Origin: a virus
DNA length: 52,727 bases
Virus record (IMG/VR): IMGVR_UViG_3300032050_000188
Coordinates: 1 to 52,727 of that record
Direction: 5' to 3' (one strand)
Of this stretch, positions 1 through 52,727 are shown one piece after another. Positions within the stretch are counted from its first letter, which is position 1; every line of letters starts with the position of its first letter. The position numbers were made by a program, and so were the translations under genes. The notes below the pieces were generated by a model, which made no database searches, had not been told where the DNA came from, and worked only from the letters and a program-made list of their open reading frames with translations.

Positions 1-10
1 AGGAGCTGAA

Positions 11-1558
11 TTGACCGTTGCAGACACGTTCGATGACCTGACAGACGACGATATCGATCTGTTGGTTGCCAACATCGAGCAGTTTGACTCTTCGGAGCAG
101 GAGGAGATCCTGCAGATTGCAGAAGCCCTGTCAGGCAGGCGTCAGGCCCAGCGTTGTCGGGACGATCTGATCGAGTTCTGCAAGCACATACAGCCGGATT
201 ACAAGGTAGGTAAGCATCACCGGATCTTGGCTGACATGCTGATGGCGATTGCCGAAGGTAAGAAGGATCGGGTGTGCGTGAACATCCCGCCCCGGCATGG
301 CAAAAGCCAGCTTGTGTCGATTTATTTCCCGGCGTGGTTCATCGGCAAGTACCCTACCAAGAAGGTGCTGATGGTCTCGCACACGTCAGATCTTGCCGTG
401 GACTTCGGGCGTAAGGTGCGTAACATCATCGACACCGATGCTTACAAGCAGGTGTTTCCTACGGTGTTCCTGGCCCAGGACAGCAAGTCTGCGGGTCGGT
501 GGAATACAAATGTAGGGGGCGAATACTACGCCTGCGGCGTAGGTTCCGCGCTGGCTGGGCGCGGTGCGGATTTGCTTCTGGTGGACGACCCACATAACGA
601 GCAGGACATCATCAACGGCAACTTTGAGGTGTTCGACAAGGCGTATGAGTGGTTTACATACGGTGCCCGTACGCGTCTCATGCCGGGTGGACGTGTTGCC
701 ATCATCCAGACCCGCTGGCATTTGAGTGACCTGACGGGTCGGGTGACCAAGGATATGGGGCAGAACCCCGACGCAGATCAGTATGAGGTAGTGGAGTTCC
801 CCGCGTTGTTTGAACGCAATGGTGGTTCGCAGAGTGCGTTGTGGCCGGAGTTCTATGACGTCTCTGCCCTGCTACGGACCAAGGCGTCCATGCCGTTGTT
901 CCAGTGGAATGCTCAGTACCAGCAGAACCCCACCGCCGAAGAAGCGTCGGTCATCAAGCGGGAGTGGTGGAACACTTGGGAAGGGGAGGACCCGCCCAGG
1001 TGCGAGTACGTCATCATGTCCTTGGACGCGGCAGCGGAATCCCACAACCGTGCTGACTTCACGGCGCTTACTACCTGGGGTGTGTGGTTCAACGATGAGG
1101 AAGATTGCCACAACATCATCCTGCTCAACAGTATCAAGAAGCGCTTGGAGTTCCCAGAATTGAAGGCGCTGGCGCTGGAAGAGTACAAACAGTGGGAGCC
1201 GGATTCGTTCATCGTTGAAAAAAAGTCCAGCGGTACGGCGTTGTATCAGGAGATGCGGCGCATGGGGTTGCCCGTGCAGGAATACACCCCACACAGGGGT
1301 TCCGGGGATAAACTTGCCCGACTCAACTCCGTAGCCGATATCGTCAAGTCCAAGCTGTGCTGGGTGCCACAAACCCGATGGGCTGAAGAGGTTGTGGAGG
1401 AGATTGCCGGGTTCCCGTTCATGTCGAACGACGACTTGGTGGACTCCACGGTGATGGCGCTGATGCGGTTTCGCCAAGGTGGGTTTGTACGCTTGCCTAC
1501 GGACGAGCGGGAAGAACAACGGTACTTCAAGAGCAGCCGGCGTACTGCTTACTACTAA
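11..1558 (+). CDS. terL: Terminase large subunit
   Basis: DNA-packaging motor: an ATPase that drives phage DNA through the portal and a nuclease that cuts the concatemer. The 515-residue length is normal for the family. Residues 93-99 (PPRHGKS) form a Walker A variant, residues 188-199 (LLLVDDPHNEQD) Walker B, followed by a QTRWH coupling motif. The C-terminal RNase H-like nuclease begins at MSLDAAAE near residue 339 and has a late acidic pair (NDDLVDST) near residue 474. The start is TTG at 11, with AGGAG at 1-5 and 5 nt spacing. A TGA at 7-9 could end an upstream gene outside the window, but no small terminase subunit is visible. The portal gene follows after 9 bp. The function is confident; the exact start less so because it is TTG. 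Confidence 0.95.
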   Translation: MTVADTFDDLTDDDIDLLVANIEQFDSSEQEEILQIAEALSGRRQAQRCRDDLIEFCKHIQPDYKVGKHHRILADMLMAIAEGKKDRVCVNIPPRHGKSQLVSIYFPAWFIGKYPTKKVLMVSHTSDLAVDFGRKVRNIIDTDAYKQVFPTVFLAQDSKSAGRWNTNVGGEYYACGVGSALAGRGADLLLVDDPHNEQDIINGNFEVFDKAYEWFTYGARTRLMPGGRVAIIQTRWHLSDLTGRVTKDMGQNPDADQYEVVEFPALFERNGGSQSALWPEFYDVSALLRTKASMPLFQWNAQYQQNPTAEEASVIKREWWNTWEGEDPPRCEYVIMSLDAAAESHNRADFTALTTWGVWFNDEEDCHNIILLNSIKKRLEFPELKALALEEYKQWEPDSFIVEKKSSGTALYQEMRRMGLPVQEYTPHRGSGDKLARLNSVADIVKSKLCWVPQTRWAEEVVEEIAGFPFMSNDDLVDSTVMALMRFRQGGFVRLPTDEREEQRYFKSSRRTAYY

Positions 1559-1567
1559 GGACAGATC

Positions 1568-4045
1568 ATGGCTACAAACATCGACAGCGCACTCTCCCCG
1601 ATGGACCCTATGCTCATGACGGACGAGCCCGCCATCGAGATTGAAATCGAGGACCCTGAAGCCGTAAACATCGGAATTGGTGGGGTCGAAATCGAATTAA
1701 CGCCGGAAACCCCCACGGCAGAAGATTTTGACGCAAACCTCGCGGAGTTCATGGACGAGGGGGAGATGCAGTCCCTAGCGTCTGAGATCATTGCTTTGGT
1801 GGACGCGGACATCAACTCGCGCAAGGACTGGGCTGAAGCCTACGTCAAGGGGTTGGAAGTCCTGGGGATGAAGTATGAGGAGCGCACGGAGCCGTGGAAC
1901 GGTGCTTGTGGTGCGTATTCCCCGCTGCTGACAGAAGCTGCAGTGAGATTCCAGTCAGAGTTGATCACGGAGACATTCCCGGCTCAAGGACCGGTTAAGA
2001 CGCAGATCATCGGGGAGGAGACCCAGGAGAAGAAGGAAGCCGCGATACGCGTGCAGGACGACATGAACTTCCGTCTCACAGAAGAGATGGTGGAGTACCG
2101 GTCGGAGCACGAGCGGATGCTGTTCAACCTGGGCCTGTCGGGGTCCGCGTTCAAGAAGATCTACTTCGACCCCAGCCTTGAGCGTCCTGCTGCTCCGTTC
2201 ATTCCCGCAGAGGACATGGTCATCCCGTACGGGGCGTCGAATATCTACAGCGCCGAGCGTGTAACCCACGTGATGCGTAAGACCGAGAACGAGATCAAGA
2301 AGCTGCAGGTAGAAGGGTTCTACCGTGAGGTAGAGCTTGGGGAGCCCGTGCGGATCTTCACGGACGTGGAGAAGAAGAAAGCCGAGGAGCAGGGGTACTC
2401 ACTCACTGACGACGACCGGTATCAGATCCTTGAGGTGCATATTGACTGGAATATGCCTGGGGATGAGGACGAAGACGGTATCGCGCTCCCTTACGTTGTC
2501 ACCATCGACCGGGGCACATCCACGGTTCTGGCTATTCGACGTAACTGGGACGAGTCGGATTCCCGCAGGCTCAAGCGCCAGCACTTTTCTCAGTACACGT
2601 ACGTGCCTGGGTTCGGCCCATACGGCATTGGCTTGATCAACCTCGTGGGCGGGTACGCCCGTGCGGGTACGTCGATTCTGCGCCAATTGGTCGATGCTGG
2701 CACCCTGAGCAACCTGCCCGGTGGCTTGAAGAGCCGTGGGTTGCGTATCAAGGGCGACGACACGCCGATTGCTCCGGGCGAGTTCAGGGATGTGGACATC
2801 CCCAGCGGGACGGTCAAAGACAACATCATGGCCCTGCCGTACAAGGAGCCGAGTCAGGTTCTGGCGGTGTTGCTGCAGCAGCTTACCGATGACGGGCGGC
2901 GTCTGGCGGCTATTGCTGACCTGAAGATCAGTGACATGTCTGCCCAGGCCCCAGTGGGTACGACGCTGGCTATCCTTGAGCGTCAACTCAAGATCATGGG
3001 CGCTGTGCAGGCCCGGGTGCATGACAGCCTGAAGATGGAGTTCAAGCTCCTGAAGAAGGTTATCCGTGATTTCCTGCCACCGGACTATTCCTACACCCCA
3101 GAAGGCGGTGATCGGTCGGTCAAGCAGTCTGACTACGACCAAGTGGAGATCATCCCGGTCAGCGACCCTAACGCGGCCACTATGGCGCAGCGGATCATGC
3201 AGTACCAAGCTGCACTGCAACTCGCACAAGGGGCTCCGCAGATCTACGACATGCCGCAGTTGCACCGGCAGATGCTTGAGGTTTTGGGGATCAAGAACGC
3301 GGCCAAGTTGGTGCCTATCGAGGACGATCAGACGCCGAAAGACCCTATTTCCGAGAACATGGCGTTCTTGACGGGCAAGCCGACCAAGGCGTTTATCTAC
3401 CAAGACCACGAAGCCCACATTGCGACACACATGGCCCTGATGAAGGACCCCATGATCATGCAGATGCTTGGGCAGAGTCCGATGGCGCAACAGATGATGG
3501 GAGCGATCATGGCCCACATTTCGCAGCACTTGGCGTTCAGCTACAGGGCCCAGGTGGAAGAGCAGTTGGGCGTGCCGTTGACCGCGCCTGATGCTGACTT
3601 GGATGAGAACACGGAAGTCCAGTTGAGTCGTCTCGTGGCGCAAGCCTCGCAACAGTTGCTGCAAAACAACATGCAGAAGGCCCAGGCACAGCAAGCGCAG
3701 CAGATGGCCCAGAACCCTGAAGTACAGATGAAGCAGGCCGAGCTGCAGTTGAAGGCCGAGGAGTTGCGGCGCAAGGAGGCTGACAGCCAGCGGGATTTCC
3801 AGATCGCTCAAGGCAAGCTGCAGATTGAACAAGCCCGGTTGGCGCTTGATGCCCAGAGAAAGCAGGGTGAGGACCCCCGCCTGAAGGCGGCTATGGCGCA
3901 GCAGGACATGCAACACAAGGAGCAGCTTCACCAGCAGAAGGTCAGGCAACAGACCCAAACAAGCCAGATGCGCATGCAACAGCAAGCGCAGCAGGCCGCA
4001 CAACGCGCTGCACAGCCCAAGCCCAAACCCCAACCCAAACAGTAA
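1568..4045 (+). CDS. Portal protein
   Basis: Dodecameric head-vertex ring through which DNA enters and leaves. At 825 residues it is long, as in podovirus-type portals. Residues 1-65 are very acidic. A conserved block with EERTEPWNGACGAYSPLLTE and a later ETFPAQGPVKT is what I recognise from portal proteins of uncultured aquatic phages. The last ~150 residues are Gln/Ala/Lys-rich, predicted helical or coiled coil (long QAQQAQQ-type runs), like the barrel extension of podoviral portals. ATG at 1568 follows a stop/SD overlap (TAAGGACAG). Position directly after TerL supports the call. Family assignment rests on position and remembered similarity, not a search. Confidence 0.85.
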   Translation: MATNIDSALSPMDPMLMTDEPAIEIEIEDPEAVNIGIGGVEIELTPETPTAEDFDANLAEFMDEGEMQSLASEIIALVDADINSRKDWAEAYVKGLEVLGMKYEERTEPWNGACGAYSPLLTEAAVRFQSELITETFPAQGPVKTQIIGEETQEKKEAAIRVQDDMNFRLTEEMVEYRSEHERMLFNLGLSGSAFKKIYFDPSLERPAAPFIPAEDMVIPYGASNIYSAERVTHVMRKTENEIKKLQVEGFYREVELGEPVRIFTDVEKKKAEEQGYSLTDDDRYQILEVHIDWNMPGDEDEDGIALPYVVTIDRGTSTVLAIRRNWDESDSRRLKRQHFSQYTYVPGFGPYGIGLINLVGGYARAGTSILRQLVDAGTLSNLPGGLKSRGLRIKGDDTPIAPGEFRDVDIPSGTVKDNIMALPYKEPSQVLAVLLQQLTDDGRRLAAIADLKISDMSAQAPVGTTLAILERQLKIMGAVQARVHDSLKMEFKLLKKVIRDFLPPDYSYTPEGGDRSVKQSDYDQVEIIPVSDPNAATMAQRIMQYQAALQLAQGAPQIYDMPQLHRQMLEVLGIKNAAKLVPIEDDQTPKDPISENMAFLTGKPTKAFIYQDHEAHIATHMALMKDPMIMQMLGQSPMAQQMMGAIMAHISQHLAFSYRAQVEEQLGVPLTAPDADLDENTEVQLSRLVAQASQQLLQNNMQKAQAQQAQQMAQNPEVQMKQAELQLKAEELRRKEADSQRDFQIAQGKLQIEQARLALDAQRKQGEDPRLKAAMAQQDMQHKEQLHQQKVRQQTQTSQMRMQQQAQQAAQRAAQPKPKPQPKQ

Positions 4046-4054
4046 GGACGAGTC

Positions 4055-4252
4055 ATGGCTACCACTGCGTTTTCCGTGGTATTGAAAGAAATCGAAGAGC
4101 GGCGCGATGCACTCGCGCAGGTTCTCATCTCGGGTGCTTCAAAAGATTTCCCCGAGTACAAGTCGATGTGTGGAGAAATCCGGGGTCTTTCTCTAGCGCA
4201 TTCCTTTATCACCGACCTCGTGCGAACTATGGAGCAAAATGACGATGAGTGA
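4055..4252 (+). CDS. Small conserved hypothetical protein (65 aa)
   Basis: Soluble, mostly helical 65-residue protein with no cysteine cluster or membrane segment (begins MATTAFSVVLKEIEERRDAL). It begins 9 bp after the portal stop with the TAAGGACG stop/SD overlap and overlaps the start of the co-chaperonin-like gene by 14 bp, so it is probably translationally coupled to it. I do not recognise a function. The position between portal and GroES-like gene suggests a small head-assembly or packaging accessory, which is inference only. Confidence 0.7.
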   Translation: MATTAFSVVLKEIEERRDALAQVLISGASKDFPEYKSMCGEIRGLSLAHSFITDLVRTMEQNDDE

Positions 4253-4643
4253 ACTACTCCTGAGCGACGGCCAAAACACGACCGTGTTGCCGCAGACCGA
4301 CGAAGAAAAGGCCCGACAAGTGCCTGATCCGGTGACTTACCACCTGCTGTGCGTACTCCCCAAGGCAGAAGAAGAGTATGAGAGCGGACTTGCCAAGGCG
4401 GGTCAGACCATGCACTTTGAAGAGGTAATGAGCCCGGTGCTGTTCGTGGCAAAGATGGGGCCAGACTGCTACAAAGATCCGCTGCGCTTTCCCAGTGGGC
4501 CTTCATGCAAAGTTGGTGACTTCGTGCTTGTCCGGCCTAACACGGGTACGCGGCTGAAGATCCACGGCCAAGAGTTCCGCTTGATCAACGACGATAGCGT
4601 CGAGGCGGTTGTGCAAGATCCCCGTGGCATCAAGCGCGGTTAA
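4239..4643 (+). CDS. GroES-like co-chaperonin
   Basis: Likely a 10-kDa-chaperonin fold protein that would cap host GroEL to fold phage capsid proteins, as T4 gp31 does. The C-terminal two thirds follows the GroES barrel order: VLFVAKMGPDCYKD, then CKVGDFVLVRP (the GD-V-L-F strand), NTGTRLKIHGQEFRLINDD and VEAVVQDP at the end. A Gly-containing stretch near ESGLAKAG could be the mobile loop. At 134 residues it is longer than bacterial GroES (~97) because of an N-terminal extension. Start ATG 4239 has GGAG at 4231-4234; a second ATG at 4245 is possible. It sits between portal and scaffold genes, consistent with a role in head assembly. Confidence 0.8.
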   Translation: MTMSELLLSDGQNTTVLPQTDEEKARQVPDPVTYHLLCVLPKAEEEYESGLAKAGQTMHFEEVMSPVLFVAKMGPDCYKDPLRFPSGPSCKVGDFVLVRPNTGTRLKIHGQEFRLINDDSVEAVVQDPRGIKRG

Positions 4644-4653
4644 GGAGTAACTC

Positions 4654-5544
4654 ATGCAAAACCACCAGCACGAAGAAACTTTTCGGTTCCCCGACGAAAA
4701 GCCGGAAGAGATTCAGGTTGAAGTTGAAGGCGAAACCGAGATTGAGGTTGTAGACGATACCCCCGAGGTAGACCGGGGCCGTACTCCGATGAAGGACCCC
4801 CCTGCGGAGGTCACGGATGAGGAGTTGTCGCAATACAGTGACAGCGTCAAGAAGCGCATCCAGCACTTCTCCAAGGGATACCACGATGAGCGCCGAGCCA
4901 AGGAAACCGCGTTGCGCGAACGCGAAGAAGCGCTACGTGCAGCGGTAGTATTGGCCGAGGAGAATAAGCGACTCAAGGCTACGGAGCGCAAGAAAATTGT
5001 CGATGCTGAGTTGGCAGACGCCAAACGCAAGCTCCAACAAGCGTATGAGACGGGGGATTCTGGACTTCTGATTGCAGCGCAGGATGCACTTGCCGCAGCA
5101 AAAATTGAAGAAGACAAACTGAAAAGCGGGGAAGGTTCTTTACAGCGCGAAGAAAGTGCGGTACAAACCCCTCCGGCAACTCAGTCGCCGCCCCAAGTTG
5201 ATCAAAAAGCCCGTGCGTGGCAGCAAGCCAATCCGTGGTTTGGAGAGAACGAGGAAATGACGGCGGTTGCGTTGGCAGTACACAAGCAACTTGTGAGTTC
5301 GGGGGTAGACACGAACAGTGATGGGTATTACGACGCGATCAACACCCGCATTCGTAATCGTTTTCCAGAAGCGTTTTCCTCTGGAAAGACCCGGAAGTCT
5401 GTCGTATCCCCAGCCACGCGTAGCACAGCGCCCAAAAAGATCGTGCTGACGCAATCACAAGTGAGTATCGCCAAGCGGCTCGGACTGACCAATGAACAGT
5501 ACGCCCGTGCGGTTGCGGAAGAAATGAGGAAACAAAATGGCTGA
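4654..5544 (+). CDS. Putative scaffolding / head-assembly protein
   Basis: A 296-residue protein with an acidic N-terminus (residues 1-60), a long charged helical segment (about 65-165, rich in Glu, Lys, Arg and Ala) predicted to form a coiled coil, a Pro/Gln/Ser linker, and a compact C-terminal part containing KARAWQQANPWFGENEEMTA. Composition, length and position (after the portal, before the capsid gene) fit a capsid scaffolding protein, which directs shell assembly and is then lost. A C-terminal basic helix (KRLGLTNEQYARAVAEEMRK) could contact the coat protein. AAGGAG lies 10 bp upstream. There is no sequence-level proof; it could be another structural protein. Confidence 0.65.
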   Translation: MQNHQHEETFRFPDEKPEEIQVEVEGETEIEVVDDTPEVDRGRTPMKDPPAEVTDEELSQYSDSVKKRIQHFSKGYHDERRAKETALREREEALRAAVVLAEENKRLKATERKKIVDAELADAKRKLQQAYETGDSGLLIAAQDALAAAKIEEDKLKSGEGSLQREESAVQTPPATQSPPQVDQKARAWQQANPWFGENEEMTAVALAVHKQLVSSGVDTNSDGYYDAINTRIRNRFPEAFSSGKTRKSVVSPATRSTAPKKIVLTQSQVSIAKRLGLTNEQYARAVAEEMRKQNG

Positions 5545-5986
5545 GAATAGAATTTCACGTGAATTGGACACCCGCGCAAAGGCTGAACGGCCTAAGCAGT
5601 GGATGCCTCCCCAACTCCTGCCCGATCCGAACCCGGAAGAAGGGTATGCTTTCCGTTGGATTCGCATCAGCACCCTCGGGAACAACGACCCGATGAACGT
5701 CTCCTCAAAACTCCGCGAGGGCTGGGAGCCCGTAAAAGCAAGCGAACATCCTGAGATTCAACTGGGTGGAGGCGGTTCAGGTCGCTTCCCCGACAGTATT
5801 GAAGTCGGTGGTCTGCTGCTTTGCAAAACCCCAAAGGAGTTCACTGAACAGCGTAATGCCTACTACCAGCGTCAAGCTGAAGGGCAGATGCAGTCGGTGG
5901 ACAACAACTTCATGCGCGAGAGTGATGCTCGTATGCCGCTGTTCAAGGAACGGCGCAGCGAAGTATCGTTCGGACGCGGTTCTTAA
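5537..5986 (+). CDS. Conserved head-module protein (149 aa)
   Basis: Overlaps the scaffold candidate by 8 bp, with AGGA at 5527-5530 giving good spacing, so it is expressed with it. The middle reads as a compact folded domain (YAFRWIRIST, REGWEPV, FPDSIEVGGLLLCKTPKE), followed by a charged helical C-terminus ending SFGRGS. No membrane segment and no catalytic motif are visible. I have a general recollection of such RW-containing small proteins next to capsid genes in aquatic phages but cannot name a family. It is probably a minor head component or assembly factor. Confidence 0.75.
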   Translation: MAENRISRELDTRAKAERPKQWMPPQLLPDPNPEEGYAFRWIRISTLGNNDPMNVSSKLREGWEPVKASEHPEIQLGGGGSGRFPDSIEVGGLLLCKTPKEFTEQRNAYYQRQAEGQMQSVDNNFMRESDARMPLFKERRSEVSFGRGS

Positions 5987-6002
5987 TTCAAGGAGTCTCT
6001 AA

Positions 6003-6833
6003 ATGGGATACCCCACGCTAGACGGACCATACGGCTACAAGCCGGTCAATTTGATTGGCGGTCAGGTATTTGCGGGTTCTACTCGTGAGTACGCAGTCGC
6101 CTACAACTACGGCACTTCGATCTTCTTTGGTGATCCGGTCGTCATCACGAACGGTTTCGTCAACATCGCAACGCTGCCGATCAACACCACCAACACCACG
6201 GTCGGTGTCTTCATGGGCTGCTCGTACACCGATCCGGTGACCAAGCAGAAGCGCTTCAGCCAGTACTACCCTGCCAACACCCTGGCTGGTGACATCAAGG
6301 CAATCATCTGTGACGATCCTGATGCGGTCTTCCGTATTGCGGTTGTGACGGCTGCTGGTGTGACCACCATCGGTTCGGCGTCTCAGTTGACGGTTGGCGT
6401 GAACTTGGCTGGCTCCTCCACCACGGGCAATGCAGCGACTGGCAACAGCACGCTGGGTGTCGTGGGCGCTGCTGCCACCACCGCCAACGCGGGCTTCCGT
6501 GTCCTGAGTCTGGTTCCTGATACCCAAGTTGCTACCCAAGCGACTTATGTGTCCGGTTCTGGCTCGACTTCGGTTGTGGTGTCTGGCCTGACGGTTGGTC
6601 AAGTCCTGCCGATTGGCACGGACATCTACCAGTTGGTTGCCGCGACGGGTCAGCTCCAGTTCACTGGCGCTTCTCTGACCGCTGCGACCACGGTGACGAC
6701 CACGGGCAGCACGACTTTGACGGTGACCAACTCGCCTGCCAACTCTGTGACTGGGCCTACCCTGGCTCTGATCCAGACTCCGGAAGTGCTGGCGAAGATC
6801 AACTTCAACGTCCATCGCTACAACATCGCCTAA
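6003..6833 (+). CDS. Predicted beta-rich head protein upstream of the capsid gene
   Basis: A 276-residue protein of mixed character. The N-terminal ~110 residues (PYGYKPVNLIGGQ, STREYAVAYNYGTSI, FFGDPV) look like a conserved globular domain. Residues ~110-255 are Ser/Thr/Gly/Ala/Val-rich beta sequence resembling a decoration or fibre domain, and the last stretch returns to IQTPEVLAKINFNVHRYN. AAGGAG at 5990-5995 precedes ATG 6003 by 7 nt. The gene is immediately upstream of the major capsid gene (12 bp). A head decoration or capsid-stabilising protein is the most reasonable guess; no enzymatic motif is seen. Confidence 0.7.
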   Translation: MGYPTLDGPYGYKPVNLIGGQVFAGSTREYAVAYNYGTSIFFGDPVVITNGFVNIATLPINTTNTTVGVFMGCSYTDPVTKQKRFSQYYPANTLAGDIKAIICDDPDAVFRIAVVTAAGVTTIGSASQLTVGVNLAGSSTTGNAATGNSTLGVVGAAATTANAGFRVLSLVPDTQVATQATYVSGSGSTSVVVSGLTVGQVLPIGTDIYQLVAATGQLQFTGASLTAATTVTTTGSTTLTVTNSPANSVTGPTLALIQTPEVLAKINFNVHRYNIA

Positions 6834-6845
6834 GGAGCATTCATC

Positions 6846-7754
6846 ATGGCAATTTCACGTGCCCAACTACTCAAGGAATTGCTCCCTGGTCTGAACGCTC
6901 TGTTCGGCATGGAGTACAAGCGCTACGGCGAAGAGCACAAGGAGATCTACGAGACCGAGTCCTCAGAGCGCTCGTTCGAAGAGGAAACCAAGCTCGCCGG
7001 TTTTTCCGCAGCCCCGGTGAAGAACGAAGGTTCGGCCATCCAGTACGACAACGCACAGGAAGCCTGGACCGCTCGTTACAACCACGAGACCATCGCTATG
7101 GGCTTCTCCATCACCGAAGAGGCGATGGAAGACAACCTGTACGACAGCCTGTCCGCTCGGTACACCAAGTCACTGGCTCGCGCCATGTCTTACACCAAGC
7201 AGGTCAAGGCTGCAGCAGTCCTGAACAACGGTTTCAACGCCTCCGTGGTCTACGGTGACGGTCAAGCCCTGTTCTCGACGGCTCACCCGATTGTCTCTGG
7301 TGGCACCAACAGCAACCGTCCCGCGACGGCTGCAGACCTGAACGAAACGTCTCTTGAAGCGGCTGTGATCCAGATCGCTGCTTGGACGGACGAAAAGGGC
7401 CTGCTGATTGCTGCCAAGCCCCGCAAGCTGATCGTTCCGCCTGCTCTGCAGTTCGTTGCTACCCGTCTGTTGGAAACCAGCCTGCGCGTTGGCACCACCG
7501 ACAACGACATCAACGCCCTGAAGAACAACGGCTCGATCCCGGAAGGCTACACCATCAACCACTTCTTGACCGACACCAATGCTTGGTTCTTGAAGACTGA
7601 TGTGCCCAACGGTCTGAAGCACTTTGTTCGCGTGCCTCTGGGTACGTCAATGGACCAAGATTTCGACACCGGGAACAACCGCTACAAGGCGCGAGAGCGC
7701 TACAGCTTTGGTGTGAGCGACAGTTTGGGTGTGTACGGTTCGCCGGGCGCATAA
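6846..7754 (+). CDS. Major capsid protein (HK97-like fold)
   Basis: Forms the icosahedral shell. The 302-residue length, absence of an N-terminal delta domain, and elements such as ERSFEEETKLAGF (N-arm), a central helix-rich region (YTKSLARAMSYTKQVKAA), LFSTAHP, and PRKLIVPPALQFVATRLL near residue 200 match the Mu gpT / HK97-type capsid proteins I know from phages. The C-terminal KARERYSFGVSDSLGVYGSPG is a typical P-domain end. The start is fixed by TAAGGAG at 6831-6837. The gene ends 32 bp before a strong UUCG-loop terminator, as expected for the most abundant product. It would be the first target for virion mass spectrometry. Confidence 0.9.
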   Translation: MAISRAQLLKELLPGLNALFGMEYKRYGEEHKEIYETESSERSFEEETKLAGFSAAPVKNEGSAIQYDNAQEAWTARYNHETIAMGFSITEEAMEDNLYDSLSARYTKSLARAMSYTKQVKAAAVLNNGFNASVVYGDGQALFSTAHPIVSGGTNSNRPATAADLNETSLEAAVIQIAAWTDEKGLLIAAKPRKLIVPPALQFVATRLLETSLRVGTTDNDINALKNNGSIPEGYTINHFLTDTNAWFLKTDVPNGLKHFVRVPLGTSMDQDFDTGNNRYKARERYSFGVSDSLGVYGSPGA

Positions 7755-7786
7755 CCCAACAAAATCAAGCACTTAGCGCGATTGAG

Positions 7787-7813
7787 AGGCCCCTTCGGGG
7801 GCCTTTTCTTTTT
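7787..7813 (+). terminator. Intrinsic terminator after the capsid gene
   Basis: Perfect 7-bp stem AGGCCCC/GGGGCCT (7787-7793 and 7798-7804) closed by a stable TTCG tetraloop, followed by a T-rich run (TTTTCTTTTT, 7804-7813). It sits just downstream of the major capsid stop and separates the head operon from the homing endonuclease gene. Confidence 0.93.
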
Positions 7814-7817
7814 CCTA

Positions 7818-7847
7818 TTGACACACGGCGTGTGTTGGGTGTAGCAT
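7818..7847 (+). promoter_or_regulatory. Sigma-70-like promoter for the GIY-YIG gene
   Basis: A consensus -35 TTGACA at 7818-7823, an 18-bp spacer and a -10-like TAGCAT at 7842-7847 lie directly after the terminator and 31 bp before the endonuclease start. The -35 is perfect; the -10 matches 4 of 6. This would give the inserted gene its own transcription start. Confidence 0.6.
7821..7835. promoter_or_regulatory. Perfect 15-bp palindrome in the promoter spacer (operator candidate)
   Basis: ACACACG-G-CGTGTGT is a perfect palindrome with 7-bp arms and one central base. It overlaps the last three bases of the -35 box and the spacer of the promoter at 7818-7847. A dimeric repressor bound here would block RNA polymerase. 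No binding protein is identified; the HTH protein at 44475-44708 is one candidate. Confidence 0.45.
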
Positions 7848-7878
7848 TATGGCTCTCGAAACCTGTAACGGAGCACCC

Positions 7879-8715
7879 ATGAAAGAGCCAGTTATTTACA
7901 AAATTCGCAACGTGGTCAACGGTAAGTTTTATGTTGGAAGCACTACAAGCACCCGAGAACGCTTTCGTAACCACAGAAAAATGTTGCGCGGCAACCGTCA
8001 TCATTGTTTGCACCTTCAGGCCTCATGGAACAAATACGGAGAGGACTGCTTTAAGTTTGAGGTTGTTGAAACAGCAGTGTCTGAAGAAATGCTTTGGCAA
8101 GTTGAAGATCGGTGGCTGGATGAAAATTTCGGCAAGCCGCACTGTTACAACTCAGGGAGATCTGCTGCTGCGCCAATGAGAGGCCGCACAGGAGAACTTA
8201 GCCCCAATTACGGGCGTGTTTGGGGGCAGGAGTTCAAAGACAGAGTTTCTGATGGCGTCAAAGCTCTTTATGCCGCAGACCCGTCCAGTCACCCAAGACT
8301 TGGTAAACAGCACACAGAGGAAACAAAAGCAAAGATTAGTGCCAAGGTTCAACAGGCTGTAGCAGAAGGGCGTGGCGGAGCGTTTATACCCTCCGACGAG
8401 ACTCGTCAGAAGATGTCAGACGCGCTTAAGGGTAACCAAAACGCCCTTGGCTACAAGCGAACTGACGCTGAACGCGAGGCTATCCGTCAACGGACGCTGG
8501 GCAACAAGAACTTCCTTGGCAAAACCCACACTGAGGCGTCCAAGGAAAAGATGCGCAAGAAGGTGCTGGAGCAGACCTCAGGACAGTTGTTTGACAGCCT
8601 GACCGCTGTGCTGACGCACTACCAAATGACCATGCCCACGTTGCGCCGTGCTTTGGTCTCCGGCAAACCAATTGGCAAGGGCAAGTTTACGGGGCTTGTG
8701 TTTGTTTACGCTTGA
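7879..8715 (+). CDS. GIY-YIG homing endonuclease
   Basis: Free-standing mobile endonuclease that would cut alleles lacking the gene and spread by repair. From ATG 7879 (GGAG at 7870-7873, 5 nt spacing; better than an in-frame ATG at 7849) it has 278 residues. The GIY-YIG fold is clear: VIYKI near residue 5, NGKFYVGST near 14-22, then R-H helix residues (RERFRNHRKML) and NKYGEDCFKFEVVE. Downstream are NUMOD3-type DNA-binding repeats (HPRLGKQHTEETKAKI, GNKNFLGKTHTEASKEKM) and a C-terminal NUMOD1-like helix-turn-helix (FDSLTAVLTHYQMTMPTLR). The coding sequence appears more AT-rich than its neighbours. It is inserted between the capsid gene and the next structural gene, with its own promoter-like and operator-like sequences. 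Confidence 0.93.
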   Translation: MKEPVIYKIRNVVNGKFYVGSTTSTRERFRNHRKMLRGNRHHCLHLQASWNKYGEDCFKFEVVETAVSEEMLWQVEDRWLDENFGKPHCYNSGRSAAAPMRGRTGELSPNYGRVWGQEFKDRVSDGVKALYAADPSSHPRLGKQHTEETKAKISAKVQQAVAEGRGGAFIPSDETRQKMSDALKGNQNALGYKRTDAEREAIRQRTLGNKNFLGKTHTEASKEKMRKKVLEQTSGQLFDSLTAVLTHYQMTMPTLRRALVSGKPIGKGKFTGLVFVYA

Positions 8716-8740
8716 CTCCCCCACCCCGCTATGCTACCCT
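8712..8740 (+). promoter_or_regulatory. Candidate promoter restarting the structural operon
   Basis: TTGACT at 8712-8717, 17-bp spacer, then TGCTACCCT containing an extended -10 TG-N-TACCCT (8732-8740). It overlaps the stop codon of the homing endonuclease gene and would supply transcripts to the decoration/spike genes beyond it. The -10 is weak (3 of 6), so confidence is moderate. Confidence 0.42.
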
Positions 8741-8762
8741 GCTACAAACCTAGACCTTCACG

Positions 8763-8804
8763 CTTGCCGACCGACTAGGCGGACTTCTCCTCAGAGACGG
8801 CAAG
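8763..8804. repeat. Inverted repeat in the leader of the 8824 gene
   Basis: Arms CTTGCCG (8763-8769) and CGGCAAG (8798-8804) are perfect 7-bp complements separated by 28 nt. In the mRNA leader this could form a long-loop stem just upstream of the SD (GAGGA) of the next gene. No T-tract follows, so it is not a terminator. Confidence 0.4.
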
Positions 8805-8823
8805 AGCAGATTGAGGACAAATC

Positions 8824-9318
8824 ATGGGATTTTCTACGCTCTCTGGCCCGGTTCGCATGGGCACCCAACGCTACGGCGCTGGCACGAACACCGGCCTGCC
8901 GGTTCTGACCCAATCCACCAACGTGCCGTTCTCTGCGATGGCTACATCGCCCACGGCGCAGAACCTGTTCACGCTCCCGGCAGGTGCCAAGATCCTGCGC
9001 TTCACGGTTGAGAAGACCACTGCCATCTCTGGCGGCTCGGTCACTGCGGTGAATACGACCTTTGGCAAGGTTGGCACTGCCAATGCGTTCCAGACCACGA
9101 TTGACATCGGTCTGACCACGGCTCAAACCGCTCGGGCGACTCTGGACGCTGCGCTGGTTTCTTCGGCCACCGACAACATTGGTACGGCGGATGTGGTGGT
9201 GACGGGTACGTTCACTGCGGCGGGGGGTAACCCCACGGCGGGTGCGACTGTGGTGACGGTGGAATATATCCAGCGTGCAGACAACGGCGCTCAGGCACCG
9301 ACCACGTTCCAGAACTGA
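8824..9318 (+). CDS. Predicted beta-rich structural (decoration-like) protein
   Basis: A 164-residue Ala/Thr/Gly/Val-rich protein with alternating polar/hydrophobic sequence typical of all-beta virion decoration or fibre-base proteins (LFTLPAGAKILRFTVEKTT, GATVVTVEYIQRAD). There are no cysteines, signal peptide or membrane segment. SD GAGGA lies about 7 nt before the ATG. A terminator-like hairpin directly follows. I have no firm family name. The location after the capsid gene and before spike genes supports a head-surface or head-fibre role. Confidence 0.7.
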   Translation: MGFSTLSGPVRMGTQRYGAGTNTGLPVLTQSTNVPFSAMATSPTAQNLFTLPAGAKILRFTVEKTTAISGGSVTAVNTTFGKVGTANAFQTTIDIGLTTAQTARATLDAALVSSATDNIGTADVVVTGTFTAAGGNPTAGATVVTVEYIQRADNGAQAPTTFQN

Positions 9319-9327
9319 TGAACCCAG

Positions 9328-9352
9328 CCCCGCTTCGGCGGGGTAGTCTTTT
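9328..9352 (+). terminator. Terminator-like hairpin with imperfect T-tract
   Basis: 6-bp GC stem CCCCGC/GCGGGG (9328-9333, 9338-9343) with a TTCG tetraloop followed by TAGTCTTTT. The interrupted T-run suggests partial termination, allowing reduced read-through into the spike genes. Confidence 0.7.
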
Positions 9353-9361
9353 GGGGGCCGC

Positions 9362-9616
9362 ATGGCAAAGACCAACTTTAGTCCGACGTTCCCGATGTTT
9401 CCGGGGGACGCCGCTGCAGTCACGCCCAGTGACACGAACAACCTGCGTGAGCCTTCGGTGATCTTTGTGGGCACCACGGGTTCGCTGCGTGTGTTGACGG
9501 CTCAGGGCAGTGATGTGACGTTTGCTGCTGTCCCGGGCGGCACGGTGGTGCCGTTGCAGGTGATCCGCGTGTTTGCGTCTGGTACGTCCGCTACCAACAT
9601 TGTCAGGATTTTCTGA
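9362..9616 (+). CDS. Spike-base-like small protein (RCAP_Rcc01079 type)
   Basis: 84-residue protein whose whole length follows the pattern I remember for the 'spike base protein, RCAP_Rcc01079 family' first noted in gene transfer agent heads: TPSDTNNLREP, then IFVGTTGSLRVLTAQG, VTFAAVPGGTVVPLQVIRV and FASGTSATNIVRIF. In that context the protein attaches head-spike fibres to the capsid. Here it is directly followed, with a 1-nt overlap at TGATG, by two proteins carrying a head-spike-fibre type domain, which supports the call. A G-run (9353-9357) serves as SD. Family match is from memory. Confidence 0.72.
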   Translation: MAKTNFSPTFPMFPGDAAAVTPSDTNNLREPSVIFVGTTGSLRVLTAQGSDVTFAAVPGGTVVPLQVIRVFASGTSATNIVRIF

Positions 9617-11124
9617 TGTCGTTCGGGTTTGGCTTCGCGCTTCCTGCGTACCCGTTGCGTGGTGGCACGGGGAACAACCCGTTCAATCAGCTTGGCCCGA
9701 CGTTGGACCTGTCTTTTGCGGGGGTGGTGACTGACCTAACCGACCCAAACGGGTACACGCTCAACACCGATTTCATCATCCCGCAGTATCAGATTGCTGC
9801 TCAATATGTAGTTTGGGAGACCGGCGTGGGACTCGTAGACAAAACCTTCTCGCAGATCATCACCTTTACCCGTGCATCGACGGCTACCTACTTCGACTCT
9901 GCCGGCGTGTTGCAGAGCGCCGCCATCGACGCCCCCCGCCTGGACTACAACCCGAGCACGCTTGCTGCGCAAGGCTTCTTGATTGAGGAGGCGAGGACGA
10001 ATTCACTGCCGCGCAGCGAAGAGTTCAGTGATGCAAGCTGGACAAAGGGCGGGGCTACCGTAACTGCTGATTCAACGACAGCGCCCAGCGGGACAGCCAC
10101 GGCAGACACGCTTGTTGAAGACACCTCAACCGGGCAGCACCGCGTTTATCGGTCGGTATCTGGCACGACAAACACAAACCCATATACCTACTCAATCTTT
10201 GCCAAGGCCAGCACACGAACTCGTGTCTACGTTGGTATTGCAGAGGGGACTACGTTTGTTCGCCAAGGAAATGCTGTTTTTGATTTGTCGGCGGGCATTG
10301 TTGTGAGTGCAGGGGGCGGAAGCGGAGGTGCTACCGGAGGTTCAGCAACAATTCAAAACGTCGGCAACGGCTGGTATCGCTGCACTTACACGCTGACCCT
10401 TGGCGGCACGGACACGACTATCTTTGGCGACATCAACTTAGTCAGTACAGGCACAACGATCAGCTACACCGGAAATGGAACAGCAGGCCTGTTCATCTGG
10501 GGCGCTCAACTCGAAGCCGGAGCCTTCGCCACCAGCTACATCCCCACAACGACAACGGCACTGACGCGCTCTGCTGACGTTGCCAGCGTGAATACGTTGT
10601 CGCCTTGGTATAACGCGACGGCTTCGACGCTTTACACCGAGTTCAACACTCCTGTGCCAACTACGGTAACAAACTCCGCAGTTGTTGCTGGGTATGACGA
10701 TGGAACTGCAAACAATCGGTTCTCAAACTTTTATACGTCAAACACAGGTGCTGTAAACACTATCCAAGTGACCGGTGGCGCAACAAACTACACAATCTCC
10801 GCTGTCACTGGGCTGGCGCTTTCCAACGTGCAAAAGCAGGCAACACGCTTTCAGGCGGGGAGCTATGCGTCATCCGCAAACGGCGCGGCGGCGGTAACGG
10901 ACTCGTTTGCTTCTGCACCGCCTACAGTCAACACGCTAAGGTTCGGTCTGCGCCCAAGTGGCACTCAAGCAAATATGTGGCTTCGCAGGGTGACTGTGTA
11001 TCCACGCGGCCTCACAAACCTAGAACTGCAAACGATCACGCTGCCAGCGGGTGCGACGATTACCACGCAAGACTACTCGTTTGATTCCAACTTCACCGGC
11101 AACACGGTTGCTATCGGGTCGTAA
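9616..11124 (+). CDS. Head-spike / fibre protein, copy 1
   Basis: 502-residue secretion-independent virion protein. Near residue 82 it carries the block FTRASTATYFDSAGVLQSAA, RLDYNP and GFLIEEARTN, which I know from proteins annotated 'phage head spike fiber domain'. It is followed by jelly-roll, carbohydrate-binding-like sequence (SIFAKASTRTRVYVGI, GWYRCTYTLTLGG, FIWGAQLEAGAFATSYIP) and a C-terminal LamG/concanavalin-like part (SPWYNATASTLYTEF, NTLRFGLRPSG, WLRRVTVYPRGLTNLELQ). It probably binds host or environmental glycans. Start ATG overlaps the spike-base stop (TGATG). A paralogous gene follows at 11136. Confidence 0.82.
   Translation: MSFGFGFALPAYPLRGGTGNNPFNQLGPTLDLSFAGVVTDLTDPNGYTLNTDFIIPQYQIAAQYVVWETGVGLVDKTFSQIITFTRASTATYFDSAGVLQSAAIDAPRLDYNPSTLAAQGFLIEEARTNSLPRSEEFSDASWTKGGATVTADSTTAPSGTATADTLVEDTSTGQHRVYRSVSGTTNTNPYTYSIFAKASTRTRVYVGIAEGTTFVRQGNAVFDLSAGIVVSAGGGSGGATGGSATIQNVGNGWYRCTYTLTLGGTDTTIFGDINLVSTGTTISYTGNGTAGLFIWGAQLEAGAFATSYIPTTTTALTRSADVASVNTLSPWYNATASTLYTEFNTPVPTTVTNSAVVAGYDDGTANNRFSNFYTSNTGAVNTIQVTGGATNYTISAVTGLALSNVQKQATRFQAGSYASSANGAAAVTDSFASAPPTVNTLRFGLRPSGTQANMWLRRVTVYPRGLTNLELQTITLPAGATITTQDYSFDSNFTGNTVAIGS
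9859..10001 (+). repeat. Direct repeat, spike domain copy 1
   Basis: 143-bp block with a diverged, gap-free second copy at 11184-11326 (offset 1325 bp). It encodes the FTRAST...EEARTN domain in both spike genes and includes an identical TTGAGGAGGCGAGGACGAA-type end. It marks a tandem gene duplication and a potential recombination site. Confidence 0.85.
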
Positions 11125-11135
11125 GGAGCGAAGGC

Positions 11136-12368
11136 ATGCCAACCGTAACCACATACCCAGGCGTTTTTGGGCCTTACAGCCCGATCACCTTCACCCGTGC
11201 CAGCACGGCCACGTACTTCGACAGCACGGGCACCCTGCAGAGCGCAGCCATTGACGCTCCACGCCTGGACTACAACCCCAGCACGCTGGCGGCTCAGGGG
11301 CTGCTGATTGAGGAGGCGAGGACGAACAGCATCCGCAACAACACCATGGTGGGTGCGGTAGCTGGGACGCCGGGGACGCTGCCGACGAATTGGACTACAA
11401 GCCTTGCTGGAGGCGTATCAAGGGAAATTGTTGGTATTGGAACTGCAAACGGCATCAACTACATTGACATCCGTATTTTTGGAACAACCACAAACACAAA
11501 CCTTGCGCTCAATCTTGTGCTTGAAGGAAATACAATTGCTGCTGCGGTTGGACAAGTTTGGACAAGCAGTGCTTGGGTGTCTCTTGTCGGCGGCACTACT
11601 ACAGGAATAACTAACGTATACCTTACTCAGACTGAAAGATCCTCCGGTGGTACAGATTTAGCGTATTTAAATGGAACAAGCTTTCTTTCAACAATAAATT
11701 CAAATGTACGCAGAACATATTCTCCAACTTTAAGCAACGCATCCACTGCTTTTATTGTTCCGTCACTTTGGGTAACGCATACAGGTATTGGAGCGGCTGT
11801 TGACTTCACCTTGCGCATCGGCCTTCCCCAGCTAGAGCAGGGCGCGTTTGCCACCTCCGTCATCCCCACCACCACCACCGCGCTGACCCGTGCCCAAGAC
11901 CGTGCTGTAGTCAATACGATCAGCCCTTGGTACAACAGTGTGGCTGGCACCATTTACGCGGAGTTCTCGCTCACTTTGCCTGCGTCTGGGGGTAATCAGT
12001 TTTTTACGCAAACTAGCGATAATAGTTATAACAATCGTATTGTTAATAACATTAGTTCTACTGCTTTTCCAAATACCTCGACAGTGTCTGGCGGCACATC
12101 TGACGGATTTGCTTCTACAGCCGGTGCAGTAACGGCAAACACAACAGTAAAAGTCGCTGCGGCTTATGCGTCAAATGATTTAGCGATTTCTTTGAATGGC
12201 GGAACTGTAGCCACTGACAACACGGTAACCATTCCAAGTGGACTAACGCGCTTTGATCTTGGTTCGGATCACTTGGGTTTCAACAACGTCAAAGCAGGCT
12301 ACCTCCGCCGCATAACCTACTACCCCACGCGGTTGTCCAACGCCCAGTTGCAGGCCATCACAGCATGA
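11136..12368 (+). CDS. Head-spike / fibre protein, copy 2
   Basis: 410-residue paralogue of the preceding gene. The FTRASTATYFDSTGTLQSAA block is at residues ~17-36, the central lectin-like part has diverged (LSNASTAFIVPSLWVTHTG, FTLRIGLPQLEQGAFATSVI), and the C-terminus ends in a LamG-like stretch (SPWYNSVAGTIYAEFSLTL, YLRRITYYPTRLSNAQLQA). The first and last domains resemble copy 1; the middle differs, as expected for a receptor or glycan-binding region under diversifying selection. The middle (about 11400-12150) looks AT-richer than its flanks, which hints at domain exchange. SD is AAGGAG overlapping the previous stop. It overlaps a 25-codon gene by 4 nt (ATGA). Confidence 0.8.
   Translation: MPTVTTYPGVFGPYSPITFTRASTATYFDSTGTLQSAAIDAPRLDYNPSTLAAQGLLIEEARTNSIRNNTMVGAVAGTPGTLPTNWTTSLAGGVSREIVGIGTANGINYIDIRIFGTTTNTNLALNLVLEGNTIAAAVGQVWTSSAWVSLVGGTTTGITNVYLTQTERSSGGTDLAYLNGTSFLSTINSNVRRTYSPTLSNASTAFIVPSLWVTHTGIGAAVDFTLRIGLPQLEQGAFATSVIPTTTTALTRAQDRAVVNTISPWYNSVAGTIYAEFSLTLPASGGNQFFTQTSDNSYNNRIVNNISSTAFPNTSTVSGGTSDGFASTAGAVTANTTVKVAAAYASNDLAISLNGGTVATDNTVTIPSGLTRFDLGSDHLGFNNVKAGYLRRITYYPTRLSNAQLQAITA
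11184..11326 (+). repeat. Direct repeat, spike domain copy 2
   Basis: Second copy of the 143-bp block at 9859-10001, without insertions or deletions; differences are mostly at third codon positions, indicating selection on the encoded domain after duplication. Confidence 0.85.
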
Positions 12369-12442
12369 CCCACTTCCTACGCGGATTCCTAGACGGCTTG
12401 GCGTTGATGCCGCTGGTGCGCTGGATCAGGAAACGCAAATGA
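12365..12442 (+). CDS. 25-residue micro-protein, coupled at both ends
   Basis: A complete 26-codon frame encoding a 25-residue amphipathic peptide (starts MTHFLRGFLDGLALMPLV, ends WIRKRK). It begins in an ATGA overlap with the spike gene stop and ends in an ATGA overlap with the next gene's start (12439), the strongest coupling pattern possible. The hydrophobic middle and basic end suggest membrane or nucleic-acid contact, but no function is known to me. Without it there would be a gap between two otherwise tightly packed genes. Confidence 0.7.
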   Translation: MTHFLRGFLDGLALMPLVRWIRKRK

Positions 12443-12789
12443 CCTACGACCCCTTCGACCCATTCAACGAGGTGCCCATGTACCACGATACCTTCCTGAA
12501 ATTCGCTGACGAAGCCGAGGCCAACGCGGCGCTGTTCACCGAGCAGACCAACGTGCAGGGCGATGTGGTCGAGACGGTGCTGGTGCCCAAGTACGCGGCG
12601 GTGGATGTCGTTGGCACCATCTACAAGCCCACGGGCAAGGTGCTGCCTGCTGAGGACGAAAGCGGCGAAGCGGTGGATGAGATGGCTCCGATTGACGGCT
12701 GGCATGTCAACGTGCGCCACACCGACGAGGCCCCGGAGTTGGCACCGTACCAAGTATTTCCGGTAACGCCTGCGAGAATGTGGGCCTGA
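12439..12789 (+). CDS. Conserved virion-region protein (116 aa)
   Basis: Acidic protein with a predicted mixed alpha/beta domain: FLKFADEAEANAALF, then DVVETVLVPKYAAVDVVGTI, DGWHVNVRHTDEAPEL and a Pro-rich end (APYQVFPVTPARMWA). It lies in the string of small genes after the spike proteins and is coupled by ATGA to the 25-codon gene. I recognise the general pattern from many tailed phages, where it lies next to tail or fibre genes, but have no function for it. Confidence 0.78.
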   Translation: MTYDPFDPFNEVPMYHDTFLKFADEAEANAALFTEQTNVQGDVVETVLVPKYAAVDVVGTIYKPTGKVLPAEDESGEAVDEMAPIDGWHVNVRHTDEAPELAPYQVFPVTPARMWA

Positions 12790-12791
12790 TC

Positions 12792-13046
12792 ATGGCTAAG
12801 TCGCCTGCTTGGACCCGGAAGGAAGGCAAGGCAGAATCAGGCGGTCTGAACGCCAAGGGCCGTGCCAGCTACAACAAAGCCAACCCCGGCAAGCCTGGGC
12901 TGAAAGCGCCGCAACCCGAAGGTGGCCCGCGCCGAGATTCGTTCTGCGCCCGGATGAAGGGTATGAAAGCCAAGCTCACCAGCGAGAAGACGGCCAAAGA
13001 TCCGAACTCTCGTATCAACAAAAGCCTGAGGGCATGGAAGTGTTGA
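12792..13046 (+). CDS. Small basic DUF6321-like protein (84 aa)
   Basis: Lys/Arg/Gly-rich protein starting at ATG 12792, two bases after the previous stop; an upstream in-frame GTG at 12780 is possible but has a worse context. The order AWTRKEGKAESGGLNAKGRA, then NPGKPGLKAPQPEGGPRRDS, FCARMKGMKAKLTSEKTAK and INKSLRAWKC agrees with the phage family I remember as DUF6321. Function unknown; the charge suggests DNA binding or a packaged internal protein. It starts the cluster of tiny basic proteins. Confidence 0.75.
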   Translation: MAKSPAWTRKEGKAESGGLNAKGRASYNKANPGKPGLKAPQPEGGPRRDSFCARMKGMKAKLTSEKTAKDPNSRINKSLRAWKC

Positions 13047-13047
13047 G

Positions 13048-13296
13048 ATGGAAGCGACAATACTCTGGAACCTCGTCCTGACCATCCTGATCGGTGCAGT
13101 GGCGTTCTTCATGTCCTCCAAATTCCGGGAGCTTGACCGCATATCTATCCTGCTCAACCGCACGCGGGAAGAGATTGCCCGTGACCACATCACGCGGTCT
13201 GAGTTCCGGCAAGACATGAAAAGTCTCTTTGAGCGTTTTGATGCCATAGAGAAAAAATTGGACAATCTGCGTGAGCGCAAGCGGGAGATAGACTGA
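13048..13296 (+). CDS. Small membrane-anchored coiled-coil protein (82 aa)
   Basis: N-terminal hydrophobic segment (residues ~5-22, LWNLVLTILIGAVAFFMS) followed by a strongly charged helix (residues 25-80) that ends DNLRERKREID. Predicted topology is a single membrane anchor with a coiled-coil tail, a shape shared by spanin-like proteins and by some membrane-attached virion proteins. It is away from the lysis cassette, so a lysis role is not assumed. ATG overlaps its neighbour closely (TGAGATG) and the stop overlaps the next ATG by 1 nt. Confidence 0.7.
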   Translation: MEATILWNLVLTILIGAVAFFMSSKFRELDRISILLNRTREEIARDHITRSEFRQDMKSLFERFDAIEKKLDNLRERKREID

Positions 13297-13643
13297 TGGC
13301 CTCTCAAAAAGAAGATGGTGATATTCAAGAAATACACCCAACAGAAGTTTATAAACCTCCCGTTAAAAAACTGGATGCGAAAGAACGTGCGCTAAAAGTT
13401 TTGAAAAATTGGAGGGGCTCTCCAACAGCATTTAACCCTGCAGTTGGCGCTTACACAGATATGGCGTATGAGGCATATAAAAAGTTAACCGGCAATGCTC
13501 CGCTGGAAGACTTGTCGGATAAAGTGCGAAGGGCAGCAAAAGACACCCCCAAAATGGCAACAGAAAAATTTGCTGCTGGTGGTAAAGTCCGCCAAATTGA
13601 CGGCTGCGCACAGCGCGGAAAGACCAAAGGGCGGGTGGTGTAG
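13296..13643 (+). CDS. Small protein with C-terminal GG/Cys/RGKTKG tag
   Basis: 115 residues. The N-terminal two thirds is helical (DAKERALKVLKNWRG, TDMAYEAYKKLTG). The C-terminus carries the tag EKFAAGGKVRQIDGCAQRG followed by KTKGRVV, versions of which recur in neighbouring genes. The gene looks AT-richer than neighbours. GC-rich tag DNA at the end contrasts with the AT-rich body, suggesting the tag may be a swappable module. Function unknown; the location among virion genes suggests an internal or head-associated protein. Confidence 0.7.
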   Translation: MASQKEDGDIQEIHPTEVYKPPVKKLDAKERALKVLKNWRGSPTAFNPAVGAYTDMAYEAYKKLTGNAPLEDLSDKVRRAAKDTPKMATEKFAAGGKVRQIDGCAQRGKTKGRVV

Positions 13644-13954
13644 TGCCCCTTAAGTCGGAAGCTCAAAAACGGTTCATGTATGCCTCTCTCGCTGGCAAGA
13701 CGGATGTCCCGCCTAGCGTAGCGAAGAAGTTTGTCGGGCCAGAGGCCCATAAGGAGTCTGAGATGGCTGAGTCGAAGAAGATGATCGGTAAGGAGTTGGC
13801 CTTCATGAAAAAGAAGGGCGCTCCGAAGTCCATGATCAAGCACGAGATGGCCGAGGCCAAAGGTAAGGGTTACGCCCGAGGCGGCGGCATCGAGTCCAAG
13901 GGTAAGACCAAGGGCAAGATGGTCAAGATGGCAATGGGCGGCAAAGCCTGCTAA
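13643..13954 (+). CDS. Small basic tag-bearing protein (SEAQKRFM type)
   Basis: 103 residues starting at GTG 13643, overlapping the preceding TAG by one base. It starts PLKSEAQKRFMYASLAG, an arrangement common in small phage proteins (P-x-K-S-x-A-Q-x-R-F-M), followed by a Lys-rich helix and a C-terminal tag GYARGGGIESKGKTKGKMV and a final GGKAC. The protein is highly basic. It is probably packaged or DNA-associated, by inference from charge and location only. Confidence 0.72.
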   Translation: MPLKSEAQKRFMYASLAGKTDVPPSVAKKFVGPEAHKESEMAESKKMIGKELAFMKKKGAPKSMIKHEMAEAKGKGYARGGGIESKGKTKGKMVKMAMGGKAC

Positions 13955-13964
13955 GAGGTAAATC

Positions 13965-14186
13965 ATGGACTACGCAGCCGAAGCTAAACGAGAAGTTGGT
14001 TCTCTCAGGAAGCGCTACCCCGAGAAGCCGCCTGCAGGCATCCGTGCCGAGTTGGACGCCATGAAGCAGGAAAAGGCCAATGAGGCTGGCATGAAGGTCC
14101 ATGAAGGCCGCAAGCTCGCCAAAGGCGGCTCCGTCAAAGGCGGCGGCTGTGAGCAGCGTGGCCTGAGAAAGTGCAAGGTGATGTAA
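13965..14186 (+). CDS. Small basic tag-bearing protein (73 aa)
   Basis: Charged helical body (EAKREVGSLRKRYPEK, RAELDAMKQEKANEAGMK) followed by the C-terminal tag KLAKGGSVKGGGCEQRGLRK and CKVM. The Gly-Gly-x-Val-(x)-Gly-Cys-x-x-Arg-Gly order matches the tag of the protein at 13296-13643, although the bodies are unrelated. SD GAGGT at 13955-13959 region precedes the ATG. Function unknown. Confidence 0.72.
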   Translation: MDYAAEAKREVGSLRKRYPEKPPAGIRAELDAMKQEKANEAGMKVHEGRKLAKGGSVKGGGCEQRGLRKCKVM

Positions 14187-14426
14187 GTGCGTGCATCACG
14201 CGGTATGGGTGCCATCCGCCCGGAACTCAAAGGCAAGGTCAAGAAGCGCCGTGACAACACCGACTTTACCGAGTACGCCGAGGGCGGCGAAGTTGGCCTC
14301 TACGCCAACATCAATGCCAAGCGCAAACGGATTGCCGCAGGATCGGGCGAAACCATGCGCAAGCCGGGTGCTCCCGGCGCTCCTACTGCCAAAGCGTTTA
14401 AGCGTTCCGCAATGACGGCGAAGTGA
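14187..14426 (+). CDS. Small basic protein with KRIAAGSGE motif
   Basis: 79 residues from GTG 14187 immediately after the previous TAA. RASRGMGAIRPELKGK, then a YAEGGEVGLYANINAKRKR segment and AAGSGETMRKPGAPGAPTAK form a pattern I remember from many phage small proteins (N-terminal MGAI, central EGGEV, KRIxAGSGExMRKPG). The central YAEGGEV is another instance of the GG-V tag, here internal. Highly basic. No biochemical role is known to me. Confidence 0.75.
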   Translation: MRASRGMGAIRPELKGKVKKRRDNTDFTEYAEGGEVGLYANINAKRKRIAAGSGETMRKPGAPGAPTAKAFKRSAMTAK

Positions 14427-14427
14427 A

Positions 14428-15123
14428 ATGACAACCTCCGGCACCACTACATTTGACATGGATCTCAACGAGTACGTTGAGGAAGCCTTTGAGCGCTGTG
14501 GTGCGGAGCTTCGCACGGGTTATGACCTGAAGACCGCACGGCGGTCCATGAACCTGCTTTTTACAGACTGGGCCAACCGGGGGATTAACCTTTGGACGGT
14601 AGAGCAAGGATCGCAAGTCTTGACACCCGGTACAAATACGTACACCCTTCCTGCCGACACGGTGGATCTTCTTGAGCATGTGATCCGCACAGGTGCGGGG
14701 AACGTCTCCACGCAGACAGACCTGACTATCACGCGCATCTCGGTCTCCACCTACTCCAGCATCCCGAACAAACTGCAACAGGCAAGGCCGATCCAGATCT
14801 GGATCAACCGCCAAGCGCCCGCGCCGCAGTTCACGGTGTGGCCCACGCCCGACAACTCGCAGACCTACACGCTGGTCTACTGGCGGCTGCGCCGCATACA
14901 GGACGCTGGTGCCGGTGGCACGTACACGCAGGACATCCCGTTCCGCTTCTTGAATGCTTTGGTCGCCGGTCTTGCATACTACCTGTCCATGAAGATCCCA
15001 GGCGCGATGGAAAGAATGCAGGTATTGAAGGCTCAATATGACGAAGCTTGGGACCTTGCCTCGACGGAAGACCGTGAGAAGGCTGCGGTGCGGTTTGTGC
15101 CGCGCCAGATGTTTATAAGCTGA
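14428..15123 (+). CDS. Head-completion / portal adaptor protein (P22 gp4-like)
   Basis: 231-residue protein probably forming the ring that docks to the portal and continues the DNA channel. It has an N-terminal helical hairpin (DLNEYVEEAFERCGAEL, TARRSMNLLFTDWANRGI) and a beta-rich core with QVLTPGTNTYTLPADTVDLL, QIWINRQAPAPQFTVWPTP and TLVYWRLRRIQD, then a C-terminal helical pair. The N-terminal WANRGINLW-type helix followed by L-x-x-G-x-x-x-Y-x-L-P is what I know from P22 gp4-like and T7 gp11-like adaptors. A second adaptor candidate lies at 16536-17189. Exact ring position is inference. Confidence 0.7.
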   Translation: MTTSGTTTFDMDLNEYVEEAFERCGAELRTGYDLKTARRSMNLLFTDWANRGINLWTVEQGSQVLTPGTNTYTLPADTVDLLEHVIRTGAGNVSTQTDLTITRISVSTYSSIPNKLQQARPIQIWINRQAPAPQFTVWPTPDNSQTYTLVYWRLRRIQDAGAGGTYTQDIPFRFLNALVAGLAYYLSMKIPGAMERMQVLKAQYDEAWDLASTEDREKAAVRFVPRQMFIS

Positions 15124-15131
15124 GGTTCGTT

Positions 15132-15770
15132 ATGCTCGACTTAAACATCAACGAAATAAAAAGACCTAATGGAGCTATTGGCTTCCAAGGTGTAGATGCG
15201 GAAAACATTCGTAGTATTTTAAAAAATGTAGCAAAGCTGCCCATACCAGAAAATGCTTCAATGCGTGAGATGGTTGATATTTTTAAACAAAACCCAGAAG
15301 CACAAAATAAAGTAAGAAGTTTAATGCTCAAACAACCTTTAGAAGGTTTTGAGCTACCTGATGGAACAATCTCCATAAAAGACGGGCATCATCGTGCGTT
15401 TTTGTTAAACCAAGTTGGCGACAAGACGTTGCCTGCAAGTATAAAAGACTACACCGGCCCATCAAAACCAAAAGCCGTTGGCAAAGCAGGTATTGCTGCA
15501 GCCCTAGCCGGTGGCGCTGGTGCGGCCAGCGCAGGAGACCTTCGCCGTGCAGCGGGGGATGTGGCCGAATCGTTTTTGCCGCTGGGGGTAACACCATCTA
15601 CACTGGCCCCAGGTACACTGACGCCCGAGCAACGCGCCGCTTCTGATGCGGCGACACAACGTAAACGCCAGCAGGAAGAAGCAGCCAAGATGAAGGCCCA
15701 GGCGTTGCTGCGTACAGGTGTGCCAATGCCAGATGAGTACCGCCAAGGCGGTCGGGTCAGGATGATCTGA
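15132..15770 (+). CDS. ParB/Srx-motif protein in the virion module
   Basis: 212 residues. The N-terminal ~105 residues contain FELPDGTISIKDGHHRAFLL followed by a turn and TLPASIK, which resembles the DGxHR core of ParB-N/sulfiredoxin-like nucleotide-binding domains. Residues ~118-135 (AGIAAALAGGAGAASAG) are Ala/Gly-rich and hydrophobic, then a Pro/Thr linker and a Gln/Lys helix, ending in DEYRQGGRVRMI, a terminal variant of the GG-V tag. The first 300 bp look AT-rich compared with the rest, suggesting that a ParB-like domain was joined to a resident virion tail. It may be an injected effector or CTPase/nuclease-like protein; unproven. Confidence 0.68.
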   Translation: MLDLNINEIKRPNGAIGFQGVDAENIRSILKNVAKLPIPENASMREMVDIFKQNPEAQNKVRSLMLKQPLEGFELPDGTISIKDGHHRAFLLNQVGDKTLPASIKDYTGPSKPKAVGKAGIAAALAGGAGAASAGDLRRAAGDVAESFLPLGVTPSTLAPGTLTPEQRAASDAATQRKRQQEEAAKMKAQALLRTGVPMPDEYRQGGRVRMI

Positions 15771-15771
15771 C

Positions 15772-16164
15772 ATGGCTAACAGGTTTGCAAACGGCGCAAA
15801 GGCATTCGGTTTCTGCGATGTCTGTGGGTTTCGTTTCGACCTGAAGAAGCTGAAAAATTTGGTCGTCAAGACAAAAAACACACAAATCCGTTCGTGTCCT
15901 TCGTGCTGGAGTCCTGATCATCCACAACTCCAATTGGGCATGTATGAAATTTCGGACCCCCAGGCCATCCGAGATCCTCGTCCAGACACAAACACTTGGT
16001 ACGCCTCGGGCCAAACGGCTATCGGGTCTATTGGTGAAGGCAGCAGAGTGATTGAGTGGGGCTGGGCACCTGTAGGCGGGTCCAGCGGGTTTGATGCGCC
16101 CTTGACGCCAAACGCCTTGGCACCACAGGGTTTAGTAGGTACAGTCACGGTGTCCGTGACCTAA
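15772..16164 (+). CDS. Conserved zinc-ribbon virion-region protein (130 aa)
   Basis: Two Cys pairs, CDVC near residue 15 and CPSC near residue 42, spaced as a zinc ribbon (FGFCDVCGFRFDLKKLKNLV, IRSCPSCW). After the ribbon comes a conserved strand region HPQLQLGMYEISDPQAIRDP, RPDT, then VIEWGWAPVGGSS, DAPLTPNAL and VGTVTVSV. I remember this layout from many freshwater phage structural regions. It is probably a minor virion protein that needs a metal for folding. It starts 2 bases after the previous stop. Confidence 0.8.
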   Translation: MANRFANGAKAFGFCDVCGFRFDLKKLKNLVVKTKNTQIRSCPSCWSPDHPQLQLGMYEISDPQAIRDPRPDTNTWYASGQTAIGSIGEGSRVIEWGWAPVGGSSGFDAPLTPNALAPQGLVGTVTVSVT

Positions 16165-16173
16165 GGAGCGATG

Positions 16174-16335
16174 ATGAAAGATGTCCACAAGCACGAGCGT
16201 GCAATGCACCCAGGTAAGCCGCTGACCAAGTTGGCAAAGGGCGGCAAAGCCTTCAAAAAGGGCGGCCCCACCACCGATGACCGCATGCGCCTGGGCAAGA
16301 ATATGTCCCGCGCCATGAACCAGAAGACGGGGTGA
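16174..16335 (+). CDS. Small basic protein (53 aa)
   Basis: Short complete frame with AAGGAG at 16163-16168 overlapping the previous TAA. Two adjacent ATGs exist at 16171 and 16174; the second has the better 5-nt spacing. The sequence is Lys/Gly-rich and includes PLTKLAKGGKAFKKGGPTTD, an internal variant of the GG tag, and RMRLGKNMSRAMNQ. Followed after 3 bp by the next gene. Expected to be soluble and strongly basic; function unknown. Confidence 0.72.
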   Translation: MKDVHKHERAMHPGKPLTKLAKGGKAFKKGGPTTDDRMRLGKNMSRAMNQKTG

Positions 16336-16338
16336 GCC

Positions 16339-16527
16339 ATGAAGACCAAGAAACTTGCTCCTGCCAAGTCCAGCTATCCCCAAGGTGCTGAGAACCCCCG
16401 TGACCTGTGCATGGTGGTTGGGAACTCCTCCAAGGAGGTTGCTCCCCCGGCCAAAACCTCTGGCGTGAAGATGCGCGGTGCTGGTGCGGCTACCCGTGGC
16501 TTCATGGCCCGTGGGCCGATGGCGTGA
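16339..16527 (+). CDS. Small KMRGAGAATRG protein (62 aa)
   Basis: 62 residues, basic, ending in VKMRGAGAATRGFMARGPMA, a C-terminal signature I remember from small proteins of many uncultured aquatic phages. The N-terminal part is Lys/Pro-rich with one Cys. Lies between the tag-bearing small genes and the second adaptor gene. Function unknown; conserved C-terminal ends of this kind are consistent with a docking peptide. Confidence 0.75.
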   Translation: MKTKKLAPAKSSYPQGAENPRDLCMVVGNSSKEVAPPAKTSGVKMRGAGAATRGFMARGPMA

Positions 16528-16535
16528 GGTAAACA

Positions 16536-17189
16536 GTGGCGCTCTCGTACTCGCAGCTTCAAGCTGCCGTGGAAGATTATTGCGAAAATACGTTTTCCGC
16601 GACAGATTTCGGGGTTATGACCGGGCTGGCTGAGCAACGTATTTACAACGCTGTTCAGTTGCCGATCCTTCGTAAGAACGTCTTGGGCACTTTGACAATT
16701 GGTAACCAATACCTCTCAGCGCCACCGGACTTCTTGTCGGTTTTTAGTCTCGCGGTTGTAAACGGCTCCAGTTACGAGTTCCTTCTGAACAAAGATGTGA
16801 ACTTTATTCGGGAGTCGTTTCCAAATCCTGCATCTACCGGAGTGCCAAAGTATTACGCGCTGTTTGGACCGAATTCTGTGACCCCCACGGAGCAGACGTT
16901 TATTCTTGGCCCAACGCCAAGCGCAGCGCTGGTAACGGATCTGAACTATTTTGGATACCCCGAGAGCATCGTGACAGCCACCAATACATGGCTTGGCGAC
17001 AATTTTGACAGCGTGCTGTTCAACGCGGTACTGGTCGAAGCTGCCCGGTTCATGAAGCAAGAGCCTGACATCGTGGCCGAGACGGACAAGCAGTACGTGC
17101 AATCCCTGACGCTGCTGAAGAACCTGGGTGATGGTAAAAATAGGATGGATGCGTATCGTAGCGGGCAGGTAAGAACGCAGGTGATCTGA
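16536..17189 (+). CDS. Phage adaptor / head-tail connector protein
   Basis: 217 residues from GTG 16536 (GAGGT upstream). It begins with a helix (YSQLQAAVEDYCENTF), then RIYNAVQLPILRKNV, and YLSAPPDFLSVFSLAVVNGS followed by a beta domain with PKYYALFG and FILGPTPSAALVTDLNYFGY, ending in helices (FNAVLVEAARFMKQEPDI). This is the order of proteins annotated 'phage adaptor protein', related to gp6/gp11 connectors. With the protein at 14428 it probably forms the neck below the portal. Both connectors sit in the same operon, separated by tiny genes. Confidence 0.75.
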   Translation: MALSYSQLQAAVEDYCENTFSATDFGVMTGLAEQRIYNAVQLPILRKNVLGTLTIGNQYLSAPPDFLSVFSLAVVNGSSYEFLLNKDVNFIRESFPNPASTGVPKYYALFGPNSVTPTEQTFILGPTPSAALVTDLNYFGYPESIVTATNTWLGDNFDSVLFNAVLVEAARFMKQEPDIVAETDKQYVQSLTLLKNLGDGKNRMDAYRSGQVRTQVI

Positions 17190-17190
17190 T

Positions 17191-17613
17191 ATGGCTATTG
17201 TTCAAACGCAGACCACCAGCTTCAAGGCGGAACTATTCACAGGCACGCATGTGTTTGGGACGGACACGTTCAAACTTGCCCTGTATGCTTCAACTGCGGA
17301 CCTTGGTGCGGCCACGACGGTCTACACAACTTCCAGTGAGGTGCCCGCAAGCGGCACTTACGCGGCTGGCGGCGGGGTATTGACAGGCGTGTTGGTCTCC
17401 AGTTCTGCCACGACGGCTTGGGTGACGTTTGACAATATCTCGTTCACATCTGCCACGATCACTGCCCGTGGAGCGCTGATCTACAATTTCAGTAAAGGCA
17501 ACAAGAGTGTTGCGGTGCTGGATTTTGGCTCTGACAAAGTGGTAGCAGGCGGCACGTTTACAGTGCAGATGCCCATTGCAAACGCAAGCAACGCATTGAT
17601 TCGCATCGCATAA
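17191..17613 (+). CDS. Beta-rich virion protein A (140 aa)
   Basis: Predicted all-beta protein without cysteines: FKLALYASTADLGAATTVY, a GGG loop, ATTAWVTFDNISFTSATITA, then GALIYNFSKGNKSVAVLDFG and a strand-rich C-terminus with FTVQMP. The gene is 1 base after the adaptor stop, and a similar but diverged protein is encoded next (17624). I remember such single-domain beta proteins next to tail fibre genes in aquatic phages. Probably a tail-tip or fibre-attachment subunit. Confidence 0.72.
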   Translation: MAIVQTQTTSFKAELFTGTHVFGTDTFKLALYASTADLGAATTVYTTSSEVPASGTYAAGGGVLTGVLVSSSATTAWVTFDNISFTSATITARGALIYNFSKGNKSVAVLDFGSDKVVAGGTFTVQMPIANASNALIRIA

Positions 17614-17623
17614 GAGGTAAGAA

Positions 17624-18028
17624 ATGGCAAATGCAATTTATCCGAAGTACAAGGAAACCATCCTTGGAGCAGCGACGAACACCAATCTGCTGTCTGGCAC
17701 GGTGAAGGTTGCTCTGGTTGATACAGGTACATACACCTACTCTGCGGCGCATCAGTTTCTGACTTCACTGACTGGCGTGGTTGGGACGGCTCAGACGATT
17801 GGTGCCACCAAGACTGTGACCGATGGTGTATTTGATGGTGCTGATGTGACCTACACCTCGGTGACTGGCAACTCGGTTGAGGCGCTGGTCATTTATGTTG
17901 ACACTGGTTCGTCGGCAACTTCGCCGCTCGTTGCATATATTGACACCGGAGTAACGGGTTTGCCAGTCACGCCTAATGGCGGCAATATCAGCATTACGTG
18001 GAACGCCAGCGGTATCTTTGCGCTGTAA
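17624..18028 (+). CDS. Beta-rich virion protein B (134 aa)
   Basis: Similar overall plan to the preceding protein: KYKETILGAATNTNLLSGTV, KVALVDTGTYTYSAAHQFLT, DGVFDGADVTYTSVTGNSVE, ALVIYVDTG, and a closing NISITWNASGIFAL. Both share 'xVALYx/KVALV', a surface Thr/Ser-rich turn and a hydrophobic hairpin (ALIY/ALVIY), suggesting one fold from an old duplication. Follows a TAAGAGGTAAG stop/SD junction. Confidence 0.72.
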   Translation: MANAIYPKYKETILGAATNTNLLSGTVKVALVDTGTYTYSAAHQFLTSLTGVVGTAQTIGATKTVTDGVFDGADVTYTSVTGNSVEALVIYVDTGSSATSPLVAYIDTGVTGLPVTPNGGNISITWNASGIFAL

Positions 18029-18031
18029 GGT

Positions 18032-18685
18032 ATGTCTCTCCCAAATGACTCAATCGCCGTCACCCCTGGCTCGGGGGCGACGGTGGCCACACAACTGGTG
18101 TCCTCCAAGGAGTACCAAGTGGTCATGCTGGCGCTGCCAGACGGGCACCTGAGTGGCAGCCTGCCGCAGTACCGCATGATCTGCCCCGCGCAGGCGGTGG
18201 GTGCCAACAAGGTGTTTTTGGACCTGTTCAACGCCACCGGAAGCGGGGTTTCGCTGCGCGTGCTGTCCGCGTACTGTTACGTGGACAACGACACGGCAGT
18301 GACGGGCACCTTGGGGGTTGAGGTCAACCTGACGCGCACCACGGCGGTAGGAACGGGCGGCACCGCGGCTACTGCCGATGGCACCTCGCTGACCGCCATC
18401 ACCATCAGCAAGATGGATACCGCTAACGCTGCGCTGTCGGCCAACATCACGGCCCGTTCTGCTCCCGGTGGTGGAGCAACGGCTGGCGCTCTGATCGGAC
18501 AGCGGTTTGTGTTCACCGAGGAGACCAACGCCGCCAGCGGCATTGCTGGGGTCTTGGGAGCGGAGTTTGTCCGCAACGAGGGCGCGGACTTGATCGTGCG
18601 CGAGAACACCGGCCTGCGGTTTGTACAAGGCTCTGTGGCGTCTGTAGGCAGTCTGTCCTTCGAGATCACCTTCGAGGTGTTCTAA
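18032..18685 (+). CDS. Beta-rich virion protein C (217 aa)
   Basis: Ala/Thr/Val/Gly-rich beta protein: QVVMLALPDGHLSGSLPQY, FLDLFNATGSGVSLRVLSAY, TGTLGVEVNLTRTTAVGTGG, then FVFTEETNAASGIAGVLGAE and a C-terminal SLSFEITFEVF. There are no catalytic motifs. Short SD-like AAGG overlaps the preceding stop. High GC and clean beta alternation suggest an external decoration, baseplate or fibre-knob protein. No family name recognised. Confidence 0.68.
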   Translation: MSLPNDSIAVTPGSGATVATQLVSSKEYQVVMLALPDGHLSGSLPQYRMICPAQAVGANKVFLDLFNATGSGVSLRVLSAYCYVDNDTAVTGTLGVEVNLTRTTAVGTGGTAATADGTSLTAITISKMDTANAALSANITARSAPGGGATAGALIGQRFVFTEETNAASGIAGVLGAEFVRNEGADLIVRENTGLRFVQGSVASVGSLSFEITFEVF

Positions 18686-19720
18686 ATGTCGTTGCTACTG
18701 CTGTTTAGAGACAGCGGAAGCGGACCAGCGACACAGGTCCTAACTCCGGACCTGTACAACAACACCCAGACCTTTTACGGTCCAACGGTCACGCGTGGTA
18801 CGGTCACGCTGACTCCGGCGCTGTTTACAAACAGCAACAGCCTTTTCTCTGCTACGGTCAGCGCAACAAACACGTTGACCCCGGCGCTGTACACGAACAC
18901 TAACACGTTCTTTGCAGCAACGGTTTCTCAAGGCGGAGCAACTCAGACCCTTTCGCCTTCGCTGTTTACGAACAGCAATGAGTTCTTCAGCCCGACAGTA
19001 GCTCGTGGCACGGTAACGCTGCAACCGGCTCGGTACGATAACGCACAGAGCTTCTTTGTCCCCACCATTACTCGTGGCGCAGTTGCCCTTACCCCTGCAC
19101 GCTACGACAACGAACAGACCTTCTACGGCCCGACAGTAGCTCGTGGCGCTGTCACACTTACTCCCGCCCGTTACGACAACGCGCAGAGCTTCTTTTCAGC
19201 CACCTTGACGCAGGGCACGGTAACGCTCCAACCGGCTCGATACGACAACAGTCAAAGTTTCTTTGCGTCCACGGTCACGACAAGCAGCACGCTGAACCCG
19301 GTAAGGTACGACAACGAGCAGGTGTTTTTTGCCCCGGTAGTCAGTGACGCGTATATCCTGACCCCTGCAAGATTCGACAACCCGCAGGAGTTTTACGCCC
19401 CTGTAGTTGCCGACACGTACACAGTAACCCCGGAACGGTACGACAACAGCCAGAACTTCTACCCGGCAACGGTTGATGGCGGCAACGTCGTTACCATAGT
19501 TTTGACTGGCGTGCAAGCCGTTGGGCTGTTAGGATACGTAAACGTCTGGGGGCTGACCCCTGGCCCACCAATTTTGGAGTGGGATGCTGTAGAAGATGCG
19601 CAAACGCCAAACTGGGCCGCAGCGGGTACAGTTCAAACACCTGGGTGGCTCCCACCATCAACGACTCAAGTCCCCGGATGGGCGCTTGTGACAGACACGC
19701 AAAACCCCAACTGGCAATAA
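18686..19720 (+). CDS. Eleven-repeat fibrous protein
   Basis: 344 residues starting immediately after the previous TAA. After a short leader with LLLLF come eleven tandem units of 22-25 residues (residues ~18-270) of consensus T-L-x-P-A-R-Y-D-N-x-Q-x-F-F-x-P-T-V-x-x-G-x-V. The Pro, Asn and paired aromatics are nearly invariant. This is followed by a LTGVQAVGLLGYVNVWGL strand pair and then four short repeats ending in Q-x-P-x-W (DAQTPNW, TVQTPGW, TTQVPGW, DTQNPNW). The architecture suggests a beta-repeat shaft and a tip with exposed tryptophans, such as a host-recognition fibre. Directly upstream of the tail-fibre gene. Confidence 0.75.
   Translation: MSLLLLFRDSGSGPATQVLTPDLYNNTQTFYGPTVTRGTVTLTPALFTNSNSLFSATVSATNTLTPALYTNTNTFFAATVSQGGATQTLSPSLFTNSNEFFSPTVARGTVTLQPARYDNAQSFFVPTITRGAVALTPARYDNEQTFYGPTVARGAVTLTPARYDNAQSFFSATLTQGTVTLQPARYDNSQSFFASTVTTSSTLNPVRYDNEQVFFAPVVSDAYILTPARFDNPQEFYAPVVADTYTVTPERYDNSQNFYPATVDGGNVVTIVLTGVQAVGLLGYVNVWGLTPGPPILEWDAVEDAQTPNWAAAGTVQTPGWLPPSTTQVPGWALVTDTQNPNWQ
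18737..19494 (+). repeat. Eleven coding tandem repeats of ~69 bp
   Basis: Repeat units encode T-P-x-x-Y-D-N-x-Q-x-F-F segments; the middle five units are most alike at DNA level (shared GGCTCGATACGACAA-like stretches), while the first four are more diverged (Phe/Tyr-Thr-Asn in place of Tyr-Asp-Asn). This gradient suggests expansion of internal units by unequal recombination. Confidence 0.85.
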
Positions 19721-19723
19721 ATT

Positions 19724-20752
19724 ATGGCCTCATACACCACAAGCCTTCGACTGGTACAGCCTGCCACCGGGGAATACTCGGGCACCTGGGGTACTCAGGT
19801 CAACAATGGCCTGACCGCGCTGGTTGATACGTCCATTGCTGGAACTGCCAGCATCACAATGACGGCGGCGAACTACACGCTGTCCAACAACAACGGTGCC
19901 TCAGACGAAGCACGGGCCATGTTCCTTGTGCTTGGGGGGACTCCAGGGGCTTCGTTTAACGTCATCTGCCCTGCGGTCAGCAAGCTGTACTTCGTGACCA
20001 ACAGCACTGGTCATGCGCAGACGGTGAAGACCTCTGCCGGGTCAGGTATCTCTGTGCCCAACGGGGCATCGATGACGCTGCGGTGCAACGGCACTGACGT
20101 TGTTGTGGCTCAGAACTACTTCGGCTCTCTGACGCTGGGCGCGGCTTTACCGGTGGCTTCGGGCGGTACGGGTGCGGCTACGTTGACTGGGTATGTAAAA
20201 GGTGCCGGAACCAGTGCTTTTACTGCTTCTGCAACGATACCTGTTGCGGATTTGTCAGGAACACTTCCCGTTGGGAATGGCGGTACTGGTGCTACCACGC
20301 TGACCGGAGTGTTAAAAGGCAATGGCGCATCGGCGTTTAGCGCTGCAGTTGCAGGCACGGACTATGTGACGCCAACAGGGTCGGAAACTCTGACCAACAA
20401 AACGCTGACCAATCCTTCGGTAAACAACTACACCGAGGGTGTAGTTGCAATTGGTACTGTCACCACCTCACACACTTTTGTCCTAACTTCAGGCACGGTT
20501 CAAACGGCCACACTCACGGCGTCTACTGCCTGCACGTTCACAATGCCAACCGCTACAGCGGGCAAATCTTTTGTGCTACTGCTCAAACAAGCCGCTAGCA
20601 CGGGTAATGGGTCTGCCACATTTACTGGAGTTAAGTGGAGCGCTTTAGGTGCCCCAACAATTACTTTAACCGCTGGCAAAATGGATATCCTTAGTTTTGT
20701 TTCAGACGGAACTAATTGGTATGGATCTTATGCTCAGGGATACACACCGTAA
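19724..20752 (+). CDS. Tail fibre protein
   Basis: 342 residues. The N-terminus (MASYTTSLRLVQPATGEYSG and TWGTQVNNGLTALVDTSIAG) is the attachment domain I know from many phage fibres and prophage side-tail proteins. The middle has fibre-type repeats (LPVASGGTGAATLTGYVKGA, LPVGNGGTGATTLTGVLKGN) with the G-G-T-G-A signature, then SETLTNKTLTNPSVNN and a C-terminal beta domain (FTMPTATAGKSFVLLLKQ). It probably forms the trimeric receptor-binding fibre. The stop overlaps the start of the Gly-rich adhesin gene. Confidence 0.88.
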   Translation: MASYTTSLRLVQPATGEYSGTWGTQVNNGLTALVDTSIAGTASITMTAANYTLSNNNGASDEARAMFLVLGGTPGASFNVICPAVSKLYFVTNSTGHAQTVKTSAGSGISVPNGASMTLRCNGTDVVVAQNYFGSLTLGAALPVASGGTGAATLTGYVKGAGTSAFTASATIPVADLSGTLPVGNGGTGATTLTGVLKGNGASAFSAAVAGTDYVTPTGSETLTNKTLTNPSVNNYTEGVVAIGTVTTSHTFVLTSGTVQTATLTASTACTFTMPTATAGKSFVLLLKQAASTGNGSATFTGVKWSALGAPTITLTAGKMDILSFVSDGTNWYGSYAQGYTP

Positions 20753-21531
20753 TGTTTGCAGCTAAAAATTTATTTTTAGTTGGCGCTAATTTGCCGACAG
20801 GTCAACAGGCTTATACAACGCCTGGATCATACTCATGGACTGCCCCTGCGGGCGTTACGTCTGTTTGCGTAGTTTGTGTTGGCGGCGGCGGGGCAGGATT
20901 TTATAACACCTCCACTGATTATGCTGGGGGCGGTGGTGGTGGACTGGGATGGAAAAATAATATAGCAGTTATCCCTGGAAATTCTTACACCGTAGTTGTT
21001 GGTAGCGCAACCGGGGCGAGTTCTTTTATAAGCACAGGTACTGTTTTGGGGGGCGCGGGAGGAAATGGGGCATCTGGTACTGCAGGAATTGGAGGCACGT
21101 ATACAGGTGACGGCGGTGGAAACGGTGGCGACGGCGCGACATACGCATTTATACCTTCTCCTTTCCCAAGCCTAGCTGGCGGCGGTGGTGGCGGAGCAGG
21201 TGGGTATAGCGGTAATGGGGGTTCTGCGGCAAGTAATGGCGGGAATGCCGGTAGCGGCGGCGGCGGCAGTGGTGGTGGCCCGGATTATGGATACAACGGT
21301 AATGATGGTGGGGGCGTAGGTATTTTGGGCCAGGGCTCAAGTGGCGCAAATGTTGACGGGTATCCATCTGGAATTCCGCCCTATGCTGGAAATCCAGGCT
21401 CTGGTGGAACCGGTAAAACCTATGGTGGTGGGCAAGGCGCCGCTACATCTGGTGGAGCAGGGACTGGTGCTGTAAGGATCATCTGGGGTATCGGACGCGC
21501 TTTCCCGTCAACTAATACAGCGGATCTGTAA
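20752..21531 (+). CDS. Glycine-rich tip/adhesin protein
   Basis: 259 residues from ATG 20752, which overlaps the fibre stop (TAATG). After ~20 residues comes YTTPGSYSWTAPAGVTSVCV and VVCVGGGGAG, the standard opening of the Gly_rich domain, followed by many GGGGGG/GNGG runs (about 20 Gly-rich patches) and an end with GAVRIIWGIG. Poly-Gly arrays in phage proteins can pack as polyglycine-II helices, as in S16 gp38, which sits at the fibre tip and sets host range. Position right after the fibre gene makes an adhesin or fibre-tip role likely. Confidence 0.8.
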   Translation: MFAAKNLFLVGANLPTGQQAYTTPGSYSWTAPAGVTSVCVVCVGGGGAGFYNTSTDYAGGGGGGLGWKNNIAVIPGNSYTVVVGSATGASSFISTGTVLGGAGGNGASGTAGIGGTYTGDGGGNGGDGATYAFIPSPFPSLAGGGGGGAGGYSGNGGSAASNGGNAGSGGGGSGGGPDYGYNGNDGGGVGILGQGSSGANVDGYPSGIPPYAGNPGSGGTGKTYGGGQGAATSGGAGTGAVRIIWGIGRAFPSTNTADL

Positions 21532-21635
21532 TGGAAATTCCTAAGCTCACCCCGGTTGTTCAGTTCTGCACTGCTGCGTTTGCACTGGCGGTGGGGGGCT
21601 TTACGGCCAAGATCAAAGAACTTGTAGAGGTCTAA
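21531..21635 (+). CDS. 34-residue membrane micro-protein
   Basis: Complete 35-codon frame starting in a TAATG overlap with the Gly-rich gene and ending directly before the ATG of the holin candidate (TAAATG). The peptide has one hydrophobic segment (VVQFCTAAFALAVGGFTAKI) with a Pro/Lys N-terminus and a Lys/Glu C-terminus. It opens the lysis cassette and could be a pinholin/antiholin-like or holin-assisting peptide. Too short for certainty, but the coupling at both ends is strong evidence for translation. Confidence 0.68.
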   Translation: MEIPKLTPVVQFCTAAFALAVGGFTAKIKELVEV

Positions 21636-22037
21636 ATGGAGCCCGATCCCATCAAACTCCTGAAGGTCCAAGCTCAAGTTGAGCTTGATCGTCTTGAGGC
21701 GCAAGCCACTGCAAGAGAAGTGGCGTCTAAATCCATTGGCAAACAAGCCTTGGCGTGGATCTTCCTGCTGGTCTTGGTGGGTGTAGGTTCTAGCTTCATG
21801 CTTGCCCCCGAGGCGCTGGCTCCGGTAATCGGTCTTGTAGCTACAGCCACAATGGCTCTGATCCAAATGGTTTCAGGGATCGTTACCGAGACCAAGAAGG
21901 AAGAGAAGCCTGAGGTTGCCATCATCCGTGAGTTGATTGCTCGGCTTGACCAGCGAGAGCCTCCGATGCGCGTTGATGTGGCAGATGGCAAAGTCACAGT
22001 CTCCAAGGGAGATGACAAAGTAACAACGGGAGCCTGA
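21636..22037 (+). CDS. Two-TM holin-like protein
   Basis: 133 residues with a charged N-terminal helix (residues 5-34), TM1 at about 38-55 (ALAWIFLLVLVGVGSSFM), a short Pro-containing turn, TM2 at about 61-81 (LAPVIGLVATATMALIQMV), then a charged tail with KKEEK and a DVADGKVTVSKGDD hairpin. Two TMs with a short turn and charged ends fit a class II holin or a holin partner. It is followed by a second holin-type gene, then the lysozyme. Confidence 0.68.
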   Translation: MEPDPIKLLKVQAQVELDRLEAQATAREVASKSIGKQALAWIFLLVLVGVGSSFMLAPEALAPVIGLVATATMALIQMVSGIVTETKKEEKPEVAIIRELIARLDQREPPMRVDVADGKVTVSKGDDKVTTGA

Positions 22038-22038
22038 C

Positions 22039-22542
22039 ATGCTGTCTCTTCTTTCCACCCTCGGTGGCCTGTTGATCTCGGGCTTGCCCAAGCTGCTGGA
22101 CTTCTTCCAGAACCGTGCGGACCAGAAGCATGAACTGGCGCTTGCCCGCGTTCAAACAGAGCGGGAACTGCAACTCGCTGCCCAAGGTTTTGCCGCCCAA
22201 GCTCGGATGGAAGAGATCAGGACCGAGCAGGTCCAGATGCAGACTGAAGCCTCCATGACAGAGAGGGCTCTGGAGCATGATGAGAAGGTGCTGGAGAAGG
22301 CATCTCGTTGGGTGGCGAACTACGTTGGGACTGTGCGTCCGACCGTAACCTACATCTTCATCTTTGAGCTTGTAGCCATCAACGCAGCTATTGCTTGGTA
22401 TGCGTTTAACCAGCCTGGGCTGATCAAGGATGTGGACAGCCTGATCCGCGTGACCGCTGTGATCTTCTCTGAAGACGAAATGGCGATGCTCGGCGGGATT
22501 ATTGGGTTTTGGTTCGGGACGCGGAGTTGGAGCAAGAAGTGA
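22039..22542 (+). CDS. 3-TM holin (GTA-type)
   Basis: 167 residues. Residues 1-20 hydrophobic (LLSTLGGLLISGLPKLLDFF), 25-90 a long charged coiled coil, ~100-121 a TM (RPTVTYIFIFELVAINAAIAW), and a C-terminal segment MLGGIIGFWFGTRSW. The arrangement 'RPxxxY...IIGFWFGxR' is what I know as Holin_3TM for gene-transfer release. It would form the inner-membrane hole that frees the endolysin. Separated from the lysozyme only by a homing endonuclease gene on the other strand. Confidence 0.85.
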   Translation: MLSLLSTLGGLLISGLPKLLDFFQNRADQKHELALARVQTERELQLAAQGFAAQARMEEIRTEQVQMQTEASMTERALEHDEKVLEKASRWVANYVGTVRPTVTYIFIFELVAINAAIAWYAFNQPGLIKDVDSLIRVTAVIFSEDEMAMLGGIIGFWFGTRSWSKK

Positions 22543-22544
22543 AG

Positions 22545-23102
22545 TTACTCTTCGGCCAGACTCGCCCAGCGTTTGCCTTTTTCGATAAGGTAGATGGTGG
22601 AGGCGTGAACGCCAGCAATGATTGCCAAAGAGTTAGCGGAGACGCCGGCACGAAGAGCGCGTCGGATATGAATCACTTGCTGTTGGGAGAGCTTGTGCCC
22701 AGGAGCATTTTCTCCTCGCAAGTCAACAAGCCCCGTGGCCCATTGATGTTTGGTGTTCTCCGAAGGAGTTACCCACTCAAGGTTTTCCGGTCTGTTGTCC
22801 AGTTTGTTTCCGTTGATGTGGTTGACCGTCAGCCCATCCACAAAACCGGGCACAAAAGCCAGGGCAACCAACCTGTGAACAAAAACTTTTGGACGTATGT
22901 CGCCAAGTTTTGCAGAGACAACGTGGTATCCGTTGCTGCTGACCCACGGACGAATCTCTGTGGCTTGACGAACGCTGGTAAAAGACTGCTGTTTGCCATT
23001 TCTAGTTCTAATAGATGTGGTAACAATCTCTGGTCGAAAGATGCTGGCATCCTCGCGGACAAGCCACTCAATGCCTTTTTCGGTAACGGGTATTTGCTTC
23101 AT
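22545..23102 (-). CDS. HNH homing endonuclease inserted in the lysis cassette
   Basis: 185 residues from ATG 23102 (an upstream TTG at 23138 is less likely). The HNH_3-type core is clear: VFVHRLVALAFVPGF, then TVNHINGNKLDNRPENLEW and VTPSENTKHQWATG; H76, H95 and N107 are the likely metal/catalytic residues. The C-terminal GENAPGHKLSQQQVIHIR and ANSLAIIAGVHASTIYLI form a helix-turn-helix that recognises the target. It is opposite to the operon, ending 2 bp after the holin stop, and its start is 39 bp from the lysozyme start. No strong SD is seen for it. Confidence 0.92.
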   Translation of the reverse strand: MKQIPVTEKGIEWLVREDASIFRPEIVTTSIRTRNGKQQSFTSVRQATEIRPWVSSNGYHVVSAKLGDIRPKVFVHRLVALAFVPGFVDGLTVNHINGNKLDNRPENLEWVTPSENTKHQWATGLVDLRGENAPGHKLSQQQVIHIRRALRAGVSANSLAIIAGVHASTIYLIEKGKRWASLAEE

Positions 23103-23141
23103 GCTGTCAATGGTACAGTAGGACACGGGTAGAGGCAAGCC

Positions 23142-23645
23142 ATGCGCTTATCCGACAAGGGCAAAGGGTTAATTCAGTTTTACGAGGGTTTCCGTAACCG
23201 GCCATACTTGTGTTCGGCGCAGGTCTGGACGGTGGGCTGGGGAAGGGTTCTGTACCAAGAGCAGATCAGGCTTCCTGTCGCAAGGGTAGGCGATTACACT
23301 GGGGTCATCCGCAAGGAGTACCCGCTGCGCCCAGAGGACAACCGGGTCTGGAGCCGAGATGAGATTGAAGAGCTTTTCAGCCAGGATGTCGCATCTTTTG
23401 AGCGTGGTGCTCTTCGACTGTCTCCTAATCTGGCTGATCGTCAAGGCGCATTTGACGCTGTTGTTTCTTTTAGTTTCAACGCCGGGTTAGGCAACTACCA
23501 GCGAAGCACCATCCGCATGAAGAACAACCGGGGTGACTTTGAAGGCGCAGCCGACGCGTTCATGGCCTGGACCAAGGGCGGCGGCAAAGAATTGCCTGGG
23601 CTGGTAAAGCGCCGCAAAGATGAACGTGCGCTGTTTTTGGGGTAA
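23142..23645 (+). CDS. Endolysin, T4-type lysozyme (GH24 muramidase)
   Basis: Hydrolyses the glycan strands of peptidoglycan. 167 residues. The catalytic triad pattern E-(8)-D/C-(5)-T is present as E15, C24 and T30 (YEGFRNRPYLCSAQVWTVGW), the variant where Cys replaces the T4 Asp, as known for R21/P1/P22-like enzymes. Further family signs are DAVVSFSFNAGLGNYQRSTI and FMAWTKGGGKELPGLVKRR. There is no signal or SAR sequence at the N-terminus, so it should depend on the holin. SD GAGG at 23132-23135. Confidence 0.95.
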   Translation: MRLSDKGKGLIQFYEGFRNRPYLCSAQVWTVGWGRVLYQEQIRLPVARVGDYTGVIRKEYPLRPEDNRVWSRDEIEELFSQDVASFERGALRLSPNLADRQGAFDAVVSFSFNAGLGNYQRSTIRMKNNRGDFEGAADAFMAWTKGGGKELPGLVKRRKDERALFLG

Positions 23646-23647
23646 CC

Positions 23648-25597
23648 ATGCCGTTGAAGAAACTTCTCCCCGCACCCGGCGTAAACCGTGAGAACACGCG
23701 CTACACGAACGAAGGGCGTTGGTACTCCTGCGACAAGGTTCGGTTCCGCCAAGGTACGCCGGAAAAGATTGGCGGTTGGCAGCAGGTAAGCAACGAGCAA
23801 TTCCTGGGGGTCTGCCGCTCTCTTTGGCCTTGGGCAGCACTGGGTGGGCAGACATATGTTGGTATCGGCACCAACTTAAAATATTACATTGCCCTTGCTG
23901 GTGGTGGCGCGTACAACGATGTCACACCTATTAGGGCGGTAACCGCCCCCGGCGATGTATCTTTCTCCGTCACTGTTGGGTCAAACATAATGACCGTGAC
24001 AGATGTAAACCACGGCTGCGTTACAGGCGATTTTGTAACTTTTAGCGGAGCCACTGGGTTTGGTGGAAACGTAACTGCGGCGGTCATTGATCAAGAGTAC
24101 CAAGTCACAGTTTTAACAGCGGACACATACACCGTCGTACTGCCTGTGGTAGCAAATGTCTACGATGACATCTACCTTGATCTTGACTTTGTAACGCCCG
24201 ATTACGAAATCTGGGAAACCGCTGAAACTGCAGTAGCCACATACCAAATCAATGTTGGTGACGCAATTCAAACAGCGGTTACCGGCTGGGGCGCAGGTGG
24301 TTGGGGTAGTGGCGGCTGGGGGGTTGGAACAACAACTACTACGTCAATTCGTATTTGGAACCACTACAACTTTGGCGAAGACCTAATCTTCGGTCCCAAA
24401 GACGGGCCGATGTACTACTGGGATCAGACCGCTGGACTAACAACGCGCGGGGTCGCGCTTACGTCTCTCTCAGGCGCGTCTGATGTTCCCACGGTGCAGC
24501 ACTTGTTGATAGTGTCCGACGCCTCGCGTTTTGTCCTTGCGTTTGGCTGCAATGATTACGGCTCGGCTACGCAAGACCCCATGCTGATCCGGTGGTCGGA
24601 CCAAGAGACTGCTGTCAACTGGACCCCTGCCGCAACCAACCAAGCGGGCAGTCTTCGTGTATCGCACGGATCGGCCATTGAAGCGGTAGCTCAGGTCCGC
24701 CAAGAAATCTTGGTGTGGACGGACGTAGCGCTGTACTCCCTGCAGTACCTTGGCCCTCCGGTGGTGTGGGGTTCGCAGCTTTTGTCAGACAACGTCTCTA
24801 TCGTCTCTGACCGCGCCTGGGGCACGGCTGCTGGCGTCACCTACTGGATGGGTAACGAGAAGTTCTATATGTACGACGGTCGCGTACAAAACCTCGTCTG
24901 CGACTTGCGCCAGTTCATCTTCAGCGACTTGAACTTCAACCAACTCCAGCAGATCTTTGCCGGGACCAACGAACAATTTAACGAGATCTGGTGGTTCTAC
25001 TGCTCCGCAAACAGCACGGCGGTTGATCGCTACGCCATCTACAACTACGTAGAGAAGGCTTGGTACTACGGCAACCTGGGCAGGACCGCCTGGATGGATA
25101 CGAGCGTAGCCTCCAATGTGCCTATTGCTGCGGACTACAACAGCCGACTGATCAACCATGAGACGGGCGTAGACGACAATGCCACGACGACCACGCTCCC
25201 GATTGAGTCCTACATCACTTCTGCTGAGTTTGACATTGAAGACGGACACAACTTCGGGTTTGTGTGGCGGGTCCTGCCTGATGTGAACTTTACTGGTTCA
25301 AGCGCAGCCAACCCGACGATGAACCTGACACTGCTGCCGTTGCAGAACTCTGGCTCAGGGTATACCCGAGGTGTGGACCCTGTTGCGTCGGTAACGTCCG
25401 ATATGTCGGTAGCGGGGGACAACGCTTTCCCCGTAGTACGCAGTGCGACGGTTCCTGTTGAGCGCTATACCGGGCAGGTAAACATTCGGGTACGTGGAAG
25501 GCAGATGTCCATCAAGGCGGCTTCTGACCAGATTGGGGTTCAGTGGCAGTTAGGTGCTTGCCGACTCGATATCCGTCCTGACGGCAGGAAGAGCTGA
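23648..25597 (+). CDS. Tail nozzle / tail tubular protein B-like
   Basis: 649 residues. It begins KKLLPAPGVNRENTRYTNEG and CDKVRFRQGTPEKIGGWQQV, a start I know from large tail stabilisation/nozzle proteins of podoviruses (T7 gp12, P22 gp10 type), which carry a beta-propeller. The body is beta-rich with repeating W/Y/D motifs (RSLWPWAALGGQTYVGIG, RIWNHYNFGEDLIFG, RFVLAFGCNDYGSATQDPM, VAQVRQEILVWTDVALYSL). The C-terminal domain contains EDGHNFGFVWRVLPDVNFTG. The stop overlaps the next start (ATGA). Nozzle assignment rests on size, order and these signatures. Confidence 0.75.
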   Translation: MPLKKLLPAPGVNRENTRYTNEGRWYSCDKVRFRQGTPEKIGGWQQVSNEQFLGVCRSLWPWAALGGQTYVGIGTNLKYYIALAGGGAYNDVTPIRAVTAPGDVSFSVTVGSNIMTVTDVNHGCVTGDFVTFSGATGFGGNVTAAVIDQEYQVTVLTADTYTVVLPVVANVYDDIYLDLDFVTPDYEIWETAETAVATYQINVGDAIQTAVTGWGAGGWGSGGWGVGTTTTTSIRIWNHYNFGEDLIFGPKDGPMYYWDQTAGLTTRGVALTSLSGASDVPTVQHLLIVSDASRFVLAFGCNDYGSATQDPMLIRWSDQETAVNWTPAATNQAGSLRVSHGSAIEAVAQVRQEILVWTDVALYSLQYLGPPVVWGSQLLSDNVSIVSDRAWGTAAGVTYWMGNEKFYMYDGRVQNLVCDLRQFIFSDLNFNQLQQIFAGTNEQFNEIWWFYCSANSTAVDRYAIYNYVEKAWYYGNLGRTAWMDTSVASNVPIAADYNSRLINHETGVDDNATTTTLPIESYITSAEFDIEDGHNFGFVWRVLPDVNFTGSSAANPTMNLTLLPLQNSGSGYTRGVDPVASVTSDMSVAGDNAFPVVRSATVPVERYTGQVNIRVRGRQMSIKAASDQIGVQWQLGACRLDIRPDGRKS

Positions 25598-26967
25598 TGA
25601 CTATCTGGTCAACCATCGTCAAGCGCTTCAAAGCGCCGTCATTGCCTAAACCGGAAACGCAGTACGAGCGCGTTTACTTTGACAGTCTCGTCAACATTCT
25701 GCGGTTGTACTTCAACCAGCTAGACAACCTGCTGGAGCAGATCGTGGCGACAACAAACGGCGTGGTGCCTGTAAGTATTGGCGGGACGAACGTAGATGCG
25801 TTTGGCAGGGTACGTGTTAGCCAGCCCTACACGTTGTTTGACTCCCAAAACCGTTACGCTATCGACAATCAGTTCGACACCAGCACGGCTACTGGGGGTT
25901 CAACCACGTACCTGCCCAATGAAGCCTCGGTGCGGATGGATGTCACCACCTCAAGTGGCTCTGAAGTTGTAAGGCAGACTTACAGGTGCATGCCGTACCA
26001 GCCCGGTAAGGGCCTGTTGATGCTGGGCACGTTCGTGATGAACTCGCCCAAGACAGGACTCCGTCAACGGATGGGGTACTTTGGCGCTCAGAACGGCGTC
26101 TTCATCCAGCAGAACGACAGCACCGTTTCCTTCGTCCTTCGGACTTACATCTCAGGCTCCGTGAGCGATGCGCGGGCAGTCAACCAAGCCGACTGGAACG
26201 GCGACAAACTTAACGGCACTGGAGACTCAGGGTATACCCTTGATCTGACCAAAGCGCAGATTTTGTGGACGGACTTTGAGTGGCTGGGAGTCGGGTCTGT
26301 TCGGTGTGGGTTCATCATTGATGGTGAGTACATCGTCTGCCACACGTTTGAGAATGCAAACGAAGTTACTTCTGTTTACATGACCACGGCAATTCTGCCG
26401 GTGCGCTACGAGATCACCAACACCGCAGCAACGGCAAGCGCTTCGTCCATGAAGCAGATTTGTGCCTCCGTAGTTTCTGAAGGCGGCTATGAGCAGACAT
26501 CCATTGAGCACGTAGCGCGTAGAACTGCAACGCTGACCGGGATCAGTACGACCTTTGTGCCTTTGGTTTCCATCCGGCTTGCTTCTACGGCGTTAAACGC
26601 CGTGGTGCTGCCTGCCAAATTTAACGTGATGCCAACCTCAACGGGGGATGACTTTGAGGTAGTTCTGGCTAAGAACTGTACCGGGCTGACATCGGCCTCT
26701 TGGGCTGCGGTAGCAAGTGATGCAAATGTGGAGATGGATACTTCTGCCACTGCTATGACGCTGGGCACCATCGTGGATATCCAGTACGTAAAGTCCACCA
26801 ATCAGTCCAGCGGGACGATCAACCAGACTGCCGGGTACAACTGGGATCTTCAGTTGGGGTCGTCCTTGACGGGGACGAGCGATATCTATACGCTGGGCAT
26901 CCGGGTGCTGTCAGGCTCCTCTGGTGCGGCCATCGGGTCTTTGACCTTCTACGATTTGACGCAATGA
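25597..26967 (+). CDS. Conserved large tail/virion structural protein
   Basis: 456 residues. After a helical N-terminus (ETQYERVYFDSLVNILRLYF) comes the widely conserved block DAFGRVRVSQPYTLFDSQNR, then NEASVRMDVTTSSGSEVVRQ, YQPGKGLLMLG, MGYFGAQNGVFIQQND, LDLTKAQILWTDFEWLGVGS, VRCGFIIDGEYIVCHTFENA and LPVRYEITNTA. I remember this arrangement from many phage and giant-phage structural proteins of unknown fold. It sits between the nozzle candidate and the ejection proteins, so a tail or tail-tip role is likely. ATGA overlaps couple it at both ends. Confidence 0.85.
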   Translation: MTIWSTIVKRFKAPSLPKPETQYERVYFDSLVNILRLYFNQLDNLLEQIVATTNGVVPVSIGGTNVDAFGRVRVSQPYTLFDSQNRYAIDNQFDTSTATGGSTTYLPNEASVRMDVTTSSGSEVVRQTYRCMPYQPGKGLLMLGTFVMNSPKTGLRQRMGYFGAQNGVFIQQNDSTVSFVLRTYISGSVSDARAVNQADWNGDKLNGTGDSGYTLDLTKAQILWTDFEWLGVGSVRCGFIIDGEYIVCHTFENANEVTSVYMTTAILPVRYEITNTAATASASSMKQICASVVSEGGYEQTSIEHVARRTATLTGISTTFVPLVSIRLASTALNAVVLPAKFNVMPTSTGDDFEVVLAKNCTGLTSASWAAVASDANVEMDTSATAMTLGTIVDIQYVKSTNQSSGTINQTAGYNWDLQLGSSLTGTSDIYTLGIRVLSGSSGAAIGSLTFYDLTQ

Positions 26968-29900
26968 TCCCACGCCTTCAAACCGAGTACGAAGTAGAAG
27001 ACGCAGCGGACGAAGACGAACTGCGTCGGATTGTGCGCGGCGCTGCGCCTGCGCCTAGCCCCGCTCCGGCTCCGGCCCCTGCTGCCTCCACCACAGACTG
27101 GATGTCAAACACCCCCACGGGTTGGGGCGGGTTTACTGGCGAGGAAAAGATACAGTATTTCAACCAACATGGGATAACGCCTGAGCAACTAGCGCCTTAC
27201 GCCACCCCTGAAGAGATCCAGTATTTCTATGACCACATGGGGTACACGGTAGGGAAGCCTACTACTGCCCCTGCTCCAACTGTTGCTCCTGCTCCTCCTT
27301 TAACGCCATTTGACGTTTTTAAGCAGGATCTGTTTACAACAGAAATGTTGCCAACTGGAGCATCTCCGGAAACTGGAGCAGATCAGTTTCAGGCTGGCGC
27401 AAGAAGTTACCAACTAGGAAATCAAACCGTTGTCCCTGACGATCAAGGTGGCTACGTTGTTAACACGCCGACTGCGCAGGATGGCATTTACAAAGCCGAA
27501 CGCTTTGATGCTTCTGGAAAGAAAATTGGCGAGTTCATCAATGACGCTCGCAATACGGACCTGCAAGATTTAGCTCAGTTAGCCACATTTGCCCTTGGCG
27601 TTGGCCCATTAGGTGGGATGCTCGGCAGCACTGTTGCTGGAGCACTAGGTATACCTGTAGCCACTGCAACATCAGCAGGGCTGACTGCCGCCCAACTAGC
27701 GGCGCTTGGAACTACAGTTGGCAGCGCAGGACTTGGTATCCTGCAGGGCCAAGACCCACTGGATGTCCTTCAAAACGCAATCAGGGCAGGTGCTACAGCG
27801 TTCCTGCCCAGCCAAGTCTCGTCTTTCATCCCATCGACAGGCACAGCAGCGCTTGATGCTGCGCTTAAGACTGCCACTGAAGCAGGTGTACGTACTGCTG
27901 TAAACGGCGGGGATGTTGAGAGCGCAGTTATTGGTTCGTTGGTTAACAGCGGTGTCGGAGCTGCTACGGGGGCGACAGGACTCCCACCAGAACTTGTTAA
28001 CGCGGCAATTAATGTTGCCAAGTCTGGCGGCGATCCGCAGAAAATATTTAACGCGGTAGTTAGCGCTGGCCCTGCAATTCAAGGTCTTCAGAACTACTAC
28101 AGCAAGACAGACACAGGTGACGAAACTGCCCGCCTTACGGCCCGGTATGGTACTGCATTTGATAATTTTAATTCATATCTAAAACAAGTAGCTGCAAACG
28201 CAGAGCCGTTTGAACCAACGCAATTTGCATCCCCAGAACAAGCAAGTATCTTTGACAATTTTGTAGAACAGTTTGCAAATGGGGCCGGAAGAGCGCCTGA
28301 CGCTGACGAAACTACGTTGTTATTGGCACTAGCCAACCCTGATTTAGCCAACAAGTTAAATACAACAGTTACAGATACTGGCACATCTGCATTACATGAA
28401 CTATTAAATAAAAAACCGCAAGCAGCATCATTGCTACAAACAATACTAGAAAGAACCCCAGGACAGGGTGATTTATTAGAGTTGTTAAAAAAACCAGTTC
28501 AATCTGGTGTGGCACAAACACCAGCATTGCCGCAGGCGGCAATGACAGCAAGAGATTTATTTAGGGGTGCCGGAAGTGAATACACCAATGTTTACCCTGG
28601 TGCTTTATTAACTTCAGGTACTGGTGGTCAAGGATGGTTTGCGGGTCCAGGAGCAGCTACGTTTGCGTCAGAAATGATGGGTCTAATGTCAGATCCAACC
28701 CTGACAGCAGAAGAGCGCGCATTTTTTACTGACCAGCTACGCCAAGCAGCGATGAAACCGGAGCTTGTCAATCAAGTACCGGGGTTGGCAACGTATAACC
28801 CATACATTTCGGATACGTCTAGGACACGAGAAGGTACATCTGCTACAAGCGCAGGCGGGGGGAAAGATGGCGGAGGTAAAGATAATACTGGTAGCGACGG
28901 GGGTGTAACCACACTGCCACCTTTTGTTACCGCTGGCACAAGAATTGCAAACCCTGCTGCCATTGATGCATTAATTGACGTTATTGGGGGAAGCTCTGTA
29001 GATCCTATTACCGGGTCTGTAATCCCAGATGGCGGGAATCAATTAGATACAGCCACAATAGTTGGGCAAGATGAAGATGGAAACCCTATAACCACAGGTG
29101 ATATTTTGGGGGGTTCCGCGTCTATACCTACGTCAAGCATTAGGACTGCCGAAAATGTAACAACCCCCGATTTTGATTTGGACACAAGCCAAATAATTAA
29201 CGACTACGTAAACGACATTTTGGGTGGGCAAGCTGTTTCAGATATTCCTTCAGTTACTCCCTCAGGTACGCCAGCGTTAGATGCTTACGAAGTGTTGTGG
29301 ACTAATCCAGTCACCGGGGAAAATGTAACAAAAGAAGACCTTGGAGTAACTGCTACGGTAAGCCCCTCAGTCACGCCATCGGTTGCCCCTGCCGCTGCAC
29401 CCGCCACGGGGACAATTTTGTCAACGGACCCCACGCAGGGCACGGCGCTGGTGGTTGATCCCAGCGGGAACACCAAAGTTGTTGATGTCTCACCCGACTC
29501 CAAGCCCGGAGATACCGTAAATATTGGCGCTGCACCAACGCCTGCACCAACGCCTGCGGCTCCTGCTCCTGCTCCCGCGTTGAATCTTTCCACGCCGATT
29601 GCCACTGATCCCGCAACTGGCGAAGTGCTTACGCTTGGCGATGTACTGCCTTCTCCGCCCCCTGCTCCAAGCCCCGCACCAAGCCCCGCACCAAGCCCTG
29701 CTCCTGCTACAACAACGGCATTGGTAACTGCGCCAGCACCTGCTCCGGCACCTAGCCCCGCTCCAAGTCCTGCTCCAAGCCCTGCTCCGGCACCCGCAGT
29801 TGACCTTACAACTCCTGTCGCAGTAGATCCAATAACAGGCGAGACGCTGACACTTGCGGATGTAACGCCTTCGACGCCAGCTCCGGCACCCGCAGAAGTA

Positions 29901-30962
29901 AAGACTGAAGTTGCTGCGCCAAGTCCTGCTCCTGCCGAAGCTCCCGCTCCTAGTCCAGCACCAGCGCCCTCAGAAGCACCTGCGCCCGCTCCAGCCCCCG
30001 CTAAAGTTACCGCTCCTGCTGAGGCACCGGCTCCAAGTCCTGCTTCAACGGAAGCGCCTGCACCAGCGCCGAGTACAACTGAGACCAAGACGGAAGCCCC
30101 GGCACCTGCCGCGCCATCTCCCGCGCCTGCCCCAACGACGACTGAAACCAAAACAGAAGCACCCGCTCCAGCCCCCACAACCACGGAAACCAAAACGGAA
30201 GCGCCGGCTCCCGCCCCGGCAACTACGGAAACTAGGACTGAGGCACCTGCGCCTGCTCCGAGCACAACGGAAACAAAGACCGAGGCACCTGCTCCGGCAC
30301 CTACGACCACTGAAATTAAGACTGAGGCACCCGCTCCTGCTCCGACGACAACTGAGACTAAAACAGAGGCTCCTGCACCTGCCCCAAGCACAACGGAAAC
30401 TAAGACCGAAGCACCTGCTCCGGCACCTAGTCCTGCACCGGCTCCTGCAGAAGTAACTACCGCAGCGCCGGCTCCTGCACCAGCACCCGCGCCAACAACT
30501 CAAGCTCCTACACCTGCGCCTCCTCCGGCTCAACCGCCTGCACAACCTCCAGCGCAGCCACCGTCTCAGCCCCCCGCACAACCTCCCGCGACCACACCCC
30601 CTGGAGAGGACGTTCTGCCGCCTGTGACAGAGGAAGAGTTGCGCGAGATTGTTTCCGGGCCTCCACCGGCACCGCCTGCGCCAACACCTGCGCCCCCAGC
30701 ACCAACGCCTGCGCCTCCCGCACCTACGCCGGCACCTCCTGCGCCGACAGTTAAACCTCCAGCGGTTAAACCAACTAGCCCTGCGCCGTCTCCTGCGGCA
30801 CAATTGGCTATGCCTAAGATGACGCCAGAGTTGGCTAACTTCATTCAAGAACTGATGCAGACGGACGAAGCAGATCTGCTCCAGTTGACCACCGCGCTCA
30901 AAGCAGAGCGTGAAGAAAAACGTGAAGGCTTGCGTGGCAAGCTGAAATCTAGAAAGGCTTGA
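26964..30962 (+). CDS. Giant Pro/Ala-rich internal virion protein
   Basis: 1332 residues. Residues ~20-45 are Pro/Ala-rich. Residues ~50-93 carry a GWGGFTGEEKIQYFNQHGIT-type module shared with the next gene. Around 200-280 there is a hydrophobic Ala/Gly-rich stretch (FALGVGPLGGMLGSTVAGAL, GTTVGSAGLGILQG), then a helical region and a Gly/Asp-rich linker. Residues ~830-1290 are almost entirely Pro-Ala-Ser with repeated TTTETKTEAPAPAP, ending in a charged helix (ERVE-like, REEKREGLRGKLKSRKA). The order fits an ejected or internal protein with a membrane-active centre and a disordered PEVK-like tail. It starts in an ATGA overlap. Confidence 0.7.
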   Translation: MIPRLQTEYEVEDAADEDELRRIVRGAAPAPSPAPAPAPAASTTDWMSNTPTGWGGFTGEEKIQYFNQHGITPEQLAPYATPEEIQYFYDHMGYTVGKPTTAPAPTVAPAPPLTPFDVFKQDLFTTEMLPTGASPETGADQFQAGARSYQLGNQTVVPDDQGGYVVNTPTAQDGIYKAERFDASGKKIGEFINDARNTDLQDLAQLATFALGVGPLGGMLGSTVAGALGIPVATATSAGLTAAQLAALGTTVGSAGLGILQGQDPLDVLQNAIRAGATAFLPSQVSSFIPSTGTAALDAALKTATEAGVRTAVNGGDVESAVIGSLVNSGVGAATGATGLPPELVNAAINVAKSGGDPQKIFNAVVSAGPAIQGLQNYYSKTDTGDETARLTARYGTAFDNFNSYLKQVAANAEPFEPTQFASPEQASIFDNFVEQFANGAGRAPDADETTLLLALANPDLANKLNTTVTDTGTSALHELLNKKPQAASLLQTILERTPGQGDLLELLKKPVQSGVAQTPALPQAAMTARDLFRGAGSEYTNVYPGALLTSGTGGQGWFAGPGAATFASEMMGLMSDPTLTAEERAFFTDQLRQAAMKPELVNQVPGLATYNPYISDTSRTREGTSATSAGGGKDGGGKDNTGSDGGVTTLPPFVTAGTRIANPAAIDALIDVIGGSSVDPITGSVIPDGGNQLDTATIVGQDEDGNPITTGDILGGSASIPTSSIRTAENVTTPDFDLDTSQIINDYVNDILGGQAVSDIPSVTPSGTPALDAYEVLWTNPVTGENVTKEDLGVTATVSPSVTPSVAPAAAPATGTILSTDPTQGTALVVDPSGNTKVVDVSPDSKPGDTVNIGAAPTPAPTPAAPAPAPALNLSTPIATDPATGEVLTLGDVLPSPPPAPSPAPSPAPSPAPATTTALVTAPAPAPAPSPAPSPAPSPAPAPAVDLTTPVAVDPITGETLTLADVTPSTPAPAPAEVKTEVAAPSPAPAEAPAPSPAPAPSEAPAPAPAPAKVTAPAEAPAPSPASTEAPAPAPSTTETKTEAPAPAAPSPAPAPTTTETKTEAPAPAPTTTETKTEAPAPAPATTETRTEAPAPAPSTTETKTEAPAPAPTTTEIKTEAPAPAPTTTETKTEAPAPAPSTTETKTEAPAPAPSPAPAPAEVTTAAPAPAPAPAPTTQAPTPAPPPAQPPAQPPAQPPSQPPAQPPATTPPGEDVLPPVTEEELREIVSGPPPAPPAPTPAPPAPTPAPPAPTPAPPAPTVKPPAVKPTSPAPSPAAQLAMPKMTPELANFIQELMQTDEADLLQLTTALKAEREEKREGLRGKLKSRKA
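30135..30428 (+). repeat. Seven contiguous 42-bp coding repeats
   Basis: Each unit encodes (T/S/A)-T-T-E-(T/I)-(K/R)-T-E-A-P-A-P-A-P. An eighth, separated copy lies just upstream (~30070-30112). Units differ mostly at synonymous sites. The wider region 29520-30780 is low-complexity Pro-Ala coding DNA, which explains the long, Gly/Ala-rich antisense open frames seen there. Confidence 0.9.
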
Positions 30963-30964
30963 TC

Positions 30965-33865
30965 ATGTCTGACGAGTTGGACCGCCTGGGTGAAGTTACT
31001 GGCCCCGCAACAATGACAGGGACCGAATATCAAGATTATTTGTCGGCGGCCCCAAACCTTTCTGGCCTCACCAGCCTGCTAACTCCGTTCAAAGGCATCT
31101 TTGACCGCTTGAAGTCTGGCAACACCACGGCCAATGATGTAAACGCGGCGCTAGGTGTACTTGGTTTGATCATGCCCAGTCTGAACAGACCTCAGACCGC
31201 CGGGTGGAAAGGCTCCATCGACATGAACAAGCAGTTCACCCGAACGCCGATTGCTCAGCCGGAGTACAAACCGTACGCTCAGAGTGCTTCGCCTGTGATG
31301 GGGCGACAGTTCTTTACTTCCTCGTATAGCGCTGCCCCCGCTGCGCCTCCTGCTGCCGGTGGTGCGTTGCCTCCACCCGCTACGCCTCCTGCTACAAATC
31401 CTGATCTGGACAGTCCATCTTCTACTGGCGGTAAGGCCAAAGGTGGTATTGCATCGCTGCGTAAATTTGAAGGTGGCGGCGATGTTGGCCAACCAAAGGC
31501 AGGCCCTCAGTTCTATGACTACCACGTTGGCGCAAACGCCAGAATGGTGGATGTGCCCGGTATTGAAAAGCCGGTGCTGATGTTCTTTGACATTCCTAAC
31601 AACCGAGTTGTTGTCAGCGACGAAGGGTACTGGAACCCCAACGCTCCAATTGGGGAAGACCTAAACAAAGCCGTTGCTTGGGCGCGTGATCAAGGACTCC
31701 AGGCGGGCGTGGTTGTGTCGCCATATTCTTGGGATGCGTTTGGTAAAGACGCAATTGGCGAAGACCTTGAGTCCGGCTCCGCGCATCCTCGCTCCATGCC
31801 CGGTGCATCCTTTGACCAGTTGAAGGATTACATGAACGCTGCGGATTTTGTTGTGACTGATCCATATGTTGTCAGCGCACAAACCGCTACGCCGGGAGTT
31901 CAAGAGAAACTGATCCAGATCACCGGTATGATCGGTGATCATGCGCAGGAAACTAATAAGCCCGCATGGCTGGTGCTTGGTGGATCAACCGCTCCTGAGG
32001 GCACCGATCCAAACCTGATTTACAACTACACAGACAATTTGCTTGCCAATACGGCGAACAAGTTTAATCAAGTGTCTGTGTTTGAAGGGACGCGAGATCT
32101 ACAGCCGGGAGCATATTTGCCAACGTGGGATTATTTGCAAGCGTCAAATGTTCTTGCAAAACACGGCATTCAACCAACAGGCACTTACGGACAGGCGTAT
32201 GAAAACCAAACCTCAGTTCCTGCTACGCCCTATGTTGGGTATGACGTAGGCAGCATAAAAGTTGGATCAGTGCAGGACTTTTTGCAAGGTGCAGGAACAT
32301 CATCACAAGCGCATTTCCAGCCTGGAGTGCATCTTGGTAACACGCCTGTTAATCAACCCGCCGCTCTCACTGGTCTTGCAGGGTCGCTTCCTTCCGGGTG
32401 GTCGGGCTACGATGCCGGCCAAAAGATTGATTGGTACAACCAAAACCAAGTGACGCCTGATCAGTTGCTCGGTGCTGGAGTGCAGCAAGATGAGCTTGAT
32501 TGGATGGGCACACAAGGCTATCTTGGCGGCCAGCAGCAACCTTCGCAACCAATAGCGCAACCTGCGCAACCTATGGCTCAGCCTATGGCTCAGCAAACTG
32601 CTGCGCAACCGGCATCTCAACCACAGACCCCTCAAACTCCGCAGCGATTCCCCATGCCTAATTTTCAACTTGGACAAGGGGAAGAAGTTGAAGCCGCCCA
32701 AGGTGGCCTGATGGGTCTTGCCCGAGGTGGCAAGTTGCCACCTAGGTATCTCCGAGGCCAAACTGATGGCATGGCAGACAAGATCCCGAGTAACATCGAC
32801 GGTGTGCAGCCTGCCAAATTGAGCCACGGTGAGTTCGTGATTCCCGCTGATGTGGTCTCACATCTGGGTAATGGCAACTCTGATGCTGGCGCAAAGGTTC
32901 TCTACGGCATGATGGATCGTGTGCGTAAAGCTCGGACAGGGACCAAGAAGCAAGGCCGTCAGATCAACCCGGAAAAATTTACACCGGGCGGCATCGCTGG
33001 TTACGCTGGTGGTGGCGCGGTTGCTTTCAATGCTGGTGGTGCTGCCCCCGCACCGCCTACGGCCCCGCTTGGAACTTCCACTGAGACCAACATCTCTTCA
33101 TGGGCAGGCCCGTATGTGGGTGACATGCTCAGTAAGACATCTGCTCTTACTAACACACCGTATCAAGCCTACCAAGGACCGATGGTCGCCGGGACGGCTC
33201 CTCTGCAAAGCAAGGTGTTCAGCGGCCTAGAAGGTTTGAACTTCCCCGGCCAACTGGGGCAGTCGTTCTCAGCACAAGGTGCTTATCAACTTCCAAGCAT
33301 GACTCCGGGTGGTATGACCGGGCAAGCAACTGGTCCGACCGGGGTTGCCTCTCAGTACATGAATCCGTACCTGAGTGCAGTGCTGACCCCTCAACTGGAT
33401 GAACTGCGTCGGCAAAGCCAGATCACGCAGATGGGGACGGCTGGAAAACTGGCTCAGGCTGGTGCGTTTGGCGGATCCCGTCAAGCCATCATGGATGCTG
33501 AGACGCAACGTAATCTTCTGCAGGAGCAGAACAAAGCTATCGGTACTGGGTATGCAAACGCCTATGACCGGGCGATGGGGCAGTTCAATGTGGAGCAAGG
33601 CCAAGCCAAGACCCTTGCTGACATGATGGCCGGAGCGGGTCAGCAGCAGCGTGGCATTGAGCAAGAAGGTATCACTGCTCTTCAAAGGCAGTACGAGACG
33701 GAGTTGCTTGATCCATACACCAAGCTGCGGTTCCAGAAGGAAATGCTTCAGGGTCTGCCTGTTGCAACGGCTGCGACGACGGCGAATACGAGTCAGTTGG
33801 GTGAAGTTAGGGGTGGTTTGTCAGACTTGGTAAAGAGTCTTGAGGCACTGGGCCTGAAGGGTTGA
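30965..33865 (+). CDS. Internal virion protein with TIM-barrel-like domain
   Basis: 966 residues from ATG 30965. Residues 1-125 helical; ~150-175 a GGKAKGGIASLRKFEGGGDV tag; ~200-400 an ordered alpha/beta region with periodic strands (KPVLMFFDI, QAGVVVSPYSWDAFG, FVVTDPYVV, KPAWLVLGGST, NQVSVFE), suggesting a TIM barrel like those of glycoside hydrolases. Residues ~475-525 share the GW...NQ module with the preceding protein, then Gln/Pro repeats and the block GQTDGMADKIPSNIDGVQPA, KLSHGEFVIPADVVSHLG, known to me from phage internal proteins. The C-terminus is helical (LRRQSQITQMGTAGKLAQAG) and resembles the end of ejection proteins. Multiple GG-V tags occur. Confidence 0.72.
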   Translation: MSDELDRLGEVTGPATMTGTEYQDYLSAAPNLSGLTSLLTPFKGIFDRLKSGNTTANDVNAALGVLGLIMPSLNRPQTAGWKGSIDMNKQFTRTPIAQPEYKPYAQSASPVMGRQFFTSSYSAAPAAPPAAGGALPPPATPPATNPDLDSPSSTGGKAKGGIASLRKFEGGGDVGQPKAGPQFYDYHVGANARMVDVPGIEKPVLMFFDIPNNRVVVSDEGYWNPNAPIGEDLNKAVAWARDQGLQAGVVVSPYSWDAFGKDAIGEDLESGSAHPRSMPGASFDQLKDYMNAADFVVTDPYVVSAQTATPGVQEKLIQITGMIGDHAQETNKPAWLVLGGSTAPEGTDPNLIYNYTDNLLANTANKFNQVSVFEGTRDLQPGAYLPTWDYLQASNVLAKHGIQPTGTYGQAYENQTSVPATPYVGYDVGSIKVGSVQDFLQGAGTSSQAHFQPGVHLGNTPVNQPAALTGLAGSLPSGWSGYDAGQKIDWYNQNQVTPDQLLGAGVQQDELDWMGTQGYLGGQQQPSQPIAQPAQPMAQPMAQQTAAQPASQPQTPQTPQRFPMPNFQLGQGEEVEAAQGGLMGLARGGKLPPRYLRGQTDGMADKIPSNIDGVQPAKLSHGEFVIPADVVSHLGNGNSDAGAKVLYGMMDRVRKARTGTKKQGRQINPEKFTPGGIAGYAGGGAVAFNAGGAAPAPPTAPLGTSTETNISSWAGPYVGDMLSKTSALTNTPYQAYQGPMVAGTAPLQSKVFSGLEGLNFPGQLGQSFSAQGAYQLPSMTPGGMTGQATGPTGVASQYMNPYLSAVLTPQLDELRRQSQITQMGTAGKLAQAGAFGGSRQAIMDAETQRNLLQEQNKAIGTGYANAYDRAMGQFNVEQGQAKTLADMMAGAGQQQRGIEQEGITALQRQYETELLDPYTKLRFQKEMLQGLPVATAATTANTSQLGEVRGGLSDLVKSLEALGLKG

Positions 33866-33868
33866 AAT

Positions 33869-35437
33869 ATGTACGCACAACAATCTAGAACCGGGGTACC
33901 AGAACTTGATGCTGTTCTTGCAACAGCACAGATGGTCACACCCGAACAGACGCCCACTGTTGCTGCACAAGTAGCTCAGGCCGCGCAACAGAAATTATCC
34001 CCTCCAACAACACCCCCCGGCATCGGTGCTCTGATGCCCGGTGTTAGGCAGCAAGCCGTAAACGCGGCGCAGGCTGCGCAGCCCGTAACACAGGCTCAAA
34101 TGCAACAAGCACTGCAACAAAGCCAAATGGCGCAGCAAAGCCAAGGCGTGGCTGGGTTGCCTGCTGACAACATGCGCACGTTCACTGCGGCGCAGGGTGG
34201 TGTTGTTGGTTATGCGGGGAAAGAAGGGTCATATGTTGATCCGCAGTTCCCTTCTGTGTACGAAAATTACGTTGAGCCGACACGCGAAGCAAGGACAGGC
34301 CGAGAAGAAGATGAGTTGTTTGGGCCGATGAAGTCTGAAAGACAACGGGTAATTGAAGCCGTGGCTGAAGAACTTTTGGGGCCAATGACAAAGGAGAGAC
34401 TGGCTGCTGCTCCTCAGAGGCAAACGCAGCAAAGAAGCGAAGCGACTCCTGCGCCCCGTCCGCCAGCACCTCGCCCACCGGCACCTCGTCCTCCCGCTCC
34501 ACCAGCGGCACCGTCAGCGCCTCAAGGAGGCATTGCACAGCTTGCTGCACGCCCAACATATGACACGGCGGGTATCGCCGTTGCTGGTGCGCCTTACATG
34601 ACAGCAGGAGAAGGTGATGTCAACCGACTTCGTGAAGCAGAAGGTAAACGTGCTGAGTTTGAAAAGACACTGCCTGACCTGAGTGCCAAAGGGATCGAAG
34701 CGCTACGTCAACGTATGGCAGATGTTGAATCGGCGGAAGCGTCAAGAAAAGAAAGTCTTGGGTTAGACCGTGTAATCCAACAACTTTTGGGCGGGATGCA
34801 AGGTGCTGGCGGCGCGGCGCGTGCAGACATTCAGTTTATGAATGCTCAAAAAGCCGCAGCGGATGCCTTTAGTCAAGCAAGACTTGAAAATCAACGGGCA
34901 CAACTACTGCTTGAAAAGGCCCAACAAGAGCGGCAACTTGGTAGGCTCGACCGTGCGATTGCTCTTGAGAAGGAAGCCTCCGCTCTCATGGAGAAGGCCC
35001 GTGACAACGCACTCAAGGCGCAGGAAATTCGACAAAGAAGCGCAGGGGCTCAGTATGAAGGTGCGGTGAAATTGCGCGGCCAAGACATCACGGCACAGAC
35101 CGCTGCGGAAGACCGTGCGAATGCTTTGAAGATTGCAAATATCCGTAATACAGCAGGGGAAGCGAAAGGTGCTCTCACTCCTCGGGATATCGCTCGACTC
35201 CGTGCACAAGCTGAAAAAGATGTGGACGCACAACTGGGGAAAGATCCCAGGTACGTATCGATGAAAGTGCGTGACCCCGCCAACGCGGAAACGTACAGGA
35301 CTAGAATGATCGACGAGCGGTTGAAGCGGGTGCTGGCTGAAGAAGGGTATGGTGCCGCTGCTTCCGCACCCCCACCTGCTGCAGGGGTTTCTCCCGAACT
35401 TCTTAGCCAGTTCAAAGTTCGTCCTGTAGGACAGTAA
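33869..35437 (+). CDS. Helical internal virion / ejection protein (522 aa)
   Basis: Gln/Ala-rich, largely helical protein. Residues ~10-90 contain VPELDAVLATAQMVTPEQTP and Q-rich runs, ~110 has FTAAQGGVVGYAGKEG (a GG-V tag copy), ~200-225 a Pro-Arg repeat (APRPPAPRPPAPRPPAPP), then a long coiled coil (ERQLGRLDRAIALEKEASAL). Similar Gln/Ala-rich helical proteins precede the largest ejection protein in podoviruses. It probably forms part of the core stacked on the portal or the DNA-ejection conduit. Start is 3 bases after the previous stop. Confidence 0.7.
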   Translation: MYAQQSRTGVPELDAVLATAQMVTPEQTPTVAAQVAQAAQQKLSPPTTPPGIGALMPGVRQQAVNAAQAAQPVTQAQMQQALQQSQMAQQSQGVAGLPADNMRTFTAAQGGVVGYAGKEGSYVDPQFPSVYENYVEPTREARTGREEDELFGPMKSERQRVIEAVAEELLGPMTKERLAAAPQRQTQQRSEATPAPRPPAPRPPAPRPPAPPAAPSAPQGGIAQLAARPTYDTAGIAVAGAPYMTAGEGDVNRLREAEGKRAEFEKTLPDLSAKGIEALRQRMADVESAEASRKESLGLDRVIQQLLGGMQGAGGAARADIQFMNAQKAAADAFSQARLENQRAQLLLEKAQQERQLGRLDRAIALEKEASALMEKARDNALKAQEIRQRSAGAQYEGAVKLRGQDITAQTAAEDRANALKIANIRNTAGEAKGALTPRDIARLRAQAEKDVDAQLGKDPRYVSMKVRDPANAETYRTRMIDERLKRVLAEEGYGAAASAPPPAAGVSPELLSQFKVRPVGQ

Positions 35438-35438
35438 T

Positions 35439-38400
35439 ATGGCCTTGTATCGCGTCACTGCCCCCAACGGAAAAGATTACGAAATTGAGGGTCCAGCGGG
35501 GGCCAGCAACGCGCTGGTTGTTCAGGCACTACTTGCTCAGTACCCAGACGCAGCGAAGAAACCGCCTGAAACCACTGTCCTCGGTCAAGTCAAAGAAGGC
35601 TTCAAGGGGCTGGTGCCCGGTGCAGTAGGTCTTGTTGAAAGCGCGGCTGTGGGTGCCTCTGCGCTCCTGCCAGAACAGTACGAAAAAGCCGCTCGGGAGA
35701 AGATTGCCAGCATCGCTGGCGTAGCCAAGGCCCCGTTCGCTGCTTCCGCAGGATACGAAGACACTGTTGGGCGTAAGCTGGGCGAAGCCATTGGCTCAAC
35801 GGTGCCGTTCTTGGCTGCTGGCCCCCTGGGTCTTGCGGGGCGCATCGGCGCAGTCGGTCTTGGTGTCGGAGCCGGTGCTGGGGAAGCACGCGGGCGTGCC
35901 GAGCAAGGAGGTGCCACTGCTGAACAACGCAGCACAGCCACGGCGCTGGGCATCATCCCTGGAGCGATGGAGGTCTTCGCTCCCTTCCGCATCTTGTCGC
36001 GCATTCCTGACGCTGCCACGGCTCAGGGCGTCCAGTTGGTCAAGCGGGCGCTTGTCGCTGGTGGGGAAGAAGCAGCACAGGAAGCTGCATCAGGCTTCGC
36101 TCAGAACCTGATCGCCAAGGGTGTCTACAAGCCCGAGCAGGAACTCATTGAGGGTCTGGGTGAGCAGGCCGCTTACGGCGGTGCCACTGGTGCCATCGTG
36201 CAGGGGTTGATGGACCTTGCGTTGGGTCGTCGCGCACGTGCTGCGCAGCCTGCTCCGGGTACTCTGCCCGGTGAAACACCAATTGAGCGTGCCGAACGCC
36301 TTGCGGCTGAAGTGGCAGCGGCCAAAGCCGCACAACAACCCCCAGCACCTCCGGTGCCTGCACCGGCACCTGAACCCCCAGCACCGCCGCCCGTGGTGGA
36401 AACACCAGCGCCACCGCCCATCGAGGAGCCCAAGGTTAGAAAGCCCGGTGAGCCGCCCGCTGGCGGTATGCAGCCTGCTGAGATCGAAGGGCTTGGCATC
36501 TCAAAGAAGCAGCCGATCTACCGGCGCATGCTGGGCAAGGACCTTGAGAACCCCGAGCAGCGTACAGAGGTGCTTGCTGACATCGAGAACTACCTGACCA
36601 AGGGTCTGGGTAGCGAAGAGTCACGCGCCAAGCTGACGGAGTTCAAGGCCAAGTTTGCTCCGCCCCCGGTAATTGAAACCCCTGCTGTGCCCCCGGCAGA
36701 GGCTCCGGTGGGCGGAGCGCCCGTTGTTGAACCTACACCACCTGCACCCCCAGTATCGGAGACACCCAGTGTCGCAACTACACCAACTGAACCAGAAGCA
36801 GGTGGAGCAGGCGCTCCAGTGGCTGGCGGACCCGCTGCCGTCGCCGCCCCCGAAGGGGCTGGAGCCGTTGAACCAACTGGAGTGGTTCCTCCTGTCGCGG
36901 ATGCTGGACAGCCTGCTAGAAGAGAAGAAGCAAAGCCCGCTGCAGTAACCCCGGCACCGGCACCCAAGCCCGCACCCGTCACTCCTGAATATACCCAGGA
37001 AGACATCGACCGGGCAGTGGATACCGGACTCCTGACCGAGGAGCAAGCCGAGGTGTACCGCGCAGAACTGCGCGACGAAGGTCCACCCACTGCAATGGGC
37101 ACTGCGTTCCAAAAGCAGGTGGATCAGATCAAGGCGCAGATGGATGCGCTGCGCCGTAACGGTAAGGCTCCGGCCAAGAAGTCACCCGCCCGTGCCAAGT
37201 ACGATGAATTGCAAGCGCAGCTTGATGCGTTGGCACCCAAGGAAGAGGGTGATCTTGTAGATCGTCTGGAGAAGATGGAGGCTTCTGGTGTAGTGGGTAC
37301 CCGTGGGGAAAGGCCCATCATCGACCTCGACGCTGTACGGGAGAACCTGATCAAGGCCCGCGCCGCGCCCAAGATATACGAGGCGATCCTGAACTACATC
37401 GGCGTGGATGCCGATGGCAACTTCCTGCCGAGCACCTACTCACGCGAAGATGCTGCTGAGATGGCGGGCCTTGCGCGAAGCACTGGAGCCAACGTGACCC
37501 GCGCCGCACAGGCGATGGGTATAACTGCCGATGTGGTGAGTCGGTTCCATGCTGGGCAGACGGACATCATCGTCCGTGGCAAGAACGTCTCTGAGGCAGG
37601 GACGGGGGCCACCGACCTGCAGCCCACTCGTGGTGTGCTGTACGAAGCGCCGAAGAAGAACCAGCCCGGAAAAGCAGCCGGGTTCCTGCGCGGTGCACTG
37701 ACTTCTGACGGGAAGCTGGACTTCACAGGGCTCGACAACAAGCAGATTGCTGAGATCTACGCCCGTGCGTCGAACTACGACCCAAAGCGTGGCGGCAACC
37801 TAGAGGTCATCAAGAAGCTCAACGCTGAGATTGCTACTCGTACCAAGACAGACCGTAGGGGGATGCAGTCGGCACTCGACCGCGCCTATCGTGTGGTCCG
37901 TACTGAGGAAGAGGCTGCTGCGGAGCAGACTGAGACCGACCGCGTTGCTGAAGAGGGTGTTGAGGCAGAAGAAGTCGAAACAGAGGACAAGACGCGTCGG
38001 TTGAGCGATGAAGAGGCAGACGAGTCCCAATACCAACTTCGTCAGAAGCCCACGACTGGGATGACTAAGGAGCGGGTAGAGAAGGTAGTTGCTCAGGTCA
38101 CTGAGGGTTGGACCAACCTACCACCTATCGAGGTGGTGCAGTCAGAAACCGACCTCCCTGCGAATATCCAAGAGCAGATAAAACGCGATAAAGTTTCGGG
38201 GCAGGTTCCGGGGCTGTACAACAACGGCAAAGTCTGGTTAATTGCGGACAACAACGCCGCGCCTGTAGAAATCTTCGACACCATCGCGCATGAAGTCACT
38301 GGGCACTACGGCCTACGTGGTGTGCTCGGAGATAAGTACAGCGAAACGATGGGTAGGATCTACACCAGCGATGCTGAGATTCGGATGAAGGCTGTTGAGA

Positions 38401-41324
38401 AAATGCAGCGTCAGCCGAAGTTGACCCGTGATGTGGCAGTGGAGGAAGTTCTTGCAGATATGCAGGAGAAGGACCGTTCGCGCCCGCTCTATAAGCGTAT
38501 CGTTGGCGTCATCCGCACCGCGCTTCAAAAGATCTTTAAGGGTTCACATTACTTCAGTCGTGATCAAGTCGAAGATCTCCTACGACAATCACGCATTTGG
38601 GTAAAGCGTGGGAAGAAAGCAGAAGGCAAAACGGCAGCGACAACCGACGAAGCGCAATACCGCATCACCGCTCAAACCGAAGCTGCTGTCCAAGGTGTCG
38701 ATGTCATCGGGGATAAGGAGCGCCAGACGCTCACCCAGCGCATCAAGACCGATCTGTCCAACAACCCTGCCCTCAAGGCACGGGTCAAGCTCACGGACTC
38801 TCTGGCTGCGCTGGAGGACTTCTTCGTCAACGCCTACGGCGGTGCGACCCGCACTACGAAGACCGGCAGGCTGAACCCGATGGTGCTCATCTCTCGGGCG
38901 CTCGACGCAACCCGCGTCAGCAAGGCGGCGCAGGAGCAAGGCGGGCTGGGCTTCGACACTGGGCTCATCGTTGCCACAGAACTGAAGAACGCCGATGGGC
39001 AGAACATCAGCTACCAGGGCGTCATGGGGCGCATCGCTGAAGCTGCCAAGCAACAAGGCGAGACCTACGAGCAGTTCCGCACCAAGGTAGACACCGTGCT
39101 CTACGGGCACCGGGAATACAACCTGCGGGAGAAGAACAAGACCCTGCCCCCTGATGAGCAGGTCGAGCTGCTGCTGGACGACAAGCAGATCGACGCACTG
39201 GAAGCTGCGTTCCAGAAGGACGACTTCATCAAGGGTGTCTCGTCTGACCTCGACACGATCCGTTTCAACCTGCTGGACACACTTGTGCAGGCGAAGCGCA
39301 TTTCTGAAGAGCAGGCCAAGGACTACAAGGACGCCATCGGCTACATCCCCTTTGAGCGTATTGGAGAGTACGAAAACGCCTGGGCCAATGCGACCCGTGG
39401 TGCCAACCGTGGCGTAGCTGCACTGAAGAACATCCGCAAGCTGGAAGGCAGCGAAGAGCGCAAGACCACATCCGTCACCGAGAACTTCTCCAAGCTCATG
39501 GATTGGGGAACGAAGGAGGCGATGAAGAACGATGCGGCTCTACGTGCGCTGAAGGACATGGTGCTGATGGGCGCTGCGTTCAAGCGCCCCAACAAGCCGA
39601 AGACTGACTCTCCCGGTGACATGATCACCGTGTTCGACGACGGCAAGCCCGTTTCGTTCTACGTGCCTGACCCGGCGCATGTGGTGGCGTTCAGCATCGC
39701 TGACCCGCAACTGTCCAACGTACTCAAGGCATTCCAGCGGGGTTCGCAGGTGCTGCGTGCGGGTGTGACTTCCCTGCCACCGTTCGCTATCAAGCAGGTC
39801 TTCGACGACATCGTCCGCGCCTACACCTACGCAGGGGTGAAGAACAACGCCGCGCTTGTCAAGAGCGTGATGCTCAACTTCCCCAAGAACTGGGTCAACG
39901 AGATCTTCAAGCGCAAGCCCAAGGACATCAAAGCGCTGGAAGGGCTTGGCATTGTCGGCACGTTCGACTTCACACAGCAAGGCAACCTGAAGAACATCCT
40001 TGAGGAAGCCGGGGCGAAGAAGGAGAGCTTGGGCTCCTCGATCATGCGCGTGATGGAAGCTGGTGCCAAGGCATCAGACCTTGCGGTGCGCCAAGCTATC
40101 TACAACCAAGTGATGAAGGAAACCGGGGACAAGGCTCAAGCCGAGTCTGCCGCACGAGAGATCATCAACTTCAGCCGCCGTGGATCTTCAAGGCTCATGG
40201 GGCAGATGATCAGCATCATCCCCTTCTTCAACGCCTATGCGCGAGGCATGGACAAGCTGGCAACGGCTGCTGCGGGTAACGTGGTGGGGCAGGCTACAGG
40301 CACCGCCCGGTCGATGTTCTACAAGCGCATGGCAGTCATGACCTCGATGGGTCTGGCCTATGCCCTGATGATGCAGGACGATGAGGAATACCAGAACCTG
40401 CCTGACCATGTGCGGGATACGAACTGGGTCCTGCCTTACGGCAAGGAGTTAGGCTTCACTCCGGTCATCCCGATTCCTGCTGAACTCGCGTTCTTCTTCA
40501 AGGCTATCCCTGAACGCATCGTCCGGTACTACAAGCTGTACGGCACCGACGAAGAGCAAGCCGCTCTGGATGTGCTGGGTAACCTGACTTCCCGTGGCAT
40601 CGACGTATTCTCGTCGCCCAACATCACGCCGCAGGTGCTCCGCCCGTTCCTTGAGAACATCGCCAACTACTCGTTCTTTCTTGGCCGTCCGTTGGAGAGT
40701 CAGGCGCAGCAAGCCCTGCGCCCCTTTGAGCGCTACGGCACGGGCACCTCGGACGCCATGAAGGCGATAGCCAAGGGGCTGGAAGACGCTGCCAACGCTA
40801 CAGGCATCGAAGCCTTCGCTGTGTCTCCGATCAAGCTGGAGAACGCGATCCGGGGCATCTTCGGCACCGCTGCAGGGCTGGGCTTGTCGATGGCTGACAT
40901 GATGGTCAACCCGGGGCGCACCGACCGCCCCCTGCATCAACAGCTTGGTTCTCAGCTTACGGGCCTGAGCGCGGTGACGAAGGACCCCATCGGCAGTCGC
41001 AACCTCGACTTCATCTACGACTTGGAGAAGCGCGTCGAGCAGGTCAACGGTACAGTGAACCGTTTGATGGAACGCAAGCCCGAGGATGCGGAGCAGTTCA
41101 TCAAGGATAACATCGGCCTGTACTCGATCCGTGGTGCCGTGCAAGGGGTCATGGAAGGCATCCGCACGCTCAACAAAGCCGCGATGGCGGTCAATCAAGA
41201 CAAGTCCGTGAGCCCCGAGGAGCGCCGCAAACAGATCGACCTGCTGCGTATCGACCAGAACAAGTTGGCTCAGCAGGCGATGATGCTGCGCAAGATGGCA
41301 CGGGACATCCAGATGGGGCGGTGA
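35439..41324 (+). CDS. Giant polyvalent ejection protein with zincin-like motif and LPD38-like region
   Basis: 1961 residues, the largest gene. It opens with YRVTAPNGKDYEIEGPAGAS, typical of phage internal proteins. Residues ~30-270 are Ala/Gly-rich and hydrophobic (membrane-active), ~275-520 Pro/Ala-rich, ~560-900 charged helical. IFDTIAHEVTGHYGLRG around residues 946-962 is a zincin-type H-E-x-x-x-H motif (951-956), followed by an acidic AVEEVLADM helix that could supply the third ligand. Around 1440-1700 an LPD38-like region has AIKQVFDDIVRAYTYAG, INFSRRGSSRLMGQMISIIP and FFNAYARGMDKLATAA, then helices to the C-terminus. Polyvalent proteins of this type are delivered with the DNA. It probably forms part of the trans-envelope conduit and may cut host proteins; the protease role is inferred. 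Confidence 0.78.
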   Translation: MALYRVTAPNGKDYEIEGPAGASNALVVQALLAQYPDAAKKPPETTVLGQVKEGFKGLVPGAVGLVESAAVGASALLPEQYEKAAREKIASIAGVAKAPFAASAGYEDTVGRKLGEAIGSTVPFLAAGPLGLAGRIGAVGLGVGAGAGEARGRAEQGGATAEQRSTATALGIIPGAMEVFAPFRILSRIPDAATAQGVQLVKRALVAGGEEAAQEAASGFAQNLIAKGVYKPEQELIEGLGEQAAYGGATGAIVQGLMDLALGRRARAAQPAPGTLPGETPIERAERLAAEVAAAKAAQQPPAPPVPAPAPEPPAPPPVVETPAPPPIEEPKVRKPGEPPAGGMQPAEIEGLGISKKQPIYRRMLGKDLENPEQRTEVLADIENYLTKGLGSEESRAKLTEFKAKFAPPPVIETPAVPPAEAPVGGAPVVEPTPPAPPVSETPSVATTPTEPEAGGAGAPVAGGPAAVAAPEGAGAVEPTGVVPPVADAGQPARREEAKPAAVTPAPAPKPAPVTPEYTQEDIDRAVDTGLLTEEQAEVYRAELRDEGPPTAMGTAFQKQVDQIKAQMDALRRNGKAPAKKSPARAKYDELQAQLDALAPKEEGDLVDRLEKMEASGVVGTRGERPIIDLDAVRENLIKARAAPKIYEAILNYIGVDADGNFLPSTYSREDAAEMAGLARSTGANVTRAAQAMGITADVVSRFHAGQTDIIVRGKNVSEAGTGATDLQPTRGVLYEAPKKNQPGKAAGFLRGALTSDGKLDFTGLDNKQIAEIYARASNYDPKRGGNLEVIKKLNAEIATRTKTDRRGMQSALDRAYRVVRTEEEAAAEQTETDRVAEEGVEAEEVETEDKTRRLSDEEADESQYQLRQKPTTGMTKERVEKVVAQVTEGWTNLPPIEVVQSETDLPANIQEQIKRDKVSGQVPGLYNNGKVWLIADNNAAPVEIFDTIAHEVTGHYGLRGVLGDKYSETMGRIYTSDAEIRMKAVEKMQRQPKLTRDVAVEEVLADMQEKDRSRPLYKRIVGVIRTALQKIFKGSHYFSRDQVEDLLRQSRIWVKRGKKAEGKTAATTDEAQYRITAQTEAAVQGVDVIGDKERQTLTQRIKTDLSNNPALKARVKLTDSLAALEDFFVNAYGGATRTTKTGRLNPMVLISRALDATRVSKAAQEQGGLGFDTGLIVATELKNADGQNISYQGVMGRIAEAAKQQGETYEQFRTKVDTVLYGHREYNLREKNKTLPPDEQVELLLDDKQIDALEAAFQKDDFIKGVSSDLDTIRFNLLDTLVQAKRISEEQAKDYKDAIGYIPFERIGEYENAWANATRGANRGVAALKNIRKLEGSEERKTTSVTENFSKLMDWGTKEAMKNDAALRALKDMVLMGAAFKRPNKPKTDSPGDMITVFDDGKPVSFYVPDPAHVVAFSIADPQLSNVLKAFQRGSQVLRAGVTSLPPFAIKQVFDDIVRAYTYAGVKNNAALVKSVMLNFPKNWVNEIFKRKPKDIKALEGLGIVGTFDFTQQGNLKNILEEAGAKKESLGSSIMRVMEAGAKASDLAVRQAIYNQVMKETGDKAQAESAAREIINFSRRGSSRLMGQMISIIPFFNAYARGMDKLATAAAGNVVGQATGTARSMFYKRMAVMTSMGLAYALMMQDDEEYQNLPDHVRDTNWVLPYGKELGFTPVIPIPAELAFFFKAIPERIVRYYKLYGTDEEQAALDVLGNLTSRGIDVFSSPNITPQVLRPFLENIANYSFFLGRPLESQAQQALRPFERYGTGTSDAMKAIAKGLEDAANATGIEAFAVSPIKLENAIRGIFGTAAGLGLSMADMMVNPGRTDRPLHQQLGSQLTGLSAVTKDPIGSRNLDFIYDLEKRVEQVNGTVNRLMERKPEDAEQFIKDNIGLYSIRGAVQGVMEGIRTLNKAAMAVNQDKSVSPEERRKQIDLLRIDQNKLAQQAMMLRKMARDIQMGR

Positions 41325-41327
41325 TGA

Positions 41328-41362
41328 AAAAATCCCCCGGAGGCTTGCGCCGTGCCGGGGGT
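41328..41362 (-). terminator. Intrinsic terminator for the leftward early operon
   Basis: Stem CCCCCGG (41335-41341) and CCGGGGG (41356-41362) with a 14-nt loop that has an inner GGC/GCC. Read on the - strand the hairpin is followed by six T residues (41333-41328). On the + strand no T-run follows, so it stops the leftward transcripts where the two operons converge and is a poor terminator for the late operon. Confidence 0.8.
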
Positions 41363-41405
41363 AATCATCAGGAGAAACAAGCTGGCAACTGAACCAGCGG
41401 GCGCA

Positions 41406-41645
41406 TTATGGGGTACACCAGACCCGAATGCCAAGCACTCCGTTCTCGATCCGCTCCGCCCAGACCAGCGGGTAACGGTTCTTGTAGTGCCGATCCACAG
41501 CAGCGAAGGTCTCCTTGTGCTTCAAGCTGGGGATAAAGAAGCTCTGCAAAGGTGCCAGCGCGTCGGGGATATCAAACTCCGCCCCCTTGATCCGCAGAGG
41601 GCGTCTGTAGTAGTTAAGCCTCTTCTGCAATAGGGATGAAGTCAT
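41406..41645 (-). CDS. Conserved hypothetical protein (79 aa)
   Basis: Last gene of the leftward operon; its start lies inside the primase-helicase gene (32-bp overlap). Basic N-terminus (LQKRLNYYRRPLRIKGAEFD), then PLQSFFIPSLKHKETFAAVD and a C-terminal IENGVLGIRVWCTP. The order 'Arg-Ile-Lys-Gly-x-Glu-Phe-Asp-Ile ... Phe-Phe-Ile-Pro ... Glu-Asn-Gly-x-x-Gly-Ile-Arg-Val-Trp' recalls small conserved early phage proteins, for which I know no function. No strong SD is visible. Confidence 0.7.
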   Translation of the reverse strand: MTSSLLQKRLNYYRRPLRIKGAEFDIPDALAPLQSFFIPSLKHKETFAAVDRHYKNRYPLVWAERIENGVLGIRVWCTP

Positions 41646-44418
41646 CGGCTTGGAAACCTAACACCGCCTCTGCGTCTCTAATGCAGTAGGCATTCACCGC
41701 TCCAAAGTCTGCGTCCCACCCGGAGCCCATACGCTTCTTGACGACTTCCAGTTTCTGCTTGGTCTCTGCTTCAAACAAGTCAGGCAACTCACGCGTGTTG
41801 ATGTACTGATCCACGCACCACCGGTTGAAGTCCTTCTGCACGATGAACAGGATTTTAGTATCAGGTTCATACCGAATGACAAGCTGACCTTTGGGCTTCA
41901 CATAGGCTTGGTTCTGCAAGCCGTTAGCCCGTGAGGTGGCGTCCACGATCAGCATGTTGTTGACGTTCTTGTTGACGAACGATGCAATGGATTCCGATGC
42001 CTTGGTAGCTTGGAGCAGCATCTGAGCCCCAGCATTGGATACGAGCCTGACCATCTTACGGGCGATTCTCACGATGTTGTAAGAGACCAACCCAAGATTC
42101 TGCAGGACAACTCCTGCTGTAACCGCGCAGATCACTGCGTTTAGTCGATACCGTTCTGTCTGGGTCCAGTTACCCCTTGAGTAGATAGCGGCCTGCGTCT
42201 CCAACCACATGGCCTGCACCTCTTCTAAATGCGGGACAACGTACTTGAGAAACGCATCCCCGGCGTGGCCGTAATTGTCTGCCAGTGCGTTGAAGACCCT
42301 CTGTATTTCCAGAACATCTTTAGGAACGGGTGTCTGTAGGTAGATCTCGATGGTCCGCGCCATCTCACCCTGCGGGTCTACCTTGATCTTGCTCAGTTGG
42401 TCTTCTAGGTTGGCGTTTGTAGACCAGATCGAGGTGCCCTTCCAAGTGATGTCGTTCGTGCGCTCCGCGTTTCTACCCGCCTCCATGCGGTCTCGGGCAC
42501 GCCCCTGCGTGCTGCCGTAGAGCAGGGCGGAGATCTCTTCCGGCGAGGCGTTGGTCATCTCGTCCAAGCACATGGCGATGCCGTTCCACACCCCCATCCG
42601 GTGCACCTTGGTCATGTGCGTGTCCTGCGCATCCTTCATCATGGCCTTGGGGTCACCGAAGATCGAGTTGACCATCCGCAGGATAGTGGTCTTGCCGGTG
42701 CCGCTGCGCTTGGAGTAGTAGTTGATCACCGCCCCGTTCTCGGGGGACAGCGCCATGAGCACACTGCCGAAGCCAGACAGCAGACCGAAGGCGTGCAGGT
42801 CGAACCGAGGGTCGTTGTAAGCGTTGGCGATCTCCTTCCACTTCTCCAAGGAGCCCCGTAGCGCAAACCAGGGGACGTACTTCTCAACTGACTTACCCAC
42901 CGGGGAACTGACTACGCCATGTTTTGTGTACTCACGATCACCCACAATGAACGTGCCGTTCTTAGTCCATCCAAAACGAGTATGCACATCATCCGCCTTC
43001 ATTCTGAGTTGAAGTTCTTGAATCGACTTGCCCACATAAGTCTGCAACTTGACAAGCTGCGCCTGGGCGAAGACTGCTACACCTTCTGCACTGAGCTTGT
43101 CCCGGAACTTGTCCAATGCACCGATGTCTTTTTGCGGAACCATGAAGTCCCGCACTGCATCATTAGGCAGGTGGTGGCGGAGCCAAACCACATCCCCTAA
43201 CTCCGACTCTCGCATCCGTTTGTATACGTAGAGGTCATAGGGGTAGACTACCTCGGACTTCATCTCATCGCCAACTTTAACGTCGGTATAGACCCCGCCG
43301 TTCGCTCCACGGTAGTAGGGCCACGGGTATGCAGGAATCTCAAACTTCTTCTCTGCGATAATAATCTCAGTAGGCCCCGGTGGCGCAGCTTTGATCGCAG
43401 CACCGAGTTGGATCGGGGACGTTATCTTGCCACTATGCGGACAACCCGCGCACAGTGACGCAGTCTCCATGCCCTGAAAAGTCTCACAGGTATACGGACC
43501 CTTCGTGCCAATAGCCTTTCGCTCGGTTTCATCCGCCGAGTAATTCGGGTGCTTCTCCGACACCGCATGGATGGCCCAGTCACGGTCTTCGCAGTGTTGT
43601 GCAACCGAAAGTACGCCCCGCCAGACAGGCTCTGGTAGCGTATCAGATTGGTCAATCGCGTTTTGTATTTGCGCACAGCCATCTCCCTTGACTGATTTAG
43701 TCCAAATTATTTCGAACTTGCTAATTCGGTTAGGGTCACCACCTGCCAAACTTTTTGTCAGGCTCGATGGTGAAGTCTTTGAGATAGCCTTTGCCTTGTC
43801 AAAAGCAAAGATCTCTGGTGCCCCAATAGCCTTCTTCAGTTCTTCAAAGTCGTATTGGGTGATTGGGGTGAGCAGCGTAACGGTGCTACCGTTCTTGGAG
43901 TTGATCGTCTCAGGTACACGCAGGACGCGAACTGCATCCGCAGTGCAGACAGGATCAGCTTTGAAGTCGTGCTCTTTGCAGAGCGCTTTGAGTCCGCTGG
44001 CTACCTCGATCCATGAGTGGACAGGTACAGCGTCGAAGAAAATCCAGTGGGCGTGTAGGCCGTTGCCCGAATCCACGATGGTGGGACGAGGCAGGTTTGT
44101 TGTCTTACAAAACTCTCTCAGTGCTTGTGCACCCTCGCCCTTGTCAGCGTAGGGCTTGTTGGGACCGCAGTCCACATCAATGTACAGTTCTCTCTTGGCT
44201 ACAGCGTTTTCCGATGTTGCGGTGTCTCCTGCCCCAAACCCAGCAGTGACGTAATAAACATCGTATCCATTATCAACATAAGTCTGTATCTCATCGGCCA
44301 TATCTTGGACTGACGAGAAGAACCGATTGAATGCGCTGCCTGTTGCCTTCTTGATTATTCTGAGAGAGTACCGCGTTCCTTCTGGGAGAATGCCTTCTAG
44401 GAATCTAAGTTGAGACAT
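41614..44418 (-). CDS. Primase-helicase (AEP primase plus ATPase)
   Basis: 934 residues. N-terminal archaeo-eukaryotic-type primase: ELYIDVDCG (D81, D83), SGNGLHAHW (residues 117-125) and RVLRVPETINSK (~164-175) are the three catalytic motifs. A Cys cluster follows (CETFQGMETASLCAGC, C311/C323/C326), probably Zn or Fe-S. The C-terminal ATPase has Walker A SKRSGTGKTT (569-578), Walker B AMCLDEM (D619, E620) and resembles the DUF927/SF3-like phage helicases, then an arginine-rich region. It should make primers and unwind DNA at the phage fork with the family A polymerase. No SD; the start context is GTCACC-ATG. Confidence 0.88.
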   Translation of the reverse strand: MSQLRFLEGILPEGTRYSLRIIKKATGSAFNRFFSSVQDMADEIQTYVDNGYDVYYVTAGFGAGDTATSENAVAKRELYIDVDCGPNKPYADKGEGAQALREFCKTTNLPRPTIVDSGNGLHAHWIFFDAVPVHSWIEVASGLKALCKEHDFKADPVCTADAVRVLRVPETINSKNGSTVTLLTPITQYDFEELKKAIGAPEIFAFDKAKAISKTSPSSLTKSLAGGDPNRISKFEIIWTKSVKGDGCAQIQNAIDQSDTLPEPVWRGVLSVAQHCEDRDWAIHAVSEKHPNYSADETERKAIGTKGPYTCETFQGMETASLCAGCPHSGKITSPIQLGAAIKAAPPGPTEIIIAEKKFEIPAYPWPYYRGANGGVYTDVKVGDEMKSEVVYPYDLYVYKRMRESELGDVVWLRHHLPNDAVRDFMVPQKDIGALDKFRDKLSAEGVAVFAQAQLVKLQTYVGKSIQELQLRMKADDVHTRFGWTKNGTFIVGDREYTKHGVVSSPVGKSVEKYVPWFALRGSLEKWKEIANAYNDPRFDLHAFGLLSGFGSVLMALSPENGAVINYYSKRSGTGKTTILRMVNSIFGDPKAMMKDAQDTHMTKVHRMGVWNGIAMCLDEMTNASPEEISALLYGSTQGRARDRMEAGRNAERTNDITWKGTSIWSTNANLEDQLSKIKVDPQGEMARTIEIYLQTPVPKDVLEIQRVFNALADNYGHAGDAFLKYVVPHLEEVQAMWLETQAAIYSRGNWTQTERYRLNAVICAVTAGVVLQNLGLVSYNIVRIARKMVRLVSNAGAQMLLQATKASESIASFVNKNVNNMLIVDATSRANGLQNQAYVKPKGQLVIRYEPDTKILFIVQKDFNRWCVDQYINTRELPDLFEAETKQKLEVVKKRMGSGWDADFGAVNAYCIRDAEAVLGFQADDFIPIAEEA

Positions 44419-44474
44419 GGTGACGAAGGGGTAACCACAGACGCAGGGTCGTGGTTCGGGTGGCGGGGGGCTGG

Positions 44475-44708
44475 TCAGGCCGGAGGAAGAAGGCGACGAT
44501 AGTACGTCAGCACCTTGTCGCGCAAGTGCTTTCCGACCTCGTGTTTACCCGAGAACCACCGATAGACAGCGGCCTTGGAAACGTCGAGGTCAGTGCACAC
44601 TTGCGCGACAGGATGCTTGAGGTATATGCACAGGCGTCCGAGTTGGACGCCCAGCATCGCCGGATCTGCATCCGCGTTCAGCCGAACGATCTTCGCTGAG
44701 TAGGTCAT
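44475..44708 (-). CDS. Small HTH DNA-binding protein
   Basis: 77 residues. Residues ~30-60 form a helix-turn-helix of Cro/C1 style: HPVAQVCTDLDVSKAAVYRW, then FSGKHEVGKHLRDKV. The sequence VSKAAVYRWFSGKHEV matches the recognition helix of small phage and plasmid regulators. It sits between the ssDNA-binding-like gene and the primase, so it may regulate the early operon. Its start codon has no SD and lies 11 nt after a GC hairpin (44720-44735). Confidence 0.82.
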   Translation of the reverse strand: MTYSAKIVRLNADADPAMLGVQLGRLCIYLKHPVAQVCTDLDVSKAAVYRWFSGKHEVGKHLRDKVLTYYRRLLPPA

Positions 44709-44710
44709 GG

Positions 44711-44735
44711 TGACAAAGAGGGGGCCGTAGCCCCC
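44711..44735 (-). terminator. Leader hairpin before the HTH gene
   Basis: GGGGGC (44720-44725) and GCCCCC (44730-44735) with a CGTA loop form a 6-bp GC stem; on the - strand it is followed by TCTTTG, a short T-rich tract. It may be a weak terminator after the upstream gene or a translational block in the HTH leader. Confidence 0.5.
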
Positions 44736-44743
44736 CGCCTTAC

Positions 44744-45688
44744 TCAGTCGTCAGCGTCATCACCCCAGTCGGACAGGATCGACTTCACGCTCACAGGTGC
44801 TGCCGCTTTGGCTTCCCGCACCACGGGCTCCTCGACCACCTCAACGGCGGCGGGTTCAGCCTTCTTGGGCTTCTCCACCTTGAACTCAGCCTTGGCAGCG
44901 GGCGCTGCGGCTTTGGGCTGGATGAACACAGGCTGCTCCACAGGAGCGGGCGCAGGGGCAGCGGCTTCCGGCGTACCGTCAATTTCCGCAACGGTCATCG
45001 TGACTGCTTCGATGGCGGCAGGCTCATCCATGCGGGCCTTGACCATCTCCCACTCGTGCTCTTCCAGCGGGCGCACGGCGCTGAACACCAGCTTCATGTT
45101 GGCAGAAGTGTCGAAGCGCATCTCGGTCACCACTGCGTTGACTTCGATACCGTGACCGCCAAGGAAGCGTGCGTACTGCTGCAAGCCCATCTTGCGACCT
45201 TCGCCCTGGGCAAAGAGGCTCGACGCGTTGATGCTCATCGCGTAGATGTCACCCTGGATGTCGGAAGCCAGCAGCACTGCCAGACGACGGCTGTAACGGC
45301 AGGCCTTGGAGTCACCCTGCCCAGAGCCCTTGATGTCTTGCGGGCAACCCGTGCAGGACTTGTGCTGCGGGTTCTTGACGTTGGCGTGGGGCTTGGTGCT
45401 GTCATCAGACCAGCAGAGGGGGCGACCCTTCACACCCTTCTCATACTGAGAGCCGTAGAACGTACGGGCGTTGTTGTCCGACGCACGGACGACGATGATG
45501 TTCATGGCGCGGTCTTCGTTCACCGCGACCGACTTGCCACCCACCAGCATCGTGAAGACGTTGTTGTCAATACTGATGCGCTTGCTGCTGCCACCGCCCA
45601 TCAGGGACTTGGTTAGCGAACTCAACTCACCCCTGCGCAGATGTGCAGGCAGTGCGTTACCGGATTGGAAAAGGGTCAGATCAGACAT
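44744..45688 (-). CDS. Putative ssDNA-binding protein with Cys cluster and acidic tail
   Basis: 314 residues. Residues ~35-210 look like a folded OB-type or related beta domain (RISIDNNVFTMLVGGKSV, AVNEDRAMNIIVVRAS) with four cysteines (C92, C112, C115, C130) able to bind a metal, as in T4 gp32. Then a Pro/Ala/Lys-rich linker (~240-300) and a short acidic tail (ILSDWGDDADD) of the kind SSB-like proteins use to recruit partners. It precedes primase-helicase and follows the exonuclease/helicase genes, so SSB is the reasonable role. I recognise the cluster from aquatic phages but no experiment. Start overlaps the previous stop (TAATG); SD AGGAG. Confidence 0.68.
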   Translation of the reverse strand: MSDLTLFQSGNALPAHLRRGELSSLTKSLMGGGSSKRISIDNNVFTMLVGGKSVAVNEDRAMNIIVVRASDNNARTFYGSQYEKGVKGRPLCWSDDSTKPHANVKNPQHKSCTGCPQDIKGSGQGDSKACRYSRRLAVLLASDIQGDIYAMSINASSLFAQGEGRKMGLQQYARFLGGHGIEVNAVVTEMRFDTSANMKLVFSAVRPLEEHEWEMVKARMDEPAAIEAVTMTVAEIDGTPEAAAPAPAPVEQPVFIQPKAAAPAAKAEFKVEKPKKAEPAAVEVVEEPVVREAKAAAPVSVKSILSDWGDDADD

Positions 45689-46089
45689 TAGGATCTCCTA
45701 ACAGTTACTGTGTACTTGGATTCGACGTTCATACCCTTGGGCATTTGGTCGGGGTTTGCTTTGAGGTATTCCCCCATCGCACGTTGCGCAATGCGTCTCT
45801 CTAGCAGTTCAAGCGCGTTGTTCTCCTTGATGAAGTTGTGCATAGCCTCCCAGTCGGAGGTCCAGTAGCGTGTATCTACGCCACGAATTACCACGCCAAC
45901 ACCGGGGATGCTGACGTTGCCACCTGCACGCTTGCAGGCTTCTAGCAGGAAGTTCTCAACTACCCGCATCTGCTCTTTGATCTCTTTGTCTTTCGTCTCG
46001 TACTCAGCACTCAACACACTACGCGCATCGCGCATCTTGATGTAGGCCTTGACGAGCTTTTCAGTTGGAGGAAGTTCTTGGTCTTCCAT
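45688..46089 (-). CDS. Conserved early protein, possibly recombination accessory (133 aa)
   Basis: N-terminal long charged helix (residues 5-55, AYIKMRDARSVLSAEYETKD) like Gam-type or recombination-accessory proteins, followed by GVGVVIRGVDTRYWTSDWEA, FIKENNALELLERRIAQRAM, NPDQMPKGMNVESKYTVTVR. The latter part is a pattern I remember from small early proteins of aquatic phages of unknown role. SD AGGAG with the leader CATCAGGAGACC. It lies between the SNF2-like helicase and the ssDNA-binding candidate. Confidence 0.75.
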   Translation of the reverse strand: MEDQELPPTEKLVKAYIKMRDARSVLSAEYETKDKEIKEQMRVVENFLLEACKRAGGNVSIPGVGVVIRGVDTRYWTSDWEAMHNFIKENNALELLERRIAQRAMGEYLKANPDQMPKGMNVESKYTVTVRRS

Positions 46090-46116
46090 GTTGGTCTCCT
46101 GATGAAGTGAGGGGAT

Positions 46117-46136
46117 AAAGTTTACATCGCAACTTT
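46117..46136. promoter_or_regulatory. Inverted repeat in an early intergenic region
   Basis: AAAGTT (46117-46122) and AACTTT (46131-46136) separated by 8 nt (dyad spacing 14 bp). It lies in the only non-coding stretch between the helicase gene and the 45688-46089 gene. Could be an operator for a dimeric repressor or a weak hairpin; no strong promoter is recognisable. Confidence 0.35.
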
Positions 46137-47678
46137 TTAGGCGTCAAGCTCCTCCCGATAAAGATTGAGCAGGGTGTCCATGTCTTCGGTCTTGAGGTCC
46201 AGCGCGTCATAGAGCTTGCGCTCCACGTTGCAGCCACACAACCTCACGACGAGACAGGGGTTCTTCTGACCTGCCCGGTGCACGCGGGCGTTGGCTTGGT
46301 GCCAAATTTCGTTGGAGGTCACAGGACCCCACCAGACCACGGTGTTCGCTGCGTGTAGGGTCACGCCGTGCGATGCAGCCGCAGGCTGGATGAGCAGGAT
46401 GCGGGGCTCGGGCTGGGTCTGGAAGTTCTTGAAGATCTCCGTGCGGTTGTTGACAGAGACCCCGCCGTGGATCACATCCACTGCGTACCCATCCTTGCGG
46501 AGCCGGTCGCGCAGCACCTCGATGGCGTGCCTGAACGGAACGAAGACCAGCACCTTGTGGGTGCTCTCCTCGATGGCTTCCACCAGCACGTTGTACCGGT
46601 GCGTGATGTCGAACTCCACCGTGTTGCCGTCGTCTGTGTACACCGCGCCACTGGCTACCTGCAATAGCTTGTTCAGGTTCGTCGCAGCATTAACGGAAGT
46701 GACGGTCTCCCCTGCCGCTGCCATGATGAACTGATCCTTCAGCATCTTGTAATACTTCGCCTGCTGCGGGGTCAACGACACTTCACGCGTGGTGTACAGC
46801 AGTTCAGGCAGGTCCAGGCACTCATCCTTGGTGAAGCGTATCGCGGGTTGAAGCACTCTGTTGACGACCTCCGCTGCGTTCTTCTTCGCCGCCCATTTGA
46901 ACTGGGTGACCTTGTACATCACCTGATCTCTGAAGGAGTAGAAGTGCGGAGGTACGGAGGAAGGATTCAACATACGGGCTATGCCGTATGCGTCTATCGG
47001 AGACTGCGAAGCGGGGGTGCCGGTCGCCATCCATAACCACGTTTCTGGAGTGATGAGTGAGTTGATTGATTTCCATCTTTTAGTTGTAGCAGTCTTCACT
47101 GCATTAGCTTCGTCAATGATGACGAGGTCGAACCCCCCGGCCTTGAGTTCAGGCAGGACTGTCTCTACACCGTCGAAGTTGATGATGACGAACTCAGCCC
47201 CGGAGTTGATGACCTTGACCCGCTTGTCCCTGCTACCGTGTGCTACGTCCACAGTACGGTGCATGATGGTCTTGAACAGGTCCGCCTGCCATGCCGAGTT
47301 CATGATCGACAGCGGGCAGATGACCAGCACGCGTTTGACGTAGCCCTTGTCCAGCAGGTAGTCAGCAGCCCACGCGAAGCTGGCTGTCTTGCCCGTGCCT
47401 GGGTCGTTGAAGCAGAACGCCCTGCGGTGCAGGGTCATGAACGCTGCGGTCTCCCGTTGGTGGTCGAACGGCTTGAACAGCCCCGGCCATTTGTAGCGCC
47501 CCTCGATGGGTGAGGGGACGTTCTTGACCCCGAGGTTCTTCAGGACCTGAGCTTCCTCAAGCCCCCACCGCACCAGCACCTGCCCATCGTCCAGACGCCT
47601 GCTCTTGGGTATGGTGTTGAGCACCCGCTCGGGGTGCCGCAGTTTGAGCAGGAGCGCTTTACTGTCGATGATTTGCAT
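46137..47678 (-). CDS. SNF2-type superfamily 2 helicase
   Basis: 513 residues with the full SF2/SNF2 series: Walker A NDPGTGKTAS near residue 95, DEAN (LVIIDEANAVKT) near 190, ATGTPAS near 220, then VLVFVPFRHAIEVLRDRL and motif VI HQANARVHRAGQKNPCLVVR near 460. ATP-dependent DNA translocase, likely for replication restart, recombination or displacement of host proteins. No nuclease or extra domain. N-terminal region has HPERVLNTIPKSRRL. It overlaps the next small gene by 20 bp. Confidence 0.95.
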   Translation of the reverse strand: MQIIDSKALLLKLRHPERVLNTIPKSRRLDDGQVLVRWGLEEAQVLKNLGVKNVPSPIEGRYKWPGLFKPFDHQRETAAFMTLHRRAFCFNDPGTGKTASFAWAADYLLDKGYVKRVLVICPLSIMNSAWQADLFKTIMHRTVDVAHGSRDKRVKVINSGAEFVIINFDGVETVLPELKAGGFDLVIIDEANAVKTATTKRWKSINSLITPETWLWMATGTPASQSPIDAYGIARMLNPSSVPPHFYSFRDQVMYKVTQFKWAAKKNAAEVVNRVLQPAIRFTKDECLDLPELLYTTREVSLTPQQAKYYKMLKDQFIMAAAGETVTSVNAATNLNKLLQVASGAVYTDDGNTVEFDITHRYNVLVEAIEESTHKVLVFVPFRHAIEVLRDRLRKDGYAVDVIHGGVSVNNRTEIFKNFQTQPEPRILLIQPAAASHGVTLHAANTVVWWGPVTSNEIWHQANARVHRAGQKNPCLVVRLCGCNVERKLYDALDLKTEDMDTLLNLYREELDA

Positions 47679-47859
47679 TTGTTTTGTAGTAGGTCATGAC
47701 AGCGCCGACAGCATCATGTACGGTAACGCCGCACAGTTGTGCTACGCTTGCGTACACATTTAGTGTTACTTCTAAAGCCTCTCGATTGTCCAAATCTTGG
47801 TCTTGAAGCATTTGAAGCATGAACCCGGCGATTTCTTTAAGTTCAGTTTGTGTAGCCAT
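47659..47859 (-). CDS. Small hypothetical protein (66 aa)
   Basis: Helical 66-residue acidic protein: TQTELKEIAGFMLQMLQDQD, LDNREALEVTLNVYASVAQL, CGVTVHDAVGAVMTYYK. SD GAGGT 6 nt before ATG. It overlaps the helicase start by 20 bp, so the helicase is probably translationally coupled to it, which may explain why the helicase has no clear SD. Function unknown. Confidence 0.72.
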   Translation of the reverse strand: MATQTELKEIAGFMLQMLQDQDLDNREALEVTLNVYASVAQLCGVTVHDAVGAVMTYYKTNANHRQ

Positions 47860-47861
47860 GA

Positions 47862-48395
47862 TTACCTCAGTGGGAACTTAGCTTCTTCCTGCATCTTCAG
47901 CAGACGCAGGGCTTGGGTCTTGGCATCGTCCAGCGCATGATGTCCGGTGCCTACTCGCTCGATCTTGGTCTTCATGAACATCGCAGCGATGGTGCGGTAG
48001 CAGCGATCATTCCAGTAGTGCCAAGGCGTATCCATCTTCAGCGCCCGGTAGGCAGCGGCCACCAGCGTGTTGTCAAAGTTCGCTCCGTTACCCCAGACCA
48101 ACACCGTGTCAATTGGCGGCATCCACATGGTGAACTTAGTCAGCGCGACATTCAGGCTGAACTCACCCTTGAACGCAGCGGCGCGAGCCTCAGCAGACTG
48201 CTTACCCCACCACTCCAACGTGCTCTTCTGTGCACGAAGTCCTGCTGCTTTGCAGGACTCAGGGTCAATGGTGACGTAGAATTCTTCACCCAACCCGTTC
48301 TCATCGAACTTCACAGCACCGATACTGAGGATGGTATCCCCCGGCCTAGTGCCTAGTGTCTCAATGTCCATCATTACGTTCTTCATTACCGACAT
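47862..48395 (-). CDS. DEDDh 3'-5' exonuclease
   Basis: 177 residues from ATG 48395 (AGGAG with 8-nt spacing; upstream residues are leader). Catalytic DEDDh set: MMDIETLGTRPGDTILSIG (Asp and Glu of motif I), VLVWGNGANFDNTLVAAAYR (motif II Asp), and HHALDDAKTQA (motif III His and Asp). Similar to RNase T / ExoVIII-like phage exonucleases that trim 3' ends in repair or recycling. It is separate from the polymerase's own proofreading domain. Confidence 0.9.
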   Translation of the reverse strand: MSVMKNVMMDIETLGTRPGDTILSIGAVKFDENGLGEEFYVTIDPESCKAAGLRAQKSTLEWWGKQSAEARAAAFKGEFSLNVALTKFTMWMPPIDTVLVWGNGANFDNTLVAAAYRALKMDTPWHYWNDRCYRTIAAMFMKTKIERVGTGHHALDDAKTQALRLLKMQEEAKFPLR

Positions 48396-48455
48396 TTTTA
48401 TCTCCTGATGCAGATAGCAGAACGGCCCGATAGGGGGAACCCATCGAGCCAAGAC

Positions 48456-48474
48456 CCTCGGTCTAGCGCCGAGG
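48456..48474. repeat. Small hairpin CCTCGG/CCGAGG
   Basis: 6-bp stem CCTCGG (48456-48461) and CCGAGG (48469-48474) with a 7-nt loop, next to the terminator at 48475-48506. The core CCCTCGGTCTAG also occurs at 52091-52102 in the other larger non-coding stretch. It may be part of the leader of the exonuclease gene. Confidence 0.4.
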
Positions 48475-48506
48475 AAACGAAAGCATAGCCCCAGCGGGGC
48501 TATGCG
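48475..48506 (-). terminator. Intrinsic terminator after the small HNH-like gene
   Basis: Perfect 10-bp stem GCATAGCCCC (48484-48493) and GGGGCTATGC (48497-48506) with a 3-nt loop, followed on the - strand by TTTTCGTTT. It starts one base after the stop of the HNH-like gene and divides the early block into two transcription units. Confidence 0.88.
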
Positions 48507-48776
48507 TCAACGCCCGCCTGAGCGGGGACCTTTGAAATTTTTCGCGCTGTTGGCGCTGAAGCTCTTGAGCCGCACGTTTCCGGGCTTGCTCTTCCCACCA
48601 TCCTTGATGGGGGTCACATGATCGAGGGCTTTGCCCTTTCGAGAATCCTTACCGTGTTCCTTGTCCCAGGCACGGCGTGCACGCTGCCGCTCGGACTGCT
48701 TGGCTCTGCCTCCGTTGGCGAGGAAGTCAGCGTACTCCTTCTTGTGGTCTCGGTCGGACATATCCTTGTAGGGCAT
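48507..48776 (-). CDS. Small HNH-like nuclease (89 aa)
   Basis: Basic 89-residue protein. N-terminal YKDMSDRDHKKEYADFLANG and RQRARRAWDKEHGKD, then KALDHVTPIKDGGKSKPGNV and RLKSFSANSAKNFKG, which follow the D-H ... G-x-x ... N ... N order of compact HNH metal-finger nucleases. It lacks zinc cysteines. It is followed by the terminator at 48475-48506 and its SD (GGAG, 7-nt spacing) lies inside another overlapping frame that starts at 48817. It could process phage DNA or be a small homing nuclease; function by motif only. Confidence 0.7.
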   Translation of the reverse strand: MPYKDMSDRDHKKEYADFLANGGRAKQSERQRARRAWDKEHGKDSRKGKALDHVTPIKDGGKSKPGNVRLKSFSANSAKNFKGPRSGGR

Positions 48777-48817
48777 GGCTCTTCTCCAAAATCAAGTTCC
48801 AGTTGAACCCAGTTCAT
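48614..48817 (-). CDS. Possible overlapping small gene (67 aa)
   Basis: Begins at ATG 48817 in an ATGA overlap with the stop of the Cas4/RecB-like gene and has GGAG 7 nt upstream. The first 14 codons (MNWVQLELDFGEEP) look like real protein; the rest overlaps the HNH-like gene in another frame and looks like shadow sequence. It could be a short coupling peptide that helps ribosomes reach the HNH-like gene, or an accident. Confidence 0.3.
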   Translation of the reverse strand: MNWVQLELDFGEEPCPTRICPTETTRRSTLTSSPTEAEPSSPSGSVHAVPGTRNTVRILERAKPSIM

Positions 48818-49494
48818 CCGTTGGCTCCGTTGTGTGGGCAGCTTGTTACCACGCAGTGTTTCCTGCACAGACCTGACGGGTTGGGGTTCCAGACGCCAGA
48901 CTTGTACGCCCCTTCCAGCCTGCCGATGTCCTGCATCCACTGCCGCCAGTAGTTCTTCTCCTGCGTCCGGTCGTAGTCCGCCCGCTTGAAGTCGTTCGCC
49001 ACGACGAAGAGCAACCCTGCCCTGACCCTGCGGATCGCCGGGAAGTGCTTGAAGACCATGAGCGCCATCAGTTCCAACTGCGCCGTGTCGGCGTACTTGG
49101 CAGACTTGCCAGTCTTGTAGTCCACGATCCGGGCGATGCCTGTCTCCTCGTTGACGATGAGCAGGTCAGCCACACCCCGGCACCATACATCTTTCGCGTC
49201 GAAGGCACAAGCCTCTAGCTGCTGCGTCAGGCCCATCTTGTACTCACACAGCTTGGTCCCCTCGATGGACCGCAGGGTGTCGAGGTGCGACTTGACGTAG
49301 CTGAACGCCTCAGGCAGGGGGGTGCCATCGCGCACATAGTGCTCAGCCGCTTCGTGGAAACTGCTCCCGTACAGCGTTGCTTCTGTGAACGGCGGCTCCG
49401 TGAAGTTCCTGTAGACCTTGACCTCAGCAAACTGCTTCGGGCATGTCTTGAACTTCTTCAGGGACGAATACGACCAAGCACCGGGCAGACTCAT
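48814..49494 (-). CDS. PD-(D/E)XK exonuclease, Cas4/RecB-like with Fe-S cysteines
   Basis: 226 residues from ATG 49494 (AAGGAG, 5-nt spacing). WSYSSLKKFKTCPKQF opens the RecB/Cas4 fold; GSSFHEAAEHYV supplies H47; GVADLLIVNEETG has D110; RIVDYKTGK gives D125 and K127; TAQLELMALM follows as the motif QxxxY-like helix. C18 together with C210, C214 and C219 (LCRKHCVVTSCP) match the four-cysteine Fe-S arrangement of Cas4/AddB-like nucleases. It would process DNA ends for recombination or degrade host DNA. Confidence 0.92.
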   Translation of the reverse strand: MSLPGAWSYSSLKKFKTCPKQFAEVKVYRNFTEPPFTEATLYGSSFHEAAEHYVRDGTPLPEAFSYVKSHLDTLRSIEGTKLCEYKMGLTQQLEACAFDAKDVWCRGVADLLIVNEETGIARIVDYKTGKSAKYADTAQLELMALMVFKHFPAIRRVRAGLLFVVANDFKRADYDRTQEKNYWRQWMQDIGRLEGAYKSGVWNPNPSGLCRKHCVVTSCPHNGANG

Positions 49495-49664
49495 CACTGC
49501 TCCTTCGTAGCCCGAATAGCGTTGTACGTCAGCTTGGCTTCAGCCATCGCAACCAGTGCGTGTTCAAGCGCGGCATCTATGTCGTTTTGCAACATTGCCT
49601 GATGTAGTTCCTTCAGTGCCTTCTCCGCCATCATGCACGGGTAGGCGTAATCAACAATCCCCAT
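49494..49664 (-). CDS. 56-residue helical protein
   Basis: Complete frame from ATG 49664 to a TGA that overlaps the exonuclease start (TGATG). AAGGA lies upstream. It begins inside the end of the polymerase gene (14-bp overlap). The protein is mostly helical: DYAYPCMMAEKALKELHQAM, DIDAALEHALVAMAEAKLTY. This fills the gap between polymerase and exonuclease genes. Function unknown. Confidence 0.75.
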   Translation of the reverse strand: MGIVDYAYPCMMAEKALKELHQAMLQNDIDAALEHALVAMAEAKLTYNAIRATKEQ

Positions 49665-51525
49665 ATGTCCTTCCTATTCCACTTTCACAGTTGATAGGGC
49701 ACCCCTGTGCCCACTTGGGAACCCAGCGCATACATTCTTCAACGTATGCCTGAGCTTGTTCAGCTTCTTCCTCACGGGCAATGGCAGCTACAGCATCATG
49801 CACAGTCAGGACCACATGCAGCTTCTTGGAGATCTTCAGTAGCTGCTGCATCACAACGATGCGGGCCAGCGCTTGCACCACGTTCTCAACCAGCTTGCCA
49901 CCGTAGATGTCCACCAGCCCAGTCTCATCCTTGTACTGCCACGCCTCCATCGCCATGCCGTTCTTGTTCTTCACCCCACGGTGCAGTTGCGGGTAGCTGA
50001 TGTACAGCCCACTGGGCAGCTTGATCCCTTTGCGCCCTTCGACCAGCACGACACCTTCACGACCGAACCACATGGTCTTGTCACTGTGCATGGTCTCAAT
50101 AGCTGCCTCACCTTCACGCCACAGCCTTGTGATGGCAGGGACTGACTGCCGGTATGTGTCAATGATCTGCTTGCATGCGTCCAGTTCCAAGTCCATGTTC
50201 ATTTCGGACGCCTTCAGTGTCACCTGAAGTTTCACTGCACCGGTCTGGTATCCGCAACCAAGCACCACAGTTTTACCTACGAACCGTTCACGCTTATCGG
50301 CTTTCGTTACCTCTCTGCCGAATATCTTTCCAGACATCTTGCAGTACACATCAACACCGTTGGCGAAGTCTTCTACAAGATCTTCCTGCCCCGCCAGCCA
50401 CGCAAGCATCCGCGCCTCGATGTTGGACGAGTCGCAGTCAATGATCACGTAGCCCGGAGGTGCCTCGATACAGCGCTTGAGCTTGTTAGCCTGCGCCCCA
50501 CGAGCCGGGAGGTTTTGCAGGTTTATACCATCAGTGCCGCCCAAGCGGTGGGTTCTCGCAGCGGAATATCGCAGGGGCACCGGGAACAGCGGGCTTCGCC
50601 CCGCCATGTCAATGAACCGTTGCGTGCGGGTCTCCTCCAAGGTGCTCTTGACTCCCATCCGCGCAGCCACCACAGCCTGCACCCGCTCGTCGGGGTGGTC
50701 CAGCAGGGCCTTCATAGCCGGGTCAGTCTTGGCGAAAGCGAACGCTTGCTTGCCCGTGGTCGGGCTGATCTTCATCGGCGGAACAACCCCAAAACTCTCC
50801 AGCACCAAAGCGAACTTCGGGTTGGACATGAGGTCTTCCTTGGCGATGCCCGCGTTGGACAGCAGTTCCTCCTTGCGGCGGATCACATCTGCCAGATGCT
50901 CCTCCAACTGCGCCTTGTTGAGGTGTAGGACAGGCTCGGTGTACATCCTGATGAGCTTGTCGATGAGCTTGAGTTCCTGCGTAGGGTAGGGGTCCCGATG
51001 ATCGAACGTCTCCGGGTTATACCAACCGTTGGACATAAGGAAGAACAACTCATGGCATAGCTCTACGTCATGCAGGCAGTAGTCAGCGTACTTGGCGAAC
51101 TCCTCCGGAGTGAAGTCAGCCCTGCGTTTGCCCATCGCGTTCTGCACCTCAGTGCCCTTGTCCTCCAGCCCGTAACGCTTGGCAAGCAAAGCCAGCGAGT
51201 TGCCCTTCATCCCGAACATGGCACGGGCCATAGACAGGGTGTCCAGCCACGCAGCAGGCTTCACCCCGAACCGCCACGCGAGAATGGCGGCATCGAACAA
51301 TGTGTTGTGCGCCAGCACCGCGTACTTGCCCCACTCGATGGCATCCAGCCGGTACTGCACCTCTGCTTCGGTGCCAGTGATGATCTCCTTCTTTCCGTCC
51401 GGCCAGCGTATGCCCAGCATGATGACCTCGAAACGTGGGTCCCGAACGTAGGCTTCCATCGTCATCTTCGATAATGAAAACTCCTTGTCGTAGTACGTTT
51501 CGAAGTCTACCGTTAGGATGTCCAC
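49651..51525 (-). CDS. DNA polymerase, family A, with 3'-5' exonuclease domain
   Basis: 624 residues from GTG 51525 (AAGG, 6-nt spacing). Proofreading exonuclease: VDFETYY (D7, E9), AHNTLFDAAIL and YADYCLHDVELCHEL. Polymerase: motif A IDCDSSNIEARMLAWLAG near residue 362, motif B-like RERFVGKTVVLGCGYQTG, motif C LTVHDAVAAIA near 574. In motif C the usual H-D-E is H-D-A; the catalytic Asp remains. No 5'-3' exonuclease domain. It is the main replicative polymerase of the phage, acting with the primase-helicase. Confidence 0.96.
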   Translation of the reverse strand: MDILTVDFETYYDKEFSLSKMTMEAYVRDPRFEVIMLGIRWPDGKKEIITGTEAEVQYRLDAIEWGKYAVLAHNTLFDAAILAWRFGVKPAAWLDTLSMARAMFGMKGNSLALLAKRYGLEDKGTEVQNAMGKRRADFTPEEFAKYADYCLHDVELCHELFFLMSNGWYNPETFDHRDPYPTQELKLIDKLIRMYTEPVLHLNKAQLEEHLADVIRRKEELLSNAGIAKEDLMSNPKFALVLESFGVVPPMKISPTTGKQAFAFAKTDPAMKALLDHPDERVQAVVAARMGVKSTLEETRTQRFIDMAGRSPLFPVPLRYSAARTHRLGGTDGINLQNLPARGAQANKLKRCIEAPPGYVIIDCDSSNIEARMLAWLAGQEDLVEDFANGVDVYCKMSGKIFGREVTKADKRERFVGKTVVLGCGYQTGAVKLQVTLKASEMNMDLELDACKQIIDTYRQSVPAITRLWREGEAAIETMHSDKTMWFGREGVVLVEGRKGIKLPSGLYISYPQLHRGVKNKNGMAMEAWQYKDETGLVDIYGGKLVENVVQALARIVVMQQLLKISKKLHVVLTVHDAVAAIAREEEAEQAQAYVEECMRWVPKWAQGCPINCESGIGRTYGDC

Positions 51526-51815
51526 AATGACCTTTCATGGAACCACTCTTCAAGCAGTTCCGTTGTGTCTTCACGCACTACCATAGCCGAGCCCCCGGCT
51601 TTGTGGATCTCCGCCATCTCGCGCTCTTGCAGGGCGGTGGGCTTGTTAAAGCCTGCCTTGCATTCTACACCCAAGAACATGCCTCGATAGCACACGATGA
51701 TGTCTGGTATACCCGCACGACCGTAGCCGTTCTGCGCAGGAAAGAAGTAGTAGCCCTTGTACTTCTTGATGATGTCCACGCAGCGGGACTTAACTTTCGA
51801 TTCGGGGGTGGCCAT
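51513..51815 (-). CDS. VRR-NUC nuclease
   Basis: 100 residues, a single VRR-NUC PD-(D/E)XK domain: KSRCVDIIKKYKGYYFFPAQ, GYGRAGIPDIIVCYRG (D38), GVECKAGFNKPTALQ (E51, K53, Q63), REMAEIHKAGGSAMVV. Stand-alone phage VRR-NUC proteins are known as structure-specific nucleases, cleaving branched DNA. SD AGAGGAG, 7-nt spacing. It overlaps the polymerase gene by 13 bp and DUF3310 gene by 26 bp, indicating a tight replication operon. Confidence 0.93.
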   Translation of the reverse strand: MATPESKVKSRCVDIIKKYKGYYFFPAQNGYGRAGIPDIIVCYRGMFLGVECKAGFNKPTALQEREMAEIHKAGGSAMVVREDTTELLEEWFHERSLWTS

Positions 51816-52035
51816 CGTTGAACTCCTCTACTTCAATCAGTTTCTGGATGTAATGCGCTGCTTTACGTAGGTCTTGCACGCCACCCTTGTGCTTCCAGCG
51901 GGACAGGTACTTGACGGCATTACCGTCGAGGTAGCCGAGTTCCCAGTCGAGGATTACGTTCCACGTTTCGTACTTAAATTTCTTGTAGTGTGTGCCGCCA
52001 TGCTGCACATCATCAGCGTTTTGTGTTGGTTGCAT
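51790..52035 (-). CDS. DUF3310 (SaV-like) protein
   Basis: 81 residues: VQHGGTHYKKFKYETWNVIL, DWELGYLDGNAVKYLSRWKH, KGGVQDLRKAAHYIQKLIE is the full signature of DUF3310, widespread in phages near nucleotide-metabolism or replication genes; function unsettled (sometimes described as nucleotide kinase-like). It overlaps the VRR-NUC gene by 26 bp. No SD; its leader is C/A-rich (CAACCCCAAAACCAATC). Confidence 0.92.
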   Translation of the reverse strand: MQPTQNADDVQHGGTHYKKFKYETWNVILDWELGYLDGNAVKYLSRWKHKGGVQDLRKAAHYIQKLIEVEEFNDGHPRIES

Positions 52036-52225
52036 TTTGGGGGTTGGTTGATTGGTTTTGGGGTTGAGGGGGAGAAACAGATTCCTAGCCCCCTCGGTCT
52101 AGGTTGGGGAGAGCATCACGCGCTACAAACTCCAGCGGGCACGCGTGATGCGTAAGAAAGGCTTCACATCTGTTGGGCTAGAACCAGTCCTACGGTATGC
52201 ACTGCCCGCTAAATTAGTGCTACGC
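52036..52225. other. 190-bp non-coding stretch with a strong inverted repeat
   Basis: The largest non-coding stretch of the window. It holds a perfect 10-bp inverted repeat, GCATCACGCG (52113-52122) and CGCGTGATGC (52142-52151), with a 19-nt spacer. There is no T-tract on either side, so it is more likely an operator or RNA structure than a terminator. A C/A-rich leader without SD precedes the DUF3310 gene. I find no convincing -35/-10 pair and no tRNA fold. Confidence 0.6.
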
Positions 52226-52441
52226 CTACGGCGCAGGCTTCTTGGTACTTGGATTTATGTGGGGCAGCATTGACAATGCAGCGTCCTTCTCGGTAGGAGT
52301 AGAGGAAGGGCCAGGGACGATCCGCTCCTCGGTCCAAAATTTGTGCAGGTTTGCACATTGGTAGCGACGGCGGCGCGATCCATCTTTGCGCATCCGCGTA
52401 TCCAGAACTTCCGTCCATGTTCCGCACTCGGGGCATTTCAT
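52226..52441 (-). CDS. Small zinc-ribbon protein (NrdR/Ogr-like)
   Basis: 71 residues from ATG 52441 (ATGA overlap with the upstream stop, AAGGAGGA just before); an in-frame GTG at 52471 would give 81. KCPECGTWTEVLDTRMRKDG, SRRRRYQCANLHKFWTEERI resembles the zinc ribbon of NrdR and small phage activators: Cys-x-x-Cys, a D-(T/S)-R-M-R turn, RRRR then a single Cys plus His. It is probably a DNA- or RNA-binding regulator. Because the second pair is C-x-x-x-H, it is a CCCH-type finger. Confidence 0.78.
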   Translation of the reverse strand: MKCPECGTWTEVLDTRMRKDGSRRRRYQCANLHKFWTEERIVPGPSSTPTEKDAALSMLPHINPSTKKPAP

Positions 52442-52623
52442 TCCTCCTTGTTCTCCGTAAATGATGGGCACTTCTCATCCTCCATGATCCACGGCCCCAT
52501 CCACCACTGGCGGTCGGACTTCGGGTTCACGGGTGAGTTGGCTACGTTGCGTTTACATGCCTTGCAGTATTCAAAGCATGGGTTACCCGCACAGCGGGCA
52601 AAGTCTTGGGCTTCGTATCTCAT
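52438..52623 (-). CDS. Small Cys-rich zinc-binding protein (61 aa)
   Basis: From ATG 52623 (GAGG, 5-nt spacing; upstream ATG at 52638 is less likely). Contains CAGNPCFEYCKACKRN, four Cys in 12 residues plus one later, then WWMGPWIMEDEKCPSF. It is likely a small zinc finger. It is coupled by ATGA overlaps at both ends to the partial gene upstream and the zinc-ribbon gene downstream. Function unknown. Confidence 0.75.
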   Translation of the reverse strand: MRYEAQDFARCAGNPCFEYCKACKRNVANSPVNPKSDRQWWMGPWIMEDEKCPSFTENKEE

Positions 52624-52727
52624 CTCGACCTCACGCAACGGTACTCGTTAGTCTTGATACTCAATTGACGAGCGGCGTTTTCACACATTTCTTGAGCACT
52701 GATTTTGCGCTCCAAGACCTCTTGATG
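52620..52727 (-). CDS. C-terminal end of a leftward gene (partial)
   Basis: 35 codons plus stop run in from the right window edge and end at a TGA overlapping the next ATG (ATGA). The visible part is a charged helix with EVLERKISAQEMCENAAR, QLSIKTNEYRCVRSR. The start is outside the window. The same coupling pattern as its neighbours supports it as a real gene; no function can be given. Confidence 0.65.
   Translation of the reverse strand, partial: HQEVLERKISAQEMCENAARQLSIKTNEYRCVRSR

What the first reader, a model, noticed from the sequence alone, without database searches (positions are those of the whole stretch)
18686..19720. Eleven tandem Y-D-N-x-Q-x-F-F repeats plus four Q-x-P-x-W tips
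The protein is almost entirely repetitive, with units of 22-25 residues that do not match a fibre repeat I know. Diverged outer and homogenised inner units suggest ongoing copy-number change. The terminal tryptophan repeats could bind sugars. It is likely a variable host-range component.
Basis: seen in the sequence. Interest (0 to 1): 0.5.

Follow-up and report, generated by a model that had tools for sequence, protein, structure and literature searches.

The report
Repeat rod paired with tail arm
A phage gene from an environmental sample encodes a protein of eleven similar short repeats that probably stacks into a rod on the phage tail; evolution lengthens, shortens and re-tips the rod, yet it is found together with one small tail protein, which suggests that the two work as a portable pair.

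Summary
The repeats are real: 11 units of 22-25 residues and four QxPxW motifs. They are not being homogenised: matching units in relatives are far more alike than units within the protein. Copy number does change by whole units: 9, 10, 11 and 11 in four close relatives (window included), and 3 to 40 units across the wider family.
The main new result is a partner gene. The small gene at 17624-18028 ("p644b") lies upstream of the repeat gene in 26 of 26 loci with over 3 kb upstream. In a reciprocal scan, 45 of 45 p644b loci with at least 3 kb downstream carry the repeats. None of 27 related phages without repeats has p644b. p644b is homologous to Bxb1 gp31, a solved virion "tail wing arm". So the repeat protein is most likely a tail appendage.
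AlphaFold2 gives a beta-solenoid (pLDDT about 80), but that program over-predicts this fold for repeats; paired residue changes support extended strands. Caps and body vary; the C-terminal part is conserved. Sugar binding and host range were not testable. New variant of a known kind.

The parts
18686..19720 (+). repeat (YDN) gene, 344 aa
   Evidence: phrog_8501 'minor tail protein' E 3.8e-12; no Pfam match
18686..18739 (+). N-terminal cap MSLLLLFRDSGSGPATQV, exchanged for MAAAFQ.. in relatives L002 and L137
18740..19474 (+). eleven 22-25-residue units, predicted beta-solenoid
19478..19717 (+). conserved C-terminal part: one TGVQA-type unit, then four QxPxW motifs (19601-19714)
   Evidence: no fold predicted
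17624..18028 (+). p644b, 134 aa, linked partner gene; homologue of Bxb1 gp31 'tail wing arm'
17191..17613 (+). p644a, second phrog_644-type gene, present also in relatives without repeats; not detectably alike p644b
18032..18685 (+). 217-aa protein of unknown function; another gene stands there in L067
19724..20752 (+). fibre gene; its N-terminal part is shared by relatives, with distal parts swapped (pectate-lyase-like, S74 chaperone)
16536..17189 (+). SU10-type adaptor protein
   Evidence: Pfam PF24175 E 6.9e-15

Best explanation
The gene encodes a rod-like tail appendage. Each 22-25-residue unit forms one coil of a beta-solenoid, so the number of units sets the rod's length. The rod is docked on or held at the tail by the small protein p644b, a relative of the Bxb1 tail-wing arm. 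Across the family the N-terminal caps and the C-terminal ends are of many kinds, while the units themselves and p644b stay together; so p644b most likely contacts the repeats. Shown: the repeats, whole-unit copy-number change, module exchange, the two-way p644b linkage, the homology of p644b to a virion protein, and (in one group of relatives) stronger constraint on the C-terminal part than on the body. Predicted only: the solenoid fold. Inferred: virion location, docking by p644b, and a part in adsorption.
For: Linkage: p644b is upstream in 26 of 26 distinct repeat genes with over 3 kb upstream, at 69-100% identity; the most frequent of the other 11 window genes tested is in 8 of 26. Reciprocal scan: 45 of 45 p644b loci with at least 3 kb downstream have the repeats, 27 of these on contigs that the repeat scans had not found (contig names compared by hand). 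Of 28 loci of the window's phage relatives covering the slot, 27 lack repeats and none of these has p644b; the one with repeats has it. The pair also occurs in isolate Pam2, a phage with a long non-contractile tail (PMC9382816, passages read), whereas the window has an SU10-type adaptor. p644b against solved structures: 9d93_Ra 'Tail wing arm, gp31', E 2.3e-10 with a 10-row profile and 5.2e-8 with the single sequence; the aligned letters of that chain are those of Bxb1 gp31. Fold: repeats at pLDDT about 80 with three short strands per unit; best matches are right-handed beta-helices, EtpA Z 20.2 at 3.0 A over 280 residues and 3p4g Z 18.1 at 3.0 A over 248; NCBIfam filamentous-hemagglutinin beta-helix repeat E 3.7e-5, above its cut-off. 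Independent of AlphaFold: unit positions 5 and 7 pair R/K with D/E/N in 160 units and other with other in 170, with 13 exceptions among 343 distinct units; this is by far the highest excess mutual information (0.90, next 0.24).
Against: No virion proteomics was seen for any member. AlphaFold2 is known to predict confident, unrealistic beta-solenoids for repeats (PMC11795689; abstract and sections 3.2.2 and 3.2.8 read); only a monomer was modelled; the five models had mean pLDDT 69 down to 52. Foldseek found no PDB match at E 0.001 or better. The hemagglutinin repeat match had no single stretch passing the threshold. p644-type genes also occur in phages without these repeats (Mycobacterium and Pseudomonas phages), so the wider family does not need the rod. 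Five p644b loci with 1.5-2.9 kb downstream show no repeats, though the gap reaches 4.2 kb in positive loci.
Confidence: 0.62

Rival explanations
1. The repeats are an unfolded or extended spacer, or an intertwined trimeric fibre, and not a single-chain solenoid; it is still a tail appendage.
For: AlphaFold2's known bias for repeats (PMC11795689); no Foldseek PDB match at E 0.001 or better; trimers could not be modelled.
Against: Units are diverged (54% mean identity), not perfect copies; unit spacing is tightly limited (20, 22-25); paired changes at positions 5/7, 2/4 and 16/18 fit extended strands, which a trimer would also show.
Confidence: 0.3
2. One reading: the protein is the host-range determinant and its tryptophan repeats bind sugars at the distal tip.
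For: It lies directly upstream of a swapped receptor-binding-type fibre gene; bodies and caps are exchanged between relatives.
Against: The QxPxW end is the conserved end in close relatives; no Pfam family of any kind matched; no fold predicted; dN/dS of the repeats is 0.19-0.26, purifying.
Confidence: 0.2
3. The conserved C-terminal part is the virion anchor and the varying N-terminal caps are the distal tips, the reverse of ordinary fibres.
For: In the L005 group C-terminal and body dS are alike (0.76 and 0.86 for L005/L014) but dN is about ten times lower in the C-terminal part (0.024 against 0.266); caps differ completely where exchanged (4-32% identity).
Against: In the window's own group the conserved end is also a recombination joint (dS 0.04-0.16, against 0.24-1.19 in the body), so conservation there need not be functional; in L004/L051 the cap is identical.
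Confidence: 0.35
4. It is not in the virion, but is a chaperone or assembly factor for the neighbouring fibre.
For: Adjacent to the fibre gene in the window's group.
Against: In 19 of 26 loci no homologue of that fibre is seen in the stretch fetched; its constant partner is a virion-type protein; PHROG label 'minor tail protein'.
Confidence: 0.1

Closest known systems
PHROG 8501, 'minor tail protein'
   Same: Its 133-position profile matches the repeats (E 3.8e-12; also L022, L021, L029 and L005).
   Different: A label without tested function; it says nothing of modules, copy number or p644b.
Pseudanabaena phage Pam2 protein UQS94948.1
   Same: Repeat protein with 13 units by the loose motif; p644b homologue 72% identical, 3.3 kb upstream.
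   Different: A phage with a long non-contractile tail; other N- and C-termini; annotated hypothetical.
Bxb1 gp31, 'tail wing arm' (PDB 9d93)
   Same: Homologue of the partner p644b.
   Different: 106 residues; Bxb1 was not among the records matched by the repeats.
Filamentous-hemagglutinin-type beta-helices (EtpA, HMW1, TIGR01731)
   Same: Among the best structural matches, and a weak repeat-profile match.
   Different: Those are secreted bacterial adhesins; 10-12% identity; no secretion domain seen here.

Membership tests
PHROG 8501 minor tail protein | sequence match to the family profile | tested here: met
   E 3.8e-12, 47.6 bits
Right-handed beta-helix (filamentous-hemagglutinin type) | repeat profile TIGR01731 above its cut-off | tested here: inconclusive
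   23.6 bits against cut-off 18, but no single stretch passes
Right-handed beta-helix (filamentous-hemagglutinin type) | stacked three-strand coils in a solved structure | not testable with these tools
   only an AlphaFold2 monomer, pLDDT about 80, with known bias (PMC11795689)
Two-partner secretion adhesin (EtpA, HMW1) | N-terminal secretion domain and signal peptide (recalled) | tested here: not met
   residues 1-18 are a short cap and then the units begin; no Pfam family matches
Ordinary tail fibre | conserved N-terminal virion anchor with variable C-terminus (recalled) | tested here: not met
   the opposite pattern in most pairs: C-terminal part 87-99% identical, caps often exchanged; caps kept in 4 of 13 pairs
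Tail appendage of the virion | present in purified virions | not testable with these tools
   supplementary proteomics of Pam2 not readable here; main text does not mention gp68
Choline-binding or other known W-repeat sugar binder | Pfam match | tested here: not met
   no Pfam family at E up to 1 for the whole protein

The most novel reading that the evidence does not exclude
The repeats and p644b are a portable two-part tail accessory: p644b, a wing-arm protein, grips the repeat itself, so any cap, any end and any number of units can be exchanged without losing attachment. This would let phages with different tails acquire, lengthen and re-tip the same rod.
Probability: 0.35. Interest if true: 0.65.

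Novelty: new variant of a known kind. Interest (0 to 1): 0.5.

Why it matters
Most phage genes near the tail are unnamed. Here a two-way gene linkage joins an uncharacterised repeat protein, found in many environmental phage contigs, to a tail component with a solved structure. That gives a concrete, testable partner pair and a natural series of rod lengths (3 to 40 units) for asking how appendage length and tip exchange affect adsorption.

Tried and rejected
Homogenisation by gene conversion: rejected, since orthologous units are closer than paralogous ones. Positive selection on the repeats: dN/dS 0.19-0.26 against the window's relatives, so purifying overall, though above the adaptor's 0.08-0.11. 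Presence in cellular genomes: one scan of genome contigs gave one hit, L055, an unrelated 202-aa gene with a chance YDNTNTFY. Isolate phages: only Pam2 (three repeat queries), and a weak 26% match in Microcystis phage Mwe-JY26. Solved structures of the repeats by sequence: chance-level or none. The QxPxW part alone: no secondary structure, pTM 0.13. The BFVD search gave two hits at E below 0.001, neither with a useful name. The C-terminal domain of the L005 group has no isolate match and was found only in that group. Papers: searches for the PHROG name, Pam2, DSL-LC04, repeat copy number in tail fibres, solenoid receptor-binding proteins and module exchange showed no description of this family in their listings; of those papers I read only passages and one section of PMC9382816 and passages of PMC10286775. 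The Bxb1 structure paper is not held; that 9d93 is Bxb1 rests on the sequence match.

Limits of counts. The unit motif itself requires some residues; with position 8 left free, N is there in 98% of 343 units (in one search it was 100% by construction). Unit counts depend on the motif: L002 has 9 or 10, Pam2 9 or 13. L211 counts as positive with only 2 units. The alignment for folding held 28 of the 36 distinct relatives' ORFs; incomplete ones, L011, L023 and L038 were left out. One search's output was cut in view. Viral scans match exact 8-residue words and keep at most 80 loci, so the family is larger than shown. The 26-locus set excludes loci with under 3 kb upstream; of all 36 ORFs, 30 have p644b, and the six without have under 3 kb upstream. 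Some loci are near-identical copies, so counts are not independent events.

Full report
What is there. The gene at 18686-19720 encodes 344 residues: an 18-residue cap, eleven units of 22-25 residues, one TGVQA-type unit and four QxPxW motifs spaced exactly 11 residues apart. The unit motif does not occur in 2000 shuffles. Units fall in two classes, RYDN and LYTN. Over 343 distinct units, residue 5 R/K goes with D/E/N at residue 7 in 160 cases, other residues go with other residues in 170, and 13 break the rule. The next strongest couplings are much weaker; they include 2/4 and 16/18, also two apart, but also 4/7 and 4/5. At least two units of each class occur in 27 of 37 proteins, so the pairing is not just a split between proteins.

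Surroundings. The window is an IMG/VR virus record of 52,727 bases. Nearby genes are an SU10-type adaptor, two phrog_644-type genes (p644a, p644b), a 217-aa protein, the repeat gene, a fibre gene, a glycine-rich protein, lysis-type genes and a protein matched by 'stabilization' proteins of other phages.

Copy number. Close relatives have 9 (L001), 10 (L002) and 11 (L137) units, against 11 here. L002 and L137 differ by one exact 23-residue unit in one place, plus a single residue elsewhere. Counterpart units are 91% (L001) and 77% (L002) identical on average over 17 positions; units within the protein average 54%. So copies are gained and lost, but not homogenised. Across the family the counts run from 3 to 40.

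Modules. Thirty-six distinct relatives were read. Caps include short hydrophobic, AFQ-type, a domain of about 230 residues, and a glycine-rich domain; ends include QxPxW, an ITRAQAR domain, RQPMP and RSFTERRRF types. In phages related to the window the slot before the fibre gene can instead hold other repeats (TGVxATG, TATD, RPVDxPNP types) ending in the same QxPxW part, or a cap with almost nothing else (L138). Of 28 loci from the stabilization-protein scan that hold both a p644 gene and the fibre gene, 7 have a QxPxW-type protein, in all 7 directly before the fibre gene, and 1 of 28 has the repeats. In the QxPxW scan 12 of 16 loci have it directly before the fibre gene; one has it elsewhere, one is cut, and two show no fibre homologue.

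Recombination and constraint. Between the window and L001, dS is 0.63 in the adaptor, 0.01-0.02 in p644a/b, 0.26 in the repeats, 0.05 in the C-terminal part and 1.33 in the fibre: a mosaic. L014 and L015 share a body (dS 0.04) but not the C-terminal part (dS 0.58), an exchange inside the gene. In the L005 group the two parts have like dS, but dN is much lower in the C-terminal part (0.02-0.08 against 0.18-0.27, leaving out the L014/L015 pair), so that end is functionally constrained there. In the window's group the low dS at that end points to recent exchange, so constraint cannot be claimed from it.

Partner gene. p644b lies upstream of all 26 distinct repeat genes with over 3 kb upstream; each of the other 11 window genes tested is found in at most 8 of these 26. 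A scan begun from p644b gave 80 loci: 56 have repeats downstream, including 54 of 59 with at least 1.5 kb and 45 of 45 with at least 3 kb downstream. None of 27 related phages without repeats has p644b, though all have p644a. A Fisher test of 26/26 against 0/27 gives 1e-15, but relatedness makes that only indicative. p644a and p644b are not detectably alike by sequence, although both match the PHROG 644 profile. p644b matches the solved 'Tail wing arm, gp31', identical in the aligned stretch to Bxb1 gp31. In the Corndog-type phage JangDynasty its homologue is annotated minor tail protein and follows a carboxypeptidase tail gene, as gp31 does in Bxb1. The repeat pair is also in Pam2, whose long non-contractile tail is described in PMC9382816.

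Fold. AlphaFold2 with 29 sequences gives a regular beta-solenoid over about residues 16-265 (pLDDT about 80) and nothing for the C-terminus. VIA-align places right-handed beta-helices first (the handedness of those entries is recalled). These Z values are raised by repetition, Foldseek has no PDB match at E 0.001, and AlphaFold2 is biased to this answer (PMC11795689), although that paper found agreement between programs for four families whose repeats have diverged.

Conclusion. Best reading: a tail appendage, probably a solenoid rod of adjustable length, tied to a wing-arm-type protein. Virion location, docking and host contact are inferences. Because caps and ends differ across the family while the units and p644b stay together, the simplest reading is that p644b touches the units.

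Noticed in passing
window 22545-23138 (-): HNH endonuclease gene (PF13392 E 5.6e-14) on the opposite strand between the lysis genes; in L137 the flanking genes abut without it, so it looks like an inserted homing endonuclease.
   Followed up: partly
window 7849-8715 (+): Homing endonuclease (phrog_314 E 7.1e-42) directly after the capsid-type gene.
   Followed up: no
window 30123-30429: Second coding tandem array, period 42 (126) bases, inside a 1332-aa ORF without PHROG match.
   Followed up: no
window 9616-12368: Two adjacent genes match the same tail-protein family, phrog_5939.
   Followed up: no
L138 6666-7943: In a relative the slot holds two enzyme-like genes, one methyltransferase-like at low score, next to a QxPxW protein without the repeats.
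   Followed up: partly
L057 6127-8700: A relative without the repeat gene joins the fibre N-terminus to a pectate-lyase-like beta-helix (PF12708 E 1.3e-15), a likely tailspike.
   Followed up: partly
L208: Repeat protein of 1230 aa with 40 units by the motif, the longest seen.
   Followed up: no
L140 5847-8447: QxPxW-type protein with many more W motifs and RPVDxPNP-type repeats in the same slot.
   Followed up: no
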